Assembly: GCF_000686665.1 (NCBI RefSeq)
Contig: NZ_JMLH01000001.1
Location: forward strand, 1-64,000
Length of the DNA: 64,000 nt
DNA from: Thomasclavelia saccharogumia DSM 17460
GTDB lineage: Bacteria; Bacillota_I; Bacilli_A; Erysipelotrichales; Coprobacillaceae
Direction of reading: 5' to 3'
Positions 1 to 64,000 of this stretch are shown here, in pieces; the stretch's first letter is position 1, and the number at the start of each line of letters is the position of its first letter. The notes under the pieces are model-generated. The model searched no databases and was not told the origin of the DNA. It worked only from the letters and a program-made list of their open reading frames with translations. Position numbers and translations under genes: made by a program.

Positions 1-145
1 ATGTCCAGTAGAACCACAGGTACATTTAAATTTATTAAGATCTAATGATCTTACATCATTATCATAAGAGTTTTGAGAATAACTGTTGAAAGAAAGTGTT
101 TTAAATGTTATCATAATCATGTACAAGACATACATATGTTTTTGG

Positions 146-190
146 AAAAAAGGAAGGTAGGACTGCAATCTAATGATCCTTTCTTTTTTT
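146..190 (+). terminator. Probable rho-independent terminator
   Basis: AAAGGA at 149-154 pairs with TCCTTT at 177-182, followed by C and seven T at 184-190. The loop is long (22 bases), so the hairpin is modest. It would end transcription entering from the left edge. Confidence 0.4.
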
Positions 191-218
191 GTATGCCGAT
201 CTCCTTAAACATAATAAT

Positions 219-275
219 AAAACAGCTGAGATAATTTGCATATTAATTTATCAAATTATTTCAGCTGTTTTTTTA
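219..275. terminator. Strong hairpin terminator
   Basis: AAACAGCTGAGATAATTTG (220-238) faces its near-perfect inverse (252-270, one mismatch) around a 13-base loop, followed by T-rich sequence on the plus strand. A-rich sequence on the other side lets it work in both directions. Confidence 0.7.
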
Positions 276-357
276 TATTTATTAATTTAATTTGATTTGT
301 TCCTGTCTTTTTTTGTTTATATAATGTGCTAATCAACAATTTGAAGGGTTACATTAT

Positions 358-879
358 ATGATTAGAAAAGCAACATTCAATGATATTGAACAGGTTGAAG
401 ATATTTATAATGAGCATTTTAAACACGAGATTGAATATGGCGCATTTACAGTATTTAAAAAAGGGATATATCCTACCAGAAAAGATACTGAAAAAGCTAT
501 AAATGTTGGAACATTATATGTGTACGAAAAGGCAGGCAGTATTGCTGCTAGTATAATTATAGATAATGTACAGCCGATAGAATACGCAGGAATTATCTGG
601 GGACAAACTTTAACAGATAATGAAGTAATGGTTATTCACTTGCTTATAGTTCGCCCAAGTATGTCAGGAAAAGGAATTGCATCATCTCTTATGCGTTATG
701 CTATGGAAATGGCAAAGAATAATTCTTGTAAAGTATTGAGACTTGATACTGGAAGTCAAAACATTCCTGCAATATCGCTATATAAGAAATTAGGTTTTCA
801 AGTCATTGCGACAGCTTCTATGAAAATAGGTAATACCATAGCCCACAAAGATCATTTATTTCTTGAAAAAGTGTTATGA
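358..879 (+). CDS. GNAT family N-acetyltransferase
   Basis: A 173-residue Gcn5-related N-acetyltransferase that would move an acetyl group from acetyl-CoA to an unknown amine. The N-terminus (MIRKATFNDIEQV) is the usual first strand and helix. The acetyl-CoA site is visible as VRPSMSGKGIASSLM near residues 98-112, a variant of the R/Q-x-x-G-x-G/A loop, and the closing motif SLYKKLGFQV lies near residue 140. The ATG at 358 follows GAAGGG with good spacing. It lies just upstream of an SRPBCC protein and is probably co-transcribed with it, although a hairpin separates them. The substrate cannot be told from sequence. Confidence 0.85.
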   Translation: MIRKATFNDIEQVEDIYNEHFKHEIEYGAFTVFKKGIYPTRKDTEKAINVGTLYVYEKAGSIAASIIIDNVQPIEYAGIIWGQTLTDNEVMVIHLLIVRPSMSGKGIASSLMRYAMEMAKNNSCKVLRLDTGSQNIPAISLYKKLGFQVIATASMKIGNTIAHKDHLFLEKVL

Positions 880-880
880 G

Positions 881-912
881 CAAATTTTAGTTTATGAGAA
901 AACTAAAATTTG
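881..912 (+). promoter_or_regulatory. Intergenic hairpin between GNAT and SRPBCC genes
   Basis: A perfect 13-bp stem (881-893 with 900-912) closes a 6-base loop. It ends immediately before the ribosome binding site AAAGGAAG of the next gene and has no T-run, so it is more likely an RNA stability or translation-control element than a terminator. Confidence 0.5.
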
Positions 913-927
913 AAAGGAAGTGTTAAA

Positions 928-1326
928 ATGGTAACTTCAAATATAAAATGTATTCTCAATAGCGATATTTATAAAGTTTGGAAAATTATTTTAGATATTG
1001 ATAAATATAGTATGTGGCGAAGCGATTTAAGTAAAGCAGAAATAATAGATGATAATAAATTTATCGAGTATACTAAAGAGGGATATGCTACTTCCTTTAC
1101 TATTACATTTGTAGAACCGCATAAACGATGGGAATTTGATATGGAAAACAGTAATATGAAAGGACATTGGATTGGTATTTTTACTTCTAAAGGAAATGAA
1201 ACACAAATAGATTTCACAGAAAATGTAATTTTAAAAAAATGGTTTATGAAGCCATTTGTAAAATCGTATTTAAAAAAGCAACAGACACAATTTGTTTTGG
1301 ATTTAAAGAAAGCATTGAATCAATAG
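928..1326 (+). CDS. SRPBCC (START-like) family protein
   Basis: A protein of 132 residues with the helix-grip SRPBCC fold pattern: an opening strand (SNIKCILNSDIYKVW), the typical D-I-D-K-Y-x-x-W-R-x-D box near residues 25-35, antiparallel strands rich in aromatic residues (KRWEFDM), and a long C-terminal helix (KSYLKKQQTQFVLDLKKAL). Such proteins bind hydrophobic ligands; this one has no assigned ligand. The ATG at 928 is preferred over an in-frame TTG at 910 because AAAGGAAG lies 7 bases before it and because the TTG falls inside a hairpin. It is probably in a two-gene unit with the preceding acetyltransferase. Confidence 0.75.
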   Translation: MVTSNIKCILNSDIYKVWKIILDIDKYSMWRSDLSKAEIIDDNKFIEYTKEGYATSFTITFVEPHKRWEFDMENSNMKGHWIGIFTSKGNETQIDFTENVILKKWFMKPFVKSYLKKQQTQFVLDLKKALNQ

Positions 1327-1391
1327 CTTCCTGTTTAATAATTTCATATCCGTATAAATATTTATATTTAACGCTTTTATCGTATAAAAAA

Positions 1392-1534
1392 GGACACCTC
1401 TTATTTTGGGTTCTTACTCGATAATGGGTAATTAAAAATAAGAGATTTCAAAAAATGATCATATTTAATAATCATTTAAGAAATCTCTTTTTAATGTTTA
1501 CCTTAAAGTAAGAAAGAACCTTATTTTGGTGTCC
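1392..1534. mobile_element. MITE-like element with terminal inverted repeats
   Basis: GGACACC at 1392-1398 and its inverse GGTGTCC at 1528-1534 form the ends. The similarity extends imperfectly for about 27 bases on each side (CTTATTTTGGGTTCTTACT on the left against AGTAAGAAAGAACC on the right). The middle carries a second hairpin (AGAGATTT / AAATCTCT, 1441-1488). There is no open frame inside and no clear target duplication. The ends resemble insertion-sequence termini, so this may be a deletion derivative; the family is unknown. Outside it, 1327-1391 and 1535-1670 show no gene. Confidence 0.5.
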
Positions 1535-1671
1535 ATCTTATTTTTAGCGTCATATCAAGGCTCATTCAATCGTAGTAAAATAAATGAATTTTGTAATTTC
1601 AAATTCTCTGAAAATGTAATATTCATACAAATAATCTCAAATTACATATAAAACTTATATTAAATAATAAC

Positions 1672-1699
1672 GAAAAAGACTAGTCAATGACTAGTCTTT
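1672..1699 (-). terminator. Terminator of gap
   Basis: A perfect 11-bp stem, AAAGACTAGTC with its inverse (1675-1685 and 1689-1699) and a 3-base loop. On the minus strand it is followed by a T-run (1673-1677 as A on plus). It lies 19 bases beyond the gap stop codon. Confidence 0.85.
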
Positions 1700-1717
1700 G
1701 CATTAAGTTTCAATTAA

Positions 1718-2734
1718 TTATTTTGTTAATTCAGCAAAATATTTGATTGTTCTAACCATGTTAGAAGTATATGAATTTTCATTATCATACCATGCAACAG
1801 TTTGAACTTCAGTAGTACTATTATCTAATGGTTTAACCATAGTTTGAGTTGCATCAAATAATGATCCATAAGTAATTCCAATAATATCAGAAGATACTAA
1901 TGGTTCTTCAGTGTATCCAAATGATGGAGTTGTTGCTGCTTTCATAGCTGCATTTACTTCATCAACTGTAACTTCACCTTCAACAACTGAAGTTAAGATT
2001 GTAGTTGATCCAGTAGGAACAGGTACACGTTGAGCTGAACCAATTAATTTACCATTTAATTCTGGGATTACTAATCCAATAGCTTTTGCTGCACCAGTTG
2101 AGTTAGGTACAATATTTACTGCAGCTGCACGAGCTCTTCTTAAATCACCTTTTCTATGAGGTCCATCTAACACCATTTGATCTCCAGTATAAGCATGTAC
2201 TGTTAACATGATACCAGATTTGATTGGTGCTAATTTATTTAAAGCATTAGCCATAGGTGCTAAACAGTTTGTTGTACAAGAAGCTGCAGAGATAATAGTA
2301 TCATCAGCAGTTAAAACACTTTCGTTTACACCAAATACAACTGTTGGTAAGTCATTTCCTGCTGGTGCAGAGATAACAACTTTTTTAGCTCCTGCATCAA
2401 TATGAGCTTGAGATTTAGCTTTAGAAGTATAGAAACCTGTACATTCTAATACTACGTCTACTCCTAATTCACCCCAAGGTAATTTTGAAGCATCTGCTTC
2501 TGCATAAATTTTAATTTCTTTACCATCTACTGTAATAGATCCTTCACCAGCTGAAACTGTATCAGCTAATGCATATTTACCTTGTGCTGAATCATATTTT
2601 AATAAATGTGCTAACATTTTTGGATCAGTTAAATCGTTGATTGCTACAACTTCATATCCTTCAGCACCAAACATTTGTCTGAATGCAAGACGTCCAATAC
2701 GTCCAAATCCATTAATTGCTACTTTTACTGCCAT
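1718..2734 (-). CDS. gap: Glyceraldehyde-3-phosphate dehydrogenase, type I
   Basis: A glycolytic enzyme of 338 residues: glyceraldehyde-3-phosphate + NAD+ + phosphate to 1,3-bisphosphoglycerate. The Rossmann motif INGFGRIGR is at residues 8-16, the catalytic cysteine is C153 in SCTTNC, and the substrate-binding segment [14 protein letters not shown] follows near residue 180. It is full length for the family. AGGAGG lies upstream of the ATG. It is a single gene between a terminator and its own promoter, not linked here to pgk or tpi. The Asp after the second strand (AINDL) fits NAD rather than NADP preference. Confidence 0.98.
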
Positions 2735-2770
2735 TCTTTATATTCCTCCTTGAATGTTCTTTATGAACAT

Positions 2771-2820
2771 ATTATATTCCAGAAATTAAAGAAAAGCAAC
2801 TAATGAAATGGGTTTCATTA
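2771..2820 (-). promoter_or_regulatory. gap promoter with adjoining inverted repeat
   Basis: On the minus strand there is TTGCTT (2794-2799), 17 bases, then TATAAT (2771-2776), ending about 36 bases before the gap start codon. Abutting the -35 box is TAATGAAA-TGGG-TTTCATTA (2801-2820), an 8-bp inverted repeat in operator position. The regulator is unknown; no CggR-like gene is in the window. Confidence 0.7.
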
Positions 2821-2950
2821 AAAAAATAATTAAAAATTAAATTTCATCATAAATAAAATCAAAAATATAACTGATTTCATTTCAATTAAATAAAAGATAA
2901 AATGAATAATTATTTTTTTAATCACTATACTTAAATATGGAGGTAAGATA

Positions 2951-3523
2951 ATGCATTTAATTCCTACTGTAATCGAAAAGACAAATCAGCGTGAATATGC
3001 CTATGATATTTATTCACGCCTTCTAGAAGATCGAATTATTTTATTAACTGGTACCATCGATGATAAAATGGCCAGTAGTATTGTTGGTCAATTATTATAT
3101 TTAGAATCTATTGATAGTAGTGCTGATATTTTTATGTATATTAACTCTCCTGGAGGCAGCATTAATGCGGGAATGGCTATTTATGATACCATGAATTTTA
3201 TTAAATGTGATGTTTCTACTATCGTTATTGGAATGGCTGCAAGTATGGCTGCTTTTATACTTAGTTCCGGTTCTAAAGGAAAACGTTGCAGTCTGCCTAA
3301 TAGCGAAATTATGATTCACCAGCCTTTAGGTGCTTTTGAGGGCCAGGCGAGCGATATTGAAATCAATGCTAAGCGTATTTTAAAACAAAAAGAGAAGTTA
3401 AATAAAATCTTAAGTCAAAATACAAATCAGCCTTTAAATAAAATAATTATAGATACTGATCGTGACTATTTTTTAGAACCAGCTGAAGCTTTAAAATACG
3501 GTCTAATTGATGAAATAATATAA
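2951..3523 (+). CDS. clpP: ATP-dependent Clp protease proteolytic subunit
   Basis: A serine peptidase core subunit of 190 residues that forms the two-ring barrel of the Clp protease and is fed by AAA+ unfoldases. The catalytic triad is visible: S98 in GMAASMA, H123 in MIHQPLG, D172 in TDRDYF. Its length matches the family. GGAGGT precedes the ATG at 2951. It stands alone, divergent from gap, with a terminator directly behind it. No direct-repeat CtsR box (GGTCAAA type) was seen in the 216-base space upstream. Confidence 0.97.
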
Positions 3524-3552
3524 AAGACATCGAATTCGATGCCTTTTATATT
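3522..3552 (+). terminator. Terminator of clpP
   Basis: AAAAG-A-CATCGAATTCGATG-C-CTTTT starts at the clpP stop codon. The core CATCGAATTCGATG is a perfect palindrome and T-rich sequence follows. The small minus-strand open frame at 3546-3671 ends inside it. Confidence 0.75.
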
Positions 3553-3671
3553 ATCTTTGTGTTTCTACACTGATATGCCAATAAACAAGATAACCAAAAA
3601 ATACCACCTGGTAACCAAAAAATAGCAAAATGATACCATTTTAGTTTTATTCCTTTGAACTGACTTAACAT
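3546..3671 (-). CDS. Candidate small membrane protein, 41 residues
   Basis: An open frame beginning MLSQFKGIKLKWYHF and ending RNTKII. Residues 14-33 form one hydrophobic segment (AIFWLPGGIFWLSCLLAY) with a positively charged N-terminal side, as in single-pass inner membrane micropeptides. GAAGGG lies 9 bases before the ATG, which supports translation. It stands between convergent clpP and an acetyltransferase pseudogene. No family was recognised. The alternative is chance coding in an intergenic spacer, but the ribosome site and the charge/hydrophobic layout argue against that. Confidence 0.5.
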   Translation of the reverse strand: MLSQFKGIKLKWYHFAIFWLPGGIFWLSCLLAYQCRNTKII

Positions 3672-3692
3672 ACCATATTTCCCTTCTATATC

Positions 3693-4141
3693 TCATCTAT
3701 ATAATAAAAATTTATCAACGTATTTTTTCTCATAAAAATAACAGCATTCTGTATCATAAACCCATTTTTTGATAAAAATCAACACTATAAAAACCTTTTC
3801 CTGTCAATAACATAAAACTATCAACTTCATTTACTTTTTTTTTCAAGTAAAGTTAACATTTTACCACCAATCCCCATCCTTTGATAATCTGGATCAACAT
3901 AAAAATCTTCAATCATTAATGCAATATCTTCAACATAAGTAACTATTTTTCCACACATAACAGCTACTTTAGTATTTATCAAATAAACATAGCATCTTGT
4001 ATATTTACCATCATCTAATTGTTCTACCCTTTAAAATGCTTGATAATAATCCCACTCTTCATTCCAAGGAGCAGCTTTAAATGCTTTAATTAGTAATTTA
4101 GCAATTGCTTCATAATCATCTATAGTTATTTTTCTGATCAT
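3693..4141 (-). pseudogene. Decayed GNAT acetyltransferase
   Basis: Conceptual translation from ATG 4139-4141 reads MIRKITIDDYEAIAKLLIKAF then APWNEEWDYYQAF, a stop (TAA), and then continues in the same frame with RVEQLDDGKYTRCYVY, an acetyl-CoA loop DPDYQRMGIGGKML, and a frameshift at an A-rich tract after LLEKK. A second frame carries the rest (NEVDSFMLLTGKGFYSVDFYQKMG), and a further shift gives a C-terminal YDTECCYFYEKKY. One nonsense codon and two frameshifts make an active product unlikely. The layout matches a GNAT protein of about 145 residues. Confidence 0.8.
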
Positions 4142-4154
4142 TTCTCTTTACCTA

Positions 4155-4182
4155 TAAAAAAGCAAAACCTAAGTCCTGCTTA
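4155..4182 (-). terminator. Terminator of the ywiB-cls-argS-rpoE unit
   Basis: On the minus strand AAGCAGGAC pairs with GGTTTTGCTT (two G-U pairs) and is followed by six T. The rpoE stop codon lies at the foot of the stem. Confidence 0.75.
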
Positions 4183-4527
4183 ATTATAATCATCTTCAAT
4201 TGTTGAATCCACATCTTCTTCCGGTTCTTCAGATACATCTTCTTCATCATCAGCATAGATATCATTCATGTCGATATGAACATCACTAAATTTATGACGA
4301 CTTCTTAAATCCCAATTATTTTCACCTACAGTGATAAAGCGCCCATCTAAAGTAATATTAGTATAGAATAATGATTCTTTATCATCTTTTTCTGTTTCAT
4401 CAAACTTCTTCATTTGACAAACTTCTTCCCATAATTTATAGAAATTAACTGCAGATCTCTTTTTAGACATTAATTCAAATGCAACATCAACCATAGACAT
4501 GTTATAATATTTATTCATACTATCCAT
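4180..4527 (-). CDS. rpoE: DNA-directed RNA polymerase delta subunit
   Basis: A 115-residue delta subunit, an accessory protein of Gram-positive RNA polymerase that affects promoter recycling and initiating nucleotide response. The N-terminal HARE-type winged helix covers about residues 5-85 (MVDVAFELMSKKRSAVNFYKLWEEV), with the conserved strand FYTNITLDGRFITVGEN and WDLRSRHKFSD. The C-terminal ~30 residues are almost all Asp/Glu, as expected, but the tail is shorter than in Bacillus. The ATG at 4527 has AGGAGG 9 bases upstream; an earlier in-frame ATG at 4560 lies inside argS and has no such site. It follows argS by 13 bases, the conserved argS-rpoE order. Confidence 0.93.
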   Translation of the reverse strand: MDSMNKYYNMSMVDVAFELMSKKRSAVNFYKLWEEVCQMKKFDETEKDDKESLFYTNITLDGRFITVGENNWDLRSRHKFSDVHIDMNDIYADDEEDVSEEPEEDVDSTIEDDYN

Positions 4528-4540
4528 TTTAACGATCCTC

Positions 4541-6202
4541 CTACATTTTTTCTGGAGCACTTACTCCAATCAAATTCAAAGCATTAGCCATTGTAATTCT
4601 TGTAGCCTCCACTAATGCTAATCTTTGTCCACTTAATTCAAGATTATTTTCATCAATAACATAGCATTCATTATAAAAACTATGAAATAATTGGGCTAAT
4701 CTTTGAATATAATTAGCAATTTTATGTGGTGCTCGATTTATCGCTCCATCAATAATTACGTTTTTAAATTCATTAATATGCTTAACTAATTCAATTTCTT
4801 TATCATTAACTAATAAATCAAATTTATCACTGTAAACAATATTAGTTTTAGCCGCCTGTACTTTAATTGAACACATTCTAGCATGCGCATATTGAGCATA
4901 GTACACCGGATTTTCATTTGATTTTGATTTAGCTAAAGCAATATCAAAATCAAATGGTGTATTAGCTGCTTTAGAAACAAAGAAATAACGTGTTGCATCA
5001 ACCCCAATTTCTTCGATTAAATCTTTTATCGTTACAGCATTACCAGTTCTTTTTGACATTTTAACTGGTTCTCCATCATTCATCATTCTCACCATTTGAA
5101 TAATATCAATGTTTAATTGATCAGCATTATATCCAAGAGCCTGGATTGCAGCCTTCATTCGATTAATATATCCATGATGATCAGCTCCTAATAAATCAAC
5201 TAAATATTCATAGCCACGGTCTAATTTATTTAAATGATAGGCAATATCTGGGGTCAAATAGGTATATGATCCATCTCTTTTAATTAAAACTCGATCTTTA
5301 TCATCACCAAATTGAGTTGATTTAAACCATAATGCGCCATCTTCTTCATAAGTATATCCGGCTTGTTTTAACTTCTCGATCGTTGGTACAACTTTATTTT
5401 CTTCATACAAAGAAGTTTCTGAAAACCATACATCAAACGAAACTCTAAACTCATTTAAAATATCTTTGATTTTTTGTAATTCATACTCAGTTCCCTTAGC
5501 TCTAAAAAACGAAATTGCTTCATCTTCTGGCAAATTTAAATACTTATCACCATCAACTTCTTTAATTTTATTCGCAATATCAATTATATCCTTTCCATGA
5601 TAACCATCTTCTGGCATTATTGCTTCTTGATTAAAAGCTTGTTTATAACGTGCATATAAAGATAATGCTAAATTATAAATTTGATTTCCGGCATCATTTA
5701 TATAATATTCACGTGTTACATCATAACCAGCCGCACTCATGATTCGACAAATACTATCACCTACTGCAGCACCTTTAGCATGACCTAAGTGTAAATCACC
5801 AGTTGGATTTGCTGAAACAAATTCAACATTATATTTTATTCCATTACCATAATTGCTTTTACCATAGTTATCTTTTTCTTCTAATACTTCTTTGATGACA
5901 GATGTCATTGCATCTTTAGCTAAAAATAAATTTATGAACCCTGGTCCTGCAATTTCTATTTTTTCAATATTGGCTGTTTCTCTATCTAATGACTCTACTA
6001 TTGCATTAGCAATTTCACGTGGATTTCTTTTTAATAACTTTGTTAACTGCATCGCTAAATTTGTTGAATAATCGCCATGTGCTTTATCTTTAGGAATCTC
6101 AATTATAATATTTTCCTGATCATATTCTTCTACAAATCCACATGCTATTATCGCATTTTTCAACGCACTTTTTAAAGTCGTTTCTATCTTATTGATTGCC
6201 AT
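4541..6202 (-). CDS. argS: Arginyl-tRNA synthetase
   Basis: A class I synthetase of 553 residues that charges tRNA-Arg. It shows the HIGH signature as HLGH (residues 138-141), the KMSK signature intact at about 381-384, an N-terminal ArgRS additional domain and a C-terminal DALR anticodon-binding domain (NYIQRLAQLFHSFYNEC). The start was set at ATG 6202 because AAGGAGG stands 6 bases before it; the longer open frame upstream lacks one and adds residues not typical of the family. No T-box leader was recognised upstream. It is the third gene of a four-gene unit. Confidence 0.97.
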   Translation of the reverse strand: MAINKIETTLKSALKNAIIACGFVEEYDQENIIIEIPKDKAHGDYSTNLAMQLTKLLKRNPREIANAIVESLDRETANIEKIEIAGPGFINLFLAKDAMTSVIKEVLEEKDNYGKSNYGNGIKYNVEFVSANPTGDLHLGHAKGAAVGDSICRIMSAAGYDVTREYYINDAGNQIYNLALSLYARYKQAFNQEAIMPEDGYHGKDIIDIANKIKEVDGDKYLNLPEDEAISFFRAKGTEYELQKIKDILNEFRVSFDVWFSETSLYEENKVVPTIEKLKQAGYTYEEDGALWFKSTQFGDDKDRVLIKRDGSYTYLTPDIAYHLNKLDRGYEYLVDLLGADHHGYINRMKAAIQALGYNADQLNIDIIQMVRMMNDGEPVKMSKRTGNAVTIKDLIEEIGVDATRYFFVSKAANTPFDFDIALAKSKSNENPVYYAQYAHARMCSIKVQAAKTNIVYSDKFDLLVNDKEIELVKHINEFKNVIIDGAINRAPHKIANYIQRLAQLFHSFYNECYVIDENNLELSGQRLALVEATRITMANALNLIGVSAPEKM

Positions 6203-6326
6203 TATTGTCCTCCTTACGTTTTTACCACATATCTTAATTAAATTACCATTAAACCCGCATGAAGTCAATGTTTTTAAAACAATTTATCTAAATACTTTAT
6301 CTATTAAAATCTATAAAATAAAAGCT

Positions 6327-7847
6327 CTACAATAGTGGTGCAAATAATCTCAGTATCGCCTCTAACCAGCCTCTAAAGCGACCGCGTTTAACATCAGCTA
6401 TAGTCATTTCTTTTCCTAGGGCTATTGTTTTTAAAAAATCCTGCTTGATATCATTGATAACTGATGCGTTATAAATATAAACCCCACATTCAAAATGTAA
6501 ATACAGACTGCGATAATCCAAATTTATTGTCCCTACCGTTGCCACTTTATCATCACAAACAAAATTTTTAGCATGAATGAATCCCGGTGTATATTCATAA
6601 ATTTTGACTCCTTCATTGACCAGTGGCTCATAATAAGAACGAGTTACTTTAAATACTAGTTTTTTATCTGGGATTCCAGGTGTTATTATCCTTACATCAA
6701 CACCACGTTGTACTGCTAAACAAAGAGCGTTTTTCAACTCATCATTAATAATCAAATATGGTGTATCAATATATATATATTTTTGTGCTTGATTTATCAT
6801 ATTCAAATAAACATTTTTTCCTACTGGTTTATTATCAAGCGGCGAATCTCCATATGGTAAAATAAAACCTATTGCCTTTACTGATTCAAGTGGATAATGA
6901 CGAGGATGATATTTATCATAATCCTCATATGTATTTAAAGAAGCATTCCAGGTCGTTAAAAACATCAAAGTTAGATTCCATACAGCTTCACCACGAATCA
7001 TTACCCCGGTATCTTTCCAATGCCCATATTTAACACGAACATTGATATATTCATCAGCTAAATTAAATCCGCCACTAAAGCCAACATTTCCATCAATAAC
7101 GGTAATCTTGCGATGATCACGGGTATTCATCACTGCTGAAATGAAAGGTACAAAATGATTAAAAGCAATACATTTTATTCCATAGCTTTCTAAATGCTGA
7201 TAATATTTAAACGGCAGCATCGTCAAAGAACCCACATCATCGTACATAAAACGTACTTCAACACCTTCTTTAACTTTTTGCTTCAAAATATTTAAAACTG
7301 TATTAAACATCTTTCCTTCTTCAACAATAAAATATTCCATAAAAATAAAATGTTTTGCTTTGCTTAATTCCTCTAATAAATCCGGATAAGCTTCATCACC
7401 TAATGAATAATACTTAATTTCACTATTATTATAAATAGGAAATTTTTCATTCACTAAATAATTTACTTGTCCTTTAATAATAGGATCATCTATTTTATCT
7501 TTTACATCATTAAAATAAATATAAGGCTTAATAGCTTCATTTTGATTATTAAAAGCTTCTTGTAATCCCTTTGTTGGTTTTTTATTCCCAAAAACAATAT
7601 ACAACAAACCGCCAAAAACCGGAAAAGATAAAATCGGTATCAGCCAAATAATCTTATATCCTGGGTCATCGTTATCATTATTGATAATATATAAAGTCAC
7701 AAATATACTTAAAATCGTAAATAACCAGCGCAATGTCCTTGAATCAATAAAAAGAAAATGCATAAACAATGCTACCCATATCATCTGAATTACAATCAAA
7801 ATAAATGATATTACTATGCGATTAGATAAAAACTTTAATAATTTCAT
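6327..7847 (-). CDS. cls: Cardiolipin synthase
   Basis: A 506-residue phospholipase-D-family membrane enzyme joining two phosphatidylglycerol molecules into cardiolipin and glycerol. Two N-terminal hydrophobic helices (about 12-34 and 38-85 as a hairpin) form the PLDc_N region. Both HKD active-site motifs are complete: H245-x-K247-x4-D252 and H425-x-K427-x4-D432, each followed by the usual G/N residues. The C-terminal LEAILRLFAPLL is also typical of the family. It starts 2 bases after the upstream gene stops, so the two are translationally close. Its place between ywiB-like and argS genes is unusual compared with Bacillus. Confidence 0.95.
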   Translation of the reverse strand: MKLLKFLSNRIVISFILIVIQMIWVALFMHFLFIDSRTLRWLFTILSIFVTLYIINNDNDDPGYKIIWLIPILSFPVFGGLLYIVFGNKKPTKGLQEAFNNQNEAIKPYIYFNDVKDKIDDPIIKGQVNYLVNEKFPIYNNSEIKYYSLGDEAYPDLLEELSKAKHFIFMEYFIVEEGKMFNTVLNILKQKVKEGVEVRFMYDDVGSLTMLPFKYYQHLESYGIKCIAFNHFVPFISAVMNTRDHRKITVIDGNVGFSGGFNLADEYINVRVKYGHWKDTGVMIRGEAVWNLTLMFLTTWNASLNTYEDYDKYHPRHYPLESVKAIGFILPYGDSPLDNKPVGKNVYLNMINQAQKYIYIDTPYLIINDELKNALCLAVQRGVDVRIITPGIPDKKLVFKVTRSYYEPLVNEGVKIYEYTPGFIHAKNFVCDDKVATVGTINLDYRSLYLHFECGVYIYNASVINDIKQDFLKTIALGKEMTIADVKRGRFRGWLEAILRLFAPLL

Positions 7848-7848
7848 T

Positions 7849-8229
7849 TCAACTCTCCAATACTGAATAAGATATCATCATGTAAACTTGACTAACTAAA
7901 TTTAATCCTTCATACAACTCATACTTTATCTTAATAGTGTTACCCGCCTCATAATGAATGAGCCTTGTCTTTAAAGAAATTACCCCATAATCTGTTTGAT
8001 AATCATTTAAAACATCTTCATTTAAAACAAGGTGTAAAATACCCTTACCATTATGTAAAACTATTTCATTTGTTTTGATTTCTATTTTAATTTGTCGATC
8101 TTTTACAAAACTAATAGCTTTATAGCCATTAAATTCTTCTAAATAACCATTTTCATCAAATTTAATAACTTCTTGATGATCTTCATATTTAAAAATATTT
8201 CGATATTTGATCTTAATTAACTTTTTCAT
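7849..8229 (-). CDS. DUF1934 family protein (YwiB-like)
   Basis: A 126-residue protein of the DUF1934 family, a beta-barrel lipocalin-like fold of unknown role. The sequence is a run of alternating beta strands (IKIEIKTNEIVLHNGKG, NTIKIKYELYE, SQVYMMISYSV). In Bacillus the family member YwiB sits directly before argS-rpoE; here cls is inserted between them but the order is otherwise kept, which supports the call. The ATG at 8229 is preferred (GGTGAT upstream) over an in-frame ATG 36 bases earlier. It is divergent from the penicillin-binding protein with 55 bases between the start codons. Confidence 0.8.
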   Translation of the reverse strand: MKKLIKIKYRNIFKYEDHQEVIKFDENGYLEEFNGYKAISFVKDRQIKIEIKTNEIVLHNGKGILHLVLNEDVLNDYQTDYGVISLKTRLIHYEAGNTIKIKYELYEGLNLVSQVYMMISYSVLES

Positions 8230-8284
8230 TATATCACCGTGCATATTATAACACAAATTCGTCAAGAATACTTTTGGTGAGATA

Positions 8285-10162
8285 ATGAAAAAATTAATAA
8301 AAATACTAATAACTATTTTAGCAAGTTTTACAGGTATTCTTTTATCTTTATATATTATTGCTTATTCAATGGGAGAACCAGATTTAAATAAAAATCGTTA
8401 TTTAAAACTATATGATAATAATCAAGAAATTTACTATCAGTCAATTAACGATTATGCTGGTCATTATGTCACGTTAGATAACGTAAGTAGTTATTTTAAA
8501 GATAGTATCGTTGCTATTGAAGATCAACGTTTTTATAAACATCGCGGCTTTGATCCCATTGGTATCATGCGGGCCATTAAAGTTAATCTTACAAATCAAA
8601 AAAAATCTCAAGGGGCTAGTACTATCACCCAGCAGTATGCTCGTTTACTATACTTAACTAATGAAAAATCATGGTCTAGAAAAATGAAAGAAGCTTTCTT
8701 AACAATGCAGTTAGAAACTCATTTAAGTAAAGATGAAATATTAGAAGGATATGTAAATAATGTATATTTTGGTCATGGTATTTATGGAATTGAAAATGCT
8801 GCCCAATACTTTTATGGTAAAAGTGCCAAAGATCTAGATCTAAATGAAAGTAGTATGTTAGCGGGGGTCGTTAACGGCCCTACTTACTATTCGCCTCTCA
8901 ATGATCAAGAAGCTGCTCGTAAAAGACAAGCAATTGTTTTAGATGCTTTGATTGATTGTCATAAAATAACTAATGAGCAAAAAGAAAAAGTGTTAAAAAG
9001 TGATCTTAACCTAGCCTCTGAACACAAAGTAGATGAAAATCTCGCTAACAATTTTTATAAAGACACAGTTATTGATGAACTTGAAGAACTAGGTTATTAC
9101 AACAATACCTATTTAAATCAGGGATTAAATGTCTATACTACTTTTAATCAAGATTATCAAAATATACTTGAAAAAAGTGCTAAAAATTATACTAAAGATA
9201 GTGAGGTTGAAACGTCTAGTATTGTTGTAGAACCTTATACAAGTAAAATTCTAGCTTTGATTGGTGGAAAAGATTATTCAAGTTCTCAATTTAATCGGGC
9301 CACTAAATCCAATCGGCAAATCGGCAGCACTGTAAAACCTTTATTATACTATCTTGCACTAGAAAATGGTTTTACCCCAGCAACTACATTTCTAGATGAA
9401 CCAACGACTTTTAAACTCGAAGATAATAGTACTTATAGTCCTAGTAATTATAATGATAAGTATGCATACAAAGACATTACTTTAGCTCAGGCTCTGGCTG
9501 TATCTGATAATATTTTTGCAGTTAAGACTCACTTATTTCTAGGTACCGAAAATCTTGCAACATTAATAAAAAAATTTGGTATTGAAAATGTTAAAACTAA
9601 TGCTTCCCTAGCATTAGGTACTGTTAATACCAACATTTATAATCTAGCTAATATGTATAATGCTATTGCCAGTGAAGGAATTTATAATCATCTCTATACA
9701 ATAGAAAAAATAACTAATAATAATGGTGATATTCTTTATCAGCATAAATCCAAAAATGAAAAGATGTTGAATCAAGATAGTTGTTTAGTTTTATCGCAGC
9801 TTTTGACCGGAAGTTTTAACAGTGTATTCAGTACTTATTTACAAGCAACGATGGCAGCTTATCAGCTAGATAATATCAATGCCTGTAAAACAGGCAGCAC
9901 TGATTTTGACAATCTTGCAGTTGCATATAATCCTAACATTCTAGTCGCCAGCTGGGTAGGATATGATGATAATCGCAAAATGGAGACTACAAACGATAAA
10001 ACGGTTGCTAAAAAGACAGTAGTTGATGTTTTAAATTATACTAATGAAACTAAAGAAGTTACCTGGTACCAGCCTTCTAAAAACATTCAAGAAATTGCTA
10101 TTAATCCCTTAACTGGGGATTTTGATGAAAATGGTGTTGTTTACTGGTTTAAAAAAACGTAA
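8285..10162 (+). CDS. Bifunctional class A penicillin-binding protein
   Basis: A 625-residue membrane enzyme that polymerises lipid II and cross-links peptidoglycan. It has a signal anchor at residues 5-28, then the GT51 transglycosylase domain (about 55-225) with EDQRFYKHRG (catalytic E79), GASTITQQ and the second-half motif ILEGYVNNVYFG. The transpeptidase domain (about 310-600) has S348-T-V-K351, SDN at 407-409 and KTG at 535-537, so all motifs are intact. It is somewhat short for PBP1A because no long C-terminal extension is present. GGTGAGATA precedes the ATG. Single gene, convergent with the HD protein. Confidence 0.95.
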   Translation: MKKLIKILITILASFTGILLSLYIIAYSMGEPDLNKNRYLKLYDNNQEIYYQSINDYAGHYVTLDNVSSYFKDSIVAIEDQRFYKHRGFDPIGIMRAIKVNLTNQKKSQGASTITQQYARLLYLTNEKSWSRKMKEAFLTMQLETHLSKDEILEGYVNNVYFGHGIYGIENAAQYFYGKSAKDLDLNESSMLAGVVNGPTYYSPLNDQEAARKRQAIVLDALIDCHKITNEQKEKVLKSDLNLASEHKVDENLANNFYKDTVIDELEELGYYNNTYLNQGLNVYTTFNQDYQNILEKSAKNYTKDSEVETSSIVVEPYTSKILALIGGKDYSSSQFNRATKSNRQIGSTVKPLLYYLALENGFTPATTFLDEPTTFKLEDNSTYSPSNYNDKYAYKDITLAQALAVSDNIFAVKTHLFLGTENLATLIKKFGIENVKTNASLALGTVNTNIYNLANMYNAIASEGIYNHLYTIEKITNNNGDILYQHKSKNEKMLNQDSCLVLSQLLTGSFNSVFSTYLQATMAAYQLDNINACKTGSTDFDNLAVAYNPNILVASWVGYDDNRKMETTNDKTVAKKTVVDVLNYTNETKEVTWYQPSKNIQEIAINPLTGDFDENGVVYWFKKT

Positions 10163-10190
10163 TCCTGAATCTTATGATTCAGGATAAAAT
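10160..10190. terminator. Shared two-way terminator
   Basis: ATCCTGAATC (10162-10171) pairs with GATTCAGGAT (10176-10185). It is flanked by A-rich sequence on the left and T/A-rich sequence on the right. The stop codon of the PBP is at its left foot and the stop codon of the HD protein lies in its loop, so two convergent genes overlap at one hairpin. Confidence 0.8.
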
Positions 10191-11401
10191 ATTTTATGAT
10201 CTATTTTATTCTTTTTTGAATTAATTATTGCTCCAACAATTTCTGATACTTCTGGTAAAGCTTTAGTTTGATGATTTATTAAGATCTCAATTGCTTCTGT
10301 TTCATCATTATCATAATACAAATATGGAATTTGGCTTTGATCATCGCTAACAACATAATAGCGGGGATCATAGCCTTTTTTTTCATATCGAGCCATCATC
10401 TTTAACTTTTCATCACTATTATTTAAATCACGATATATAAATAATTTTCGATTTAAAAAACGATTACATAAATCGGCCAATATTTTATCTTTCCCTTCAC
10501 TTAAAAACCTAAAATAATATAATACGATATTTTCATCTAAATTTATATAATCAACCACATTTACTTTTCCTTTTAAAAAAGGCTCTAAATAACGAATCTC
10601 TCCAAAATCATATCCAGCAAGATAAAGATCTTTCATTCTTCTAAAAATACTAATCAACAATTGTTCATAACTTCTTGAAGTTGGATGATAATAAACCTGC
10701 CAATACATATGATATCTAGCTAAAATATAGTTTTCAATCGCCTGAACACCTGAAGCTTTATAAACAATTTTATTATTAAACACTTTCATGACCCTTAAAA
10801 TCCGATATAAATCAAAATGTCCATAAGTAGTTCCCGTAAAATATGAATCTCTAAGTAAATAATCCATTCTATCAGCATCTAATTGACTAGAAATCATTTG
10901 AATCAAAATCTTATTTGGATGCGTTTTTGCTATCACACTGCTCACCTTTTTAGAAAATCCTGGTTCAAAATTTTCTAAAATATGATGTACTTCACTATCA
11001 TTATTAATAATCTTAATCGTATATTCTTCATGATTAAATCCGAAAGCCTCTTCAAAACAGTGTGAAAATGGTCCATGACCAAGATCATGCAATAAAGCAG
11101 CACACATAACTGTCAATTTATCATAATCATTTATATAATCACCTATTTCACTATTAAAAATCATTTTACGCACGATAAAATAAACACCTAACGAATGACA
11201 AAATCTCGAGTGCTCCGCACTTTGATATACTTGATGCGTACCCCCTAATTGTTTTATTCTTCGTAACCGCTGCATTTCTTTAGAATTAATCAATTCTAAT
11301 AAAACCGGCTGGTCTACATGAATATAATTATGAACTGCATCTCTAAATACCTTACTATCATTCAATTTTGTATAACTTAATTTATAAGCACTGGAATTCA
11401 T
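10172..11401 (-). CDS. HD-domain phosphohydrolase (YwfO-like)
   Basis: A 409-residue metal-dependent HD phosphohydrolase similar to the SAMHD1/dGTPase-like group typified by Bacillus YwfO. The histidine metal ligand H in SAEHSRFCHSLGV, the HD pair in LLHDLGHGPFSHCFE and a later D in SSQLDADRMDYLLRD are present, so the active site looks complete. The family hydrolyses nucleotides; the substrate here is unknown. The ATG at 11401 has AGGAGGTG 6 bases upstream, so 7 further in-frame codons were left out. Confidence 0.85.
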   Translation of the reverse strand: MNSSAYKLSYTKLNDSKVFRDAVHNYIHVDQPVLLELINSKEMQRLRRIKQLGGTHQVYQSAEHSRFCHSLGVYFIVRKMIFNSEIGDYINDYDKLTVMCAALLHDLGHGPFSHCFEEAFGFNHEEYTIKIINNDSEVHHILENFEPGFSKKVSSVIAKTHPNKILIQMISSQLDADRMDYLLRDSYFTGTTYGHFDLYRILRVMKVFNNKIVYKASGVQAIENYILARYHMYWQVYYHPTSRSYEQLLISIFRRMKDLYLAGYDFGEIRYLEPFLKGKVNVVDYINLDENIVLYYFRFLSEGKDKILADLCNRFLNRKLFIYRDLNNSDEKLKMMARYEKKGYDPRYYVVSDDQSQIPYLYYDNDETEAIEILINHQTKALPEVSEIVGAIINSKKNKIDHKIFYPES

Positions 11402-11503
11402 TTTTACACCTCCTATAAACATTATTTTATTTATTATAATACAGATAACTAGTTTATGCTATAAGATTCATCTTAGATTCAACCAGATCAATTAGTATAA
11501 CGA

Positions 11504-11540
11504 TAAAAAGTATGGTTTAAAAATAATAACCATACTTTCT
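11504..11540 (-). terminator. Terminator after the small membrane protein pair
   Basis: AAAGTATGGTT and AACCATACTTT (about 11508-11538) pair. On the minus strand the hairpin runs into TTTTTATCG, fitting the end of the transcript from the 12.7-kb gene. It is 80 bases past the last stop codon. Confidence 0.75.
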
Positions 11541-11620
11541 TATTTCTTTATAGACTTAAAATATTATTTATTCCACTATAATTTATAAACTTACTAACAG
11601 ATTTTTAACTAAAACAATAT

Positions 11621-11824
11621 TTATCGATCTTTTAAATATCTGTTTTTCAATAAGATTCGTAAGATTTGAAGCTGCATTGCAATACCCAATATTGCAAAAC
11701 TCCAATTAATATGGGTTATAGGATCAAAATTTTTTCCAAAAACATAAAAACATCCGATTGATAATAAATTATGAAAATAAATGTTTATTAGATTTTTAGT
11801 ACTCAAACGAACTTCTTTTGTCAT
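11621..11824 (-). CDS. Small two-helix membrane protein, copy 2
   Basis: A 67-residue protein with two hydrophobic segments (about 12-28, NIYFHNLLSIGCFYVFG, and 35-55, NWSFAILGIAMQLQILRILL) and a basic tail (KNRYLKDR). It is clearly a paralogue of the gene just upstream: both have KEV-L-S-K at the start, a G-K turn, INW, and LLKNR near the end. The start was set at MTKEVRLS to match that copy, with GAAGG upstream. The unit order is secreted protein, copy 1, copy 2, which would suit immunity or accessory peptides, but this is inference. Confidence 0.75.
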   Translation of the reverse strand: MTKEVRLSTKNLINIYFHNLLSIGCFYVFGKNFDPITHINWSFAILGIAMQLQILRILLKNRYLKDR

Positions 11825-11840
11825 ATTTGCCTTCATCATC

Positions 11841-12035
11841 TTACTTTTTATGCCTGTTTTTCAATAAAATCCATAAAATTTGAAATTGCATTGCAACACC
11901 CAATCCCATATAATACCAATTAATATTTTTCGTGGAGTCTATCCTTTTTCCAGATAAATAAAAAAACGCTAGCGATAACAAATTAACAAAAAAAATATAT
12001 AACAAAGTCTTACTACTCAAATGAACTTCTTTCAT
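11841..12035 (-). CDS. Small two-helix membrane protein, copy 1
   Basis: A 64-residue protein with two transmembrane segments (about 8-27, YIFFVNLLSLAFFYLSGK, and 35-56, WYYMGLGVAMQFQILWILL) and a basic C-terminus. It is a tandem paralogue of the following gene, with roughly half of positions identical by eye. AAAGGAAA precedes the ATG. It begins 14 bases after the secreted protein gene stops, so they form one transcript. No family was recognised. Confidence 0.75.
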   Translation of the reverse strand: MKEVHLSSKTLLYIFFVNLLSLAFFYLSGKRIDSTKNINWYYMGLGVAMQFQILWILLKNRHKK

Positions 12036-12049
12036 AATATTTCCTTTCT

Positions 12050-12709
12050 CTACACACTCGCTCTAGCGTTTGTCCAGTAAGATCCCGTTGCCCCAGTATA
12101 ATCAGAATTCTTATAAACTGTAATATGATCTCTTAAATATCTGTATGAATCATCATGATAAGTATCTATTTTAAAATACACTTCTTTTTGATTATTTCCT
12201 CCTACTGCAGAAACAATTAGCGAAATTACTGTAACCGATGTACCTATAGGTGGCATAAGACCTAAAATTCCTGAAACAATTTCTCGTCCTTGTTTATCAT
12301 AAGTACTTGAACATTTTATAGTATATGCATAATACCATGGTCCATTCATCCCAAATGGTTGAATTTCTTCTACATATTTTTCTATTTTTGCAACTTTTAT
12401 TTCGTTATCAAAATATAAGTAGTTATCTTTTAAATCAATAGAATGAAATTCTCCATTAGATAAACTAATAAAACAAGCAAATTCCCCAGTCTGAACTATT
12501 TTTGTGACTTCATTCGTGATTAAATTAGTAATAATGGTCTCATTATCGTGTTTTTCTATTTTATATAATACATCATTAGATTCAATATATTCGATTGCTC
12601 CATCGATGTTCTCGTACGCTGAAACATCTAAAATAAAACATAGAAATAATAGTACCCATGCTAAGATAAAACATATTCCTTTTTTTAGGTTATTATAAAT
12701 TATTTCCAT
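12050..12709 (-). CDS. Secreted protein of unknown function, possible bacteriocin
   Basis: A 219-residue protein with a clear signal peptide (basic NNLKKG, hydrophobic FILAWVLLFLCFIL, cleavage after VSA near residue 31). The first half after cleavage is strand-rich. A hydrophobic, glycine-rich stretch near 145-172 (VSGILGLMPPIGTSVTVISL) could insert in a membrane. The end (KNSDYTGATGSYWTNA) is hydrophilic and aromatic. AGGGGAG precedes the ATG. Two paralogous two-helix membrane peptides follow directly. The overall layout recalls large secreted bacteriocins of the geobacillin-26 kind, but I cannot confirm homology by eye. Confidence 0.7.
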   Translation of the reverse strand: MEIIYNNLKKGICFILAWVLLFLCFILDVSAYENIDGAIEYIESNDVLYKIEKHDNETIITNLITNEVTKIVQTGEFACFISLSNGEFHSIDLKDNYLYFDNEIKVAKIEKYVEEIQPFGMNGPWYYAYTIKCSSTYDKQGREIVSGILGLMPPIGTSVTVISLIVSAVGGNNQKEVYFKIDTYHDDSYRYLRDHITVYKNSDYTGATGSYWTNARASV

Positions 12710-12920
12710 CTAAAATTCTCCCCTTTTATATATCTGGTTATATAAATTCAAACATAAATACGTACAATTTTATTATCTATTTTTTACATAAATAAATGAA
12801 ATAAACTTCTATATATACATAACAGTTTTATTAATTATTTTATCCCATTATGATTCTAATATTTAGTATTTTGAAATAAAATAATAAATTTAGACTATAA
12901 AGATTCCCTTAATACTATAA

Positions 12921-12960
12921 ACTGTGTAGTCAAGAGTATCTCATCTTGACTTACACAATT
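12921..12960 (-). terminator. Hairpin after the double-MBL wall protein
   Basis: GTGTA-G-TCAAGA faces TCTTGAC-T-TACAC across an 8-base loop, 21 bases beyond the stop codon. The T-run on the minus strand is short (GTTTATAG). The spacer 12710-12920 holds no gene and is very AT-rich; it should contain the promoter for the secreted protein at 12709. Confidence 0.6.
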
Positions 12961-12980
12961 CATATTACAAATTTTAAAAA

Positions 12981-13740
12981 TTATTTCTTTCTTTTTTTGT
13001 TTGTTGCTAATACCATTGAAGCTAATGCTAATCCTGCTAATGAATAACCTAAACTTGTTGTATCTCCAGTCTTGATACTTACAGCTGTATCTCCTGATTT
13101 TACTGTGCTGCTTGTTGCATCTCCGTTTATTACAGGTACTTCTGGATCAACTGCTAATCCTTCAATTGCACTGTTCAATGCTGCTACAGCTGCTTCTACT
13201 TCTGCTTCTGTAGCTTCTGGATCATCTAATACTGCTTGGACACCATTTAATGTTTCTTGCAATACATTCCATGATTCAGCACTGTAACTTGCCGCATTTA
13301 AACCTTGAGCCTTATTAATTAGATCATTCAATAAATCTTTATTTGGTTTTAATCTCAAGTTCAAGAAGGCTTTTACTAATTCACTATATACTTCATCAAC
13401 TTCATCCTGCATTGCATTAACATCAACCAATACAACATTTGCTTTTTCCAATACAGCTAACATATCAGACCATGATGATTCAATGTATTTACTTTCATCT
13501 AATCCATTGATTTGATCTACTTGTTTTTGTAATGCTGTTTTATCACCTTTAAAGAATTCTAACATCTGCATTACATCTGCTAGTCGATCAAAGGCATTAT
13601 TTACTTCAACTTGTGCAGCTTTTTCGTTACTATATACTTCTCTTGCATTTGTTAAAGCTTCGTTGAATTCAGTTACTACAACTGGTACAACATTTTCCAA
13701 ATCAGCTTTTTCAGCCATTTCAATAGCAATTGATAATGCT
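12981..13740. repeat. FIVAR/anchor coding repeat, copy A
   Basis: About 750 bases encoding three FIVAR repeats and the KTGD wall anchor. They are very close in DNA sequence to 17718-18490: long blocks such as the coding for ESWNVLQETLNGVQAVLDD and DKTALQKQVDQINGLDESKY are almost unchanged. The two genes differ completely in their N-terminal domains, so this end has been copied or exchanged between them. Confidence 0.85.
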
Positions 13741-16628
13741 GTTTTATTAGCTTCTATCATAATTGATGTTTTAGCAATACCATTAGTAAATTGTAACATT
13801 ACATTATGTTTTCCTTCATCTAATGTTTTTAAATATTCAGCATTAAGAATAATACTCATTGCATTTTCAGCAACTATATAATTATCTTTACTAACTACAA
13901 CATTATCAACTAATAATGTTGTAAAACTATTTTTTTCACCATTACTTGTTATATTGATTCCATTAGAGTTTCCCTTTATCCAAGTACCATCCTGACCATC
14001 AATTATATCATATGCAGTCGTTAAATTATTTCTAAAAGTAATTGAGCATACATTGAGTACTTCTCGATCAGTTAAACCTTCACTTTGTAATTGGGCTGCT
14101 CTTTGAGCCGATACTACCTCACCATTTTCTACAATTACTAAACCTCCACTCCATGATGAATCAGCTTGAATTTGATCATAAGCATATTGTATCGCTGTAG
14201 CAACCCATGTTGCATACTCAGGATTATTTAAATATGGTGTATGTCCGCCAATATTATATCTTATTTCATTTTCAACAATATAATTGGCTGCTTTTTGAGC
14301 TCCTAATAACCAATTTTGAGCATTTGACATATAAAAATTAGTTCCCCCATATTGGATTTGAGCACCTAAAGAATCACCACTATAAATTACTTTATGAGTT
14401 AGATCTGCTAACTGTCCACCTCCTGGAGTATGTTCATTAGGAATTTCAATAAATTGGAACTCAACCCCAGCTACTGTAAATTTCTCCATATCTGACAATG
14501 TTTTAATAGGAAAAGCTGCAACAACATCAATTCCATTAACTCTAGCATGTGGTTCATTTTCTGGCCAATACATGGTTGTAATTTCTTTTAATCTTTCATC
14601 CTGAGCAATAATAGCAAGATTATCACAATGATCAAGATGATTATGAGTACAGAAAATCTTTAATGATTCACATTTATCACCAATAACACTTTTTATAACC
14701 CTATTTAATACATTTTGTCCATAAAAATCAACATCGATCATAAATGCTTCTTTTCCGTCTTTACTTACATAAATCATCGGATTTTCTAAATCTGTATTTC
14801 TAATCATGTACCATGTTCCAGCATCATCTTCCTTCATTTTAATAACAAAGAAATTACCATACTGTGTCGTTAAATCATGTTGATTTTGGTATGCATAATC
14901 AGCATCATATCCCATAACTACACCTGTGATTGAATCATGCATTCCTATATCGTATCCCCACCATCCATGAGCATCTATGTGAAATTTTAAAGTTACATTT
15001 CCTTCTTTACTAGTAGCTATAACATCTGTTCCACCTCGATATGTTTCAGTAGCAAACGCCTCTGTATCATAAGCAGAATCCCAATCATATTGTAAATCTG
15101 TAGTTGGGTCAAAATCATTAATTTGTTTTAACAAACCAACTAATTCATTAACATATGTGGCATCAACCATGTTACCTTTACTATCAATAATTGTATAACC
15201 TTCATTTTTATCTACTAATTCTTTTACTTGTAACACATTTGCATAATAGCTTAGCATATTATAATAACTTGTTCCTGGTTCATCAACACAATTTTTATAT
15301 TCTGATACTAGATTAACACCTACTAATTGTACATCTACAGTTATTGTATTATTTTCGGCATCTTTTATTTTATTTATGTCTTTGACTGATAAATGTGATT
15401 TTAATGTAGTTGATATGTGCTGTTGTGTTTTAGTCCCATCAGCTTCATATCTTGGAATAATAATACTATTTAATGCTCTTTCACTACTACCTGTTTCTTC
15501 TTGAAGTTTTTTAATTGTAGCAATATTTCTCACATATATTCCAGGATAATATCCATCATTATTTAAATCAGCATCTAATGAATAAATTGCAGCATAATTA
15601 CTATTTCCTCCAGCAGGAATAAAATCAGCATTGATTTCATAATTATCTGCAGCAATATTATTTAATAATGCTTGATATTCAAGTATATGCCATAATCCGA
15701 CTTCTTGTACCGCTATACCATTAGAATGAGCATCGCCTTTTGCTTCCTGCCATCTATGACCTGTATAACAAGCTAAATCAGGCATATCTTTTACTATCTC
15801 AACTAACTCATCTACTCCTTTTTTAAAATCTACTAACTGATTTTCATCAGATTGTAACCAAACTGTACCTGATCCTAATGCATCACCACTAAATAAAACA
15901 TGATCTTCTTCATCTAATAATGCACAAGATCCCTCAGTATGGGCTTTTAATCCATAAACAGTAAGAGTTCGATTTCCAACATAAATCTTATCATTATCTT
16001 CAAAAGTCTCAATTTTACATTCACCATCTCTAATTACTGAGGCTAAGGAAGATAAATCATCTTTATGAATTTTAATAACGACATCCTGTCCTAATACTTT
16101 ATAGCCATTTCTAGTTTCGTCACGAAATAGTCCTGTATGATCACCATGACTATGAGTAATAACAGCTGAAGTAATTCCATTTGGAGCTAATGCATTAAAA
16201 ATTTCTTTTAATATATTATCACTAAAATGACTACTATAATCTTCTCCATTTCCCCCATCAATAATATCTGCACGATTATCACCAATAACTAAATAGATAG
16301 AAGCTCCATTATTAGTAGGACCATCTGCTACATAAGCTGCTGTACACTCATCAATATGATAAATATCATGTTGTAATTTTGTAATACGCATTTGTTTAGT
16401 AGAATCATCTAGATCTACAACATCAAAATAATAACCTGGTTCAGCAGTTTTCATAGCTTCTAAGCTGTTTACTGCAAATTTTCCTGTGCTATCATAATCC
16501 GTTGTATTTCCTAATACAACATCGCCTTCATTAAGAACATCTTGTGCAAAAACATTAGATACTATATTAGCACTACTACCTAATACCATAGTCGTTATTA
16601 AAAATAAATTTCCTATTTTTTTCTTCAT
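12981..16628 (-). CDS. Wall-anchored protein with two metallo-beta-lactamase-fold domains and FIVAR repeats
   Basis: A secreted protein of 1215 residues. It has a signal peptide at 1-29 (cut near VFAQ). Domain 1 (about 100-300) has the MBL metal motif HSHGDH at 159-164, then AHTEGSC, FSGDALG and YTGHR. Domain 2 (about 590-805) has a second motif, HNHLDH, at 662-667, then HTPGGG, YSGDSLG and GGHTPY. A beta-rich segment (about 890-960) and three FIVAR repeats (about 963-1157) follow. The end is KTGD, a hydrophobic helix and NKKRKK, a non-classical sortase-type anchor. The ATG at 16628 has GAGGT upstream. The substrate is unknown; an esterase, lactonase or sulfatase-like activity on extracellular substrates is possible. 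Confidence 0.85.
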   Translation of the reverse strand: MKKKIGNLFLITTMVLGSSANIVSNVFAQDVLNEGDVVLGNTTDYDSTGKFAVNSLEAMKTAEPGYYFDVVDLDDSTKQMRITKLQHDIYHIDECTAAYVADGPTNNGASIYLVIGDNRADIIDGGNGEDYSSHFSDNILKEIFNALAPNGITSAVITHSHGDHTGLFRDETRNGYKVLGQDVVIKIHKDDLSSLASVIRDGECKIETFEDNDKIYVGNRTLTVYGLKAHTEGSCALLDEEDHVLFSGDALGSGTVWLQSDENQLVDFKKGVDELVEIVKDMPDLACYTGHRWQEAKGDAHSNGIAVQEVGLWHILEYQALLNNIAADNYEINADFIPAGGNSNYAAIYSLDADLNNDGYYPGIYVRNIATIKKLQEETGSSERALNSIIIPRYEADGTKTQQHISTTLKSHLSVKDINKIKDAENNTITVDVQLVGVNLVSEYKNCVDEPGTSYYNMLSYYANVLQVKELVDKNEGYTIIDSKGNMVDATYVNELVGLLKQINDFDPTTDLQYDWDSAYDTEAFATETYRGGTDVIATSKEGNVTLKFHIDAHGWWGYDIGMHDSITGVVMGYDADYAYQNQHDLTTQYGNFFVIKMKEDDAGTWYMIRNTDLENPMIYVSKDGKEAFMIDVDFYGQNVLNRVIKSVIGDKCESLKIFCTHNHLDHCDNLAIIAQDERLKEITTMYWPENEPHARVNGIDVVAAFPIKTLSDMEKFTVAGVEFQFIEIPNEHTPGGGQLADLTHKVIYSGDSLGAQIQYGGTNFYMSNAQNWLLGAQKAANYIVENEIRYNIGGHTPYLNNPEYATWVATAIQYAYDQIQADSSWSGGLVIVENGEVVSAQRAAQLQSEGLTDREVLNVCSITFRNNLTTAYDIIDGQDGTWIKGNSNGINITSNGEKNSFTTLLVDNVVVSKDNYIVAENAMSIILNAEYLKTLDEGKHNVMLQFTNGIAKTSIMIEANKTALSIAIEMAEKADLENVVPVVVTEFNEALTNAREVYSNEKAAQVEVNNAFDRLADVMQMLEFFKGDKTALQKQVDQINGLDESKYIESSWSDMLAVLEKANVVLVDVNAMQDEVDEVYSELVKAFLNLRLKPNKDLLNDLINKAQGLNAASYSAESWNVLQETLNGVQAVLDDPEATEAEVEAAVAALNSAIEGLAVDPEVPVINGDATSSTVKSGDTAVSIKTGDTTSLGYSLAGLALASMVLATNKKRKK

Positions 16629-16775
16629 AATTACCTCTATTCCTATATATTTGTCTTTATTAACCATAAATACATAATTTAAATTTTTACTTTTATAAAA
16701 TTCTTGATGATTTTTAACCTTGTTGATAAATTTATTGTTTATAATTTTTTTAATCTATATTTTTCGTACTTAAAA

Positions 16776-17669
16776 CTAATTTTGATAGACCTTTTTAATA
16801 TTCTTAATAAATTTTTTTACATCTTTTGAAGGTTCAAGAGAATACATAATTCCAAAAGGAATAGTATAATCCCAATTTACTGGGATAACCTTTAACAAAG
16901 GATGGATATTACGCCAATTTCCTATCGCCATAAGCAAATTACCACTGCTTTGACAGTAATTAAATATATCAATATCATAAAATTGAAAGTCAATAACATT
17001 TATTCTTGAATGATATTTCAAAATATCGTCTCGTAAACAATCAATATAACTATTCCACCCCTGACGAATTAACATCAAATTTTCTCCATATAAATCTTTA
17101 ATATCAATTATATCTTTTTGAGCCAAAGGATGATACATTGGTACCGCAACACAAATTGATTCCTTAGTTAGTTCTAAAGCGTTACAATGATTTTCCTTTA
17201 AAAAATTATTGTCATAGATATTGGCGACTATATCAATATTCTTTCCCAAATTAGTTAGTATCTCTCTAGCGTTTTCAGCAGTATCTTCATATGAAATAAG
17301 TTCAAACTTTATTTCTGGACAATATTGTTGTACAGAATTCCATACTCTTAAAAGAAACTGACATGGTGTCATTATCGAAGTTCCCAATCTTATTGCATGA
17401 CTGTTTTTTTTCTCGACACTCTTTGCTCTTACAATAGAATCCTTTACATATTGAACCAGATAGGTCACATCATTATAAAATGACTTTCCAGCATCTGTTA
17501 AAGTTATTCCTTTATTGTCTCTATAAAATAGTGGAAAACCAATTTCATTTTCAAGTAAATTAATTTGTTTTATTACTGCTGTAGGTGAAATGAATAACTT
17601 TTGTGATGCTTTTGAAAAACTACTTGAATCTGCCACAACTAAAAATGTTTCAAGATGTGGATTATACAT
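16776..17669 (-). CDS. LysR-type transcriptional regulator
   Basis: A 297-residue regulator with an N-terminal winged helix-turn-helix (residues 3-62: LETFLVVADSSSFSKASQKLFISPTAV split as usual, then LLENEIGFPLF and LTDAGKSF) and a periplasmic-binding-protein-like effector domain (about 90-290). GAGGTGAT precedes the ATG. It lies between the two wall-anchored protein genes, all on the minus strand, 147 bases before the double-MBL gene and 48 bases after the esterase gene stops. This suggests it controls one or both, but no operator was identified. Confidence 0.9.
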   Translation of the reverse strand: MYNPHLETFLVVADSSSFSKASQKLFISPTAVIKQINLLENEIGFPLFYRDNKGITLTDAGKSFYNDVTYLVQYVKDSIVRAKSVEKKNSHAIRLGTSIMTPCQFLLRVWNSVQQYCPEIKFELISYEDTAENAREILTNLGKNIDIVANIYDNNFLKENHCNALELTKESICVAVPMYHPLAQKDIIDIKDLYGENLMLIRQGWNSYIDCLRDDILKYHSRINVIDFQFYDIDIFNYCQSSGNLLMAIGNWRNIHPLLKVIPVNWDYTIPFGIMYSLEPSKDVKKFIKNIKKVYQN

Positions 17670-17717
17670 AAATTTATCACCTCATTTAAAAATCAATTAT
17701 ATTAAATTCTTTATAAA

Positions 17718-18490
17718 CTAATATTTTCTTTTTTTATTTGCAACTAATACCATTGAAGCTAGTGCTAATCCTGCTAATGAATATCCTAAGTTTGCACTAT
17801 CTCCTGTCTTGATACTTACTGTTGTATCTCCTGCTTTTACTGCACTATTTACTCCTTCATCTGCACTTAGTACTTCTGTTTCTACTGGTACTTCACTATT
17901 AGCTACTAATCCTTCAATTGCATTATTTAATGCTGTTACTGCTGCCTCTACTTCTGTTTCTGTTGCTTCTGAATCATCTAATACTGCTTGGACACCATTT
18001 AATGTTTCTTGCAATACATTCCATGATTCAGCACTGTAACTTGCTGCATTTAAACCTTGGGCTTTATTAATTAGGTCATTTAATAAGTCTTTATTTGGTT
18101 TTAATCTTAAGTCTAGGAATGCTTTTACTAATTCTGTATATACTTCATTGACTTCATCCTGCATTGCATTTTCATCAGCTAAAACTGCATTTGCTTTATC
18201 CAATACTGGTAACATTGCCTGCCATGATGATTCGATATATTTACTTTCATCTAATCCATTGATTTGATCTACTTGTTTTTGTAATGCTGTTTTATCACCT
18301 TGATAGAATTCCAACATCTGCATTACATTTGCTAGTCGAGCAAAGGCACTATCTACATCAGCTTGTGCAGCTTTTTCATTACTATATACTTCTTTAGCAT
18401 TTGTTAAAGCTTCATTGAATTCAGTTACTACAGCTGGTACAACATTTTCTAAGCTTGCTTTTTCAGCCATTTCAATAGCGATTGATAGCC
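17718..18490. repeat. FIVAR/anchor coding repeat, copy B
   Basis: This is the partner of 12981-13740. The two copies align from the stop codon back to the segment coding LSIAIEMAEKA and then end sharply where the unrelated catalytic domains begin. They differ mainly by third-position changes plus a short insertion near the anchor (SEVPVETEVLSADEG). Confidence 0.85.
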
Positions 18491-19859
18491 CTGATTTATC
18501 CACTATAGGATTAGCAGGTTTATTTGTATCTTCCCATAAATAATCTTTTATAAAAATAGATAATAAAGTACGCCATGCACCCCAATCATGTCCTCCATTT
18601 ACTGGATACAAATCGTATTGAACATCAGCTGCTTCTAATCTACTAATAAAATTAGGATAATATTGTTTACCAAATGGATCAAGATTTCCGTATCCTAGCA
18701 TTAATGTTGGATAATTTTTATTTTCTATATTTTGAACATCAACATTTGCTATTGTGTGTGAAAACATTCCAAAATATCCAAAATCCCCAGCATTTTCTTG
18801 ATATAAGAAAGTTGCAAGTCGTGATCCGCCTGATAATCCTGCAAAAGCACGATCTCTAGCATCTTTAGATACACTATAATGTGATTCAACATAAGGAATA
18901 ACATAATTCATGATATTATCTTTTATTCTTTCAAATCCTCTTCCTGGAGCTGAGTTCCCTAAATTAAAATATGTAAGATCTAATGTAATTATTATTGTAT
19001 CTTCAACTTCACCTTCAGCAATCAAATTGTCCATAATATTTTTTGCAGATCCAATTTCAAACCACTCTACTTCGTTTCCACCACTTCCATGTGATAAATA
19101 CAAAGTTTTATATATTTTATTTTCATCATATCCTTTAGGTAAATATACACCCATAGGTTGCATCGTTGCATCTATTGCTTCATATGATACATAATTAACT
19201 GTCCCTGTATTATCATCATTTCTAGAAAAAACATATTCCTGACCATCTAAACAATCAGTAGCATCACCAACATAGAAAAGACTCCAGCCACTATCATTAT
19301 CACCATTAGCAAAGGGCTTATTTTCAGGATCTACAATTTGCTGGGCTCTACTAGATCCAGTATAAAATATATTAAATCTGTAATAATATTGTCCATTAGG
19401 TAAAGGAATCTCAACTGTCCACACCCCTTTTTCAACTTCATTCATATCAATTGTTACATATCCACCTGGAGCAATTAAATGACCTGTTGTAAACATACCA
19501 TTCTTAAAGTTTTCTGGAGCCACTGGTGTGATCGTTCCTACACTTCCATTATCTAAATACTCTTTAGCTGCTTCTGTCGTATAAAATGCAAAACCTCCTG
19601 TCAATTGTACGCGACTTATATCTTCTTCACTATTAAACGTGAATTTAACTTGATATTGAGCATCTGAATTAGGAAAATCTGTATTTTGTGTAATTGTGAT
19701 ACTTTTTGGTGATTCGATACTTTCTAACTCTTCAATTGCATCATTCATTGTATTTAAAGTAGAATTTGATAATGCATATGCTGGTACTGAAATTATTGAA
19801 CACACGGTTAACATACTGAGAAATACTGCTGTTATTTTTTTAAATTTATTTTTCTTCAT
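17718..19859 (-). CDS. Wall-anchored esterase with FIVAR repeats
   Basis: A secreted protein of 713 residues with a signal peptide at 1-29 (cut after AYA). An N-terminal beta-sandwich (about 50-190: QVKFTFNSEEDISRVQLTG, NGQYYYRFNIFY) resembles the CBM48-like module found before feruloyl esterases. An alpha/beta-hydrolase domain of the putative esterase family (about 205-450) has nucleophile elbow GLSGGS and catalytic His in NGGHDWG. Three FIVAR repeats and a KTGD anchor follow. Likely role: release of acyl groups from plant polysaccharide at the cell surface. AAGGAGGAAGG precedes the ATG, and a cre-like site lies 62 bases upstream. Confidence 0.88.
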   Translation of the reverse strand: MKKNKFKKITAVFLSMLTVCSIISVPAYALSNSTLNTMNDAIEELESIESPKSITITQNTDFPNSDAQYQVKFTFNSEEDISRVQLTGGFAFYTTEAAKEYLDNGSVGTITPVAPENFKNGMFTTGHLIAPGGYVTIDMNEVEKGVWTVEIPLPNGQYYYRFNIFYTGSSRAQQIVDPENKPFANGDNDSGWSLFYVGDATDCLDGQEYVFSRNDDNTGTVNYVSYEAIDATMQPMGVYLPKGYDENKIYKTLYLSHGSGGNEVEWFEIGSAKNIMDNLIAEGEVEDTIIITLDLTYFNLGNSAPGRGFERIKDNIMNYVIPYVESHYSVSKDARDRAFAGLSGGSRLATFLYQENAGDFGYFGMFSHTIANVDVQNIENKNYPTLMLGYGNLDPFGKQYYPNFISRLEAADVQYDLYPVNGGHDWGAWRTLLSIFIKDYLWEDTNKPANPIVDKSGLSIAIEMAEKASLENVVPAVVTEFNEALTNAKEVYSNEKAAQADVDSAFARLANVMQMLEFYQGDKTALQKQVDQINGLDESKYIESSWQAMLPVLDKANAVLADENAMQDEVNEVYTELVKAFLDLRLKPNKDLLNDLINKAQGLNAASYSAESWNVLQETLNGVQAVLDDSEATETEVEAAVTALNNAIEGLVANSEVPVETEVLSADEGVNSAVKAGDTTVSIKTGDSANLGYSLAGLALASMVLVANKKRKY

Positions 19860-19920
19860 TTTTCCTTCCTCCTTTAATATTAAATTTTTAATGTTTATTT
19901 TTCTCCTTTCTTTAATTTAA

Positions 19921-19934
19921 TTATAGCGCTTACA
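19921..19934 (-). promoter_or_regulatory. Catabolite-responsive element (cre-like)
   Basis: On the minus strand TGTAAGCGCTATAA matches the CcpA cre consensus TGWAANCGNTNWCA at all but one fixed position (C to A at position 13). It is 62 bases upstream of the esterase start codon, where CcpA would repress carbohydrate-degrading genes when sugar is plentiful. Confidence 0.6.
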
Positions 19935-19952
19935 TTTATTTATCCTCAATCA

Positions 19953-20009
19953 ATAAAAAAAGATTAATGTTTTAAGAAATGATAAAATCATTTCTTTATC
20001 CATTAATCT
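19953..20009 (-). terminator. Strong nested terminator after the RpiR-like gene
   Basis: Outer stem AGATTAATG/CATTAATCT (19961-19969 and 20001-20009) and inner stem AAGAAATGAT/ATCATTTCTT stack into one long hairpin, followed on the minus strand by seven T. It ends the transcript of the gene at 20048 and insulates it from the esterase gene. Confidence 0.9.
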
Positions 20010-20047
20010 AATATAAAGATATTTTTTTATGATTTTTATAAATATTT

Positions 20048-20821
20048 CTATTTATTATATACGTATTTCATAAAATATTCATATTTAATTAAATTAAATA
20101 TTTCAATAATAATAAGATTTTCAATTTCACTATCATCATCCCCATACAATTTAATAAAGACGTTAAACTTTAAAAAAGTTGAAAATATTTCATTTTGTGA
20201 TATTATTGCTTTTTTTGAAGAAACATCTTCATATAAATCCAAAAAAGTTTGTTTATTCATAGCTAAAAACCGTCCTGTTACTGTAATAAAAATAAGTAAC
20301 GAATTTTCATCATAATCTTTTTTATTATCTTTATAGCTTATTTGTTCAAGGTAAATAGCCTTATTAAAAATCCTCATATCTTCTACAAAATTTAACAATA
20401 ATGATAACGGATAAACAGCTCCCACAAAATATACTGACCTTGATTCATAAATTAAATCAACTATTTTTTTTATTTGTTCCAACAATTCTGTCTTATTAAT
20501 CTTTTTTTGATATAACAACTCAATTTGATTAAGAATATTCTCAGCATCAAACTGCATATATCTAAACTCAATTTGCTCCAATCTTCCTTTTCTAGTACTC
20601 GAAAGTATATTTTTCATTTTCTTAAATGTTTCTATTCCCATTAAATGACAAAATTTATTTATTGTTGGTACTGAAGTATGACAATTTTGCGATAATTCAT
20701 TAATAGAAATAGTTTCTATTTCATCAAGATGATCTAATATATAAATCGCAATCGAATAATAAATATCTTGATTAAGCGTGTTATAAGTAAAAAGCAATAA
20801 AGTTGAAATGACAGTATTCAT
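20048..20821 (-). CDS. RpiR/MurR-like regulator with divergent sensing domain
   Basis: A 257-residue protein. The N-terminal helix-turn-helix of the RpiR type is at about 15-80 (IYILDHLDEIETISINELSQN, TSVPTINKFCHLMGIETFKKMK). The remainder keeps the outline of an SIS sugar-phosphate domain (SVYFVGAVYPLSLLLNFV, NSLLIFITVTGRF) but lacks several usual residues. ATG 20821 is chosen because AGGGAG lies 5 bases ahead; the upstream GTG overlaps this site. A long palindrome lies in its leader. It and the next RpiR-like gene flank no sugar gene on this side, so they most likely act on the beta-glucoside operon. Confidence 0.75.
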   Translation of the reverse strand: MNTVISTLLLFTYNTLNQDIYYSIAIYILDHLDEIETISINELSQNCHTSVPTINKFCHLMGIETFKKMKNILSSTRKGRLEQIEFRYMQFDAENILNQIELLYQKKINKTELLEQIKKIVDLIYESRSVYFVGAVYPLSLLLNFVEDMRIFNKAIYLEQISYKDNKKDYDENSLLIFITVTGRFLAMNKQTFLDLYEDVSSKKAIISQNEIFSTFLKFNVFIKLYGDDDSEIENLIIIEIFNLIKYEYFMKYVYNK

Positions 20822-20832
20822 CCACACTCCCT

Positions 20833-20907
20833 GGTATATTTATAAATGACTCATCTAATGAGTTCATCATCAGCTAGCTGATGATGAAAAAAGTCATCTG
20901 ATATACC
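20833..20907 (-). promoter_or_regulatory. Long palindromic leader element
   Basis: A perfect 26-base palindrome (20863-20888, centre CAGCTAGCTG) is enclosed by further paired segments TGACT/AGTCA and GGTATAT/ATATACC, giving a 75-base fold. It starts 12 bases upstream of the RpiR-like start codon, covers its ribosome-binding approach, and has no T-run. It could be an operator for a dimeric regulator or an RNA structure. Confidence 0.6.
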
Positions 20908-20993
20908 TTCTCCTTTCTTCAACCTTTTAATCCGCGGTTGATTACGGTTTGGTTTATCTGTAATATGTGTTTGTGGATTTGTATCTTTCCCTT

Positions 20994-21752
20994 TTATTTT
21001 AAATCAGTAACAAGCATCATATCTAAATAAATTATAAAATCTTTATATAAGGTTTCATAGTATGTGTATGGAAGCGCAATAGATATATCAACATTTTCAT
21101 TAGTATCTTGACCAATAAATGCAATTTTAGCTTTAGAATCATTTAAATTTTGTAAAGCATCCATGGTTATTGTCAAAAGTTCCTTATAGTTTCTCCAATT
21201 CATATATGGTTCAACAATAATAATAAGATCATTTTCTTTTAAATCAGAAAATAAAAGATTTTGTTTTTTTATATCCCAACACATATTATCAATAACATCT
21301 TTTCCCATCATTAATAAATAAGAAGTCGATAAATGAAAACAAGAGATATATTTATTATGTCCATAAAATAATATTTTTGAACTGTTTTTTATTAGGTCTA
21401 AAAAATTATGATATACATCTTCTCGTAATTGATTTTTACACTGTTTAATAAAATCAGCTTTAATATTCTCATAGATAATCAAATCCATATGTTGATAAGA
21501 TTTTAAAATATTATTTAATTCTAACGCCTCAAGTGATAACTCATCAATAAATACTGTAAAGCCACTAAATCCTGCTCTTTGACAAAATCTAATCACTGTT
21601 GATTTAGATAAACCAGTTTCTAAAGAAATTCTTTTCAAACTTACTTTTTTCAAATTCAATAAATTTTTAAGAAAATATTTTGATAAAATAAATTCTATTG
21701 AATCTGTCTGTGCTGTATTATTTACCATCTTTAATTTATCTATTATGTACAT
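20994..21752 (-). CDS. RpiR-family transcriptional regulator
   Basis: A 252-residue regulator. The HTH_6 domain (about 15-90) is typical: ISLETGLSKSTVIRFCQRAGFSGFTVF. The C-terminal SIS-like domain (about 105-245) has SSKILFYGHNKYISCFHLSTSYLLMMGK and DLIIIVEPYMNW, a position where sugar phosphates bind in relatives. AAGGTGG precedes the ATG. It is followed after 172 bases by a second, more diverged RpiR-like gene. It lies next to the GH1/PTS operon (downstream on the same strand) and is a reasonable candidate for its control. Confidence 0.85.
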   Translation of the reverse strand: MYIIDKLKMVNNTAQTDSIEFILSKYFLKNLLNLKKVSLKRISLETGLSKSTVIRFCQRAGFSGFTVFIDELSLEALELNNILKSYQHMDLIIYENIKADFIKQCKNQLREDVYHNFLDLIKNSSKILFYGHNKYISCFHLSTSYLLMMGKDVIDNMCWDIKKQNLLFSDLKENDLIIIVEPYMNWRNYKELLTITMDALQNLNDSKAKIAFIGQDTNENVDISIALPYTYYETLYKDFIIYLDMMLVTDLK

Positions 21753-21955
21753 AGAACCACCTTTTATAATTGTTAAGAGTTTTTTATTATTTTAAACAAG
21801 GTTATTATTTAGTCTAATCCGAATCTATTCCCTTTATTAACTTGATATTTATATTTTATCACACAAAAAAATAAAAATACAATATTGATCTCGCATTATA
21901 CTATAATTAAAATACATAGTAAAAATTACTCAATAAAAAAATTATAACAACCATA

Positions 21956-21999
21956 AAAGGAATCAAATATTTTCAATACTAGAAAAACTTGATCCCTTA
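21956..21999 (-). terminator. Terminator of the beta-glucoside operon
   Basis: AAGGAATCAA and TTGATCCCTT (21957-21966, 21989-21998) pair with one mismatch; on the minus strand T-rich sequence follows. It is 40 bases beyond the phospho-glucosidase stop codon. The spacer 21753-21955 has no gene. Confidence 0.65.
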
Positions 22000-22038
22000 T
22001 ACTAACTGTTATAACTGTTCTCTATCGATATTATTTAA

Positions 22039-25420
<3,382 letters not shown>

Positions 25421-25449
25421 CTACTTTTCATTTTTAATAATTAATTGAG

Positions 25450-25474
25450 GATTTGGCCAACTAAATGTAACCAC
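25450..25474 (-). promoter_or_regulatory. RAT-like antiterminator site 2
   Basis: On the minus strand GTGGTTACATTTAGTTGGCC then AAATC resembles the ribonucleic antiterminator bound by LicT/BglG (pattern GGnTTGTTACTG-loop-GGCAGGCAAAACC; shared TTAC and GGC-AAA). It lies 51 bases before the PTS start codon. I found no convincing overlapping terminator behind it. Confidence 0.5.
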
Positions 25475-25552
25475 TCTAATTTATTATTTTATATAATCAA
25501 AGACGCAACTATATATAAATTCTCTCTAACTGTCTTTTATTATAGTTCTATA

Positions 25553-25580
25553 GGTTTAGCCAACTAAATGTAACTACCCA
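25553..25580 (-). promoter_or_regulatory. RAT-like antiterminator site 1
   Basis: On the minus strand this is GGGTAGTTACATTTAGTTGG then CTAAACC. A 20-base core is identical at 19 positions to site 2, 103 bases away. It lies between the antiterminator gene (stop at 25692) and the PTS gene. The repeat of the same unusual core and the adjacent LicT/BglG gene support the call. Confidence 0.55.
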
Positions 25581-25691
25581 TTTTTTTAAGTATCACCTAT
25601 TACCTCCTTTTATCCTAAATTTTATATAAAAATATCATTTTACTTTTTAAAAAGACATTTTTATTTTCTTAAATAAAATATTTATTAAAAA

Positions 25692-26537
25692 CTAAGTTTT
25701 TGTCTTATATACAACTCTTTCAATATGAATAGTCAAATATAATTTTTCTTCATCTGATAATTCATATTCATATTTCCGATATATAAAATTAGATATTTCA
25801 TTTACACAATAATATGCATTTTTATATTTAGTTTTTACCATATCTAATAATGAGCTGTCATCCATATCTTCAAAAGTTTTTCCACTTATTAACCGTTGTG
25901 CAAAAAACTTTAAATGAGTAATAAATCTATAATAATACACTGAATTTTCATCAAATTCTATTTGAAACTTATACTTAACAATATTAGATATCTCTTGCAT
26001 AACTTTCGTAATTGCATACATATTTTGCATACTATCTTCATCTATTTCAGCATTAACAATATGTAAAGCAATGAACCCTGCTTCATCATCTGGTAATCGA
26101 ACTTTAAATTTTTTTTCTATCATATCCAAAGCTGTCATTCCAATATCAAACTCATCTGGATAAAATCTCCTTATATCCCACAGCAAAGCATTTTTTATAT
26201 TAATTCCCTCAAGATATCTATCTATCGAGGTATAAATATGATCTACTAATGAAACATATATCATTTCATTTATTCTTTTCCCTAAACAGGCTTTACTATA
26301 AACAACTATTTCTTCTGTAACTTCCAAATACTCTAAAGGTATATCTACTACTAATTCTTGAAGTTTATTTAATGCAACACTATTAGTTAAGGTGAATACT
26401 TTTTCAATACTTTTCTTTTCTATCTCGTCACCAATTTTTTTATTAAACGCTATTCCTTTACCCATAATAATTTTTTCAACATTATTTTTATCTTTTACAA
26501 CGATCACATTATTATTTAGAATTTTATCAATTATCAT
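25692..26537 (-). CDS. BglG/LicT-family transcription antiterminator
   Basis: A 281-residue RNA-binding antiterminator. The co-antiterminator RNA-binding domain covers 1-55 (IIDKILNNNVIVVKD, GKGIAFNKKIGDEI). Two PTS regulation domains follow (about 65-170 and 172-281), with phosphorylatable histidines in LVDHIY, FIALHIVNAE, THLKFFAQRL and YLTIHIERV. When beta-glucosides are transported it is dephosphorylated at PRD1 and prevents termination in the PTS leader. AAAGGAGGAT precedes the ATG. It is the first gene of the operon antiterminator-PTS-GH1. Confidence 0.95.
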   Translation of the reverse strand: MIIDKILNNNVIVVKDKNNVEKIIMGKGIAFNKKIGDEIEKKSIEKVFTLTNSVALNKLQELVVDIPLEYLEVTEEIVVYSKACLGKRINEMIYVSLVDHIYTSIDRYLEGINIKNALLWDIRRFYPDEFDIGMTALDMIEKKFKVRLPDDEAGFIALHIVNAEIDEDSMQNMYAITKVMQEISNIVKYKFQIEFDENSVYYYRFITHLKFFAQRLISGKTFEDMDDSSLLDMVKTKYKNAYYCVNEISNFIYRKYEYELSDEEKLYLTIHIERVVYKTKT

Positions 26538-26670
26538 GCTATCCTCCTTTCTAAAAAGTGTTTATAAAAAGAAATCAGTTAATATAAAATCACGCCCTTA
26601 GATATTATATTTTTATATTTCACTTTATTAAAATTATACAAACTGATATCATCTTGAGGAAGAGTTTTTT

Positions 26671-26688
26671 GGTTTATACGTATAAACC
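26671..26688. promoter_or_regulatory. Perfect 18-bp palindrome, possible operator
   Basis: GGTTTATACGTATAAACC is a perfect palindrome 134 bases upstream of the antiterminator gene and on the edge of its presumed promoter region. A-runs and T-runs flank it, so weak terminator activity is also possible. The rest of the 326-base spacer 26538-26863 has no gene. Confidence 0.5.
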
Positions 26689-26851
26689 TTTTAGTTAATG
26701 CAGATTAGAAACTAAATTGATATGCTGCTTATATTTTACAAATTTATCTAAAATATTGTCTTTTTAAGTATCTAATACATATTATTTAAACAGACCCCCA
26801 TATCTCAAACTGCAGTTTTTAACATAATAAATATTTGATATCTTTAACAAT

Positions 26852-26873
26852 AAAAAAAGGCCTTTAGCCTTTT
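26852..26873 (-). terminator. Terminator of the acn-icd-gntR operon
   Basis: AAAGGC and GCCTTT (26857-26873) pair around a 5-base loop, with seven T on the minus strand. The stop codon of the GntR gene lies inside the hairpin. Confidence 0.85.
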
Positions 26874-27553
26874 TCTTCTGATTTATTTTTTTTCTCATAG
26901 TAGTTTCTTACCAGCATTTGTGTTTTTCTAATATGATGCTGTATTTTTTCTTTTGCCAATTCTTTATCACGAGCTAAAATGGCTTCATATATTTCACGAT
27001 GTTCTTTAGCTGCCGAAACTAAACGATCAGGTTGGCGAATTGAATGTCTAGAAGTTACATGAATATAATAATTTATATCTGTCAATAACTGTTCGAAATA
27101 TTTTGATTGCGTACAGCGATAAATTGCTTCATGAAAAGCAATATTAATTTCATTAAACTTTTCTTGATCACCTTTTTTAGCATAAAACTCCATCAAATCA
27201 TAAACTTCTTTGATTTTCTCTAACTCTTCATCATTTATTCTTTCAATTGCTAATTGAATCGCAAGGCCTTCTAAAGCATGTCTGATCTCTAACATATCAT
27301 CAATATCACGATGTGAAAATCCTAAAACATAAACACCTTTATTAGGTATACTTTTTACTAGACCTTCTAATTCTAACTGCTTTAAAGCTTCACGAATTGG
27401 TGTTCTAGAAATATTTAATTCTTTAGATAAAGCAACTTCATTAAGTTTTTGCCCTTGTGTATATTCTTCGTTTAAAATCTTATCACGAAGCAGGGTAAAA
27501 ATTTTATTTCCTAACGATCCATGCCCTGTGTTTTCTAATAAATTTTTTGCCAT
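26864..27553 (-). CDS. GntR-family regulator, FadR/FCD subfamily
   Basis: A 229-residue regulator. The winged helix is at about 14-80 (IFTLLRDKILNEEYTQGQKL, LSKELNISRTPIREALKQLELEGLV). The FCD all-helical ligand domain is at about 88-220, with metal-binding-type residues in EIRHALEGLA, FHEAIYRCT and HREIYEAIL. It is the last gene of the aconitase-isocitrate dehydrogenase operon, 3 bases after icd stops. It probably senses a di- or tricarboxylate and controls its own operon, but no operator was identified upstream of the aconitase gene. Confidence 0.9.
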   Translation of the reverse strand: MAKNLLENTGHGSLGNKIFTLLRDKILNEEYTQGQKLNEVALSKELNISRTPIREALKQLELEGLVKSIPNKGVYVLGFSHRDIDDMLEIRHALEGLAIQLAIERINDEELEKIKEVYDLMEFYAKKGDQEKFNEINIAFHEAIYRCTQSKYFEQLLTDINYYIHVTSRHSIRQPDRLVSAAKEHREIYEAILARDKELAKEKIQHHIRKTQMLVRNYYEKKNKSEEKG

Positions 27554-27556
27554 AAA

Positions 27557-28552
27557 TTACCCTAACTTTCTTATAATTGCAGCTGTAAATTCTGCAGTAG
27601 AAGCACTTCCACCAATATCAGGAGTAACCGTTACCCCTTCTTCTACTACAGCTGCTAATGCATTCCTTAATTTATTAGCAGCTTCTAGTTTTCCTAATGC
27701 TTCCAGCATTAAAGCAAATGCTAATAACAACGCACTTGGATTAGCGATGCCTTTTCCAGCAATATCTGGAGCACTGCCATGAACTGCTTCATAAATCCGA
27801 TATTCATCCCCAATATTTCCACTTGGAGCAAATCCTAGCCCCCCTACTAATCCTGCACATAAATCAGAAACAATATCACCATATAGGTTAGGTGCTACTA
27901 AAACATCAAATGTTTCCGGGCGAATCACTAACTGCATACACATATTATCAACGATTACTTCTTGCACTTCAATCTCTGGATAATCTTTAGCCACGTCCCT
28001 AAACGCTTCTAAAAATAGTCCATCAGTATATTTCATAATATTTGCTTTATGAATCGCCGTAACCTTTTTACGACCATTATTTTTAGCGTATTCAAAAGCA
28101 TAACGACAAATTTTTTCACTTGCTTCACGAGTAATTAGTTTGATGCCATTAGCCATATCAGGATTGATCATGTATTCAATTCCTTTATATAGATCTTCTG
28201 TATTTTCACGAATCATTACTAAATCAATATTTTCATAGCGTGAATTGATTCCTTTAAAAGATTTAATTGGACGAACATTAGCATAAGTAGCAAACTGTTG
28301 TCTCAAAGCAACATTAACACTTCTAAATCCTGTTCCAATTGGTGTTGCAGTTGGTCCTTTTAAAGCCCATTTATATTCTTTGATTGCATCAACTAAACCT
28401 GGTTCAAATACTTCTTTTGTATTAACTGCATATTCTGCTCCTGCTTGATATTCGACCCATTCAATATCTAAATTCATTGCCTTAGTAATATCAACAACAC
28501 TCTTTGATATTTCTTTTCCTATTCCATCACCTGGTATTAAAACAGCTTTCAT
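27557..28552 (-). CDS. icd: NAD-type isocitrate dehydrogenase
   Basis: A 331-residue member of the isocitrate/isopropylmalate dehydrogenase family that oxidatively decarboxylates isocitrate to 2-oxoglutarate. It has IPGDGIGKEI near the N-terminus, the substrate arginines in LRQQFATYANVRP and MIRENTEDLYKGIE, the metal-binding NLYGDIVSDLCAGLVGGLG, and GSAPDIAGKGIANP near the end. The short form and the adjacency to aconitase argue for isocitrate rather than 3-isopropylmalate (no leu genes nearby). Its ATG overlaps the aconitase stop (TAATG), so translation is coupled. Confidence 0.92.
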   Translation of the reverse strand: MKAVLIPGDGIGKEISKSVVDITKAMNLDIEWVEYQAGAEYAVNTKEVFEPGLVDAIKEYKWALKGPTATPIGTGFRSVNVALRQQFATYANVRPIKSFKGINSRYENIDLVMIRENTEDLYKGIEYMINPDMANGIKLITREASEKICRYAFEYAKNNGRKKVTAIHKANIMKYTDGLFLEAFRDVAKDYPEIEVQEVIVDNMCMQLVIRPETFDVLVAPNLYGDIVSDLCAGLVGGLGFAPSGNIGDEYRIYEAVHGSAPDIAGKGIANPSALLLAFALMLEALGKLEAANKLRNALAAVVEEGVTVTPDIGGSASTAEFTAAIIRKLG

Positions 28553-30477
28553 TAAAATTCACCTCCTAATTCTTTAATTGCATTTAATAATCCACCATAA
28601 TTGATCATTACTTTTTCTCTTGGTGATAATGTAAGACTAGCTTCGATGGATTCATTAGTAGTTTCATTAATTACTTTTACTTTACCATTATGTTCAACTA
28701 CCTCTTTAATATTAACGATTTTGTAACTATCTTGATTATTAAAGAAATCTTGATCTTTAGCTTCGATAACTAATGGTAAAATACCATTGTTGATTAAATT
28801 AGAACGATGGATTCTTGCAAATGATACCGCAAAAATTGCTTTAATTTTTAAATAATTTGGCACAAGAGCAGCATGTTCACGAGAACTTCCTTGACCATAA
28901 TTATCACCACCAACAATGAATCCACCACCATTAGCAACTGCTCGATCATAGAATTCAGGATCAACTTTACTAAATGAGAATTTAGCTAAATGAGGAACAT
29001 TAGAACGATATGGCAATAATTTACTATCTGAAGGCACAATATGATCGGTTGAGATATTATCACCAACTTTTAAGACAACTTTACCACTAATTTCATCAGT
29101 AATTTTATCACCACGAGGAACCGGCTTAATATTTGGTCCCATATAAACTTCATTATTTTCATCATATTCATCAATGAAGAAATTACCATTTTTTATAAAT
29201 GGCGTATTCGGTACCTCATCTAAATACATATCATCCTCAAATTCATCTGACAGATATCCTTTAATTGCACTTAATGCTGCAACCTCTGGTGAAACTAAAT
29301 AAACACTTGCATCATTAGTTCCTGAACGTCCTTTAAAATTACGATTGATCGTTCTTAAAGATACCCCTTTAGATAATGGCGCCTGCCCCATTCCAATACA
29401 TGGACCACAGCCACATTCAAGAATTCTTGCCCCAGCATGAACCATATCCGCCAAAGCACCATTTTCAGACAACATTGCTAAAATCGAGCTAGATCCTGGC
29501 GCAATTACTAGTGAAACATGATCAGCTACTTTACGTCCTTTTAAAATCTTAGCCGCTTTCATCATATCGGCAAAAGATGAATTTGTACAACTCCCAATAA
29601 CAACTTGATTTACCTTCATTCCTTCAAGTTCTTTTACTGGTACGACAGCATCAGGACTATGTGGTTTCGCTGTCATTGGTACTAAAGATCCTAAGTCAAC
29701 AGTCAATTCTTGATCATACGCAGCATCATCGTCAGCCTTCATCTCAACATAGTCTTCAACTCGCCCTTGTTGTGCTAAATATTCTTTAGTTCTTTCATCA
29801 GTTGGGAAAATAGAAGTTGTTGCTCCTAATTCAGCTCCCATATTACAAATTGTCGCCCGGTCAGTCAATGATAATGATGCAACCCCATCACCTGTATATT
29901 CAATGATCTTATTAACACCACCCTTAACTGTTAATTGTTGTAGAATATATAAAATAATATCTTTAGCTGACACCCATGGCGCTTTTTTTCCTTTTAAATT
30001 TATTTTTACCACTGTTGGACATTGTAAATAATATTTTCCCGTTGCCATAGCTACAGCGACATCCAATCCTCCTGCACCAATAGCAATCATTCCCATCGCT
30101 CCACATGTTGGTGTATGTGAGTCAGAACCAACTAATGTTTTACCTGGTTTTGAAAAATTTTCTAATTGTAATTGGTGGCAAACACCATTACCTGGTTTTG
30201 AAAAAACAATACCATGCTTTTTAGCTACACTACGAATAAATTCATGATCATCCATGTTTTCAAAACCTGTTTGTAACATGTTATGATCAATATATGCAAC
30301 TGCTTTTTCCACAGCGACATGTTTAATATTCATTGCCTCTAATTGAAGATAAGCCATTGTTCCTGTTGAATCTTGTGTTAAGGTTTGATCGATTTGTATT
30401 CCGATCTGCTCACCAGGAATAAGATTTCCATCTTTAAGTTTACTGCATAAAATTTTGTATGCCAAATTCATACCCAT
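28552..30477 (-). CDS. acn: Aconitate hydratase
   Basis: A 641-residue iron-sulfur enzyme converting citrate to isocitrate. The three cluster cysteines are in GSCTNSSF (near 300) and CGCGPCIGMG (near 360). The swivel domain carries GGDNYGQGSSREHAAL and SFARIHRSNLINNGILPL. Its length places it with the shorter bacterial aconitases, not the ~900-residue AcnA. The ATG at 30477 has GGGGG upstream. It opens an operon with icd and a FadR-type regulator, giving the citrate-to-2-oxoglutarate branch. No citrate synthase gene is in the window. Confidence 0.95.
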   Translation of the reverse strand: MGMNLAYKILCSKLKDGNLIPGEQIGIQIDQTLTQDSTGTMAYLQLEAMNIKHVAVEKAVAYIDHNMLQTGFENMDDHEFIRSVAKKHGIVFSKPGNGVCHQLQLENFSKPGKTLVGSDSHTPTCGAMGMIAIGAGGLDVAVAMATGKYYLQCPTVVKINLKGKKAPWVSAKDIILYILQQLTVKGGVNKIIEYTGDGVASLSLTDRATICNMGAELGATTSIFPTDERTKEYLAQQGRVEDYVEMKADDDAAYDQELTVDLGSLVPMTAKPHSPDAVVPVKELEGMKVNQVVIGSCTNSSFADMMKAAKILKGRKVADHVSLVIAPGSSSILAMLSENGALADMVHAGARILECGCGPCIGMGQAPLSKGVSLRTINRNFKGRSGTNDASVYLVSPEVAALSAIKGYLSDEFEDDMYLDEVPNTPFIKNGNFFIDEYDENNEVYMGPNIKPVPRGDKITDEISGKVVLKVGDNISTDHIVPSDSKLLPYRSNVPHLAKFSFSKVDPEFYDRAVANGGGFIVGGDNYGQGSSREHAALVPNYLKIKAIFAVSFARIHRSNLINNGILPLVIEAKDQDFFNNQDSYKIVNIKEVVEHNGKVKVINETTNESIEASLTLSPREKVMINYGGLLNAIKELGGEF

Positions 30478-30657
30478 TGTGATATACCCCCGTCTTTTCT
30501 ATATTGCATACAATTATACAAAAAAACAATATTGATTACAACCCCTTAACCAAAATTTTAAAATAAATGTTTTTTTTAAAAAACAATATATTTATGTTAG
30601 TAAAAAATTAAATATTATTACTTATAAAAATATGTTAAAATACAAGCGGTGATAAAA

Positions 30658-32511
30658 ATGTTAATTGAATGTTCAAATATAACAAAATCTTTCCAGGGTA
30701 TTCCTTTATTAAAAGATATAACTTTTAAAATTGATGATCACGATAAAATAGCAATTATTGGTGTAAATGGAGCAGGTAAAACAACGATTCTTAAAATTAT
30801 TTCTGGTGAAGAAGAATATGATGGCGGTAATCTTTTTAGTAACAAAGAATTATCTTTAGGATACTTAAAACAGCAGCATGATTTAAACATGAATAAAACA
30901 GTATATGATACAGGTTTAGATGTTTTTGCTCCGTTGCTTGCCATTGAAAACAGACTACGTGAACTTGAAGTATTGATGAGTAACGATCATAGTGAAAAAA
31001 TACTAAACGAATATGATCGTTTAACTCATGAATTTCAAGAGCATGATGGTTACAGTTATCCTAGTAAATTAACCGGTGTTTTAAAGGGACTAGGATTTAG
31101 CGAAGAAGAAATGAATTTTAAGGTATCAATGTTATCAGGTGGACAAAAAACAAGATTAGCGCTTGCTAAAATGTTGCTAAAAGAACCTAAGCTGCTATTA
31201 CTTGATGAACCTACTAATCATTTAGATAATAGTGCAATCAATTTTTTAGAAGGATATTTAAAAAACTATCCTCATGCAATTATTGTTGTTAGTCATGATC
31301 GCTATTTTATTGATAAAGTTTCTAATAAAATTATTGAAATTGAAAATGGTAAATCGAAAACATATAAATGTAAATATAATGAATATTCGATTTTAAAAAA
31401 GAAACAACGTGCTGTTGATTTAAAACATTATTTAAATCAACAAAAAGAAATAAAACGAATTCAACAAAGTATTGATACTTTAAAATCATATAATCGTGAA
31501 AAACAAGTCAAGCGTGCTGAGTCAAAAGAAAAACAGTTAGCTAAAATGGAACGCATCGAGCGTCCTGAAAACTTACCTGATACAATTACGATAAATTTTA
31601 AACCAAAAAGAGAATCGGGATTTGATGTTTTAAAAATTGAAAATTTAGCTGTTAAATTTGATGAAATATTATTTAAAAATATAAATATTGAAATAAAAAA
31701 ACAGGAGCGAGTTGCTCTTGTTGGTGATAATGGTATTGGTAAAACTACTTTATTTAGAACTATTCTTAATGAATTGAGTCCTTTTCAAGGAAAAATTAAA
31801 TTTGGCAGTAAAGTGGATTTAGCTTATTATGCTCAAGAGCATCAAACTTTATCAATGAATAAAACTATTTTTAATGAAGTCAGTGATAATTATCCTAAAA
31901 TGACAAATACGGAAATTCGCAATAGTTTAGCATTATTTAACTTTAAAGGTGAAGATGTTTTTAAAGAAATTTCTTTGTTATCCGGTGGTGAAAAAGGTCG
32001 TGTCGTTTTAACTGAAATTCTTTTAAAACAAGCAAATTTCTTAATTTTGGATGAACCTACTAACCATTTAGACATTGCATCAAAAGAAGTTTTAGAAGAT
32101 GCTTTAAATCAATTTGATGGAACTATCTTTTTTATCAGTCATGATCGTTATTTTATTAATAAAGTTGCTACTAGAGTTATTGAACTAACTAATAATAAAG
32201 CGATAAGCTATGAGGGAAACTATGATACATATTTCAGTAGTAAAATTATTGATAAACCAGTAAAAAAGGAAAATACTGATTATCAAAACATGAAACAGCA
32301 AAATGCTTTATATCGCAAACAACAAAATAAAATAAAAAAAATAGAAACTAATATTTCTAATTTAGAAAACCAAATCAATATTTTAAACAAGCAGTTACAA
32401 AGCGAAGAAGTCTTAAATGACTATCAAAAATACAATCAAATCAATGATGAAATTGCTTTATTAGAAAATCAATTAAATACTTTAATGGAAGAATGGGAAG
32501 CCCTACAATAA
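30658..32511 (+). CDS. ABC-F family ATPase
   Basis: A 617-residue soluble protein with two ABC domains and no membrane part, as in ribosome-associated ABC-F translation factors. NBD1 has GVNGAGKTT, LSGGQKTR and LLDEPTNHLD; NBD2 has GDNGIGKTT, LSGGEKGR and LDEPTNHLD. The linker between them (about 240-310) is basic and helical (KKKQRAVDLKHYLNQQKEI). A C-terminal coiled coil (about 540-617) is rich in N, Q, K and E. The ATG at 30658 (GGTGAT upstream) is chosen over an in-frame GTG at 30649. It may be a housekeeping or a target-protection type; sequence alone cannot decide. Confidence 0.92.
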   Translation: MLIECSNITKSFQGIPLLKDITFKIDDHDKIAIIGVNGAGKTTILKIISGEEEYDGGNLFSNKELSLGYLKQQHDLNMNKTVYDTGLDVFAPLLAIENRLRELEVLMSNDHSEKILNEYDRLTHEFQEHDGYSYPSKLTGVLKGLGFSEEEMNFKVSMLSGGQKTRLALAKMLLKEPKLLLLDEPTNHLDNSAINFLEGYLKNYPHAIIVVSHDRYFIDKVSNKIIEIENGKSKTYKCKYNEYSILKKKQRAVDLKHYLNQQKEIKRIQQSIDTLKSYNREKQVKRAESKEKQLAKMERIERPENLPDTITINFKPKRESGFDVLKIENLAVKFDEILFKNINIEIKKQERVALVGDNGIGKTTLFRTILNELSPFQGKIKFGSKVDLAYYAQEHQTLSMNKTIFNEVSDNYPKMTNTEIRNSLALFNFKGEDVFKEISLLSGGEKGRVVLTEILLKQANFLILDEPTNHLDIASKEVLEDALNQFDGTIFFISHDRYFINKVATRVIELTNNKAISYEGNYDTYFSSKIIDKPVKKENTDYQNMKQQNALYRKQQNKIKKIETNISNLENQINILNKQLQSEEVLNDYQKYNQINDEIALLENQLNTLMEEWEALQ

Positions 32512-32526
32512 AAGGGCTTTTTATAC
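32498..32526 (+). terminator. Terminator of the ABC-F gene
   Basis: AAGCCCT (32498-32504) pairs with AGGGCTT (32513-32519), followed by a T-run. The ABC-F stop codon is in the loop, and the minus-strand gene at 32521 ends just beyond. Confidence 0.85.
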
Positions 32527-32742
32527 TTTCTTGACATTTAAAATACAATAATTCTCATCTACACCCGATCCTTCACAATCTACATAATTAACTTTTACAA
32601 GGCAATTTGCCTTCTTATTATTATCATATAAAGAAACCAGATCTCCTTTTTGGATTCCCTCTTCTTTACAAACAATCAAATGACTTATAGAACCATTATC
32701 GATCATATTAAAACTTCTACTATCAACTAACAAACTTATCAT
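32521..32742 (-). CDS. Small protein, DUF3850/PUA-like
   Basis: A 73-residue protein with KGDLVSLYDNNKKANCLVKVNYVDCEG and an ending ENYCILNVKKV. The layout (a G-D-x-V-x-L-Y-D turn, a strand carrying V-x-V-x-Y-V, then an I-L-x-V strand) resembles the short ASCH/PUA-like DUF3850 family, which is thought to bind nucleic acid or nucleotide. AAAGGAG precedes the ATG. It stands apart from the genes around it. The match is by pattern only. Confidence 0.6.
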   Translation of the reverse strand: MISLLVDSRSFNMIDNGSISHLIVCKEEGIQKGDLVSLYDNNKKANCLVKVNYVDCEGSGVDENYCILNVKKV

Positions 32743-32809
32743 TAAAATACTCCTTTCTAAATAACTTAGTAAAAACTTATATAAAAAGTCTTATACTATG
32801 TAGTCATAA

Positions 32810-33016
32810 TTAGTTGATTAATTTTCTACCATTAATTTTGATTTCAATCGTTTTATCCAGATTATTTTCCAATAATAAAATATCTTCTCTTTTTACTTTT
32901 TCATTTCTTTGACACCAAATCTGCCAAAGAGGATATACAATAAATCTTAAAGTTACTGCTATCGCTAAAAGACCTAGAGTAATAGATACCCCTAAGATCA
33001 ATGGTTTAATTAACAT
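32810..33016 (-). CDS. Small single-pass membrane protein
   Basis: A 68-residue protein with one long hydrophobic segment (about 4-28, KPLILGVSITLGLLAIAVTL), then RFIVYPLWQIWCQRN and a charged cytoplasmic tail (EKVKREDILLLENNLDKTIEIKINGRK). GGAGGTTGG precedes the ATG, so it is likely translated. It stands at the edge of the bacteriocin-like region. No family was recognised. Confidence 0.6.
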   Translation of the reverse strand: MLIKPLILGVSITLGLLAIAVTLRFIVYPLWQIWCQRNEKVKREDILLLENNLDKTIEIKINGRKLIN

Positions 33017-33165
33017 TTTCCAACCTCCAAAATTAACTATCTACCTAATTTATATTCATGAAATATTATTTTATGCAATTAATCAAAGACTACCTATTAA
33101 ATAAACCATATTTCATATAAATATTTTGTCTAATTAAGACAGATAAATAATTTTTATATTAACTA

Positions 33166-33197
33166 AAAAGAGTTGATAAATTCATATCAACTCTATT
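33166..33197 (-). terminator. Terminator of the bacteriocin-like operon
   Basis: AGAGTTGATA (33169-33178) pairs with TATCAACTCT (33185-33194), followed on the minus strand by five T. It is 14 bases past the last stop codon. Confidence 0.85.
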
Positions 33198-33210
33198 ACA
33201 CATTTTTAAT

Positions 33211-33624
33211 TTATATATTTTCATACAAATAATTTTTCATAAATCTAGTTAATTCTCTATTACTGATTCCTATTTCTTTTAACCAATCGTTAAAATCCTC
33301 TAATAATACATCATCATCTTCATTTTTTGATATTACATTATTATTACTTATTTGCACGATCAATTCATTATCTATACACAACGATAAATTGCGATAATAA
33401 TACAAAACAGCTTCATCGTCTTCAAAAATATATTTAACCATTTTACTGGCACCACCGAGCCACATCGTCACACTAATCTTTTCAGAATCTTCTTGATTGA
33501 TTTCATACGAATATGGTTTTTGATTCAATAATAAATCTTTAACATAATAATTACGATAATATCTTAAACCACCTATTATTACTAAAACTATTATTACAAT
33601 TAATAGTACTTTATATTTTTTCAT
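33211..33624 (-). CDS. Membrane-anchored protein of the bacteriocin-like operon
   Basis: A 137-residue protein with an N-terminal hydrophobic anchor (about 5-22, VLLIVIIVLVIIGGL) preceded by lysines and an extracellular, acidic, strand-rich domain (ISVTMWLGGASKMVKYIFEDDEAVLYYY). The ATG at 33624 is used because AGGATG lies 6 bases upstream; another ATG 9 bases earlier sits in that site. It begins 11 bases after the ABC ATPase gene stops, last in the operon. Position suggests immunity or export accessory. No family was recognised. Confidence 0.65.
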   Translation of the reverse strand: MKKYKVLLIVIIVLVIIGGLRYYRNYYVKDLLLNQKPYSYEINQEDSEKISVTMWLGGASKMVKYIFEDDEAVLYYYRNLSLCIDNELIVQISNNNVISKNEDDDVLLEDFNDWLKEIGISNRELTRFMKNYLYENI

Positions 33625-33634
33625 ACCTATCATC

Positions 33635-34264
33635 CTAATCTAAATATATAATCTGATCAGCAATCCCTTTAAAAATTGGATCATGACTAACAACGACAAT
33701 GGTTTTTCCACTACTTTGCATTCTTTTTAATAATTTGATTACTATTTCTCTATTTCTTTCGTCAAGTGAACCCGTTGGTTCATCCGCTAAAATCAAATCA
33801 CATTGTTTTAATAATAATCTTGCAATCGCTACTCTTTGCTGCTCACCACCTGAACATTTAAATATTTTTTTATTTTCATAACCTTCTAATTCAACCTCTT
33901 TTAAGACTTCTTTTATCTTTTCTTTTTTATCACCTTTAATATTATCCAGCGCTAATTTAAGATTATATTCTACTGTTTCGTTTTCAACTAATGCAAAATT
34001 TTGAAAAAGATATCCGATTTTTTCTCTTAACATTTTTTCTGCTTTTCTCGAAAATGGTTTAATATTTTTTTCACCGAATAAAATAACATCTCCACTATCA
34101 GCTTTATCAAGTAAACCAATAATATTTAATAATGTCGATTTCCCTGAACCTGATACTCCCATTACAACATTAAATGTATTTTCTTCAACTTCAAAATTAA
34201 ATTTATCAAATATTATATTATCTTGATATGATTTACTCATATCAATTATTTCAATAACTTTCAT
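33635..34264 (-). CDS. ABC transporter ATP-binding protein, bacteriocin export/immunity type
   Basis: A 209-residue ATPase with Walker A GVSGSGKST (about 36-44), Q-loop YLFQNFALVENETVEYNL, signature CSGGEQQR and Walker B LILADEPTGSLDE, then switch His in VVSHD. The short form and the context (a large bacteriocin-associated type membrane protein just upstream and small secreted or anchored proteins around it) fit the ATPases of lactococcin-972-type and similar systems. It starts 1 base after the membrane protein gene ends. The ATPase itself is intact, although its partner gene is broken. Confidence 0.88.
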   Translation of the reverse strand: MKVIEIIDMSKSYQDNIIFDKFNFEVEENTFNVVMGVSGSGKSTLLNIIGLLDKADSGDVILFGEKNIKPFSRKAEKMLREKIGYLFQNFALVENETVEYNLKLALDNIKGDKKEKIKEVLKEVELEGYENKKIFKCSGGEQQRVAIARLLLKQCDLILADEPTGSLDERNREIVIKLLKRMQSSGKTIVVVSHDPIFKGIADQIIYLD

Positions 34265-34265
34265 T

Positions 34266-36314
34266 TTACAGCTTCTCTCCTTTCAACCAATTAACCATTT
34301 TTTTATTCTCAAAATAAATTATACAGATTATTTCAATAATTATTTCCATCAGCATAAAATAACCTACAAACAAAATTCGTTCATCAAAAGAAAGATCCAG
34401 CTTAAAACTTCCAAATAATATTATTACATAACTTGATAAATTAAATATAAATAACTTAATATGTCTTTTGATCCTAGAAATCCCCAAAATATAATTAATC
34501 GCCAGCTCTTTACCTTTTTCTTCTAAATAAGTAAAGATGCTTTGAAATACTAAAGTCAAATAAACAATTAAATAAATTCCTAAATTAACTCCAAATTCAA
34601 CTAACGCAGATTTACTTTGATCCATAAAATAATCATAATAATATTTTGCATTTTGAATATTAACCTTTATCCCATTTAATTCTTCTAATTCCTTTTTTAA
34701 TTCCCTAACATTATCAGTTTTAATTCCCAAATTTGTAATTCTTGTTTCAAATACCGAATATTCTGTTTCTAATAAAATAATTGGATTTTCTACATAATAA
34801 ATATCTTGAATATGATAATTTAAAAATTCTCCAGGATTTTCAATATATACTATTTCTACATTGGATGGATAATTTTATAAATCATGATCTTTATACATTT
34901 CAGGTACCAATAACGCGCCTTGAGGATAATTATTATAATCAAATTTCTTTCCATCTAACGTTATGATATCATGATTTTTTAAGTAATATTCATTTGCATG
35001 AATATATGGATATGGATAGATATCATCATCGTCATTAGTTAATTCAGCTACTTTAATATTTGCATAATAATCTGTAAAATCAGCATAATAACAATCATCC
35101 TTATAATATGCAAATATCTCTTTACTCTTTTCTGGTACTTCGTTTAAAAAATATAAGTCTGTTATATCTTCCTTTAAGTCTTTAACTTTCAAATAATTCG
35201 TTAGATAAGGCAATGATTCTTTTAATGAAGTAATAAACGGTGTCATCAAAAAGATAACCATAACTATTTTAATAACCATTTGCATATTAAATAATCTTTG
35301 AAAATAATTTTTTGTATTTAAATATTTTAAATTACAGCTTAAATTAATAAAAAACCAGTTAAATAAAAAAATAATTACTAAAACTCCAGCGAAATACATA
35401 TTAAATGGTAAAATCATTTTCAATAATTCAACAGTAACCTTATTAATATCCCGACATAAAACAAAATAAGATAACAAATTAATGATCATAAAAACAATTT
35501 GAGAAATAAGCAATGTTCCTAAAAACTCATACCTGGCTATCTTTATAGAAGAAGTTCCCATCATTCTTCTAATCATATATTGTCGATTTTTCCTAATAAT
35601 GATCGTAGACATAACTGTAACAAAAATAATTATTAATATTACCAATGCATTTTTTAAATTACTAAAAATATAGTCATCTTCAATATCTTCATCATGTACA
35701 CTCGTTTCATTTAACACCGAAACACTACTATCTGTTTTTTGTAAATATTCTTGTAAATCATTTATAAAATGATCATCTTTACTATATATAGTTAAATATA
35801 AATAATTTAACTGCTCTAATCCTGTATCTTCTAAAGCATTATATTGGTAAATATTTATTTTTCTTTTGATTTTATCAAAAAAACCATTATTTAAAATCTT
35901 GATTTTCCCTGCACTTTCTTTGCTATCATAAGTAGAATAATATGCTTTTCCAGTTAAATCCGAAAAATCTATTGCTTTACCATCAATGCATAGATCATTA
36001 AACAAATTAGTATTATTTGAATATATATAATAATTTTGATTTGTATACATTCCGGCATCATCAAGACTATTATTTAATGCAATAACTACTAAGTCATTTT
36101 CTTTAGCATATAATCCTATTTGTTGGTAAATATCTGTAAATTGACTATTTTCAAATCTCACATATACATTAAAATTATTTAATTCTAAGCTATCTTTAAC
36201 GCTTAAATTTAATTCATTTAATTTAGAAGCTTCAACAAGATTTTTTTCATTGAACGTATAATACACTAATGAAAAAGAAATCAGTACAACTACTACTATT
36301 AATAATTTCTTCAT
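34266..36314 (-). pseudogene. Bacteriocin-associated large membrane protein, broken by one stop
   Basis: Two open stretches in one frame (36314-34875 and onward to 34266) are separated only by TAA at 34875-34877, in DHDL-stop-NYPSNVEIVY. Without it the gene would code 682 residues: an N-terminal anchor, a long extracellular part, three or four helices (about 220-380), a second extracellular part and a final cluster of helices (LIIYL, LFIFNLSSYVIILFG, GYFMLMEIIIEIICIIYF). This is the FtsX-like layout of DUF1430-type proteins that pair with an ABC ATPase. A TTG at 34730 could restart a short C-terminal piece, but most likely the protein is lost or made by readthrough. Confidence 0.8.
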
Positions 36315-36329
36315 TCATCTTTCACCACC

Positions 36330-36602
36330 TTAACAGCTAATCTTAAAAATGCTTTTCTTTCCCGCATCAATACCACCACTAGCCAAAACTGGACCGCTTA
36401 TCGAAGCTGTATCTCTTAATCTCATTATATAAGTATATTTATCAAAACTTCCTGTATATCTTCCTTTTATAAACATTGTATAACTTTCATCCGGTGTAGA
36501 AATCGTTGCTTCAGCAACATATCTTGTCGTCTTACATCCTATCCTTGCATCAGCAGCATAAATAGAATTTCCCGATACAATTATTCCTAAAATAGATATC
36601 AA
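36330..36602 (-). CDS. Small secreted two-cysteine peptide, start codon apparently lost
   Basis: The frame codes a signal peptide and a mature part starting near ADARIGCK and ending KSIFKISC, with exactly two cysteines, one near each end. Reading back, KFIKRVLLISILG would complete a standard signal peptide, and AGGAG (36632-36636) stands at the right distance, but the codon where ATG is expected (36624-36626) reads TAA. The only start now is TTG at 36602 with a weaker AAGAG upstream. It is the first gene of the operon with the DUF1430-type protein and ABC ATPase, so it is the likely bacteriocin or pheromone. It is not lactococcin 972 by sequence. Confidence 0.55.
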   Translation of the reverse strand: MISILGIIVSGNSIYAADARIGCKTTRYVAEATISTPDESYTMFIKGRYTGSFDKYTYIMRLRDTASISGPVLASGGIDAGKKSIFKISC

Positions 36603-36670
36603 TAAAACTCTTTTTATAAACTTTTAGTATGCTCCTTCAATAGTTTTTAGAAATATCACTTTCTAGTGTT

Positions 36671-36775
36671 TTTAAATATAGCTATATCTTAATTACATAT
36701 TAGTATATTTTAAGTATCAAATCTATATACCTGGCAAGATCAGCACAATTTTGGCAAGAATAACACATTTTTATG
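36671..36775. promoter_or_regulatory. Operator region with two TGGCAAGA repeats, copy 1
   Basis: TGGCAAGA at 36732-36739 and 36752-36759 are direct repeats 20 bases apart, two helical turns, as for LytTR regulator sites. They lie between the small secreted peptide operon (minus) and the LytTR gene (plus). The whole ~105 bp, including ATATAGCTATAT and the AT-rich piece between, recurs at 40542-40645 with about 85-90% identity. Confidence 0.7.
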
Positions 36776-36844
36776 TATAATATTAAAATAACATTAAATT
36801 TTTGCTTTCTAAAAACAAATAATATTATAATAAACATAATGTTA

Positions 36845-36873
36845 TTGACAGATAAAAAATATTTTTTTATAAT
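36845..36873 (+). promoter_or_regulatory. Consensus sigma-A promoter of the LytTR gene
   Basis: TTGACA (36845-36850), 17-base spacer, TATAAT (36868-36873). Both boxes match consensus. The start codon is 65 bases after the -10 box. Confidence 0.85.
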
Positions 36874-36938
36874 AAAAATATGAATTTTTTAAATAGAGTA
36901 TATTGATTAATATACTACTAGTGGGGATGGGGATAATT

Positions 36939-37673
36939 ATGATAATTGCATTAATTGATAATAATGAACAAGAATTAGAAATTTCTAGTTCTTTGATTGA
37001 AAATGAGATACAGAAATATACTAATAATTATGTCATTGATAAAATCAATGATCCTAATATATTAGATTTAAATAAATATTATGATGTTATGCTCTTAGAA
37101 GTCAATATGCCAAAAGATGGTATTGAACTAGCCAAAGAATATCTCATTTATCATAAAAAAACAAAAATTATATTTATTAGTAATCATATTGAAAGAGTTT
37201 TTGATACTTTTGATGTTCATCCTTTTTACTTTATTAAGAAAGATAATTTAAAAATATTTATTTCAAAAGTTATCAAATTATTAATTGATAAGATAAGAAT
37301 CGATAATACACATTTATCTATTAATACTATATATGGTTTAACTAATATAGAGTTAAACAAGATAAAATATATTAAAAGTGATAAACACTACTGTTTAATT
37401 TTTACAACAGATGAAATATATAAAGTTCGTGATACTATTGATAATATTCTTTTAAAAATAGTTAGTAAAAATTTCACTCGTATTCATCAATCAACAATTA
37501 TCAACTGGCGATATGTTGAAGAATTCAAGTATAATACAATTAAAATTAATCAAGAGTATTTATCAGTAAGTAGAACTTATTTATCTGAATGCAAGAAAAC
37601 ATATACAATTTTTATTAATAGTCCATTTAATATTAATTCAAAAAATTTAAGTAATAATGTTAATAATGAATAA
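36939..37673 (+). CDS. LytTR-family response regulator with Glu at the phospho-acceptor site
   Basis: A 244-residue protein. The receiver domain (about 1-110) keeps the early acidic site (ALIDNN), the Ser (FISNH) and the Lys (YFIKK), but the phospho-acceptor Asp of the usual L-D-I-x-M-P is Glu54 in MLLEVNMP. The LytTR DNA-binding domain (about 125-225) has IKYIKSDKHYCLIF, FTRIHQSTIINW and YLSVSRTYL. ATG 36939 is chosen (GGGGAT upstream) over an in-frame ATT/ATG earlier. No sensor kinase gene is near. It is divergent from the bacteriocin-like operon and probably controls it through the TGGCAAGA repeats. Confidence 0.88.
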   Translation: MIIALIDNNEQELEISSSLIENEIQKYTNNYVIDKINDPNILDLNKYYDVMLLEVNMPKDGIELAKEYLIYHKKTKIIFISNHIERVFDTFDVHPFYFIKKDNLKIFISKVIKLLIDKIRIDNTHLSINTIYGLTNIELNKIKYIKSDKHYCLIFTTDEIYKVRDTIDNILLKIVSKNFTRIHQSTIINWRYVEEFKYNTIKINQEYLSVSRTYLSECKKTYTIFINSPFNINSKNLSNNVNNE

Positions 37674-37708
37674 AAATAATTTTGAAAAACTCTTATGTTA
37701 TAAATACA

Positions 37709-37752
37709 AAACTGAAGCACTATAAATTATTTTACAGTACTTCAGTTTTTCT
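37709..37752 (+). terminator. Terminator of the LytTR gene
   Basis: AAAACTGAAGCACT pairs with AGTACTTCAGTTTT with one mismatch, followed by T. It is 35 bases beyond the stop codon. The spacer 37674-38014 has this hairpin, the one at 37924 and no gene. Confidence 0.8.
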
Positions 37753-37923
37753 ACTTAGTTAAAGTAATCATAACTTTAAAAGTTATTTCATTATATCCTT
37801 TTTTGTATTTTTCTTATAAAAAATTTTAACTTTTTAGTTTTTATTACATAAAAAGCACCTATAAATAAACTTTCTTAAAATACAAATATCAAATCGCAAT
37901 ATAGTCAATTGATATTCATGATT

Positions 37924-37959
37924 AAAAAGGAATCCAATTTTATAATTGAATTCCTTTTT
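37924..37959 (-). terminator. Terminator after the anchored 186-residue protein
   Basis: AAAAAGGAATCCAATT and AATTGAATTCCTTTTT pair around a 4-base loop with one mismatch. It ends the minus-strand transcript and T-runs occur on both sides. Confidence 0.8.
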
Positions 37960-38014
37960 GTCTTCAGATCATTCCAAAAACATTATTCAACCAATAAAAT
38001 ACTTTTTCATAAAA

Positions 38015-38575
38015 CTATTTTATAATCCATTGATCCTTATAATCTCTAAAACACAAATCAACATCCCTAACTGACCGCTTTCCATCTTTATTATACATTA
38101 CTGCAAAACCATCTAATTTTTCATCTGTATAACTTAAACAGACAAAATAATGATCTTTATAAACGAACCTAACCAAATCATTAAATTCCACTAAATCATA
38201 ATCTTTCGCCAATTCTTCTTTACTTATACTCAAAAAATCAATATCATCAATTTCAAGAGTTGATACATTTTCATCGACATCCAAACCAATATAACTAATT
38301 AACGCATTTTCTTTATCTAAAAAATCAACAGTTCCTTCCGTATCAGTTATAGCATAAATTTTAGGTGCCATAATTCGAGTGAATAAATATATTATATCTC
38401 TACAATCAGTTTCTATATAACCAAGATCTGTAATATCATGATATGTTGATGTTTCTAATTGTATTTCAAGAGCATTAATTTTAATTAACGGCTTATTACT
38501 TCCAGTTTGACAAAATTTTAATATTACAATGATACCAATAACTATAATAATCAAACTGGTTATTATTTTTTTCAT
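38015..38575 (-). CDS. Membrane-anchored extracellular protein
   Basis: A 186-residue protein with an N-terminal anchor (about 4-22, ITSLIIIVIGIIVILKFC). The C next to the anchor (LKFC-QTGSN) is not a canonical lipobox, so this may be a membrane anchor rather than a lipoprotein. The rest is mixed strand and helix (YHDITDLGYIETDCRDIIYL, DHYFVCLSYTDE). AGGATGAT precedes the ATG. It follows two secreted Cys-motif paralogues on the same strand. No family was recognised. Confidence 0.65.
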   Translation of the reverse strand: MKKIITSLIIIVIGIIVILKFCQTGSNKPLIKINALEIQLETSTYHDITDLGYIETDCRDIIYLFTRIMAPKIYAITDTEGTVDFLDKENALISYIGLDVDENVSTLEIDDIDFLSISKEELAKDYDLVEFNDLVRFVYKDHYFVCLSYTDEKLDGFAVMYNKDGKRSVRDVDLCFRDYKDQWIIK

Positions 38576-38615
38576 AATATATCATCCTTTTTCTTTTCAT
38601 AATATAGTTTATATA

Positions 38616-39044
38616 TTATGAGAAATTATAAGAAATCATAGGTGTATTTTTATAAGTAATAGGTAAATCTGTTTTAAGTATATATCCAAAACTTTGTTCG
38701 TATACTTCCCAATCTTTTCCTCTTCTATCATCACTACTTTCTATATAATATTCTGGTATCCCAGCTTTATATCCATCAGCATCAGGACGTCCGGAGCAGA
38801 ACAAAACCGTTCCACATGCACATCTATAATAACCCCAATTATACATTGATCTAGACTCATTTTTTGTTGAAAATATATTACATTGTCCTTGATTAACAGC
38901 ACGATGTTTTCCCTTGTATCTTTCGCAATATATAACTGCTGTTGGTTGGGTTGTATTTTTTTCATTAGCAAATACTGTGTCAGTATTTATAAACACTAAG
39001 GAAAATAATATATTTATTACTAAAATAATTTTTATCTGTTTCAT
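38616..39044 (-). CDS. Secreted Cys-motif protein, paralogue 2
   Basis: A 142-residue protein with signal peptide (1-26, cut after VFA). The mature part has AVIYCERYKGKHRAVNQGQ, then YYRCACGTVLFCSGRPDAD. The cysteines and their spacing (C-x-x-x-x-K-x-K-H, then C-x-C-G) are shared with the gene upstream, as are a final hydrophobic ISYNF-type end. The pattern could bind metal, or could be two disulphides. GAGGAAAT precedes the ATG. No known family was recognised. Confidence 0.7.
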   Translation of the reverse strand: MKQIKIILVINILFSLVFINTDTVFANEKNTTQPTAVIYCERYKGKHRAVNQGQCNIFSTKNESRSMYNWGYYRCACGTVLFCSGRPDADGYKAGIPEYYIESSDDRRGKDWEVYEQSFGYILKTDLPITYKNTPMISYNFS

Positions 39045-39202
39045 TTAAAATTTCCTCTTTTCTTTTAATATTTGTCATAATGTTGTTGTTTTACAACAAT
39101 TATAAATAAACAATTTAAGACTATATTTTTATATAGATTCTCTAAAAAAATAAACTTATACATTTGTATAACTATTATTTATCAAAACTAATACTGTAAA
39201 TT

Positions 39203-39610
39203 TTAATAACCACTATAAAAATTACATGATACCATACTAGCATCTTTGATTTGCATTGGTAAATTTGTACCAATTTTGCTTTTACTATATACAATATATC
39301 CATCATAAAGATTTTCCATGTCTATGTGCGTTTCAATATATTTTCCTGGTATATTATTATTACTCTCTGGTCTATTATTTGAAAATATAACTTCTCCACA
39401 AGCGCACCTATAAAATCTAAAATTTTCTTCACGTAAATTATCTCCTCCCTCATCATATATATCCCCATGTCCAAAATAATACATTCTATGCTTTGACTTA
39501 TATCTTTCACAATATATAACACCATTTGGTTTTTCTTCCTCAGCACAAATTTTTACAATTCCCATAGGAATAATCATTAATACAGCTAATAAAATTTTAG
39601 TTATTTTCAT
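39203..39610 (-). CDS. Secreted Cys-motif protein, paralogue 1
   Basis: A 135-residue protein with signal peptide (1-23, cut near KICAE). The mature part has VIYCERYKSKHRMYYFG and FYRCACGEVIFSNNRPES, matching paralogue 2 in the same order, and ends with a cysteine (VSCNFYSGY). The start at 39610 has GGAGG 5 bases upstream. An in-frame ATG 30 bases earlier holds that site. Tandem duplication of a secreted gene beside a bacteriocin-type operon suggests that both are effectors or surface factors, but function is unknown. Confidence 0.7.
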   Translation of the reverse strand: MKITKILLAVLMIIPMGIVKICAEEEKPNGVIYCERYKSKHRMYYFGHGDIYDEGGDNLREENFRFYRCACGEVIFSNNRPESNNNIPGKYIETHIDMENLYDGYIVYSKSKIGTNLPMQIKDASMVSCNFYSGY

Positions 39611-40541
39611 ATTTTCCTCCATTTCCGTCCCTTTCACCAAGCAGACAATACCTTATTAAAAATATTTCTCTCCAATCGTTTTTTATATCTTTTCTTATTA
39701 AGAAAAACGACATAACTACAAATTACACGAAAATAAATGAATAGTCTTACTCTATAAAAATGTTCTGAATTTTTATAAATAATTAATCATTCAAGTATAA
39801 TCAAGTAGACCCTAGAGCTCAGATACTTAAAATCATTTTATTAACTTTAGTGATATTTTACAAACTATTAGTAAATGTCTTTTTTTTAAAGCGTTTTTTA
39901 TACTAAAAATATATCGATTTCAATTCTACTTATTTTAATGTTCACAAGAATTTTATTATTGTTGCCATCATTGGTATTTACTTCTTAAAAACAGTACATT
40001 CACTACTATTTCTCTTAGTTTTAATCTTTATAATCTTACTTACCAAATATAATTGTTGTGATATCTGTATGGAATCTACTGATAAGTATCAAATATTTTT
40101 ATTTAATAACCTTAAATCTAAAAATTGCACAAACACATTCTCGTCTATCCTAAATATGTTAGAGCTAATCAGCATCTATCACATGATTATTAATGAAGAA
40201 AAATTCACCTCCTCATGTTACAAATCTTTAAAAATCCATAATTATAAGAATCTAATATATAGTCAATTTTGATACCCCAGATAATTCTGAATAAACCCAA
40301 ACATATTCTTATACCTTTTTACGTTTTTTTATTACGATTGGATTAAATTATTTTTCATACTCCTTTTTATAATCAAAAGATATACATCAACCTATTAACT
40401 ATTTTTTTTATTTTAGTTAAATAAAATATACTACTATTAGAATAATTAAACTCACATTTTTTAATCACTTGATTTAAACATATTTGATGCTTCATTTAAC
40501 ATAATTTTAACAATACAATACAATCATTCTCTATTATATTT
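39611..40541. other. AT-rich spacer with gene remnants
   Basis: No convincing gene in 930 bases. A plus-strand frame open from 39907 to 40272 (without an ATG until 40069) has one hydrophobic stretch (FIIVAIIGIYFLK, LLFLLVLIFIILL) followed by NCCDICMESTDKY. It lacks a ribosome binding site and looks like the leftover of a membrane protein. On the minus strand short frames such as MLNEASNMFKSSD follow the duplicated operator but have no ribosome site. This stretch probably once held an operon like 33-37 kb. Confidence 0.4.
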
Positions 40542-40645
40542 TTTTAATATAGCTATATCCTAATTACATATTAATATATTCTAAATAACAAATCTATTTA
40601 CCTGGCAAGATTAGCACAATCTTGGCAAGAATAACATAATTTTTT
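40542..40645. repeat. Operator region with two TGGCAAGA repeats, copy 2
   Basis: Duplicate of 36671-36775, same orientation. TGGCAAGA at 40603-40610 and 40623-40630, again 20 bases apart, with ATATAGCTATAT and most of the AT-rich part kept. There is no intact gene directly downstream on the minus strand, so the second copy is an orphan promoter or drives a very short transcript or the paralogues ~900 bases away. Confidence 0.75.
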
Positions 40646-40767
40646 TATTTTATAATACAATAATAGCTTTGATATACTAATAAAAAATCATCGTAAATCT
40701 TAATAAACTTTTTTAATTTCATCTTGTTTAATAGATATTTTAGTATCATAAAAATAACGTCATTAAT

Positions 40768-40794
40768 TTAAAAACACCTAAACAGGTGTTTTTT
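40768..40794 (-). terminator. Terminator of the symporter gene
   Basis: AAAACACCT (40771-40779) pairs with AGGTGTTTT with a 4-base loop. On the minus strand T follows. The symporter stop codon is in the loop. Confidence 0.8.
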
Positions 40795-42157
40795 CATATC
40801 TTAATTCTTCTTGGATAATAGTCTGTTTTTGAAAATATGTCTTTGTTTCCAAAACAACTTCTTTTCTAAGCCCAATCAATCCAATTAAATTAGGAATTGC
40901 CATACAGCCATTAACAATATCCGCAATAATGAAAATAAATTCTAATGACATAAAAGGACCGATTGCAATAAAAATAATATAAATAAATTTATAATAAGGA
41001 ATTGCTTTTAATCCCTTTAAATAATACATACATCTTTCCCCATAATAATTCCAGCCAATTATTGTTGTAAAGGCAAAGAAAATCAAACCAATATTAACGA
41101 TATACTTACCAACTGTCGGAATAAATAACCCTTTATTAAAAGCTAGTGTTGTCATTGCTGCGCCTTCTAAGCCACTAGTATGACTATTAGTTAATAAAAT
41201 AGCTAATCCCGTCATTGTACAAATAACGATCGTATCAATAAATGTCCCTGTCATTGAAACTAATCCTTGTTCTACACAAGAATCTGTTTTGGCAGCTGCT
41301 GCAGCTATCGGTGCACTTCCTAAACCACTTTCATTAGAAAAAATTCCTCTGCTGATTCCTTTTTGCATTGCCATTGTCATTGTGATCCCTATTCCCCCAC
41401 CTAAAGCAGCTTGAGGCTCAAAAGCTGATTGAATAACTAATCCTACCACTTGGGGAATAACAGTTATATGTGTCAGCAATATAATTACGACACCACCAAT
41501 ATACAATACACACATTAACGGAATTACCTTTTCTGCGACATTAGCAATTCTTTTAATTCCTCCAATCGTAATAAAACCAATACTAATTGTAAGTAACACG
41601 GCAGTTACAACTGGCGGAATATTAAATGATAATTGCATGGCATCAGAAATAGATTTTACTTGTGTAAATGTACCTATTCCAAGTAATGCAACTGCTACAC
41701 CAAAAAAAGCAAACAATTTAGCCAAAAACTTACTCCCTAGTCCTCGCTCTAAATAATACATTGGTCCTCCAGCCATTTGACCATTTTCATCTTTAACTCG
41801 ATAACGAATAGCTAACAGACCTTCAGCATACTTAGTTGCCATTCCAAAAAAGGCCGAAACCCACATCCAAAATAAGGCTCCAGGTCCTCCAGCAGCAATT
41901 GCTGTAGCAACCCCCACAATATTTCCCGTTCCGATCGTTGAAGATAAAGCTGTACAAAGTGCTTGAAAACTAGAAACATCTCCAGCATTATTATCTTGTT
42001 TTTTAAAAATACAGCTAAAAGCCAGCTTTAATTTTGTCAATTGTAGTAATTTTAATTTATATGTAAAATAGATTCCTGTTCCTAACAATAAACAAATAAG
42101 CGGCATTCCCCACACAAATTCATTAACTTTTTTTAATAACTCAGTAATAAACTCCAT
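40778..42157 (-). CDS. Alanine/glycine:cation symporter (AGCS family)
   Basis: A 459-residue membrane protein with about eleven transmembrane helices that imports alanine or glycine with sodium. Family marks are FQALCTALSSTIGTGNIVGVATAIAAGGPGALFWMW (split around residue 65-100), GGPMYYLERG, and GISRGIFSNESGLGSAPIAAAAA. AAGGAG precedes the ATG. A tandem glycine riboswitch lies in its leader, so glycine is likely the sensed and probably the transported amino acid. It is a single-gene transcript. Confidence 0.95.
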   Translation of the reverse strand: MEFITELLKKVNEFVWGMPLICLLLGTGIYFTYKLKLLQLTKLKLAFSCIFKKQDNNAGDVSSFQALCTALSSTIGTGNIVGVATAIAAGGPGALFWMWVSAFFGMATKYAEGLLAIRYRVKDENGQMAGGPMYYLERGLGSKFLAKLFAFFGVAVALLGIGTFTQVKSISDAMQLSFNIPPVVTAVLLTISIGFITIGGIKRIANVAEKVIPLMCVLYIGGVVIILLTHITVIPQVVGLVIQSAFEPQAALGGGIGITMTMAMQKGISRGIFSNESGLGSAPIAAAAAKTDSCVEQGLVSMTGTFIDTIVICTMTGLAILLTNSHTSGLEGAAMTTLAFNKGLFIPTVGKYIVNIGLIFFAFTTIIGWNYYGERCMYYLKGLKAIPYYKFIYIIFIAIGPFMSLEFIFIIADIVNGCMAIPNLIGLIGLRKEVVLETKTYFQKQTIIQEELRYEKTPV

Positions 42158-42204
42158 AAAAAAACTCCTTCTTAAGTAATTAAGTCGGAATTAATAATGA
42201 AAAA

Positions 42205-42370
42205 ACTATTCATCCTGCTGTCCTTTTACCTGAGAGTTTCACCATCACTGGTTTGCTCCTTCGGTGTTCATTTAGAATCTCTCCAGCAGTTCGTCCAATA
42301 GCGATCCTTTTACCTGAAATCTTTAATCCTTCGGTGTTCATTTAGAATCTCTTTCGCCATTATCATCCGA
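42205..42370 (-). ncRNA. Tandem glycine riboswitch
   Basis: On the minus strand two aptamers follow one another. The first spans about 42370-42300 and the second about 42290-42212. Each has GAGATTCTAAATGAACACCG then AAGGA, and each ends with CAGGTAAAAGGA. The second has the best form (GCTGGAGAGA ... AACTCTCAGGTAAAAGGACAGC), closed by CTGCTG/CAGCAG. This is the classical two-aptamer layout with a short linker; it ends about 50 bases before the symporter start codon. There is no clear terminator hairpin behind it, so control may be translational or by a weak terminator. Confidence 0.92.
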
Positions 42371-42519
42371 TATACAAGTAGTATTATACGCTAATTGTAT
42401 ACAATTGCAAACATTTTATGAAATATTTTAAACGTATTAAAACATTATATCAAATCATATTTTAATTATAAAACTTAAAATATTTGTCTTTTTATATCTA
42501 ATTATTTATAATATTAGAT

Positions 42520-42936
42520 ATGAAAAAATTAAAATATTTTATACCTGCTATATTATGGATGATTTTTATTTTCATTATGTCACATACCAATGGTAATGAT
42601 TCATCTAATCAAAGTAATTTCTTTGTTGAAATAATTTTGAAATTTATTAATATTGATCGAAGTATATTAGCGCTTTTAATTAGAAAAACAGCTCATATGA
42701 GCGAATATGCATTATTGTTATTTTTTATTTATTATGGTTTTAAAAAAACTATTACGTATCAATATACTTTGTTACTATCCTTATTAATAACTTTCTTATA
42801 TGCTTGCAGTGATGAATTTCATCAGTTATTTATTCCTGGTCGTAGCGGTCAATTTGTAGATGTTTTGATTGATACTGCTGGTGGTGCATTTATGTTACTA
42901 ATTATCTATTTATGGCAAAAGAAGGCTAATCGTTAG
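42520..42936 (+). CDS. VanZ-like membrane protein
   Basis: A 138-residue protein with four hydrophobic helices. The VanZ motifs are present: MSHTNGNDSS near 20-30, RKTAHMSEYALL near 55-66, and SDEFHQLFIPGRSGQFVDVLIDTAGG near 95-120. The role of the family is unclear; VanZ itself raises teicoplanin resistance, but most members are general. It has no strong ribosome binding site, which lowers certainty about the exact start. Its end overlaps the convergent next gene by 11 bases. Confidence 0.9.
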   Translation: MKKLKYFIPAILWMIFIFIMSHTNGNDSSNQSNFFVEIILKFINIDRSILALLIRKTAHMSEYALLLFFIYYGFKKTITYQYTLLLSLLITFLYACSDEFHQLFIPGRSGQFVDVLIDTAGGAFMLLIIYLWQKKANR

Positions 42937-43198
42937 ACTTCTTTTTTAGTTCTTCAATACTTTCTTTTAATTTATCGATTGCTTCATTTAAAACCTCAAG
43001 ATCATTTTCTTTATTGTCTTGCTGTCGTGATTCTAAAACATCAGCCCAAGCGGCATTTGAAGCCAAAATATCCCCAACTACATTGAACCATGCGCCTAGA
43101 GCTGCCTGTTCATCAATAGTAAAATCATTTGTTAATAAATAACCTAAAATAACTGCTGTTCCAGTAAAACTAAATGGGTCTATATCCGGAATATACAT
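42926..43198 (-). CDS. Conserved hypothetical protein, helical tail
   Basis: A 90-residue protein. The start MYIPDIDPFSFTGTAVILGYLLTNDFTIDEQAALGAWFNVVG has a short amphipathic segment, followed by ILASNAAWADVLESR and a charged C-terminal coiled coil (LNEAIDKLKESIEELKKK). It resembles small conserved proteins of Firmicutes with a soluble N-terminal domain and coiled coil. GAGGTG precedes the ATG. It is convergent with the VanZ-like gene. No function is known. Confidence 0.75.
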   Translation of the reverse strand: MYIPDIDPFSFTGTAVILGYLLTNDFTIDEQAALGAWFNVVGDILASNAAWADVLESRQQDNKENDLEVLNEAIDKLKESIEELKKKSND

Positions 43199-43302
43199 AG
43201 TTCACCTCTTTTATATATTATTATATGTTAGTTTTAAAAAAATTTATGGGCCTTAAGTATAATTTTTTATATCTTTAACATAATAGAAATAGGTGAAATA
43301 TA

Positions 43303-43731
43303 ATGAACGATAACGTTAAATTATTAGATTTTATTTATCAAAATTCTCAAATGGGAGTAGAAACTATTGATCAGCTAGAAAAAATCGTTGAAGATAAAGA
43401 TTTTAGAAGTTATTTAAAAGAAAAATATGAAGGGTATCTTAAAATTCATAAAGATGCTAAAGAAAAATTACATAGCCATGGATATGATGAAAAAGGCCTC
43501 AGCTCATTTGAAAAAATCCGTACTTATTTAACCATTAATATTCAAACACTAACAGATAAATCAACTAGTCATATTGCTGAAATGATGATGATTGGCAGTA
43601 CCATGGGAATCATCAACGCGATTAGAAATCTTGCAGATTTTAAAAATGCCCAAGATGATATTTTGATGTTAATGGAAACTCTTAAAAAATTTGAAGAAAA
43701 ATCTTATTCTGATTTACAGCACTTTATATAA
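43303..43731 (+). CDS. Helical ferritin-like/DUF2383-type protein
   Basis: A 142-residue all-helical protein with helices such as LDFIYQNSQMGVETIDQLEKI and SYLKEKYEGYLKIHKDAKEKL, then TSHIAEMMMIGSTMGIINAIRNL. The layout recalls ferritin-like four-helix proteins of the DUF2383 kind; clear iron ligands were not identified. Its 104-base upstream region should contain its promoter. A two-way terminator follows. It is a single gene. Confidence 0.65.
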   Translation: MNDNVKLLDFIYQNSQMGVETIDQLEKIVEDKDFRSYLKEKYEGYLKIHKDAKEKLHSHGYDEKGLSSFEKIRTYLTINIQTLTDKSTSHIAEMMMIGSTMGIINAIRNLADFKNAQDDILMLMETLKKFEEKSYSDLQHFI

Positions 43732-43740
43732 GCACAAATA

Positions 43741-43771
43741 AAGGTTATGAACTTTTAATTCATAACCTTAT
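43741..43771. terminator. Two-way terminator between helical protein and glnN
   Basis: AAGGTTATGAA (43741-43751) and TTCATAACCTT (43759-43769) form a perfect 11-bp stem, with T/A-rich sequence on both sides. Suits both convergent genes. Confidence 0.85.
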
Positions 43772-43780
43772 TTATATACT

Positions 43781-45859
43781 TTAAATTCCAAATAATAAAT
43801 CTACATAATTAGGAATTGGCCAATACTTAGCATCAACTGATTCTTCAATAGTATCAACTGTTTCTCTTAATGACTGCATTGTTCCAAATACATCGTCACG
43901 CCAAGCAACTGCTTGAGTAAAAATATCTTCCTCTGATTTTTGTGCTGCTACAATATTATTTTCTAATGTTGTCATTTGTTCTTTCATCACTTTAGCTTGT
44001 GATGCTAATTTGTTAACATCATCAACTAAAAAGTCAACATCTAAACCAGCTTCCTTAGCAGTAACCACTTCAGAAGATAATTTAGCTAAATAATCACAAA
44101 CAGCTGGATAAAGTTGTGTTTTTGCCATTTTCAATGCTGTCAAACCTTCTACTTGAATTGTTTTAATATAATTATCTAATAAAATTTCATAACGAGAAGC
44201 TAATTCAACTTTACTATATACTCCTAAACGATCTAACATTTCGATGTTCTTTTCATCTTTTAAACATTTTAAAGCATCAACCGTATTTTTATTATTAGGA
44301 AGACCACGTTTTTCAGCTTCTTTTTCCCATTCTGATGAATAACCATCACCATTAAAGATAATTCGTTTATGTTTTGTAATAAATTCTTTAACTACATCAT
44401 CAAATGATTTACCTGCTTCTATTTCAGCTGCCATTTTTTCCATTGCATCTGCTAAAATAGCATTCAAAATAGTATTAGGACCAGCTATAGATTGACTTGA
44501 TCCAACTGCACGGAATTCAAATTTATTTCCAGTAAAAGCAAATGGAGAAGTACGATTACGATCTGTATTATCTTTTGAGAAAGTAGGCACTACTGATACC
44601 CCAGTGGCAAATCGTGTTGCATCTGTTTTATTAATTTTCTTCCCTTCACAAATTTCTTCAACTAAAGCTTCTAATTCCTCTCCTAAAAACATTGAAATAA
44701 TAGCTGGTGGTGCTTCATTTGCTCCTAAACGATGATCATTTCCAGCACTAGCAATACTCATACGTAATAAATCAGCATATTCATCTACAGCTTTAATCGT
44801 ACAAGCAAGAGTTGCTATAAATGGTTTGTTTTCAATTGGATTAGCTCCCGGATTAAATAAATTTATTCCTGTATTAGTAATAACAGACCAGTTATCATGT
44901 TTACCAGAACCGTTTACTCCAGCAAATGGTTTTTCGTGTAATAAGCAGCGTAACCCATGTTTTTTAGCAATATCCTGCATAATTTGCATTAATAAATGAT
45001 TATTATCAGATGTTATATTTACTTTAGAATATACACAAGCTACCTCGTGTTGAGCAGGGGCAACTTCATTATGTTTAGTTTTTGATGGTATTCCATATCT
45101 CCATAATTCATGATCTAAATCTTTCATGAAAGCTGAAACTTTACGTTTAATGCTTCCAAAATAATGATCTTCAAGCTCTTGTCCTTTTGGTGCCATAGCT
45201 CCAAATAAAGTACGACCTGTTAATTTTAAATCTATTCTTTGTTGATAGTATTCATCTAATGCTAAGAAATATTCTTGTTCTGCACCTACTGAAGCAGTTA
45301 CCTTTGTAACCCCCTCAACACCTAATAAAGGTAATAATCTACAAGCTGCTTTTGATAAAGCATCACATGATCTTAATAATGGTGTTTTCTTATCCAAAGC
45401 TTCTCCAGTATATGAACAGAATAAAGTTGGAATATATAAAGTTCCGTCTTTTACAAATGCTGGTGATGTACAATCCCACGCTGTATAACCTCTAGCTTCA
45501 AAAGTAGCACGTAATCCCCCTGAAGGGAAAGAAGATGCATCAGGTTCTCCCTTTCTTAATGTTTTACCACTAAATTCTAATACTGCTTTTGATCCATCTG
45601 GTTCAATAAAGGCATCATGCTTTTCAGCAGTTAATCCTGTCATTGGCATAAACCAATGTGTAAAATGAGTAGCACCATTTTCTAAAGCCCATATTTTCAT
45701 TGCATTAGCAATTACAGTAGCGCATTCTCTAGATAATTCTTCACCTTTATCCAAAGATGCATGAAATGCTTTATATATAGATTTAGGAATTCGTTCTTTC
45801 ATCACATCATCACTAAATGCTAAGCATCCATAATCTTCTAATAACTTATTCATTTCCAT
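43781..45859 (-). CDS. glnN: Glutamine synthetase, type III
   Basis: A 692-residue glutamine synthetase III that joins ammonia and glutamate using ATP. It has the GSIII N-terminal part (THWFMPMTGLTAEKHDAF), the catalytic core with GAEQEYFLALDEYYQQR and the ammonia/ATP motifs HNEVAPAQHEVACVY, NGSGKHDNWS and GNDHRLGANEAPPA, and the GSIII C-terminal helical region. Its length separates it from types I and II. GGGGGA precedes the ATG. It has its own consensus promoter. Confidence 0.97.
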   Translation of the reverse strand: MEMNKLLEDYGCLAFSDDVMKERIPKSIYKAFHASLDKGEELSRECATVIANAMKIWALENGATHFTHWFMPMTGLTAEKHDAFIEPDGSKAVLEFSGKTLRKGEPDASSFPSGGLRATFEARGYTAWDCTSPAFVKDGTLYIPTLFCSYTGEALDKKTPLLRSCDALSKAACRLLPLLGVEGVTKVTASVGAEQEYFLALDEYYQQRIDLKLTGRTLFGAMAPKGQELEDHYFGSIKRKVSAFMKDLDHELWRYGIPSKTKHNEVAPAQHEVACVYSKVNITSDNNHLLMQIMQDIAKKHGLRCLLHEKPFAGVNGSGKHDNWSVITNTGINLFNPGANPIENKPFIATLACTIKAVDEYADLLRMSIASAGNDHRLGANEAPPAIISMFLGEELEALVEEICEGKKINKTDATRFATGVSVVPTFSKDNTDRNRTSPFAFTGNKFEFRAVGSSQSIAGPNTILNAILADAMEKMAAEIEAGKSFDDVVKEFITKHKRIIFNGDGYSSEWEKEAEKRGLPNNKNTVDALKCLKDEKNIEMLDRLGVYSKVELASRYEILLDNYIKTIQVEGLTALKMAKTQLYPAVCDYLAKLSSEVVTAKEAGLDVDFLVDDVNKLASQAKVMKEQMTTLENNIVAAQKSEEDIFTQAVAWRDDVFGTMQSLRETVDTIEESVDAKYWPIPNYVDLLFGI

Positions 45860-45928
45860 TCTAAGTTCCCCCTTGTTAGTTTATTAACAACACATAACCA
45901 TATAATATATATATGTTTATATGCCGTT

Positions 45929-45957
45929 ATTATACAGTTACTTTTTTTAGGTGTCAA
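45929..45957 (-). promoter_or_regulatory. Consensus sigma-A promoter of glnN
   Basis: On the minus strand TTGACA (45952-45957), 17-base spacer, TATAAT (45929-45934). It ends 69 bases before the glnN start codon. No TnrA/GlnR palindrome (TGTNAN7TNACA) was found. Confidence 0.85.
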
Positions 45958-46287
45958 TAATTAAAATGATATTTTTTTATCATTTTGTTATTAATTTATT
46001 ATTTTAATAATTTTTTAATCTTATGTTTGGCTTTTTTCGTAAAATTATACCTCACAATTATCAGTTATATCCTTGGGATAAATTCTTTTAATACCAGATT
46101 TAAAATAAACAATAATTTTCATTTTAAGAATTGGATTCCATATCCTTTCATAATATTAATCTTTTTATTCTTTCCAATCCTCCAAATTTTTAAAATTTCA
46201 GCAACAAAATCTTAAAGATATTGGATATATTATAATAAACTCATACAAAAACTGTACTAGCCATCTTATCAAACACATTATTTAACT
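45958..46287. other. AT-rich spacer with a possible gene fragment
   Basis: On the minus strand a short frame (46122-46045) reads MKIIVYFKSGIKRIYPKDIT then DNCEV and stop; a one-base shift continues into a basic tail (FTKKAKHKIKKLLK). It could be the rest of a small gene. The plus-strand frame 45985-46215 is hydrophobic but lacks a ribosome site and good codon content; I do not treat it as a gene. Confidence 0.3.
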
Positions 46288-46320
46288 ATAAAAGCACAAA
46301 TCATAAATTTGTGCTTAAAA
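46288..46320 (-). terminator. Terminator of the GntR/UTRA gene
   Basis: AAGCACAAA (46292-46300) and TTTGTGCTT (46308-46316) pair; on the minus strand TTTTATAG follows. It is 38 bases beyond the stop codon. Confidence 0.8.
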
Positions 46321-46357
46321 TATTTTATAACTTAAACTATTCTCTAATTATTTCATA

Positions 46358-47074
46358 TTACATAGCTATTGTAACTGTTTTAAGTTCAAAATCTTGATAA
46401 TGAAATCTTGACAGCGAATATTCAAAAATAGTTCCACTGCTTAAATAAGTTATTTGTTCAATTTGAAAATATGGCTCTGTAGATTTTAAAGCCAAATAAT
46501 CTTGTTCTAATTGTGACGAGATATGACCACTTATCGTCTTATGGGCACTTTGAATTTTTAATTTTAAAGTTTTTTCAATATATTGATAAATTGATCCTTT
46601 TAAATGATCTATTTTTAAATTAGGTATAATTGATATGGGCATATAAATTATTTCTATCGAATAAGGTTTTTTATCAAGGTTTCGTCGTCTAATAATATGA
46701 TAAACAAATGCGCCTTCTTCAATCTGCAGCTTTTTAGAAATTCCTTCATCACAGGAAATCACTTCAAATACAATTATATCACTATCTATCTCCTTTTTTC
46801 CTTTAAATCTTTGAGTTAGTCCTATTTTAGAATCATTAATCAAATTAGGATTTTCCATCGAAGAATTATAATCTTTAACAAATGTTCCTGCTCCCCGTCT
46901 TCGTACTATTAATCCTTCTTTGACTAAAATATCTAATGCTTTTTTCATTGTTTCTTTATTACAATGATAATCTACACATAAAGAATATTCATATGGCAAT
47001 TTTTGACCATATACATATTTTTGATTTTTTATCTTATCTCTTATATCATTAGCAATATCAATATATTTAGCCAT
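46358..47074 (-). CDS. GntR-family regulator with UTRA domain
   Basis: A 238-residue HutC/TreR-type regulator. The winged helix is at about 5-70 (YIDIANDIRDKIKNQKYVYGQKLPYEYSLCVDYHCNKETMKKALDILVKEGLI, continuous), and the UTRA ligand domain at about 90-230, with FVYHIIRRRNLDKKPYSIEIIYMP near the middle. AGGAGGGGAAAT precedes the ATG. No transport or enzyme gene is linked, so the ligand cannot be guessed from context. Confidence 0.9.
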   Translation of the reverse strand: MAKYIDIANDIRDKIKNQKYVYGQKLPYEYSLCVDYHCNKETMKKALDILVKEGLIVRRRGAGTFVKDYNSSMENPNLINDSKIGLTQRFKGKKEIDSDIIVFEVISCDEGISKKLQIEEGAFVYHIIRRRNLDKKPYSIEIIYMPISIIPNLKIDHLKGSIYQYIEKTLKLKIQSAHKTISGHISSQLEQDYLALKSTEPYFQIEQITYLSSGTIFEYSLSRFHYQDFELKTVTIAM

Positions 47075-47117
47075 ATTTCCCCTCCTATTCTTTTTTAATT
47101 TATATATACTTTTATGA

Positions 47118-47146
47118 TAAAAGACTACTAAATTTAGCAGTCTTCT
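47118..47146 (-). terminator. Terminator of the YfcE-like/GyrI unit
   Basis: AAGACTACTAAATTTAGCAGTCTT (47121-47144) folds on itself with one mismatch; on the minus strand a T-run follows. It is 9 bases beyond the stop codon at 47156. Confidence 0.8.
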
Positions 47147-47155
47147 TTAGTTATT

Positions 47156-47698
47156 TTAATCAAATTTAACAGTCTTAACAACTTGACCACTAAATTCTTT
47201 TATTAAAAATTCATTATTTTCATAAATCCCATAACTATTATTACCTTCTTTAGGTAAAGAAATTGATGATGGATTAATTATATATATTCCATTTTGATAT
47301 TTAGCCACTTGTCTATGGATATGTCCATAAACAAAAATATCTCCAGGATTTAAATTAGGAAGATTGTTTTCATCAAATAAATGGCCATGAGTTAAAAAAA
47401 AGTGATGATTATCAACATCTATAGTCGCATAATCAGCTCTAATTGGAAATTCCAGAACCATCTGATCAACCTCAGCATCACAATTACCTCTTACTGCAAT
47501 AATTTTATTTTTGTAATCATTTAATAATTTAATTACTTTTTTAGGCGCATATCCATCTGGCAGATCATTTCGTGGTCCATGATATAAAATATCACCTAAA
47601 ATCACTAATTTATCAGCATTTTCTAATTCATACATTTCTAGTGCTTTTTTTGCATATGTATAAGAACCATGTATATCGGATATAAACATTATTTTCAC
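47156..47698 (-). CDS. Metallophosphoesterase, YfcE family
   Basis: A 180-residue phosphodiesterase with the calcineurin-like fold. The metal ligands are in FISDIHG (D8, H10), LGDILYHG, VRGNCDAE, LTHGHLF and YGHIHRQV, so the site is complete. The YfcE family cleaves phosphodiesters, but the natural substrate is unclear. The GTG start at 47698 gives the usual MK-x-x-FISDIHG beginning. It lies 1 base after the GyrI-like gene, in one transcript. Confidence 0.9.
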   Translation of the reverse strand: MKIMFISDIHGSYTYAKKALEMYELENADKLVILGDILYHGPRNDLPDGYAPKKVIKLLNDYKNKIIAVRGNCDAEVDQMVLEFPIRADYATIDVDNHHFFLTHGHLFDENNLPNLNPGDIFVYGHIHRQVAKYQNGIYIINPSSISLPKEGNNSYGIYENNEFLIKEFSGQVVKTVKFD

Positions 47699-47699
47699 T

Positions 47700-48314
47700 C
47701 TAAATCAAGTCCTCCTCTACTGGATATCGTACTATTGTTTTCAAATTCTCTGGAGCTACGCGTTCAGGTTTATTTAAATATATTTCGTGATGTAAACCAC
47801 TCAATTTCAAATTAGCAACTGTAATATATTCCATAATTTGTTTAGTTGAATTTATTTCTGTATTATAAGGGCCTATATGCAGCATTTGAATACACTCACC
47901 TTCTTCAAATTCTTTCAAATAAACATCTAATGTAAAATAATCACCAGTTTTCAATAAAAGTTCCATTTTAATTTCTTCTAATATTTCTTCTGTCAATATT
48001 GGCGGCTGTAACATCATTAAAGTATATTTAATCATTTTTTTTCTTGTTACATCAAAATGACTATTATCATAAGTATCCCAAAGTCCCTCTAATTTAGCCC
48101 CGCTAAAACTAATCTCTTGTTTTTGATAATATTCTTTTAAAGACTTATTTATTAAAAACAAGAGTTTTGATTTATTTCTAAATTCAGGAACAGTTGGATT
48201 ACCAATACCATCTATTGCTATATACTTTAACTTTGGTACTACTAAACTACTTATTTTTTTTGTCATTGCCCGATATAACTGTGGATATTCTTTTTTTATA
48301 TCATATTTTTTCAC
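47700..48314 (-). CDS. GyrI-like small-molecule-binding protein
   Basis: A 204-residue protein of the GyrI-like superfamily. Visible marks are KKEYPQLYRA, KLKYIAIDGIGNPTVPEF, KLEGLWDTYD, and a C-terminal strand-helix pattern (CIQMLHIGPYNTEINS, GLHHEIYLNKPERVAPENLKTIVRYPV). The domain binds or neutralises small toxic molecules in relatives. The start is GTG, with GGGGAT 7 bases upstream. It is co-transcribed with the YfcE-like phosphodiesterase. Confidence 0.88.
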   Translation of the reverse strand: MKKYDIKKEYPQLYRAMTKKISSLVVPKLKYIAIDGIGNPTVPEFRNKSKLLFLINKSLKEYYQKQEISFSGAKLEGLWDTYDNSHFDVTRKKMIKYTLMMLQPPILTEEILEEIKMELLLKTGDYFTLDVYLKEFEEGECIQMLHIGPYNTEINSTKQIMEYITVANLKLSGLHHEIYLNKPERVAPENLKTIVRYPVEEDLI

Positions 48315-48409
48315 TATATCATCCCCACCCTCATATTATATTACTATTATCACAAAATACTACAAAAAATCAACAAGTTTATTAAAAACATGACTTTGTC
48401 CTCTCAATT

Positions 48410-48447
48410 ATAAAAGCGCCTTAGAAAACATTTATCTTGGCGCTTTA
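48410..48447 (-). terminator. Terminator of the PPIase-thioredoxin unit
   Basis: AAAGCGCC (48413-48420) pairs with GGCGCTTT (48439-48446). The stop codon of the thioredoxin-like gene is at the foot of the stem. On the minus strand a short T-rich stretch follows. Confidence 0.75.
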
Positions 48448-48705
48448 ACTGCTGTTTTTTAAATATTGATCAAAAATACTTTTTATTCCTGCTTTTGTAG
48501 CAACACCCTCATGTAACTTAACATTGCCATCATATAAAGCAGGAACATAATAATAATCATATTGGTCAGCTAATTGACTATCAATCTGCTCATCAACTAA
48601 TTCAATTTCAATCTTACGATACTCAGGATTCTCATCTTTCAATTCCCTGATCCAATCTAAAGCTCTTCTACAATGAGGACAATTTTTCAAAATAAACATT
48701 CTCAT
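48445..48705 (-). CDS. Thioredoxin-fold (glutaredoxin-like) protein
   Basis: An 86-residue protein with the redox motif CPHC at residues 9-12, a strand (KIEIELVDEQ) and the cis-proline position in YYVPALYDGNVKLHEG. This is the small glutaredoxin/thioredoxin layout. It would reduce or exchange disulphides in the cytoplasm. It follows the cyclophilin gene by 4 bases, in a unit of three (49473, 49192, 48705). Confidence 0.85.
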   Translation of the reverse strand: MRMFILKNCPHCRRALDWIRELKDENPEYRKIEIELVDEQIDSQLADQYDYYYVPALYDGNVKLHEGVATKAGIKSIFDQYLKNSS

Positions 48706-48709
48706 TTTT

Positions 48710-49192
48710 CTATTCTCTTCTAATTGTCTTGATTACGATTGGCGTATTAGGACAATCTTGCAAATTTCGTGGTGCATTAGCAATTTTATCAACAACTTCT
48801 AAGCCTTCTGTAATTTTCCCAAACGCTGCATATTGACCATCTAAATGTGGCGCGTCTTCATGCATGATAAAAAACTGTGAAGAAGCAGAATCTGGTATCA
48901 TTGTCCGCGCCATTGATAATATTCCTCGTGTATGTAATAAATCATTTTTTACCCCATTACTACTAAATTCACCTTTAATGCTTTTAGCTTCATGATGATT
49001 AAAATCTTTATCATAACCACCACCTTGAATCATAAAACCAGGAATAACACGATGAAAAATCAAGCCTGCAAAAAAATCCTGATCAATTAAATTCAAAAAA
49101 TTTTCTACCGTAATTGGTGCAATTTCAGGATAAAGTTCTCCTTTCATTACTCCCCCATCTTCCATTTCAATAACAATTTTTACAATATTCAT
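48710..49192 (-). CDS. Peptidyl-prolyl cis-trans isomerase, cyclophilin type
   Basis: A 160-residue cyclophilin that speeds proline isomerisation. It shows ENFLNLIDQDFFAGLIFHRVIPGFMIQGG (active-site Phe/His/Arg, continuous), SMARTMIPDSASSQFFIMHED and DGQYAAFGKITEGLEVVDKI. It has no signal peptide, so it is cytoplasmic. The TAATG overlap with the gene upstream means coupled translation. Confidence 0.95.
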   Translation of the reverse strand: MNIVKIVIEMEDGGVMKGELYPEIAPITVENFLNLIDQDFFAGLIFHRVIPGFMIQGGGYDKDFNHHEAKSIKGEFSSNGVKNDLLHTRGILSMARTMIPDSASSQFFIMHEDAPHLDGQYAAFGKITEGLEVVDKIANAPRNLQDCPNTPIVIKTIRRE

Positions 49193-49473
49193 TACTTTTC
49201 TCCTTTATCAACTATTCTAGCCTCAATAACTTCATTTGCCTTTTTTTTATCTTTTCTCTTTTTATTAAAAATCAAACCCACAATAATAAGTATCGCAAAT
49301 ATAACCAGTACTACGATAATTGAATCAACCAGTTTAAATTGATACGCAGTTGCTACAATTAAACATAGATTTATGATTTCAAAAGTTCCTGATAATTTAT
49401 GTCGACCATTAACCATAAAATTAAGAGCTAATGCAGTACAAACAAACATCGCTATAATTAAAGCAACCTCCAT
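49192..49473 (-). CDS. Membrane protein of unknown function
   Basis: A 93-residue protein with two or three hydrophobic helices (VALIIAMFVCTALALNFM, GTFEIINLCLIVATAY, VDSIIVVLVIFAILIIVGLIF) and a strongly charged C-terminal tail (NKKRKDKKKANEVIEARIVDKGEK). The start is placed at ATG 49473, which has AGGAGG 6 bases upstream; the longer upstream frame has none. It is the first gene of the cyclophilin unit. No family was recognised. Confidence 0.65.
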   Translation of the reverse strand: MEVALIIAMFVCTALALNFMVNGRHKLSGTFEIINLCLIVATAYQFKLVDSIIVVLVIFAILIIVGLIFNKKRKDKKKANEVIEARIVDKGEK

Positions 49474-50079
49474 CTTCATCCTCCTCATAATATTTATCTT
49501 TATAATCGTTATTTTAACAAACAACAGGCTATTTATAAATACTTTTTCATACATATGCTATATTAAAACTTTTATTTTCAAACAAAGCAACAATAATATT
49601 ACCATATTGTTCCTTTATAATGTCTAGATTATTCATCCAAAAATCTAGATTTATCAGCAATTTTATTATATCACGATTTTCCATCACTTTAAATAAAGTC
49701 ATTCTTAAAAAAGCGTGTCATTTTGATAACTTTATTTCTACATTTTCAAATAAATATGAAAAAACATCCACTATTCTATAGAAATTTTATTTACCATAAT
49801 ATAACTGCATTATTTTTCAACAATTTTATAATATTACCAATAGTTTTATCAGTAAAAATCTTTAACTGCTATTAATAATAATTTTAAAATCACACTAATT
49901 TTTATTGTTTTTGCAAGATTTTCTCTAGAAGTTTTGGTACAAATATATAACCAATATATCAATATTATTTTATTATAATGGTCTAAAAAATCATTTTGAA
50001 AATGTTCATATATAAATTAATGAAAAAATACAGTAAAAATTATTACCGTATTTTTATATCACATTATAATTAAAACATT
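49474..50079. other. AT-rich spacer
   Basis: No gene found in about 600 bases. A short inverted repeat (TCTAGAT/ATCTAGA, about 49621-49648) is the only structure. The base composition is more than 75% A+T by eye, and all frames are short or lack ribosome sites. Confidence 0.5.
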
Positions 50080-50559
50080 TTATTTATGATAAGTTTCGTT
50101 TTTTATAATCTTAAAACTGCGATAAATTTGTTCAACCAAAATCAATCGCATTAACTGATGTGGAAATGTCATCTTAGAAAAACTCAATCTTAAATTAGCT
50201 CGATCAATCAACTCTTGACCATGTCCTAAGGACCCCCCAATTACAAAATCTATCGTACTTTTACCAGATAACATACACCCTTCTATCTGTTTAGCCATTT
50301 CTATAGAATCAAGCTCTTTTCCTGCTACATCTAATAAAATAACATAATCATCCTGTTTAATTTTATCAAGAATCTTTCGTCCTTCTTTAGATTTTATGAT
50401 TATTTCATTAGCTAAGGAACAATTATCAGGAATACTTTCATCAGCAACTTCATAAACTTCAACCTTACAATATCCTTGTAGTCTTTTTAAATATTCTTCA
50501 ACACCAGCATTTAAATATTTCTCTTTTAACTTACCCACACAAATAATTCTAATCTTCAT
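50080..50559 (-). CDS. rlmH: 23S rRNA (pseudouridine1915-N3)-methyltransferase
   Basis: A 159-residue SPOUT methyltransferase that adds a methyl group to pseudouridine 1915 of 23S rRNA. Marks are MKIRIICVGKLKEKYL at the start, YVILLDVAGKELDS, FVIGGSLGHGQEL and FPHQLMRLILVEQIYRSFKI, including the knot. Start was set at ATG 50559 with GGAGG upstream. It overlaps the stop codon of walJ by 11 bases, as often seen in Firmicutes. Confidence 0.96.
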   Translation of the reverse strand: MKIRIICVGKLKEKYLNAGVEEYLKRLQGYCKVEVYEVADESIPDNCSLANEIIIKSKEGRKILDKIKQDDYVILLDVAGKELDSIEMAKQIEGCMLSGKSTIDFVIGGSLGHGQELIDRANLRLSFSKMTFPHQLMRLILVEQIYRSFKIIKNETYHK

Positions 50560-51298
50560 AATTTCCTCCACTTATAACATTAACTTGACTTGCTACCTTA
50601 ATATTATCAAAATTTATATTATTTTCATCAAATATATTTTTATATGTCTCCAAAGCTTTTTCTTCACTATTAGCCTCTTCACTTAAATGGGCTAGAACTA
50701 TCTCTTTAGTCTTGTCACCAATTATTTCTGCCATCAATCTAGCACTATATATATTATCTAAATGCCCAGTATCTCCTTGAATTCTTCTTTTTAAAAAGTA
50801 TGGTCGATTAGTTGCCATCAACATTTCAACATCATGGTTACTTTCAATAATATAATAATTTAAATTTTTTAAATACTGCCGATTTTTCTGTGATACATAT
50901 CCTGTATCAGTCATATATAAAATACTTTCCGTCTTCCCTTTTATCACAAATGCTAGCGGACTAGTGGCATCATGTGAAATACTTAAGGGCATGATTTCAT
51001 AATGGGCTAACTTAAATGCTTTATAAGGAATTATTTCATGACTTTTATCAATCCCTTTTATACAACCTTTGCCACAAAAACAAATACTTTGATCAAAAAT
51101 ACTAATATTTTTATTATGGTCATAATGATCATGGGTCAAAAGAACAAAATTAATATTTTTTTCTTGAAAACCAAGTTTACTTAATTTAAATAATAATTGC
51201 TTTCTAGTAATCCCACAATCTATTAAAATTCCAATACCATCATCGTATATAAATGTACTATTACCTTTAGAACCACTAGCTAAAATATGAAATTCCAT
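50549..51298 (-). CDS. walJ: MBL-fold metallohydrolase, WalJ/YycJ-like
   Basis: A 249-residue metallo-beta-lactamase-fold hydrolase with LTHDHYDHNKNI (metal motif), SHDATSPLAFVI, YMTDTGYVS and IVLAHLSEEANS. In Firmicutes WalJ (YycJ) is tied to the WalRK cell-wall regulator locus and has nuclease-like features; the walRK genes are not in the window. It overlaps rlmH. AAAGGATGAG precedes the ATG. Confidence 0.9.
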   Translation of the reverse strand: MEFHILASGSKGNSTFIYDDGIGILIDCGITRKQLLFKLSKLGFQEKNINFVLLTHDHYDHNKNISIFDQSICFCGKGCIKGIDKSHEIIPYKAFKLAHYEIMPLSISHDATSPLAFVIKGKTESILYMTDTGYVSQKNRQYLKNLNYYIIESNHDVEMLMATNRPYFLKRRIQGDTGHLDNIYSARLMAEIIGDKTKEIVLAHLSEEANSEEKALETYKNIFDENNINFDNIKVASQVNVISGGNYED

Positions 51299-51350
51299 TA
51301 ACTCATCCTTTCTTATAACTTATTATAACATAAATTATTTTTATAAAAAC

Positions 51351-51372
51351 AAAAAAGGGACATCTGCCCCCT
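51351..51372 (-). terminator. Terminator of rpmE
   Basis: On the minus strand AGGGGGCAGATGTCCCT then six T. It is 13 bases beyond the rpmE stop codon. Confidence 0.85.
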
Positions 51373-51384
51373 AATTGTAATAAA

Positions 51385-51588
51385 TTATTTAAACCCGTAT
51401 TTTTTATTAAATTTATCAACACGTCCATCAGCACTAGCAAATCTTTGTTTACCAGTATAGAATGGATGACAGTTTGAACAAGTATCTACACGTACTTCAT
51501 CTAAAACTGATCCACTTTCAAATTCGTTCCCACATGATGTACAAACGACTTTTACTTTTTTGTAATTTGGATGAATTCCTTTTTTCAT
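51385..51588 (-). CDS. rpmE: Ribosomal protein L31, zinc-binding form
   Basis: A 67-residue 50S protein. The four zinc cysteines are present (CTSC near 16-19, CSNC near 37-40), which marks the C+ form. [25 protein letters not shown] and [11 protein letters not shown] are typical. It stands alone with its own terminator, and AAGGAG precedes the ATG. Confidence 0.98.
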
Positions 51589-51736
51589 AAATTATATCTC
51601 CTTCCGCCTTATAGCCTTACTGCTACAAAGTAAGTTTCTAATGTATAATAACATTAATAAATCATTATTTCAAGTATATTTACAAAATATTTCAAATCAC
51701 TAAACCTACATAAAATACTTTAATAAATTATTCTTT

Positions 51737-53005
51737 TTAATCTTCAACATAGCGTCTTGTAATAACAGCTCCTAAAGAAACTAGTTTATGATCAATGTTT
51801 TCATAGCCTCTATCAATATGATACACATTTCCAATCTCAGTAACTCCATCTGCCATTAACGCTGCAACTATCAAGGCCGCACCACATCTTAGATCTGTTG
51901 CATATACCCTTGCTCCATGCAATGGAGTTGGCCCATTTATATAACACATCGCTTCTTCCTGATCTATCTTTGCTCCCATCGCATTTAATTGATAACAATG
52001 TCCAAAACGTTCTGGATATATCGTCTCTACTACCTGTGAACTTCCCTGACATTGCGTCAATAATGCTGTCAATGGCTGCTGTAGATCTGTGGCAAATCCA
52101 GGATATACCTGCGTCCGGATATCCACCGCTCTTAGATTCTCTTTCCCGCCATGCACTATTATACTATCTCCTACGATATCCATTCTGACTCCTATTTCTT
52201 TTAGTTTTGATGTCACTGCTTCTAAGTGCTGCGGTATTACATTTTGTACGATTACTTTTTCTCCTGCTGCCGCTGCTATTACTAAAAATGTCCCTGCTTC
52301 TATTCGATCTGGTATTATTTCATGATTACATCCGCTTAATTTATCTACTCCCTCGATTATTATGGTATCTGTTCCCGCACCTCTTATCTTTGCTCCCATT
52401 TTTGTCAACAGGTTCACTACATCGATTATTTCTGGTTCTTTAGCTGCATTTTCGATCGTTGTTTTACCTTTTGCTTTTACAGCTGCAAGCAAGATGTTTA
52501 TCGTTGCTCCTACTGATGCAAAATCTAAATATATTTTATTTCCTATCAGCTCTTTAGCTTCTATCGTATATGTTCCATCGCTGCTATATGCAACAGTTGC
52601 TCCTAATGCTTCAAAGCCTTTGATATGCAGATCGATTGGACGTGGTCCTAAAAAACAGCCTCCTGGCATTTTCATCGTAACTTTATTACACTTTCCTAAT
52701 AATGCTCCCATCAAATAATATGATGCTCTTAATTTATCTACTGCCTCGCTAACTAATGGTCTATTTTCTAAATTAGTAGGATCTACTACTAATACATCGT
52801 CATTTTTTTCAACTTTACAGTTCAGTTCTCTTAATAATACCCCTAATGCATCAACATCAGAAATATTTGGTACTCCATATACAGTTACAGGACTATCTGC
52901 TAAGACTATTGCTGGAATTAGGGCTACTGTTGCATTTTTGGCTCCACTCACCACTACCGTTCCATTCAATTTATGTCCACCTTCAATAGCAATTACTTCA
53001 CTCAT
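51737..53005 (-). CDS. murA: UDP-N-acetylglucosamine 1-carboxyvinyltransferase
   Basis: A 422-residue first enzyme of peptidoglycan synthesis: phosphoenolpyruvate + UDP-GlcNAc. The catalytic cysteine is C117 in PGGCFLGPRPIDLH, so it should be fosfomycin-sensitive. Also visible: SGAKNATVALIPAI and RQ/K-type binding residues in YPGFATDLQQPLTALL. The ATG at 53005 has AAGGAGG upstream; the 49-codon frame extension before it is not family-like. The middle part (about 51840-52730) has a different third-base use from both ends and from the neighbours. Confidence 0.97.
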   Translation of the reverse strand: MSEVIAIEGGHKLNGTVVVSGAKNATVALIPAIVLADSPVTVYGVPNISDVDALGVLLRELNCKVEKNDDVLVVDPTNLENRPLVSEAVDKLRASYYLMGALLGKCNKVTMKMPGGCFLGPRPIDLHIKGFEALGATVAYSSDGTYTIEAKELIGNKIYLDFASVGATINILLAAVKAKGKTTIENAAKEPEIIDVVNLLTKMGAKIRGAGTDTIIIEGVDKLSGCNHEIIPDRIEAGTFLVIAAAAGEKVIVQNVIPQHLEAVTSKLKEIGVRMDIVGDSIIVHGGKENLRAVDIRTQVYPGFATDLQQPLTALLTQCQGSSQVVETIYPERFGHCYQLNAMGAKIDQEEAMCYINGPTPLHGARVYATDLRCGAALIVAALMADGVTEIGNVYHIDRGYENIDHKLVSLGAVITRRYVED

Positions 53006-53166
53006 TTTAGTCCTCCTTATAATTTTATCTACGTAACTACTATATATTAATTTATTGTTAAAAACAACCAAAATTTGTATTTTTAAACGATTAGAATTTT
53101 TTGACAATTTTCGTATATTTTTATTTCTACAAAAAATAAAAATTTCAAACATTTATTACCAGATAA

Positions 53167-53196
53167 TAAAAGAATCCCTCTAAGCGGGATTCTTTA
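53167..53196 (-). terminator. Terminator of fba
   Basis: AAAGAATCCC and GCGGGATTCTTT pair around a short loop (53169-53195); on the minus strand T-rich sequence follows. It is 20 bases beyond the stop codon. Confidence 0.85.
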
Positions 53197-53214
53197 AATA
53201 AATTTTAGTATAAA

Positions 53215-54081
53215 TTAAGCTTTACCAATGCATCCAAAGATTTCCATTTTTTCTTTAACACATTCTTTAATAGCTTCAGCACCTGGTGCTAATAATTTAC
53301 GAGGGTCAAAACCTTTACCTTCTAAATCTTTTCCTGCTTCGATATATTTTCTTGTTGCTTCTTGGAAATATAATTGACATTCAGTATTTACATTGATTTT
53401 AGAAACACCTAAAGTAATTGCTTTTTTAATCATTTCTTCAGGAATTCCTGTTCCACCATGTAATACTAAAGGTAATTTTCCAGTTTCTTGTTGAATTGCA
53501 TCTAATGCATCAAAATCTAATCCAGCCCAGTTTTCAGGATATTTACCATGAATATTTCCAATTCCTGCTGCTAAGAAATCAACTCCTAAGTCAGCAATCA
53601 TTTTACATTCTTTTGGATCGGCAACTTCACCTTTTCCAATTACACCATCTTCTTCTCCACCGATAGATCCTACTTCTGCTTCAACAGAGACACCTTTAGC
53701 ATGGCATAACTCAACCATTTCTTTTGTTTTTTCAATGTTTTCATCAATAGAATAATGAGACCCATCAAACATAATTGAAGAGAATCCTGCTTCTAATGCA
53801 GCTTTAGCTCCATCATAGCTACCATGATCTAAGTGTAAAGCTACAGGTACAGTAATTCCTAAAGAATCAACCATTGCTGCTACCATTGCTGAAACAGTTT
53901 TAAATCCTGTCATATATTTTGCAGCACCTTCTGATACACCTAAGATTACTGGTGCTTTCAATTCTTCTGCAGTTAAAAGAATAGATTTTGTCCATTCTAA
54001 ATTATTAATGTTAAATTGACCAACTGCATAATGTCCTTCTTTTGCTTTATTTAACATTTCTGTTGCTGATACTAATCCCAT
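53215..54081 (-). CDS. fba: Fructose-bisphosphate aldolase, class II
   Basis: A 288-residue zinc enzyme of glycolysis. Zinc and substrate residues lie in ALHLDHGSYD, AAGIGNIHGKYP, LVLHGGTGIPEEMI and KINVNTECQL. Its length and the FbaA-type N-terminus (MGLVSATEMLNKAKEGHYAVGQFNINN, continuous) match. AAGGAGAAA precedes the ATG. It is a single gene, apparently on a strong transcript judging by its preferred codons. Confidence 0.97.
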   Translation of the reverse strand: MGLVSATEMLNKAKEGHYAVGQFNINNLEWTKSILLTAEELKAPVILGVSEGAAKYMTGFKTVSAMVAAMVDSLGITVPVALHLDHGSYDGAKAALEAGFSSIMFDGSHYSIDENIEKTKEMVELCHAKGVSVEAEVGSIGGEEDGVIGKGEVADPKECKMIADLGVDFLAAGIGNIHGKYPENWAGLDFDALDAIQQETGKLPLVLHGGTGIPEEMIKKAITLGVSKINVNTECQLYFQEATRKYIEAGKDLEGKGFDPRKLLAPGAEAIKECVKEKMEIFGCIGKA

Positions 54082-54228
54082 AATATTTCTCCTTTTCTTT
54101 TTACTCCTATATAATACTATTATTTAAAAAAAATTTCTATAGTAACACTTAGATTTTTACCTATTTTATTCATTTTTATCCATTGTAAGCAATTACTTTA
54201 TTTTATTAATTATTCTTTTAAGCCTAAT

Positions 54229-54969
54229 TTATCTTAAAACTTCCTTAGATTTAAATATATCTTTAGAAAAATGACATAACGTAATTCCTAAAGCCATCGA
54301 TAAATTTAAAGAATCAATTTTTTCACTATGAGGTATAAAGATACTTTGACCATAATCAAGAAATTCATCTGGTAAACCACTGCTTTCATTTCCAAACACC
54401 AATGAATGACTTTGCTGATCAGGTTCAATTAAGTGAATATTTTTAGCCCCCTTTAACATTAACGGATATATATTGCGTTGCGGATATTTTTCTATATATT
54501 CATCAAAACTATCAAAATATTCAAAATTAATGTTAAATATTGCTCCCATCGACGCTCGGATAACTCGGGGATCAAATACATCTACACCAGGTCGAATGAT
54601 CGCTAAATTAACATAATTAAAACCTAGCATCGTTCGAATGATCGTTCCCATGTTTCCCATATCACTAGGATTTACTAAAACCACATGATTAGTATCATCT
54701 AAACTTAATGTATATTTTTTTATAATTGCAACTGCAAAACAGTTTTCTTTTTTAGAAAGTTTATTTATCGTATTATCACTTTCAATTAAATCAATTTTAT
54801 TTTTCTTACATAATTCATTAATTATCGCAATTCCTTTATTTTTCGATGAATTACTTTTTATATACACCCTTAATACTAAATCTGGTTTATTTTGTAATAA
54901 CTCAATTGTTTCAAATACTCCTAATGTATATGTATAATCAAAATCTTTATGATATGCTTTAATTTTCAT
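54229..54969 (-). CDS. TrmH/SpoU-family RNA 2'-O-methyltransferase
   Basis: A 246-residue SPOUT methyltransferase. Motif 1 is LVNPSDMGNMGTIIRT, motif 2 is LVFGNESSGLPDEFL, motif 3 is IPHSEKIDSLNLSMALGITL; all are intact. The N-terminal part is an RNA-substrate-binding domain. The exact target (tRNA or rRNA) cannot be told. It overlaps the preceding 89-residue gene by 11 bases. It ends a four-gene unit. Confidence 0.92.
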   Translation of the reverse strand: MKIKAYHKDFDYTYTLGVFETIELLQNKPDLVLRVYIKSNSSKNKGIAIINELCKKNKIDLIESDNTINKLSKKENCFAVAIIKKYTLSLDDTNHVVLVNPSDMGNMGTIIRTMLGFNYVNLAIIRPGVDVFDPRVIRASMGAIFNINFEYFDSFDEYIEKYPQRNIYPLMLKGAKNIHLIEPDQQSHSLVFGNESSGLPDEFLDYGQSIFIPHSEKIDSLNLSMALGITLCHFSKDIFKSKEVLR

Positions 54970-55228
54970 TCTCTAAACCTTTCAATAAATCAATTTGTTT
55001 TTTTAAATCAAGTTGTAATGCTTCAAAATGCTTACGATCATAATCTACACCCTGATCAATCAACTTTAATAAATCATTATATTTTTCATAAGCCAATGTA
55101 AATAATGAGATTTGAATTTCTAAATCAAGTTCATTTTGTCCGTTTGTAACGATCTGATTGATCTCTTTATATTTTTCTTTAAATACTTCATCTAAATCAA
55201 CTTTTTTCTTTCTATTAAACAAACCCAT
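54959..55228 (-). CDS. Hypothetical helical protein
   Basis: An 89-residue, mostly helical, charged protein: a basic start (MGLFNRKKKV), then VFKEKYKEINQIVTNGQNEL and a helix pair (ISLFTLAYEKYNDLLKLIDQGVDYDRKHFEALQLDLKKQI, with a G-V-D-Y break). GGAGGCG precedes the ATG. It overlaps the TrmH-type gene, so translation is coupled. No family was recognised. Confidence 0.7.
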   Translation of the reverse strand: MGLFNRKKKVDLDEVFKEKYKEINQIVTNGQNELDLEIQISLFTLAYEKYNDLLKLIDQGVDYDRKHFEALQLDLKKQIDLLKGLENEN

Positions 55229-55256
55229 TTTATACGCCTCCTAAAACATTATACAG

Positions 55257-55811
55257 CTAATCAAAATAATATTCCAGTTTTGAAAAAGGAATAAATTTTG
55301 CAGGCTTTGCTTTATGCTCGCCTAACATTTTTTCCATCCAAATCATATCATACCATTTATCCAATTTATACCCACACTGATGAAAATGGGCTATTTGATA
55401 ATATCCTAACCGCTGATGAAACACTACACTACCTTCATCAGGAATCGCAATACAAGCATTCATATTCAAAATATTTTGTCTTTTAGATATTTTTTCTAGT
55501 TCATGATATAGAATTCTACCAATTCCTAAATTCCGATAATTATTATCTATATAAATCGAAGTTTCTACCGCCCAATCATATGCTGCTCGTTTTTTTAATT
55601 CTGATGTATAAGCATATCCTACGATCTTATCATTTACTTTAGCAACTAAATATGGATATTTATTTAAAGTATTGTTTATCCGCTGTTTAAATTCTGCAAT
55701 ACTAGGTACATCATACTCAAATGTAATTGCCGTATTTAATACATATGGTGCATATATTTCTAATAGCCTTTTGGCATCTTCACACTTTGCTACATCTATC
55801 TTTACTTCCAT
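55257..55811 (-). CDS. GNAT acetyltransferase, phosphinothricin acetyltransferase-like
   Basis: A 184-residue acetyltransferase of the PAT/YncA type. Marks are AKRLLEIYAPYVLNTAITFEYDVPS (continuous; substrate loop), GYAYTSELKKRAAYDWAVETSIYIDNNYRNLGIG (acetyl-CoA loop R-N-L-G-I-G), VVFHQRLGYYQI and the W-Y-D-M-I-W-M box near the end. Natural substrates are likely amino acids or analogues. It lies 5 bases after the phosphoesterase gene. Confidence 0.9.
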   Translation of the reverse strand: MEVKIDVAKCEDAKRLLEIYAPYVLNTAITFEYDVPSIAEFKQRINNTLNKYPYLVAKVNDKIVGYAYTSELKKRAAYDWAVETSIYIDNNYRNLGIGRILYHELEKISKRQNILNMNACIAIPDEGSVVFHQRLGYYQIAHFHQCGYKLDKWYDMIWMEKMLGEHKAKPAKFIPFSKLEYYFD

Positions 55812-55816
55812 TATAA

Positions 55817-56887
55817 TTATCTCCTGCTTTTTAAATTAACAACAACTATCTCACTATGGTTGGCAGTTCGCATATTATATCCCCAGCCTCCCATACCAGA
55901 TGTTACGACAGCACAAAAATCACCATCTTTTTTTATTCCATAATTCATCTCATTTACTTTAATTAATTCATAAAAATAATTTAAAGGAAAAATCTGACCT
56001 GCATGTGTATGACCAGATAATTGTAAATCAATTCCTAATTCTGCATTATGCTTATAATCTCTTGGTTGATGATCTAATAATATCAATGGTTTGTTATCAT
56101 CTAAATTATTAGTTATTTCTTCTAACTCTTTTCTGTTTTTTACTACATAATCTTTTCTACCAATCAAATAAATATCATCTAAACTTACTGCTTCATCTAA
56201 TAAAACAATAACTCCGCTTTCTTGCAATCTATTTACTATATCAAACTCTTTTAAAGGTGTTCTTCCCTTAAAACCAATTTCATGATTACCCTCAATAAAA
56301 TAAACTGGATATTTTGCTGCCAGTGATTCAAATATTTTCATCGCATATGTTACTTCGTCCGAAGTTGTATTTTCATCAAAGATATCTCCTAATAAAATAA
56401 TACCTTCAGGATCAATTGCATTTGCATGATTAGAAATTTTAGTTAAATCAGTTTTAGAAACAATAGTACCTAAATGAATATCGGAAACAATCATTAAAGT
56501 TTTATCATTAAAGTTTTTATTTATCTCGATATCATATGTTGTAATAATCGTATTTTTAGCATTATACATACCATAAAAACTTAAAATCAAGCTTATTACT
56601 AAAACAATAATAATTCCATAACGATAACTAAATTTAATATATTGATTAAATTTAGTTATATATAAAATAAACCTAATAACATCAAAAATAACCAGACAAA
56701 TACAAGCATTGACCAAAAAACCAAAATATATCAAATCATCTAAGCTCAAAATAATAAAACCTATGATAATAGCAGCTGTAATAACATTTCGATATTTAAC
56801 CCTAGTAAAAATATTTTGTACATGGTAAGCCAAATAAAATGCCATAACTCCTACTAAAGTCATTTCCACTAACACAAACCAACTCAT
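55817..56887 (-). CDS. Membrane metallophosphoesterase, YkuE-like
   Basis: A 356-residue protein: four N-terminal hydrophobic helices (about 3-115) and a calcineurin-like phosphoesterase domain (about 125-350) with IVSDIHLGTIV, LLGDIFDENT, FIEGNHEIGF, DLQLSGHTHAGQIFP. The metal ligands are complete. The family includes UDP-2,3-diacylglucosamine hydrolase-like and teichoic acid-related enzymes; the exact reaction is unknown. It opens a four-gene unit and is divergent from rlmA with 71 bases between. Confidence 0.88.
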   Translation of the reverse strand: MSWFVLVEMTLVGVMAFYLAYHVQNIFTRVKYRNVITAAIIIGFIILSLDDLIYFGFLVNACICLVIFDVIRFILYITKFNQYIKFSYRYGIIIVLVISLILSFYGMYNAKNTIITTYDIEINKNFNDKTLMIVSDIHLGTIVSKTDLTKISNHANAIDPEGIILLGDIFDENTTSDEVTYAMKIFESLAAKYPVYFIEGNHEIGFKGRTPLKEFDIVNRLQESGVIVLLDEAVSLDDIYLIGRKDYVVKNRKELEEITNNLDDNKPLILLDHQPRDYKHNAELGIDLQLSGHTHAGQIFPLNYFYELIKVNEMNYGIKKDGDFCAVVTSGMGGWGYNMRTANHSEIVVVNLKSRR

Positions 56888-56958
56888 TATTATCTCTCCT
56901 TCAAGATATTATTATACCATAGTTTATATTTATGGTATAATGACATCGAGGTGAAATT

Positions 56959-57765
56959 ATGCATAAATTAGCATGTCCGAAATGTCATAAACCAATTGTT
57001 CAAATTGGAAACTCTTATAAATGTGATTCTGGTCATTGTTACGATATCGCAAAAAACAAATATTTGAATTTGTTATTAAATCCCGATAAAGCTACGAACA
57101 ACCCTGGTGATAGTAAAGAGAGTCTTATAGCTAGAAAAGCATATCTAACTAAAGGATATTATGATATTATTTTAAATAATGTTATTGATTGTATAAAAAA
57201 ATATCGTAACGATAGTAAATTAAATATTTTAGATTTAGGATGTGGTGAAGGATATTATACTACTGGTTTAAAAAAATTTTTTAATGATGATAATATTTAT
57301 GGCCTAGATATTTCTAAAGAGGCTATTAATATGGCAACTAAGTATACTAAAGATATATACTGGCTAGTTGGCAATAGTAAAAATTTACCCATTGTTGATC
57401 ATTCTTTAGATTTTATTACTGCATTATTTACAGTCGTTAATCAAAATGAATTAAAAAGAGCTTTAAAACCTGGGGGATATATAATTCATGTCACTGCAAA
57501 TCCTAATCATTTAATTGAAATCAAGCATTTAATATATGATGAAATAAAAGTAAAAAGCGATAAATACATTCGTTTAGATTTTAAAAAAGTTGAAAGCTAT
57601 GATTTAATTCATCAAGTAAAGATCGATAATCGTGAAGATGCTTTAAATCTTCTTAAAATGACCCCACACTATTATCATATCAAAAAAGAGCGCCGTAATA
57701 TTTTAGACACTCTAAATAAACTTGATATTACAATTGATATTAAAATTACAATCTATAGTACATAA
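56959..57765 (+). CDS. rlmA: 23S rRNA (guanine-N1)-methyltransferase, RlmA family
   Basis: A 268-residue protein. A zinc finger at the N-terminus (CPKCHKPI, then CDSGHCYDIAKNKYLNLL), an SAM-binding domain with ILDLGCGEGYYTTGLKKF and ISKEAINMATKYT, and a C-terminal part with LLKMTPHYYHIKKERR. This is the RlmA/TlrB layout, modifying G745 or G748 of 23S rRNA. A macrolide/tylosin-resistance role (TlrB) cannot be excluded. GAGGTGA precedes the ATG. Confidence 0.92.
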   Translation: MHKLACPKCHKPIVQIGNSYKCDSGHCYDIAKNKYLNLLLNPDKATNNPGDSKESLIARKAYLTKGYYDIILNNVIDCIKKYRNDSKLNILDLGCGEGYYTTGLKKFFNDDNIYGLDISKEAINMATKYTKDIYWLVGNSKNLPIVDHSLDFITALFTVVNQNELKRALKPGGYIIHVTANPNHLIEIKHLIYDEIKVKSDKYIRLDFKKVESYDLIHQVKIDNREDALNLLKMTPHYYHIKKERRNILDTLNKLDITIDIKITIYST

Positions 57766-57784
57766 AAATTTTATTTATAATTAA

Positions 57785-57835
57785 TAAAGATGATGTAAAT
57801 TATTGATCAATAATTTACATCATCTTTTCTTTTAA
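57785..57835. terminator. Very long two-way terminator
   Basis: A perfect 42-base palindrome (57786-57827; AAAGATGATGTAAATTATTG to its inverse) centred on TGATCA, followed by T-rich sequence on the plus strand and preceded by A-rich sequence on the other. It serves rlmA and the convergent gene. Confidence 0.9.
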
Positions 57836-57855
57836 AACAATATTTTTCTATAAAA

Positions 57856-58426
57856 TTATTTAACATACCAAAATCTCACCATTTTAACAACATTAAAACA
57901 ATTTTTTTCAAACACTATTCTAGCTGGAATTCTTTTTATTTCCCCACAATCAAGAAAGACAATATCAAGTCCTTCTCCAGTTTCCTCGTAACCGACAATC
58001 GTTACCCAATGCCACAAATCATCACGAATCTGACGTCTTCGATGTGTTAAAATTAATAATCCTAACGGATTTGCACTATCTATACTTTCCTTTACTACCT
58101 TCACAGCTATTTCAACATTTGGTTTTCTCAATATGTAATATTTACAATTATCTAATAATTTGCTTAATCTACGTGCATATAAATATACATATGGAAAACC
58201 TTTTTTTTTGAGGCTCCATTAATTTAAACATCTCAGTCATATGATCAAGATAGATATCTTTATCAAATCTATGATCCTTTTTTGTATAATAAAGAAAAAT
58301 ATCTGTAGCACTGACACTAGCACATCCCGCTTTTCTTGCCCAAGAATCTAAAAACCAGTCTTGATTACCACCATGCCCTACAAATTTATCTTTTATATAT
58401 ACTTTTGGATAATCTAAAATCATCAT
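57856..58426 (-). pseudogene. Papain-like cysteine peptidase, frameshifted
   Basis: Two frames join across a run of nine A (58201-58209 as T on plus). The first reads MMILDYPKVYIKD, GNQDWFLDSWARKAGCASVSATDI. If one A is removed the second continues GFPYVYLYARRLSKLLDNCK, then LWHWVTIVGYEETGEGLDIVFLDCGE. The product of about 190 residues has a Cys, a His and an Asp in the order and spacing of C39/NlpC-like cysteine peptidases (KAGCAS, WHWVTI, FLDC). With the run as given it stops early at 58166-58168. It may be a true inactivation, a slippage-controlled gene or a sequencing error. Confidence 0.75.
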
Positions 58427-58833
58427 GCCACCTTCCTTCATTATGCATATTATACATAATTCTATTTAATTTAGTTAACAATATGATAATAAATAATTAT
58501 CATTATATTTTAATTTTATGCATCCTATCATTCTAAAACAATTTATATTTAATGATTTAAATACTCTATATTTGTATTCCCTAGAGTTTTTTTATTAAAA
58601 TCTAATGCTTTGTTAAAAATTTTTTACTACTTCATTACACTTAATTAAAATATGATATTACTTTTATTGCCTTTGTACTGTTTAGATTCTTTTACAAAAC
58701 ATTCTAAAATAACATTACATAAAATACTATAGATGCTATTCTGAAAAAGAAAGATATCTTTATTATCAATTCTGATATATATGGTAAACACACTTCATAA
58801 TGTTTATATAAAAAAGAAGAGAGAAATAATTTT
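58427..58833. other. Spacer without gene
   Basis: No convincing gene in about 400 bases; frames are short and AT-rich. It should hold the promoter of the 114-residue membrane protein, whose ribosome site AAGAGAG is at 58817-58823. Confidence 0.4.
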
Positions 58834-59178
58834 ATGAAGAATTTAAACAAATGCCTTTTGGTTTCATTTGTACTAGGGGTAATCTATTCAATATATGTAA
58901 TAGCATATTTTGGTGGTGCAATTGGTGGCTCAGAAGGTACTGAACAAGCTGGTGCAGCTATTGCTACTGCATTAGTTACACCTCACATGATCTGTACAGT
59001 TTTAGTAACAATATTTAATGGGTTAGGTCTATTTATGAAGAAACGTAGATTTGCTCTTGCTGGTGCAATTTTATATGCAGTCGCAATGGTTTTATTTATT
59101 CCATATTTTATGTTTGTTATTGTACAAATGATCTTATCATTTGTAGGATTTGCAAAGCTAAAAAAAGATACTGTTTAA
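58834..59178 (+). CDS. Small membrane protein with three or four helices
   Basis: A 114-residue protein with hydrophobic segments at about 7-27 (LLVSFVLGVIYSIYVIAYF), 42-66, 76-100, and a basic end (AKLKKDTV). A motif GAIGGSEGTEQAGAAIATALVTPHM links helices 1 and 2. It resembles small uncharacterised membrane proteins common in Firmicutes. AAGAAGAGAG precedes the ATG. It lies at the left edge of a mobile-element scar. Confidence 0.75.
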   Translation: MKNLNKCLLVSFVLGVIYSIYVIAYFGGAIGGSEGTEQAGAAIATALVTPHMICTVLVTIFNGLGLFMKKRRFALAGAILYAVAMVLFIPYFMFVIVQMILSFVGFAKLKKDTV

Positions 59179-59239
59179 AAATAAAAAAATCATATGTTAA
59201 TACGCTATATCAGATGAAAAAATATGTAATTCCAAATAT

Positions 59240-59422
59240 AAAACAAGATTAACTTTACATAGATTTAGTTACAGCCATGTTAGTTTACTCATAAATAATG
59301 GGATTGATAGTTTTACAATTACAGAAAGGTTAGAACATTCTAAAGAAATAACAAAACGAGTTTATAGTCACATGTTTCCAAGTAAAAGGAAAACAATTCT
59401 TAATATACTGGATAACTTATAA
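59240..59422 (+). pseudogene. C-terminal fragment of a tyrosine recombinase
   Basis: The conceptual translation has TRLTLHRFSYSHVSLLINNGID then RLEHSKEITKRVYSHMFPSKRKT and ILNILDNL before TAA. It is the end of a phage/ICE-type integrase: the catalytic H-x-x-R box (H-R-F-S here, degraded), the L-G/E-H-S motif and the nucleophile Tyr in VYSHMFPS. The N-terminal 300 residues are missing. A transposase-like or phage gene is not in frame upstream. Confidence 0.8.
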
Positions 59423-59567
59423 ATTAATAAAATCCCTGATAAATTTCCAGGGATTTTTCTTATTAAAATTTATTTTTTTAAACTTTGCCAAAAACTCTAT
59501 AAAACAAGAAAAATCTCTTTGAAACAAGAGACTTTTAATATCTGTATTCTATATAGGAAGTAATTTT
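59402..59567 (+). repeat. Recombinase-end repeat, copy 1
   Basis: About 165 bases from the last codons of the recombinase through a terminator (AATCCCTG/CAGGGATT) and a second hairpin (AAATCTCTTTGAAACAAGAGACTTT) to CTATATAGG. They are closely similar to 61935-62108, which has a 10-20-base insertion (GGTGCCACGGTGGTGCCA). Repeats flanking a segment next to an integrase end usually derive from attachment sites or repeated insertion at one site. Confidence 0.75.
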
Positions 59568-59724
59568 ATGTGATGTGTTTACTTTTTAATTGCTTTAAAA
59601 CTTTCGTTTTTGTTATGCTGCAATTTAAAATAATCTTTACAAACCGTAATTTTTATACACAAAAATATGTCACATTTATACATATATATAATAGGGTATA
59701 GTTTTATCAATATCTTTAGTTTTT

Positions 59725-59967
59725 TTAACAGGGAATTTCTTTATAAAGAATTTTAGAGATATGATGAAAGAAGCAATCATTTAACCAGTTAATATGAAAA
59801 GAAGCTTGATCAAGATGAAATAAAAAATCATCAGAGTTTAAAAGATAAGCAATATCAGAGGGAAAATGCTTAGGAATAAGTAAAGGTTGAAAGAATTGAG
59901 AGAATTTAAAAAGAGATTTAGAAAAAATATTTATATTATTTAAAATCGTTGTTATACTATCCGTGAT
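59725..59967 (-). pseudogene. Unidentified open frame, start lost
   Basis: An 80-codon minus-strand frame: ITDSITTILNNINIFSKSLF, then FQPLLIPKHFPSDIAYLL and ending LYKEIPC. GGAG stands at the right place, but the codon at the start position is ATC (59965-59967) rather than ATG. It reads like the N-terminal part of a transposase or phage protein, but I do not recognise it. The decayed start fits the rest of this scar. Confidence 0.35.
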
Positions 59968-60377
59968 GAAACTCCTTTTTTATTGGTTTTATGGTGAAAC
60001 AAGTATAACATGGAAGTTTTGTCTTTTTTAGTATAAAACGAAAAAAGATGATAAAAGAGATATAATCAATAATCATTTTATCGTTTGGAATAGAAACAAA
60101 TAAAAGTAGTAAATTTGTATCAGTTATACTGATTTTTTACACTACCAAAATAATCATGAGATGATTTTATGAATCTAAAGGATAAAAAGAAACAAGAAGC
60201 AGAGGCAAATACTGCGGAATATTAGGGATTATTAAAATAAAATACAGTATTGCTTGACTTTTGTACTTCATATTAGTATTCTAATAATAGAAGGTACCTT
60301 TCTTATCATTATAATTTATTTTACAAAATAATAAAATAATAAAAAGTAGAAAGCGGGAGCCACGGAATGGGGAAAAA
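59968..60377. other. Spacer in the mobile-element scar
   Basis: No complete gene. A short frame (60171-60224) reads MNLKDKKKQEAEANTAEY, possibly the last piece of a mobile-element protein. The ribosome site GGGG of the secreted protein is at 60368-60371. Confidence 0.4.
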
Positions 60378-61553
60378 ATGAATAAAAAAATTATATCATA
60401 TTTACTCTGTATATCGATTTTATTTACAGTCTTTTTCATAGTTTCTGAAAAACAAGTTTATGCTGACAATTCTAATGTTATGACTTTAGAAGAAGCTATT
60501 AAATTGATAAACGATAGAGTAAACTCAAAAAAGAAAACTAAGTTTTCAACTATAAACGAACCATATGTATACCCAATATTACCAGGAACAAAAGAGTGGG
60601 AAAGTTTTAAATCCAAAGATGAAATGATGGATGCTTGTCAAATACCATCTGAAATAGTTGACTCTATGTCAACGGAAGCTTTAACACTTTCAGTTATCAA
60701 TCATCCATTATTAGATACTGAGGTTCTTTCTTATAATGACTATACACAAGGCTTTGATTCTTTTGTATCTGATTTTGATGCAGCAAAAGCATTATTAGAA
60801 AGAGAAGATTTTGCTGTTAATTTAGCAAAAATATATTTAGACACACCAGTTTTAAATAAAGAAGAATATAAAGAACAACGTTCTAACTCCCAAAATACTA
60901 TGTTAGATTTCACTGTAAAAGAAACAGTTTTAGCAGTTCCACAAGTATTTAACTTATTCAAGGAAGACGAAGCCGAAGCATTAATTGTAATAGCAGAAAA
61001 TAAAATGAAAGAAAAATCAGAAAACCAAGAAATGTATGGTACCTCAGTTAACACCTTTTTTACAGTAAGAGCCATCGTTTCTGGAAAAAATAATAGAAAC
61101 GGATTTGCGACTGTTTTAACTCCCAGGGGTTCTTCTGTTGTTGTTATTACTATTTCTGATGCGGAATTTACTACTCAACAAAAAGAACAAATAAACGCAA
61201 CTTATAGAAAAGAATACCCTCAAGCAACAATAGTAGCATCAGCAAGTAAAAAATATAACTGTCATTCTTATGCATGGTATCTTTCATCAACAAGTAATAG
61301 ATACTGGATGGATGATCCAAGTAAATATATGTCTGATGGTAGTTATTGGAAGCTTAATTATTCAAATGTGAAAAGTGGAGCAAAAATGTATTGGAGCGAA
61401 AAACAACATTCGGCAAATGTAATCTCGGTTAATTCAAGTGCTGCTAACGGTAAAAAATGTACAGTACAATCAAAATGGGGACAGGGTCCTATAATGAAAC
61501 ATAATGAAAGTTATTCTCCATACAATAATTCTAGAACCGTGTGGGGAAGGTAA
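60378..61553 (+). CDS. Secreted protein with Cys/His C-terminal domain
   Basis: A 391-residue protein with signal peptide (1-30, cut after VYA). The middle part (about 35-250) is helical. The C-terminal 110 residues have KYNCHSYAWYLSSTS, MDDPSKYMSDGSY, GAKMYW, KQHSANVIS and SKWGQGPIMKHN, a Cys-His layout like NlpC/P60-type papain-fold domains (C in NCHSYA, H in QHSANV, a later H). It may be a peptidase or amidase; activity is not proven. It is the only intact gene between the two repeat copies, so it may be cargo. GGGGAAAAA precedes the ATG. Confidence 0.7.
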   Translation: MNKKIISYLLCISILFTVFFIVSEKQVYADNSNVMTLEEAIKLINDRVNSKKKTKFSTINEPYVYPILPGTKEWESFKSKDEMMDACQIPSEIVDSMSTEALTLSVINHPLLDTEVLSYNDYTQGFDSFVSDFDAAKALLEREDFAVNLAKIYLDTPVLNKEEYKEQRSNSQNTMLDFTVKETVLAVPQVFNLFKEDEAEALIVIAENKMKEKSENQEMYGTSVNTFFTVRAIVSGKNNRNGFATVLTPRGSSVVVITISDAEFTTQQKEQINATYRKEYPQATIVASASKKYNCHSYAWYLSSTSNRYWMDDPSKYMSDGSYWKLNYSNVKSGAKMYWSEKQHSANVISVNSSAANGKKCTVQSKWGQGPIMKHNESYSPYNNSRTVWGR

Positions 61554-61567
61554 ATTAATATAATAAA

Positions 61568-61597
61568 AAAGCCTAGGTCGTTATGATCTAGGCTTAA
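61568..61597 (+). terminator. Terminator of the secreted protein gene
   Basis: GCCTAG-(loop)-CTAGGC (about 61571-61594), preceded by A-rich sequence. It is 17 bases beyond the stop codon. Confidence 0.75.
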
Positions 61598-61688
61598 ACT
61601 TTATATATTTATTGTTTACTACAAATGTTACATAACCCACACTTAGTACACTATGGGTTTTTAGTTTTTCTTTTAATAGATACTCCTG

Positions 61689-61940
61689 TCAAGGGTCTAA
61701 AGGCTTTCCATTAGCATCCTGCGTTAAATTACGGTTCTTTTAGAATACTTTTATTGCATTATACATATTTGTACCAAAAATTCCATCTACTGTTAAGCTA
61801 AACCCTACACTGTTTAATCTCTCTTGAATTAATCGTGTTATGTTGCCTTCACCTCCTTTTTTTAACTATAGGACAAGCATTTAATGTCTTAAATCCTTTT
61901 ATACCATCTACAACTAATCCAGCTCCAAACTGAAAATATA
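61689..61940 (-). pseudogene. Decayed endolysin C-terminus with two peptidoglycan-binding repeats
   Basis: Frame 1 reads QFGAGLVVDGIKGFKTLNAC then PIVKKRR and a stop; with one base added the second frame runs GGEGNITRLIQERLNSVGF, LTVDGIFGTNMYNAIKVF, then TAA, KNRNLTQDANGKPLDP and TGA. Both parts match the peptidoglycan_binding_1 repeat (V-D-G-I-x-G-x-x-T/M) found at the end of phage and ICE lysins. One frameshift and an internal stop make it inactive. It marks former phage or ICE DNA in this place. Confidence 0.8.
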
Positions 61941-62108
61941 CTGGATAACTTATAAATCAATAAAATCCCTGATGAATTTTCAGGGATTTTTCTTATTAAA
62001 ATTTAATTTTAAAAAATTATTGGTGCCACGGTGGTGCCAAAAGCTCTATAAAACGGGAAAAGTCTCTTTGGGACAAGAGACTTTCAATATCTGTATTCTA
62101 TACGGGAA
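61935..62108 (+). repeat. Recombinase-end repeat, copy 2
   Basis: This matches 59402-59567 from AATATACTGGATAACTTATA through the AAATCCCTG/CAGGGATTT hairpin and the AAGTCTCTTTGGGACAAGAG stem to CTATACGGG. It is preceded by endolysin remains rather than by a recombinase. It also has GGTGCCACGGTGGTGCCA, absent from copy 1. The 62109-62215 stretch after it has no gene. Confidence 0.75.
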
Positions 62109-62215
62109 AACGAATACTATTATAGATATTTGGGACATGATTATAATAGCATATTATTTTACAAATTGTTTTCAAATGATGAAAATCAGTTTTCAAATAA
62201 TGAAAATAAAATTTA

Positions 62216-62953
62216 TTAACAGCAGCTTATTTCTGCTCCTAATTCAAAATATGTTTCTATATCGTCTTTTGCTTTAAAAACTACTTTTATATAATTATCA
62301 TCAATATAACGATATATCTTAGCTGTCGTTCCTGGCATCATTTCCTTTTTAAAAATAATACTTATTTTTTTGAAATAATTATTCTCAAAAAATTCAAATG
62401 GTAAAACATCAAACGCCCATTCAATATATCTACTATTATTTAAATGCTGATTTACATCAACATCACTATATAAAACAGTTCGCTCCATTATAAATGATAA
62501 TTCCAATCCTTCTTTAATTTTATGAAAAGTGTCTATACTATATTTATATGGCACAATCTGCGGAATAATAATCCCAGCTTTTTCTGGCCTAGTAATTCTT
62601 CTTTTTTTCAAATCAATCAAAGTCCATAATGAATAGACGGCCGCAATCTCTTCACCACTTTCATCTTCCACCCAATAATTACGCATAAACTGGATTTTTT
62701 TATATCCTGAAGCCCTTGTATATAAGTTGATTAACTCATTTATTTTAATTGGCCTTTTTAAAATTATTGTTTCTTTAGCTAAAACAAAACCATAATTTTC
62801 AGCTAATTTATCATTCCAAATTCCAATTTTAAATGCATTTATAGTAGCTAAATCTGATAATTTGGACATTAAAGAAGAGATTCGATAATTACCTTTATAA
62901 TCAGCTTCTTGACATTGAACTAAAACTTTTAATGATGAAATTTTATTTTCCAT
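62216..62953 (-). CDS. Acyl-ACP thioesterase
   Basis: A 245-residue double hot-dog thioesterase of the FatA/FatB-like bacterial family that releases fatty acid from acyl carrier protein. Visible marks are AFKIGIWNDKLAENYGFVLAKETI at the N-terminal hot-dog, RNYWVEDESGEEIAAVYSLWTLID, and the catalytic D-V-N-Q-H-L-N-N-S-R-Y-I-E-W. AGGAGC precedes the ATG. It is alone next to the mobile-element scar. Confidence 0.9.
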   Translation of the reverse strand: MENKISSLKVLVQCQEADYKGNYRISSLMSKLSDLATINAFKIGIWNDKLAENYGFVLAKETIILKRPIKINELINLYTRASGYKKIQFMRNYWVEDESGEEIAAVYSLWTLIDLKKRRITRPEKAGIIIPQIVPYKYSIDTFHKIKEGLELSFIMERTVLYSDVDVNQHLNNSRYIEWAFDVLPFEFFENNYFKKISIIFKKEMMPGTTAKIYRYIDDNYIKVVFKAKDDIETYFELGAEISCC

Positions 62954-63380
62954 ATTTGCTCCTTTCTGTTATGAAGTGACTTTTGTCAAGTAAAAATTAC
63001 ACATTGATCATTTTATTTTATCATCAAGAGCATAAAATTCAAAAATTTATCAATAGTTACCTGCTTCTGTAATATGATAAACGCCTCATACCAACACTAC
63101 CTATTACATAAATCATAAATAATTGTTAATATATCTTATTTATACTACAAGTGAAAAACCAAAGATAACTAAATCTGCTTATCATTTTTTAGTTTATCTA
63201 TATCCTACTGCTGTATTCTATTTTCTTGACATTTATCCTTCTTTTTATTTTTTATGTTTTCTATTGAGCTAATAATAATGCAAAAAACTTTAATTGTATA
63301 GTAATTGTTCATAAAAAATTAAAGTTTTTTATGGTATTATTTATATAGAAGAACTATTCTATTACTTTAGAGGTAAAAAA
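62954..63380. other. Spacer with a terminator-like hairpin
   Basis: No gene. AAAAAACTTTAATT (63282-63295) faces AATTAAAGTTTTTT (63317-63330), a perfect 14-bp stem with a 21-base loop and T-runs on the plus strand. The ribosome site GAGGT of the next gene is at 63370-63374. Confidence 0.55.
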
Positions 63381-64000
63381 ATGAAACGTCGAATAAATAA
63401 AAAAAGAGTTGCCTTTATAGCAGCTGTTTTTACAATCATTATTTCAATTATCATATACTTAATAATAAATATAATTTTTCTAATCAGTACACCAAATACA
63501 CCTACTGTTCAAAAAGCAAAGAAAGTTTCAAAAAAAGATCCTTTTACATCACTAAACTATTATTTACCTTCACAAAAAAAACGTTATGAAAATTATAAAA
63601 CTAAATATCCTGATTTATCAGATGAAGAAGTAGTTACCTATGTTAATATGAATTTAGATTATAATTTTTATGACCATATTATTATCCAGTCTAATCCTAG
63701 TGCTTTAAATACACTTGTAAATAAATATTATCGTTTAGATAACAATTTTTCTCCCTCAGATCTCGTCTATATCAATGATGGCTATACTAGTACTAATGAT
63801 CCCGCCTATAAATATCGCAAACATCAAATGTCAAGCGTTGTTTATAACGATTTTGTAGCATTAAGAAACAAATGCCGTGAAAGAGGAATAAGTTTTTATG
63901 TTGTTAGTGGCTATCGCTCAACACTAGCACAAGAAAAAAGTTATAATCATATGGTTAATACCTTTAGTGTTGATGAAGCTGATAAAACATGTAGTCGTCC
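63381..64000 (+). CDS. D-alanyl-D-alanine carboxypeptidase, VanY type (5' part)
   Basis: The gene runs off the window; 206 residues are seen. A signal anchor at about 8-36 (AFIAAVFTIIISIIIYLIINII) is followed by a linker and a VanY-type start (ALNTLVNKYYRLDNNFSPSDLVYIND). YVVSGYRSTLAQEKSYNHM is the family's S-G-Y-R-S motif. The zinc ligands (SxHxxGxAxD and the later H) would follow beyond the edge. It trims D-Ala from wall peptides. The ATG at 63381 is well placed behind GAGGT. Confidence 0.9.
   Translation, partial: MKRRINKKRVAFIAAVFTIIISIIIYLIINIIFLISTPNTPTVQKAKKVSKKDPFTSLNYYLPSQKKRYENYKTKYPDLSDEEVVTYVNMNLDYNFYDHIIIQSNPSALNTLVNKYYRLDNNFSPSDLVYINDGYTSTNDPAYKYRKHQMSSVVYNDFVALRNKCRERGISFYVVSGYRSTLAQEKSYNHMVNTFSVDEADKTCSR

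Follow-up and report, generated by a model that had tools for sequence, protein, structure and literature searches.

A 64,000-nt stretch of the genome of Thomasclavelia saccharogumia DSM 17460 (the window; NZ_JMLH01000001.1, positions 1 to 64,000, assembly GCF_000686665.1) carries two closely similar segments on either side of a LytTR response regulator gene, which raises the question of whether the segments are operators, which protein would bind them and which genes they would serve. A repeat search of the window revealed a single 104-nt direct repeat on the minus strand, at positions 36669–36772 (copy 1) and 40540–40643 (copy 2), with 89% identity and a start-to-start distance of 3,871 bp. 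This agrees with the earlier note on this DNA, which had described segments of ~105 bp lying 3.9 kb apart, each with a repeat pair spaced by 20 bases. By pattern search, TGGCAAGA-N12-TGGCAAGA was found in the window only at 36732–36759 and 40603–40630, and did not occur in 100 dinucleotide shuffles of the window. The exact TGGCAAGA pair is present in two copies in the 3.1-Mb genome, all other genomic places having at least two mismatches, and for a 126-bp stretch the window copies were the only strong matches genome-wide (next best E 0.34).

In minus-strand orientation, each copy includes two ~20-bp units, which agree at 16–18 of 20 positions and are followed by a conserved promoter piece. Operator copy 1 (36732–36771) consists of units AAAATGTGTTATTCTTGCCA and AAATTGTGCTGATCTTGCCA, with TCTTGCCA cores at 36759–36752 and 36739–36732, and operator copy 2 (40603–40642), delimited by repeat and pattern searches and alignment, of units AAATTATGTTATTCTTGCCA and AGATTGTGCTAATCTTGCCA. 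The similarity between the copies extends beyond the octamer, the conserved 104 bp lying mostly on the minus-strand downstream side. The copy 1 segment also includes a palindrome (ATATAGCTATAT), which falls within the predicted 5' leader.

The octamer pair (8 + 12 bp, i.e. 20 bp from start to start) lies just upstream of a predicted promoter. This is the arrangement of a LytTR operator, in which two direct repeats are ~20–21 bp, or two turns of the helix, apart, start to start; sites of like geometry are established for HdrR/BrsR (PMC6193735), AgrA (PMC4227749), RgaR, with sites at −51/−72 (PMC10602386), and ComE (PMC11796350). The octamer fits the classical LytTR consensus poorly, the one resemblance being that of GTTATTC in the left unit to a VirR box. 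Predicted −10 boxes TATACT (36702–36707, minus strand), which lacks a −35 box, and TATATT (40573–40578, minus strand) lie 24 nt downstream of operator copies 1 and 2, respectively. In an alignment of the operator copies this spacing is 24 nt in most and nearly the same in the others. Both predicted operator-promoters in the window point toward minus-strand genes for exported proteins, and the operators, if they act at all, would act on that strand, away from the LytTR gene. Judging from the sequence, the neighbouring LytTR protein (AgrA type) is likely to bind these repeats and would thereby activate the minus-strand promoters of exported-peptide genes.

Copy 1 is followed by a lactococcin-972-type operon on the minus strand, which had been taken for the intact unit but is decayed. 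The gene for the 90-aa secreted precursor (36330–36602) has no ATG at the expected place and, compared with T. cocleata and the Thomasclavelia genome G040, has lost its 3' end through a deletion of ~100 bp, and the gene for a DUF1430/bacteriocin-associated membrane protein (34266–36314) includes a single in-frame TAA at 34877–34875. The assignment of the latter to the DUF1430/bact_immun_7tm group is given by PF07242 (29.6 bits, cut-off 28.2), TIGR01654 being matched only below cut-off. The bacteriocin-export ABC ATPase gene (33635–34264) is intact, and its product belongs to the lactococcin 972 group (TIGR03608, 255.3 bits, cut-off 254.85). The last gene (33211–33633) encodes a 140-aa exported or membrane-anchored protein with a 144-aa orthologue in T. 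cocleata. Family searches gave no hit, to the lactococcin 972 model or any other, for the window peptide or its relatives; the size, signal-peptide-like N-terminus and position of the peptide fit a precursor of this type. AlphaFold modelling of the peptide (three sequences) gave a mean pLDDT of 44, and Foldseek with the predicted structure returned nothing usable; because the prediction is too poor, a lactococcin 972 fold is not claimed.

Copy 2, in turn, was said in the earlier note to have lost its operon, one unit being gone, and could be seen as a non-functional remnant of a bacteriocin unit that had been duplicated, copy 1 alone being of importance. Indeed, in the window genome the first gene downstream of copy 2 (39203–39610), which encodes an exported Cys-containing protein of 135 aa, follows only after ~900 bp in which the minus strand has no long reading frame. 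The genes for a 142-aa paralogue that is 38% identical to this protein (38616–39044) and for a 186-aa membrane-anchored or exported protein (38015–38575) also lie downstream on the minus strand. However, copy 2 keeps a syntenic place beside an alanine symporter gene in each of four species, with different exported-protein genes downstream, and both of its units are intact, with one core mismatch in G038. Identity to the G040 orthologue is higher for copy 2 (W40; 97%) than for copy 1 (90%). The orthologous operator directly precedes the 186-aa gene in G040, this gene being the first one downstream in G038 also, and precedes three exported-protein genes in G035. It is rather the operon behind copy 1 that is damaged, and the relic interpretation is unlikely.

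The regulator (244 aa; 36939–37673, plus strand) has a C-terminal LytTR domain (PF04397, 53.9 bits, cut-off 22.6) and an N-terminal receiver fold scoring 23 bits, below the cut-off of 30.2. The receiver lacks the phospho-acceptor Asp and a complete acidic pocket, as Asp is replaced by Glu and the second acidic residue is replaced also. All four orthologues have Glu at the phospho-site and Asn or Ser for the second acidic residue, while the aligned paralogues keep Asp; among the sequences aligned, the Asp-to-Glu change is thus confined to the four-species clade. Neither kinase or AgrB genes or their remnants nor AgrC remnants were found in the window, and no cognate kinase lies beside the regulator, orphan kinases elsewhere in the genome being possible. 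The Glu at the phospho-site and the absence of a kinase next to the gene suggest phosphorylation-independent activation; such a Glu need not equal constitutive activity. The regulator gene is alone on its strand, with a promoter TTGACA-N17-TATAAT (36845–36873, plus strand) that matches the consensus at 12 of 12 positions (11–12 of 12 in all four species), and the operator faces away from it, so the arrangement is not that of the HdrRM/BrsRM-type LytTR systems (LRS). Autoregulation via the operator was set aside for the same two reasons, the orientation of the operator and the consensus promoter. A search of viral contigs with the LytTR protein gave no match.

Forty-three genomes of the family were searched with a site model built from the operator copies themselves. 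Matches with E ≤ 1.1e-14 were found only in G000, G035, G038 and G040, plus a deleted G038 copy at 4e-6, and the next best match over the 43 genomes had E 2e-4. A LytTR protein 73–100% identical to that of the window is encoded in exactly these four Thomasclavelia genomes, the next LytTR being 42% identical. Together they have 11 operator sites, nearly all preceding exported-protein genes; an extra copy in G038, on another contig and before an exported protein, has mainly the repeats conserved. The copies, which also supplied the model, are homologous, so common descent rather than selection may account for much of their similarity. Other LytTR genes of the family have tandem sites of 20/21 bp at the same place: TTGCCA-N14-TTGCCA immediately precedes independent LytTR genes of G039 (a more distant paralogue) and G028, and TGCCA-N15-TGCCA is between LytTR and agrB in G033. 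Two such adjacent tandem matches would arise by chance with P of about 4e-5 to 2e-3. Genome-wide, TTGCCA-N14-TTGCCA is not clearly enriched (26 versus about 20 in a reversed control) and is informative only by its position adjoining LytTR genes. In G033 (genus g20), the same design has a different repeat sequence: four copies of a 76–90-bp segment (83–92% identical to the fourth) lie before a DUF1430 unit, a peptide gene and agrB, and also in the gap separating LytTR from a 134-aa peptide, so that in g20 operator copies surround LytTR/AgrC/AgrB and lactococcin-972-type operons. Some peptide or DUF1430 units of G034 showed no significant tandem site in front of them. Since strong sites are restricted to the genomes with an orthologue and analogous tandem sites occur at other LytTR genes, the predicted link to the LytTR regulator and the predicted multi-unit secreted-peptide regulon, both put forward in the earlier note together with a search of related genomes, are well supported.

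Another LytTR or AgrA protein could bind the operator, because the genome encodes 13 LytTR domains, and also several AgrC-type kinases; the neighbour, with its degenerate receiver, would then be a bystander or competitor. However, the operators co-occur only with the orthologue of the neighbouring gene, which is intact and 73–93% conserved across four species, and other LytTR genes of the family have adjacent repeats of their own. This assignment is quite unlikely. Repression rather than activation by the neighbouring regulator appears very unlikely: repression by AgrA bound downstream has been reported for at least one promoter (bsaA; PMC4227749), but the sites here are upstream of a −10 box without a −35 box, the usual layout for LytTR activators (PMC6193735, PMC4227749), and one would expect repression to act on a promoter able to work alone. 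A generic dispersed or mobile repeat unconnected with the regulator, which two near-identical ~100-bp copies might bring to mind, is largely refuted and extremely improbable given the copy number, the lack of strong matches in those 39 genomes of the family that have no close LytTR orthologue, the fixed position before exported-protein genes, and the absence of visible mobile-element features.

Activation by the adjacent regulator would proceed as follows. A LytTR dimer would bind the two 20-bp units on one helix face, immediately ahead of the missing −35 region, and from there recruit RNA polymerase to the minus-strand promoters of the exported-peptide units. The regulator would be supplied from its consensus housekeeping promoter and work without phosphorylation, as a derived variant of the agr-type bacteriocin loci of relatives. 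The operator-promoter cassette was probably duplicated prior to the split of the window species from G040 and would now head exchangeable cargo, either lactococcin-972-type operons with peptide, DUF1430 and ABC ATPase genes or genes for other exported proteins. From architecture, copy number, co-occurrence, synteny, residue changes and analogous loci, all of which the sequences show directly, we infer binding, activation, phosphorylation independence and bacteriocin activity. A broader scenario, which is possible but doubtful, is that an agr-type lineage was freed from quorum sensing: with a phospho-mimicking Glu and the kinase and signal genes gone, the regulator would be continuously active, and the portable cassette would recruit successive bacteriocin or exported cargos, at this locus and beyond.

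The predicted regulon of bacteriocin-like genes in these gut bacteria is small and testable, and a literature search found no paper dedicated to bacteriocin regulation in Thomasclavelia. The operator can serve as a search motif for cargo genes of unknown protein families. Complete agr-bacteriocin loci in one genus and the kinase-less Asp-to-Glu version in another form a natural series, in which one can ask how two-component regulators turn phosphorylation-independent.

Of the known systems, pneumococcal ComE drives a lactococcin-972-like operon, scbABC (PMC11796350), and shares with the window locus a LytTR regulator, a promoter site and an operon for peptide, membrane protein and transporter, activation being predicted here. 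ComE belongs to the competence system with the pheromone CSP and is encoded away from scbABC (PMC11796350), whereas the window regulator is encoded beside its predicted target operon, has no phospho-Asp and would use another site sequence. The HdrRM and BrsRM systems of Streptococcus mutans (PMC6193735) have, as is predicted here, LytTR proteins outside classical kinase control that drive bacteriocin genes; the direct repeats through which they act precede the promoter, mostly with 12 bp between them. However, HdrR and BrsR are held by a membrane inhibitor of the same operon and are autoregulated (PMC6193735), while the window regulator has a degenerate receiver, no adjacent membrane partner and an operator not facing its gene; the distance from the right-hand unit to the −10 box, 24 nt, is also shorter than in S. 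mutans LRS promoters (about 29–31 nt in the published layout). The agr loci and the LytTR/AgrC/AgrB loci of g20 (L189, L190) resemble the window locus in having an AgrA-type LytTR and, between its gene and a divergent operon, tandem sites at a 20/21-bp spacing, and in the g20 loci several bacteriocin-type units share a duplicated operator-promoter. In contrast to these, the window locus has no adjacent AgrB/AgrC, Glu in place of the phospho-Asp and an operator of TTGCCA type. RgaR of Clostridioides difficile and VirR of Clostridium perfringens (PMC10602386, PMC2706048) are AgrA-like regulators of clostridia whose two direct repeats have a spacing of 21 bp, versus 20 bp here, but they depend on phosphorylation by a kinase, and their targets are agrB1D1, a small RNA and perfringolysin rather than bacteriocin operons. 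The GTTATTC of the left unit is present also in the pfoA-promoter primer CCCAGTTATTCAC (PMC2706048).

A repeat search of the window revealed a 104-bp direct repeat, 89% identical, at 36669-36772 (copy 1) and 40540-40643 (copy 2). The TGGCAAGA-N12-TGGCAAGA pair occurs at two places in the window and in none in shuffled sequence, which confirms the duplicated segment with its repeat pairs; in the whole 3.14-Mb genome the pair likewise occurs at just two places, and so do strong matches of the 126-bp stretch.

On the minus strand, each copy reads as two tandem 20-bp units (e.g. AAATTATGTTATTCTTGCCA and AGATTGTGCTAATCTTGCCA). In the aligned copies, these are followed after 24 nt by a -10-like box (TATACT, TATATT or TATTAT), with no -35 box upstream of it. 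TGCCA closes both units and is invariant in all ten aligned copies, and the repeats are better conserved than the piece downstream (0.88 versus 0.75; n = 10). Both window copies face minus-strand genes. The LytTR response regulator gene between them (36939-37673, plus strand) has the opposite direction and its own promoter, TTGACA-N17-TATAAT (matched at 12/12 positions in three species; T. cocleata has 11/12). Several copies carry a palindrome, ATATAGCTATAT, in their predicted 5' leader (window 36676-36692, minus strand, and equivalent places in loci L046 and L047), and another near-palindrome takes its place in copies G035b of T. cocleata and G038_56 of VE202-01.

Among the 43 family genomes, strong matches to the site model were found only in the four that encode a LytTR orthologue (73-100%). 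As the model was built from the sites of these same genomes, the matches show absence elsewhere and not independent discovery. Predicted tandem sites beside other LytTR genes are evidence for the regulator link that is independent of the model. In genomes G039 and G028, LytTR genes have TTGCCA-N14-TTGCCA within ~70-90 bp on their upstream side, and in G033 TGCCA-N15-TGCCA lies between LytTR and agrB (recognised by eye from the N-terminus). For two LytTR-adjacent matches among 19 other sites, the rough P is 4e-5 to 2e-3, varying with the number of LytTR genes counted. At three agr loci the same place is taken by 21-bp tandem sites with a different sequence (CCGAATTTG or CCAAATATG). The proposal of the earlier note that the repeats are a LytTR operator is thus well supported as a prediction, by co-occurrence with the orthologue and by these tandem sites, and exported-protein genes are among the cargo.

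Operator copies number two in the Thomasclavelia MAG G040, three in T. cocleata DSM 1551 (G035), and three intact plus one lacking a 20-bp unit in VE202-01 (G038), where the operon of the shortened copy is a remnant. Copy 1 is 90% identical to the first G040 copy and copy 2 97% identical to the second, versus 88% between copies 1 and 2. Each is closer to its counterpart than to the other, and the duplication thus predates the split of the window species from G040. In T. cocleata locus L045, the copies near 2084 and 3597 have GTGCCA-type units and are mutually 92% identical, which suggests gene conversion or co-evolution with the diverged T. cocleata LytTR; the copy on contig C84 retains TCTTGCCA.

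All four genomes have a copy in a syntenic position adjoining the alanine symporter, and the genes behind it differ: a 186-aa gene in VE202-01 and in G040, where it contains one stop codon, three proteins (229, 194 and 138 aa) in T. cocleata, and a 1.8-kb segment bearing a Cys-containing pair in the window. An extra VE202-01 copy, on a separate contig, precedes a 256-aa exported protein and a lipoprotein-like gene. The predicted operator evidently stays while its cargo changes. That the second copy had lost its operon is not supported, given this synteny in four species and the exported-protein genes behind it.

Downstream of copy 2 on the minus strand, ~900 bp with no long frame on that strand come first, and then genes for a pair of related Cys-containing exported proteins and for a 186-aa protein. 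The tandem paralogues (38616-39610, minus strand; 38% identical, conserved motif YCERYK...H...YRCACG) had nothing above cut-off in Pfam or NCBIfam, and at the syntenic place G040 and VE202-01 lack the pair. The gap holds a 121-codon stop-to-stop frame (39907-40272, plus strand), long considering the AT-rich DNA, with a hydrophobic N-terminal half and no Pfam match; it is perhaps a gene remnant. The alanine/glycine symporter gene has a tandem glycine riboswitch in its leader (42215-42366, minus strand); its two aptamers score 59.3 and 45.4 bits against RF00504, for which the gathering cut-off is 32.

Copy 1 is followed on the minus strand by genes for a secreted peptide (no match to any lactococcin model), a DUF1430 membrane protein, likely an immunity protein (PMC12345188), a lactococcin 972 group ABC ATPase and a 140-aa protein. 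This operon is damaged in this genome, since the peptide gene has no ATG where one is expected and, compared with T. cocleata and G040, has lost ~100 bp at its 3' end, and the DUF1430 gene has an in-frame TAA. The T. cocleata DUF1430 and ABC genes are uninterrupted.

LytTR binding just upstream of the -35-less promoter would activate the minus-strand units, as judged by the site geometry and by LytTR precedents: direct repeats directly upstream of -35 in HdrR/BrsR systems (PMC6193735), sites at -51/-72 in one RgaR target (PMC10602386), and AgrA (PMC4227749). ComE controls a lactococcin-972-like operon, hence the pairing of regulator and cargo in the window is a known one (PMC11796350). In all four window-type LytTR orthologues the phospho-acceptor Asp is replaced by Glu and the second acidic position by Asn/Ser; the Asp is kept in all eight aligned paralogues, including the nearest, from G039, which has an adjoining kinase gene. 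No kinase or AgrB was found beside the window LytTR gene. These features suggest that the regulator acts without phosphorylation.

A locus of the same design in G033 has a 76-90-bp operator-promoter with a different repeat (GGATTCC...GATTTC) in four copies around LytTR, AgrC and AgrB (the last confirmed by PF04647), and is a complete quorum-sensing locus. One copy precedes a DUF1430 unit, another agrB, and the remaining two a lactococcin-like peptide and a 134-aa peptide. Loci L189 and L190 of genus g20 combine LytTR, an AgrC-like kinase and AgrB with several adjoining DUF1430/ABC/peptide units that have operator-promoters in common, and are candidate agr-controlled multi-bacteriocin islands.
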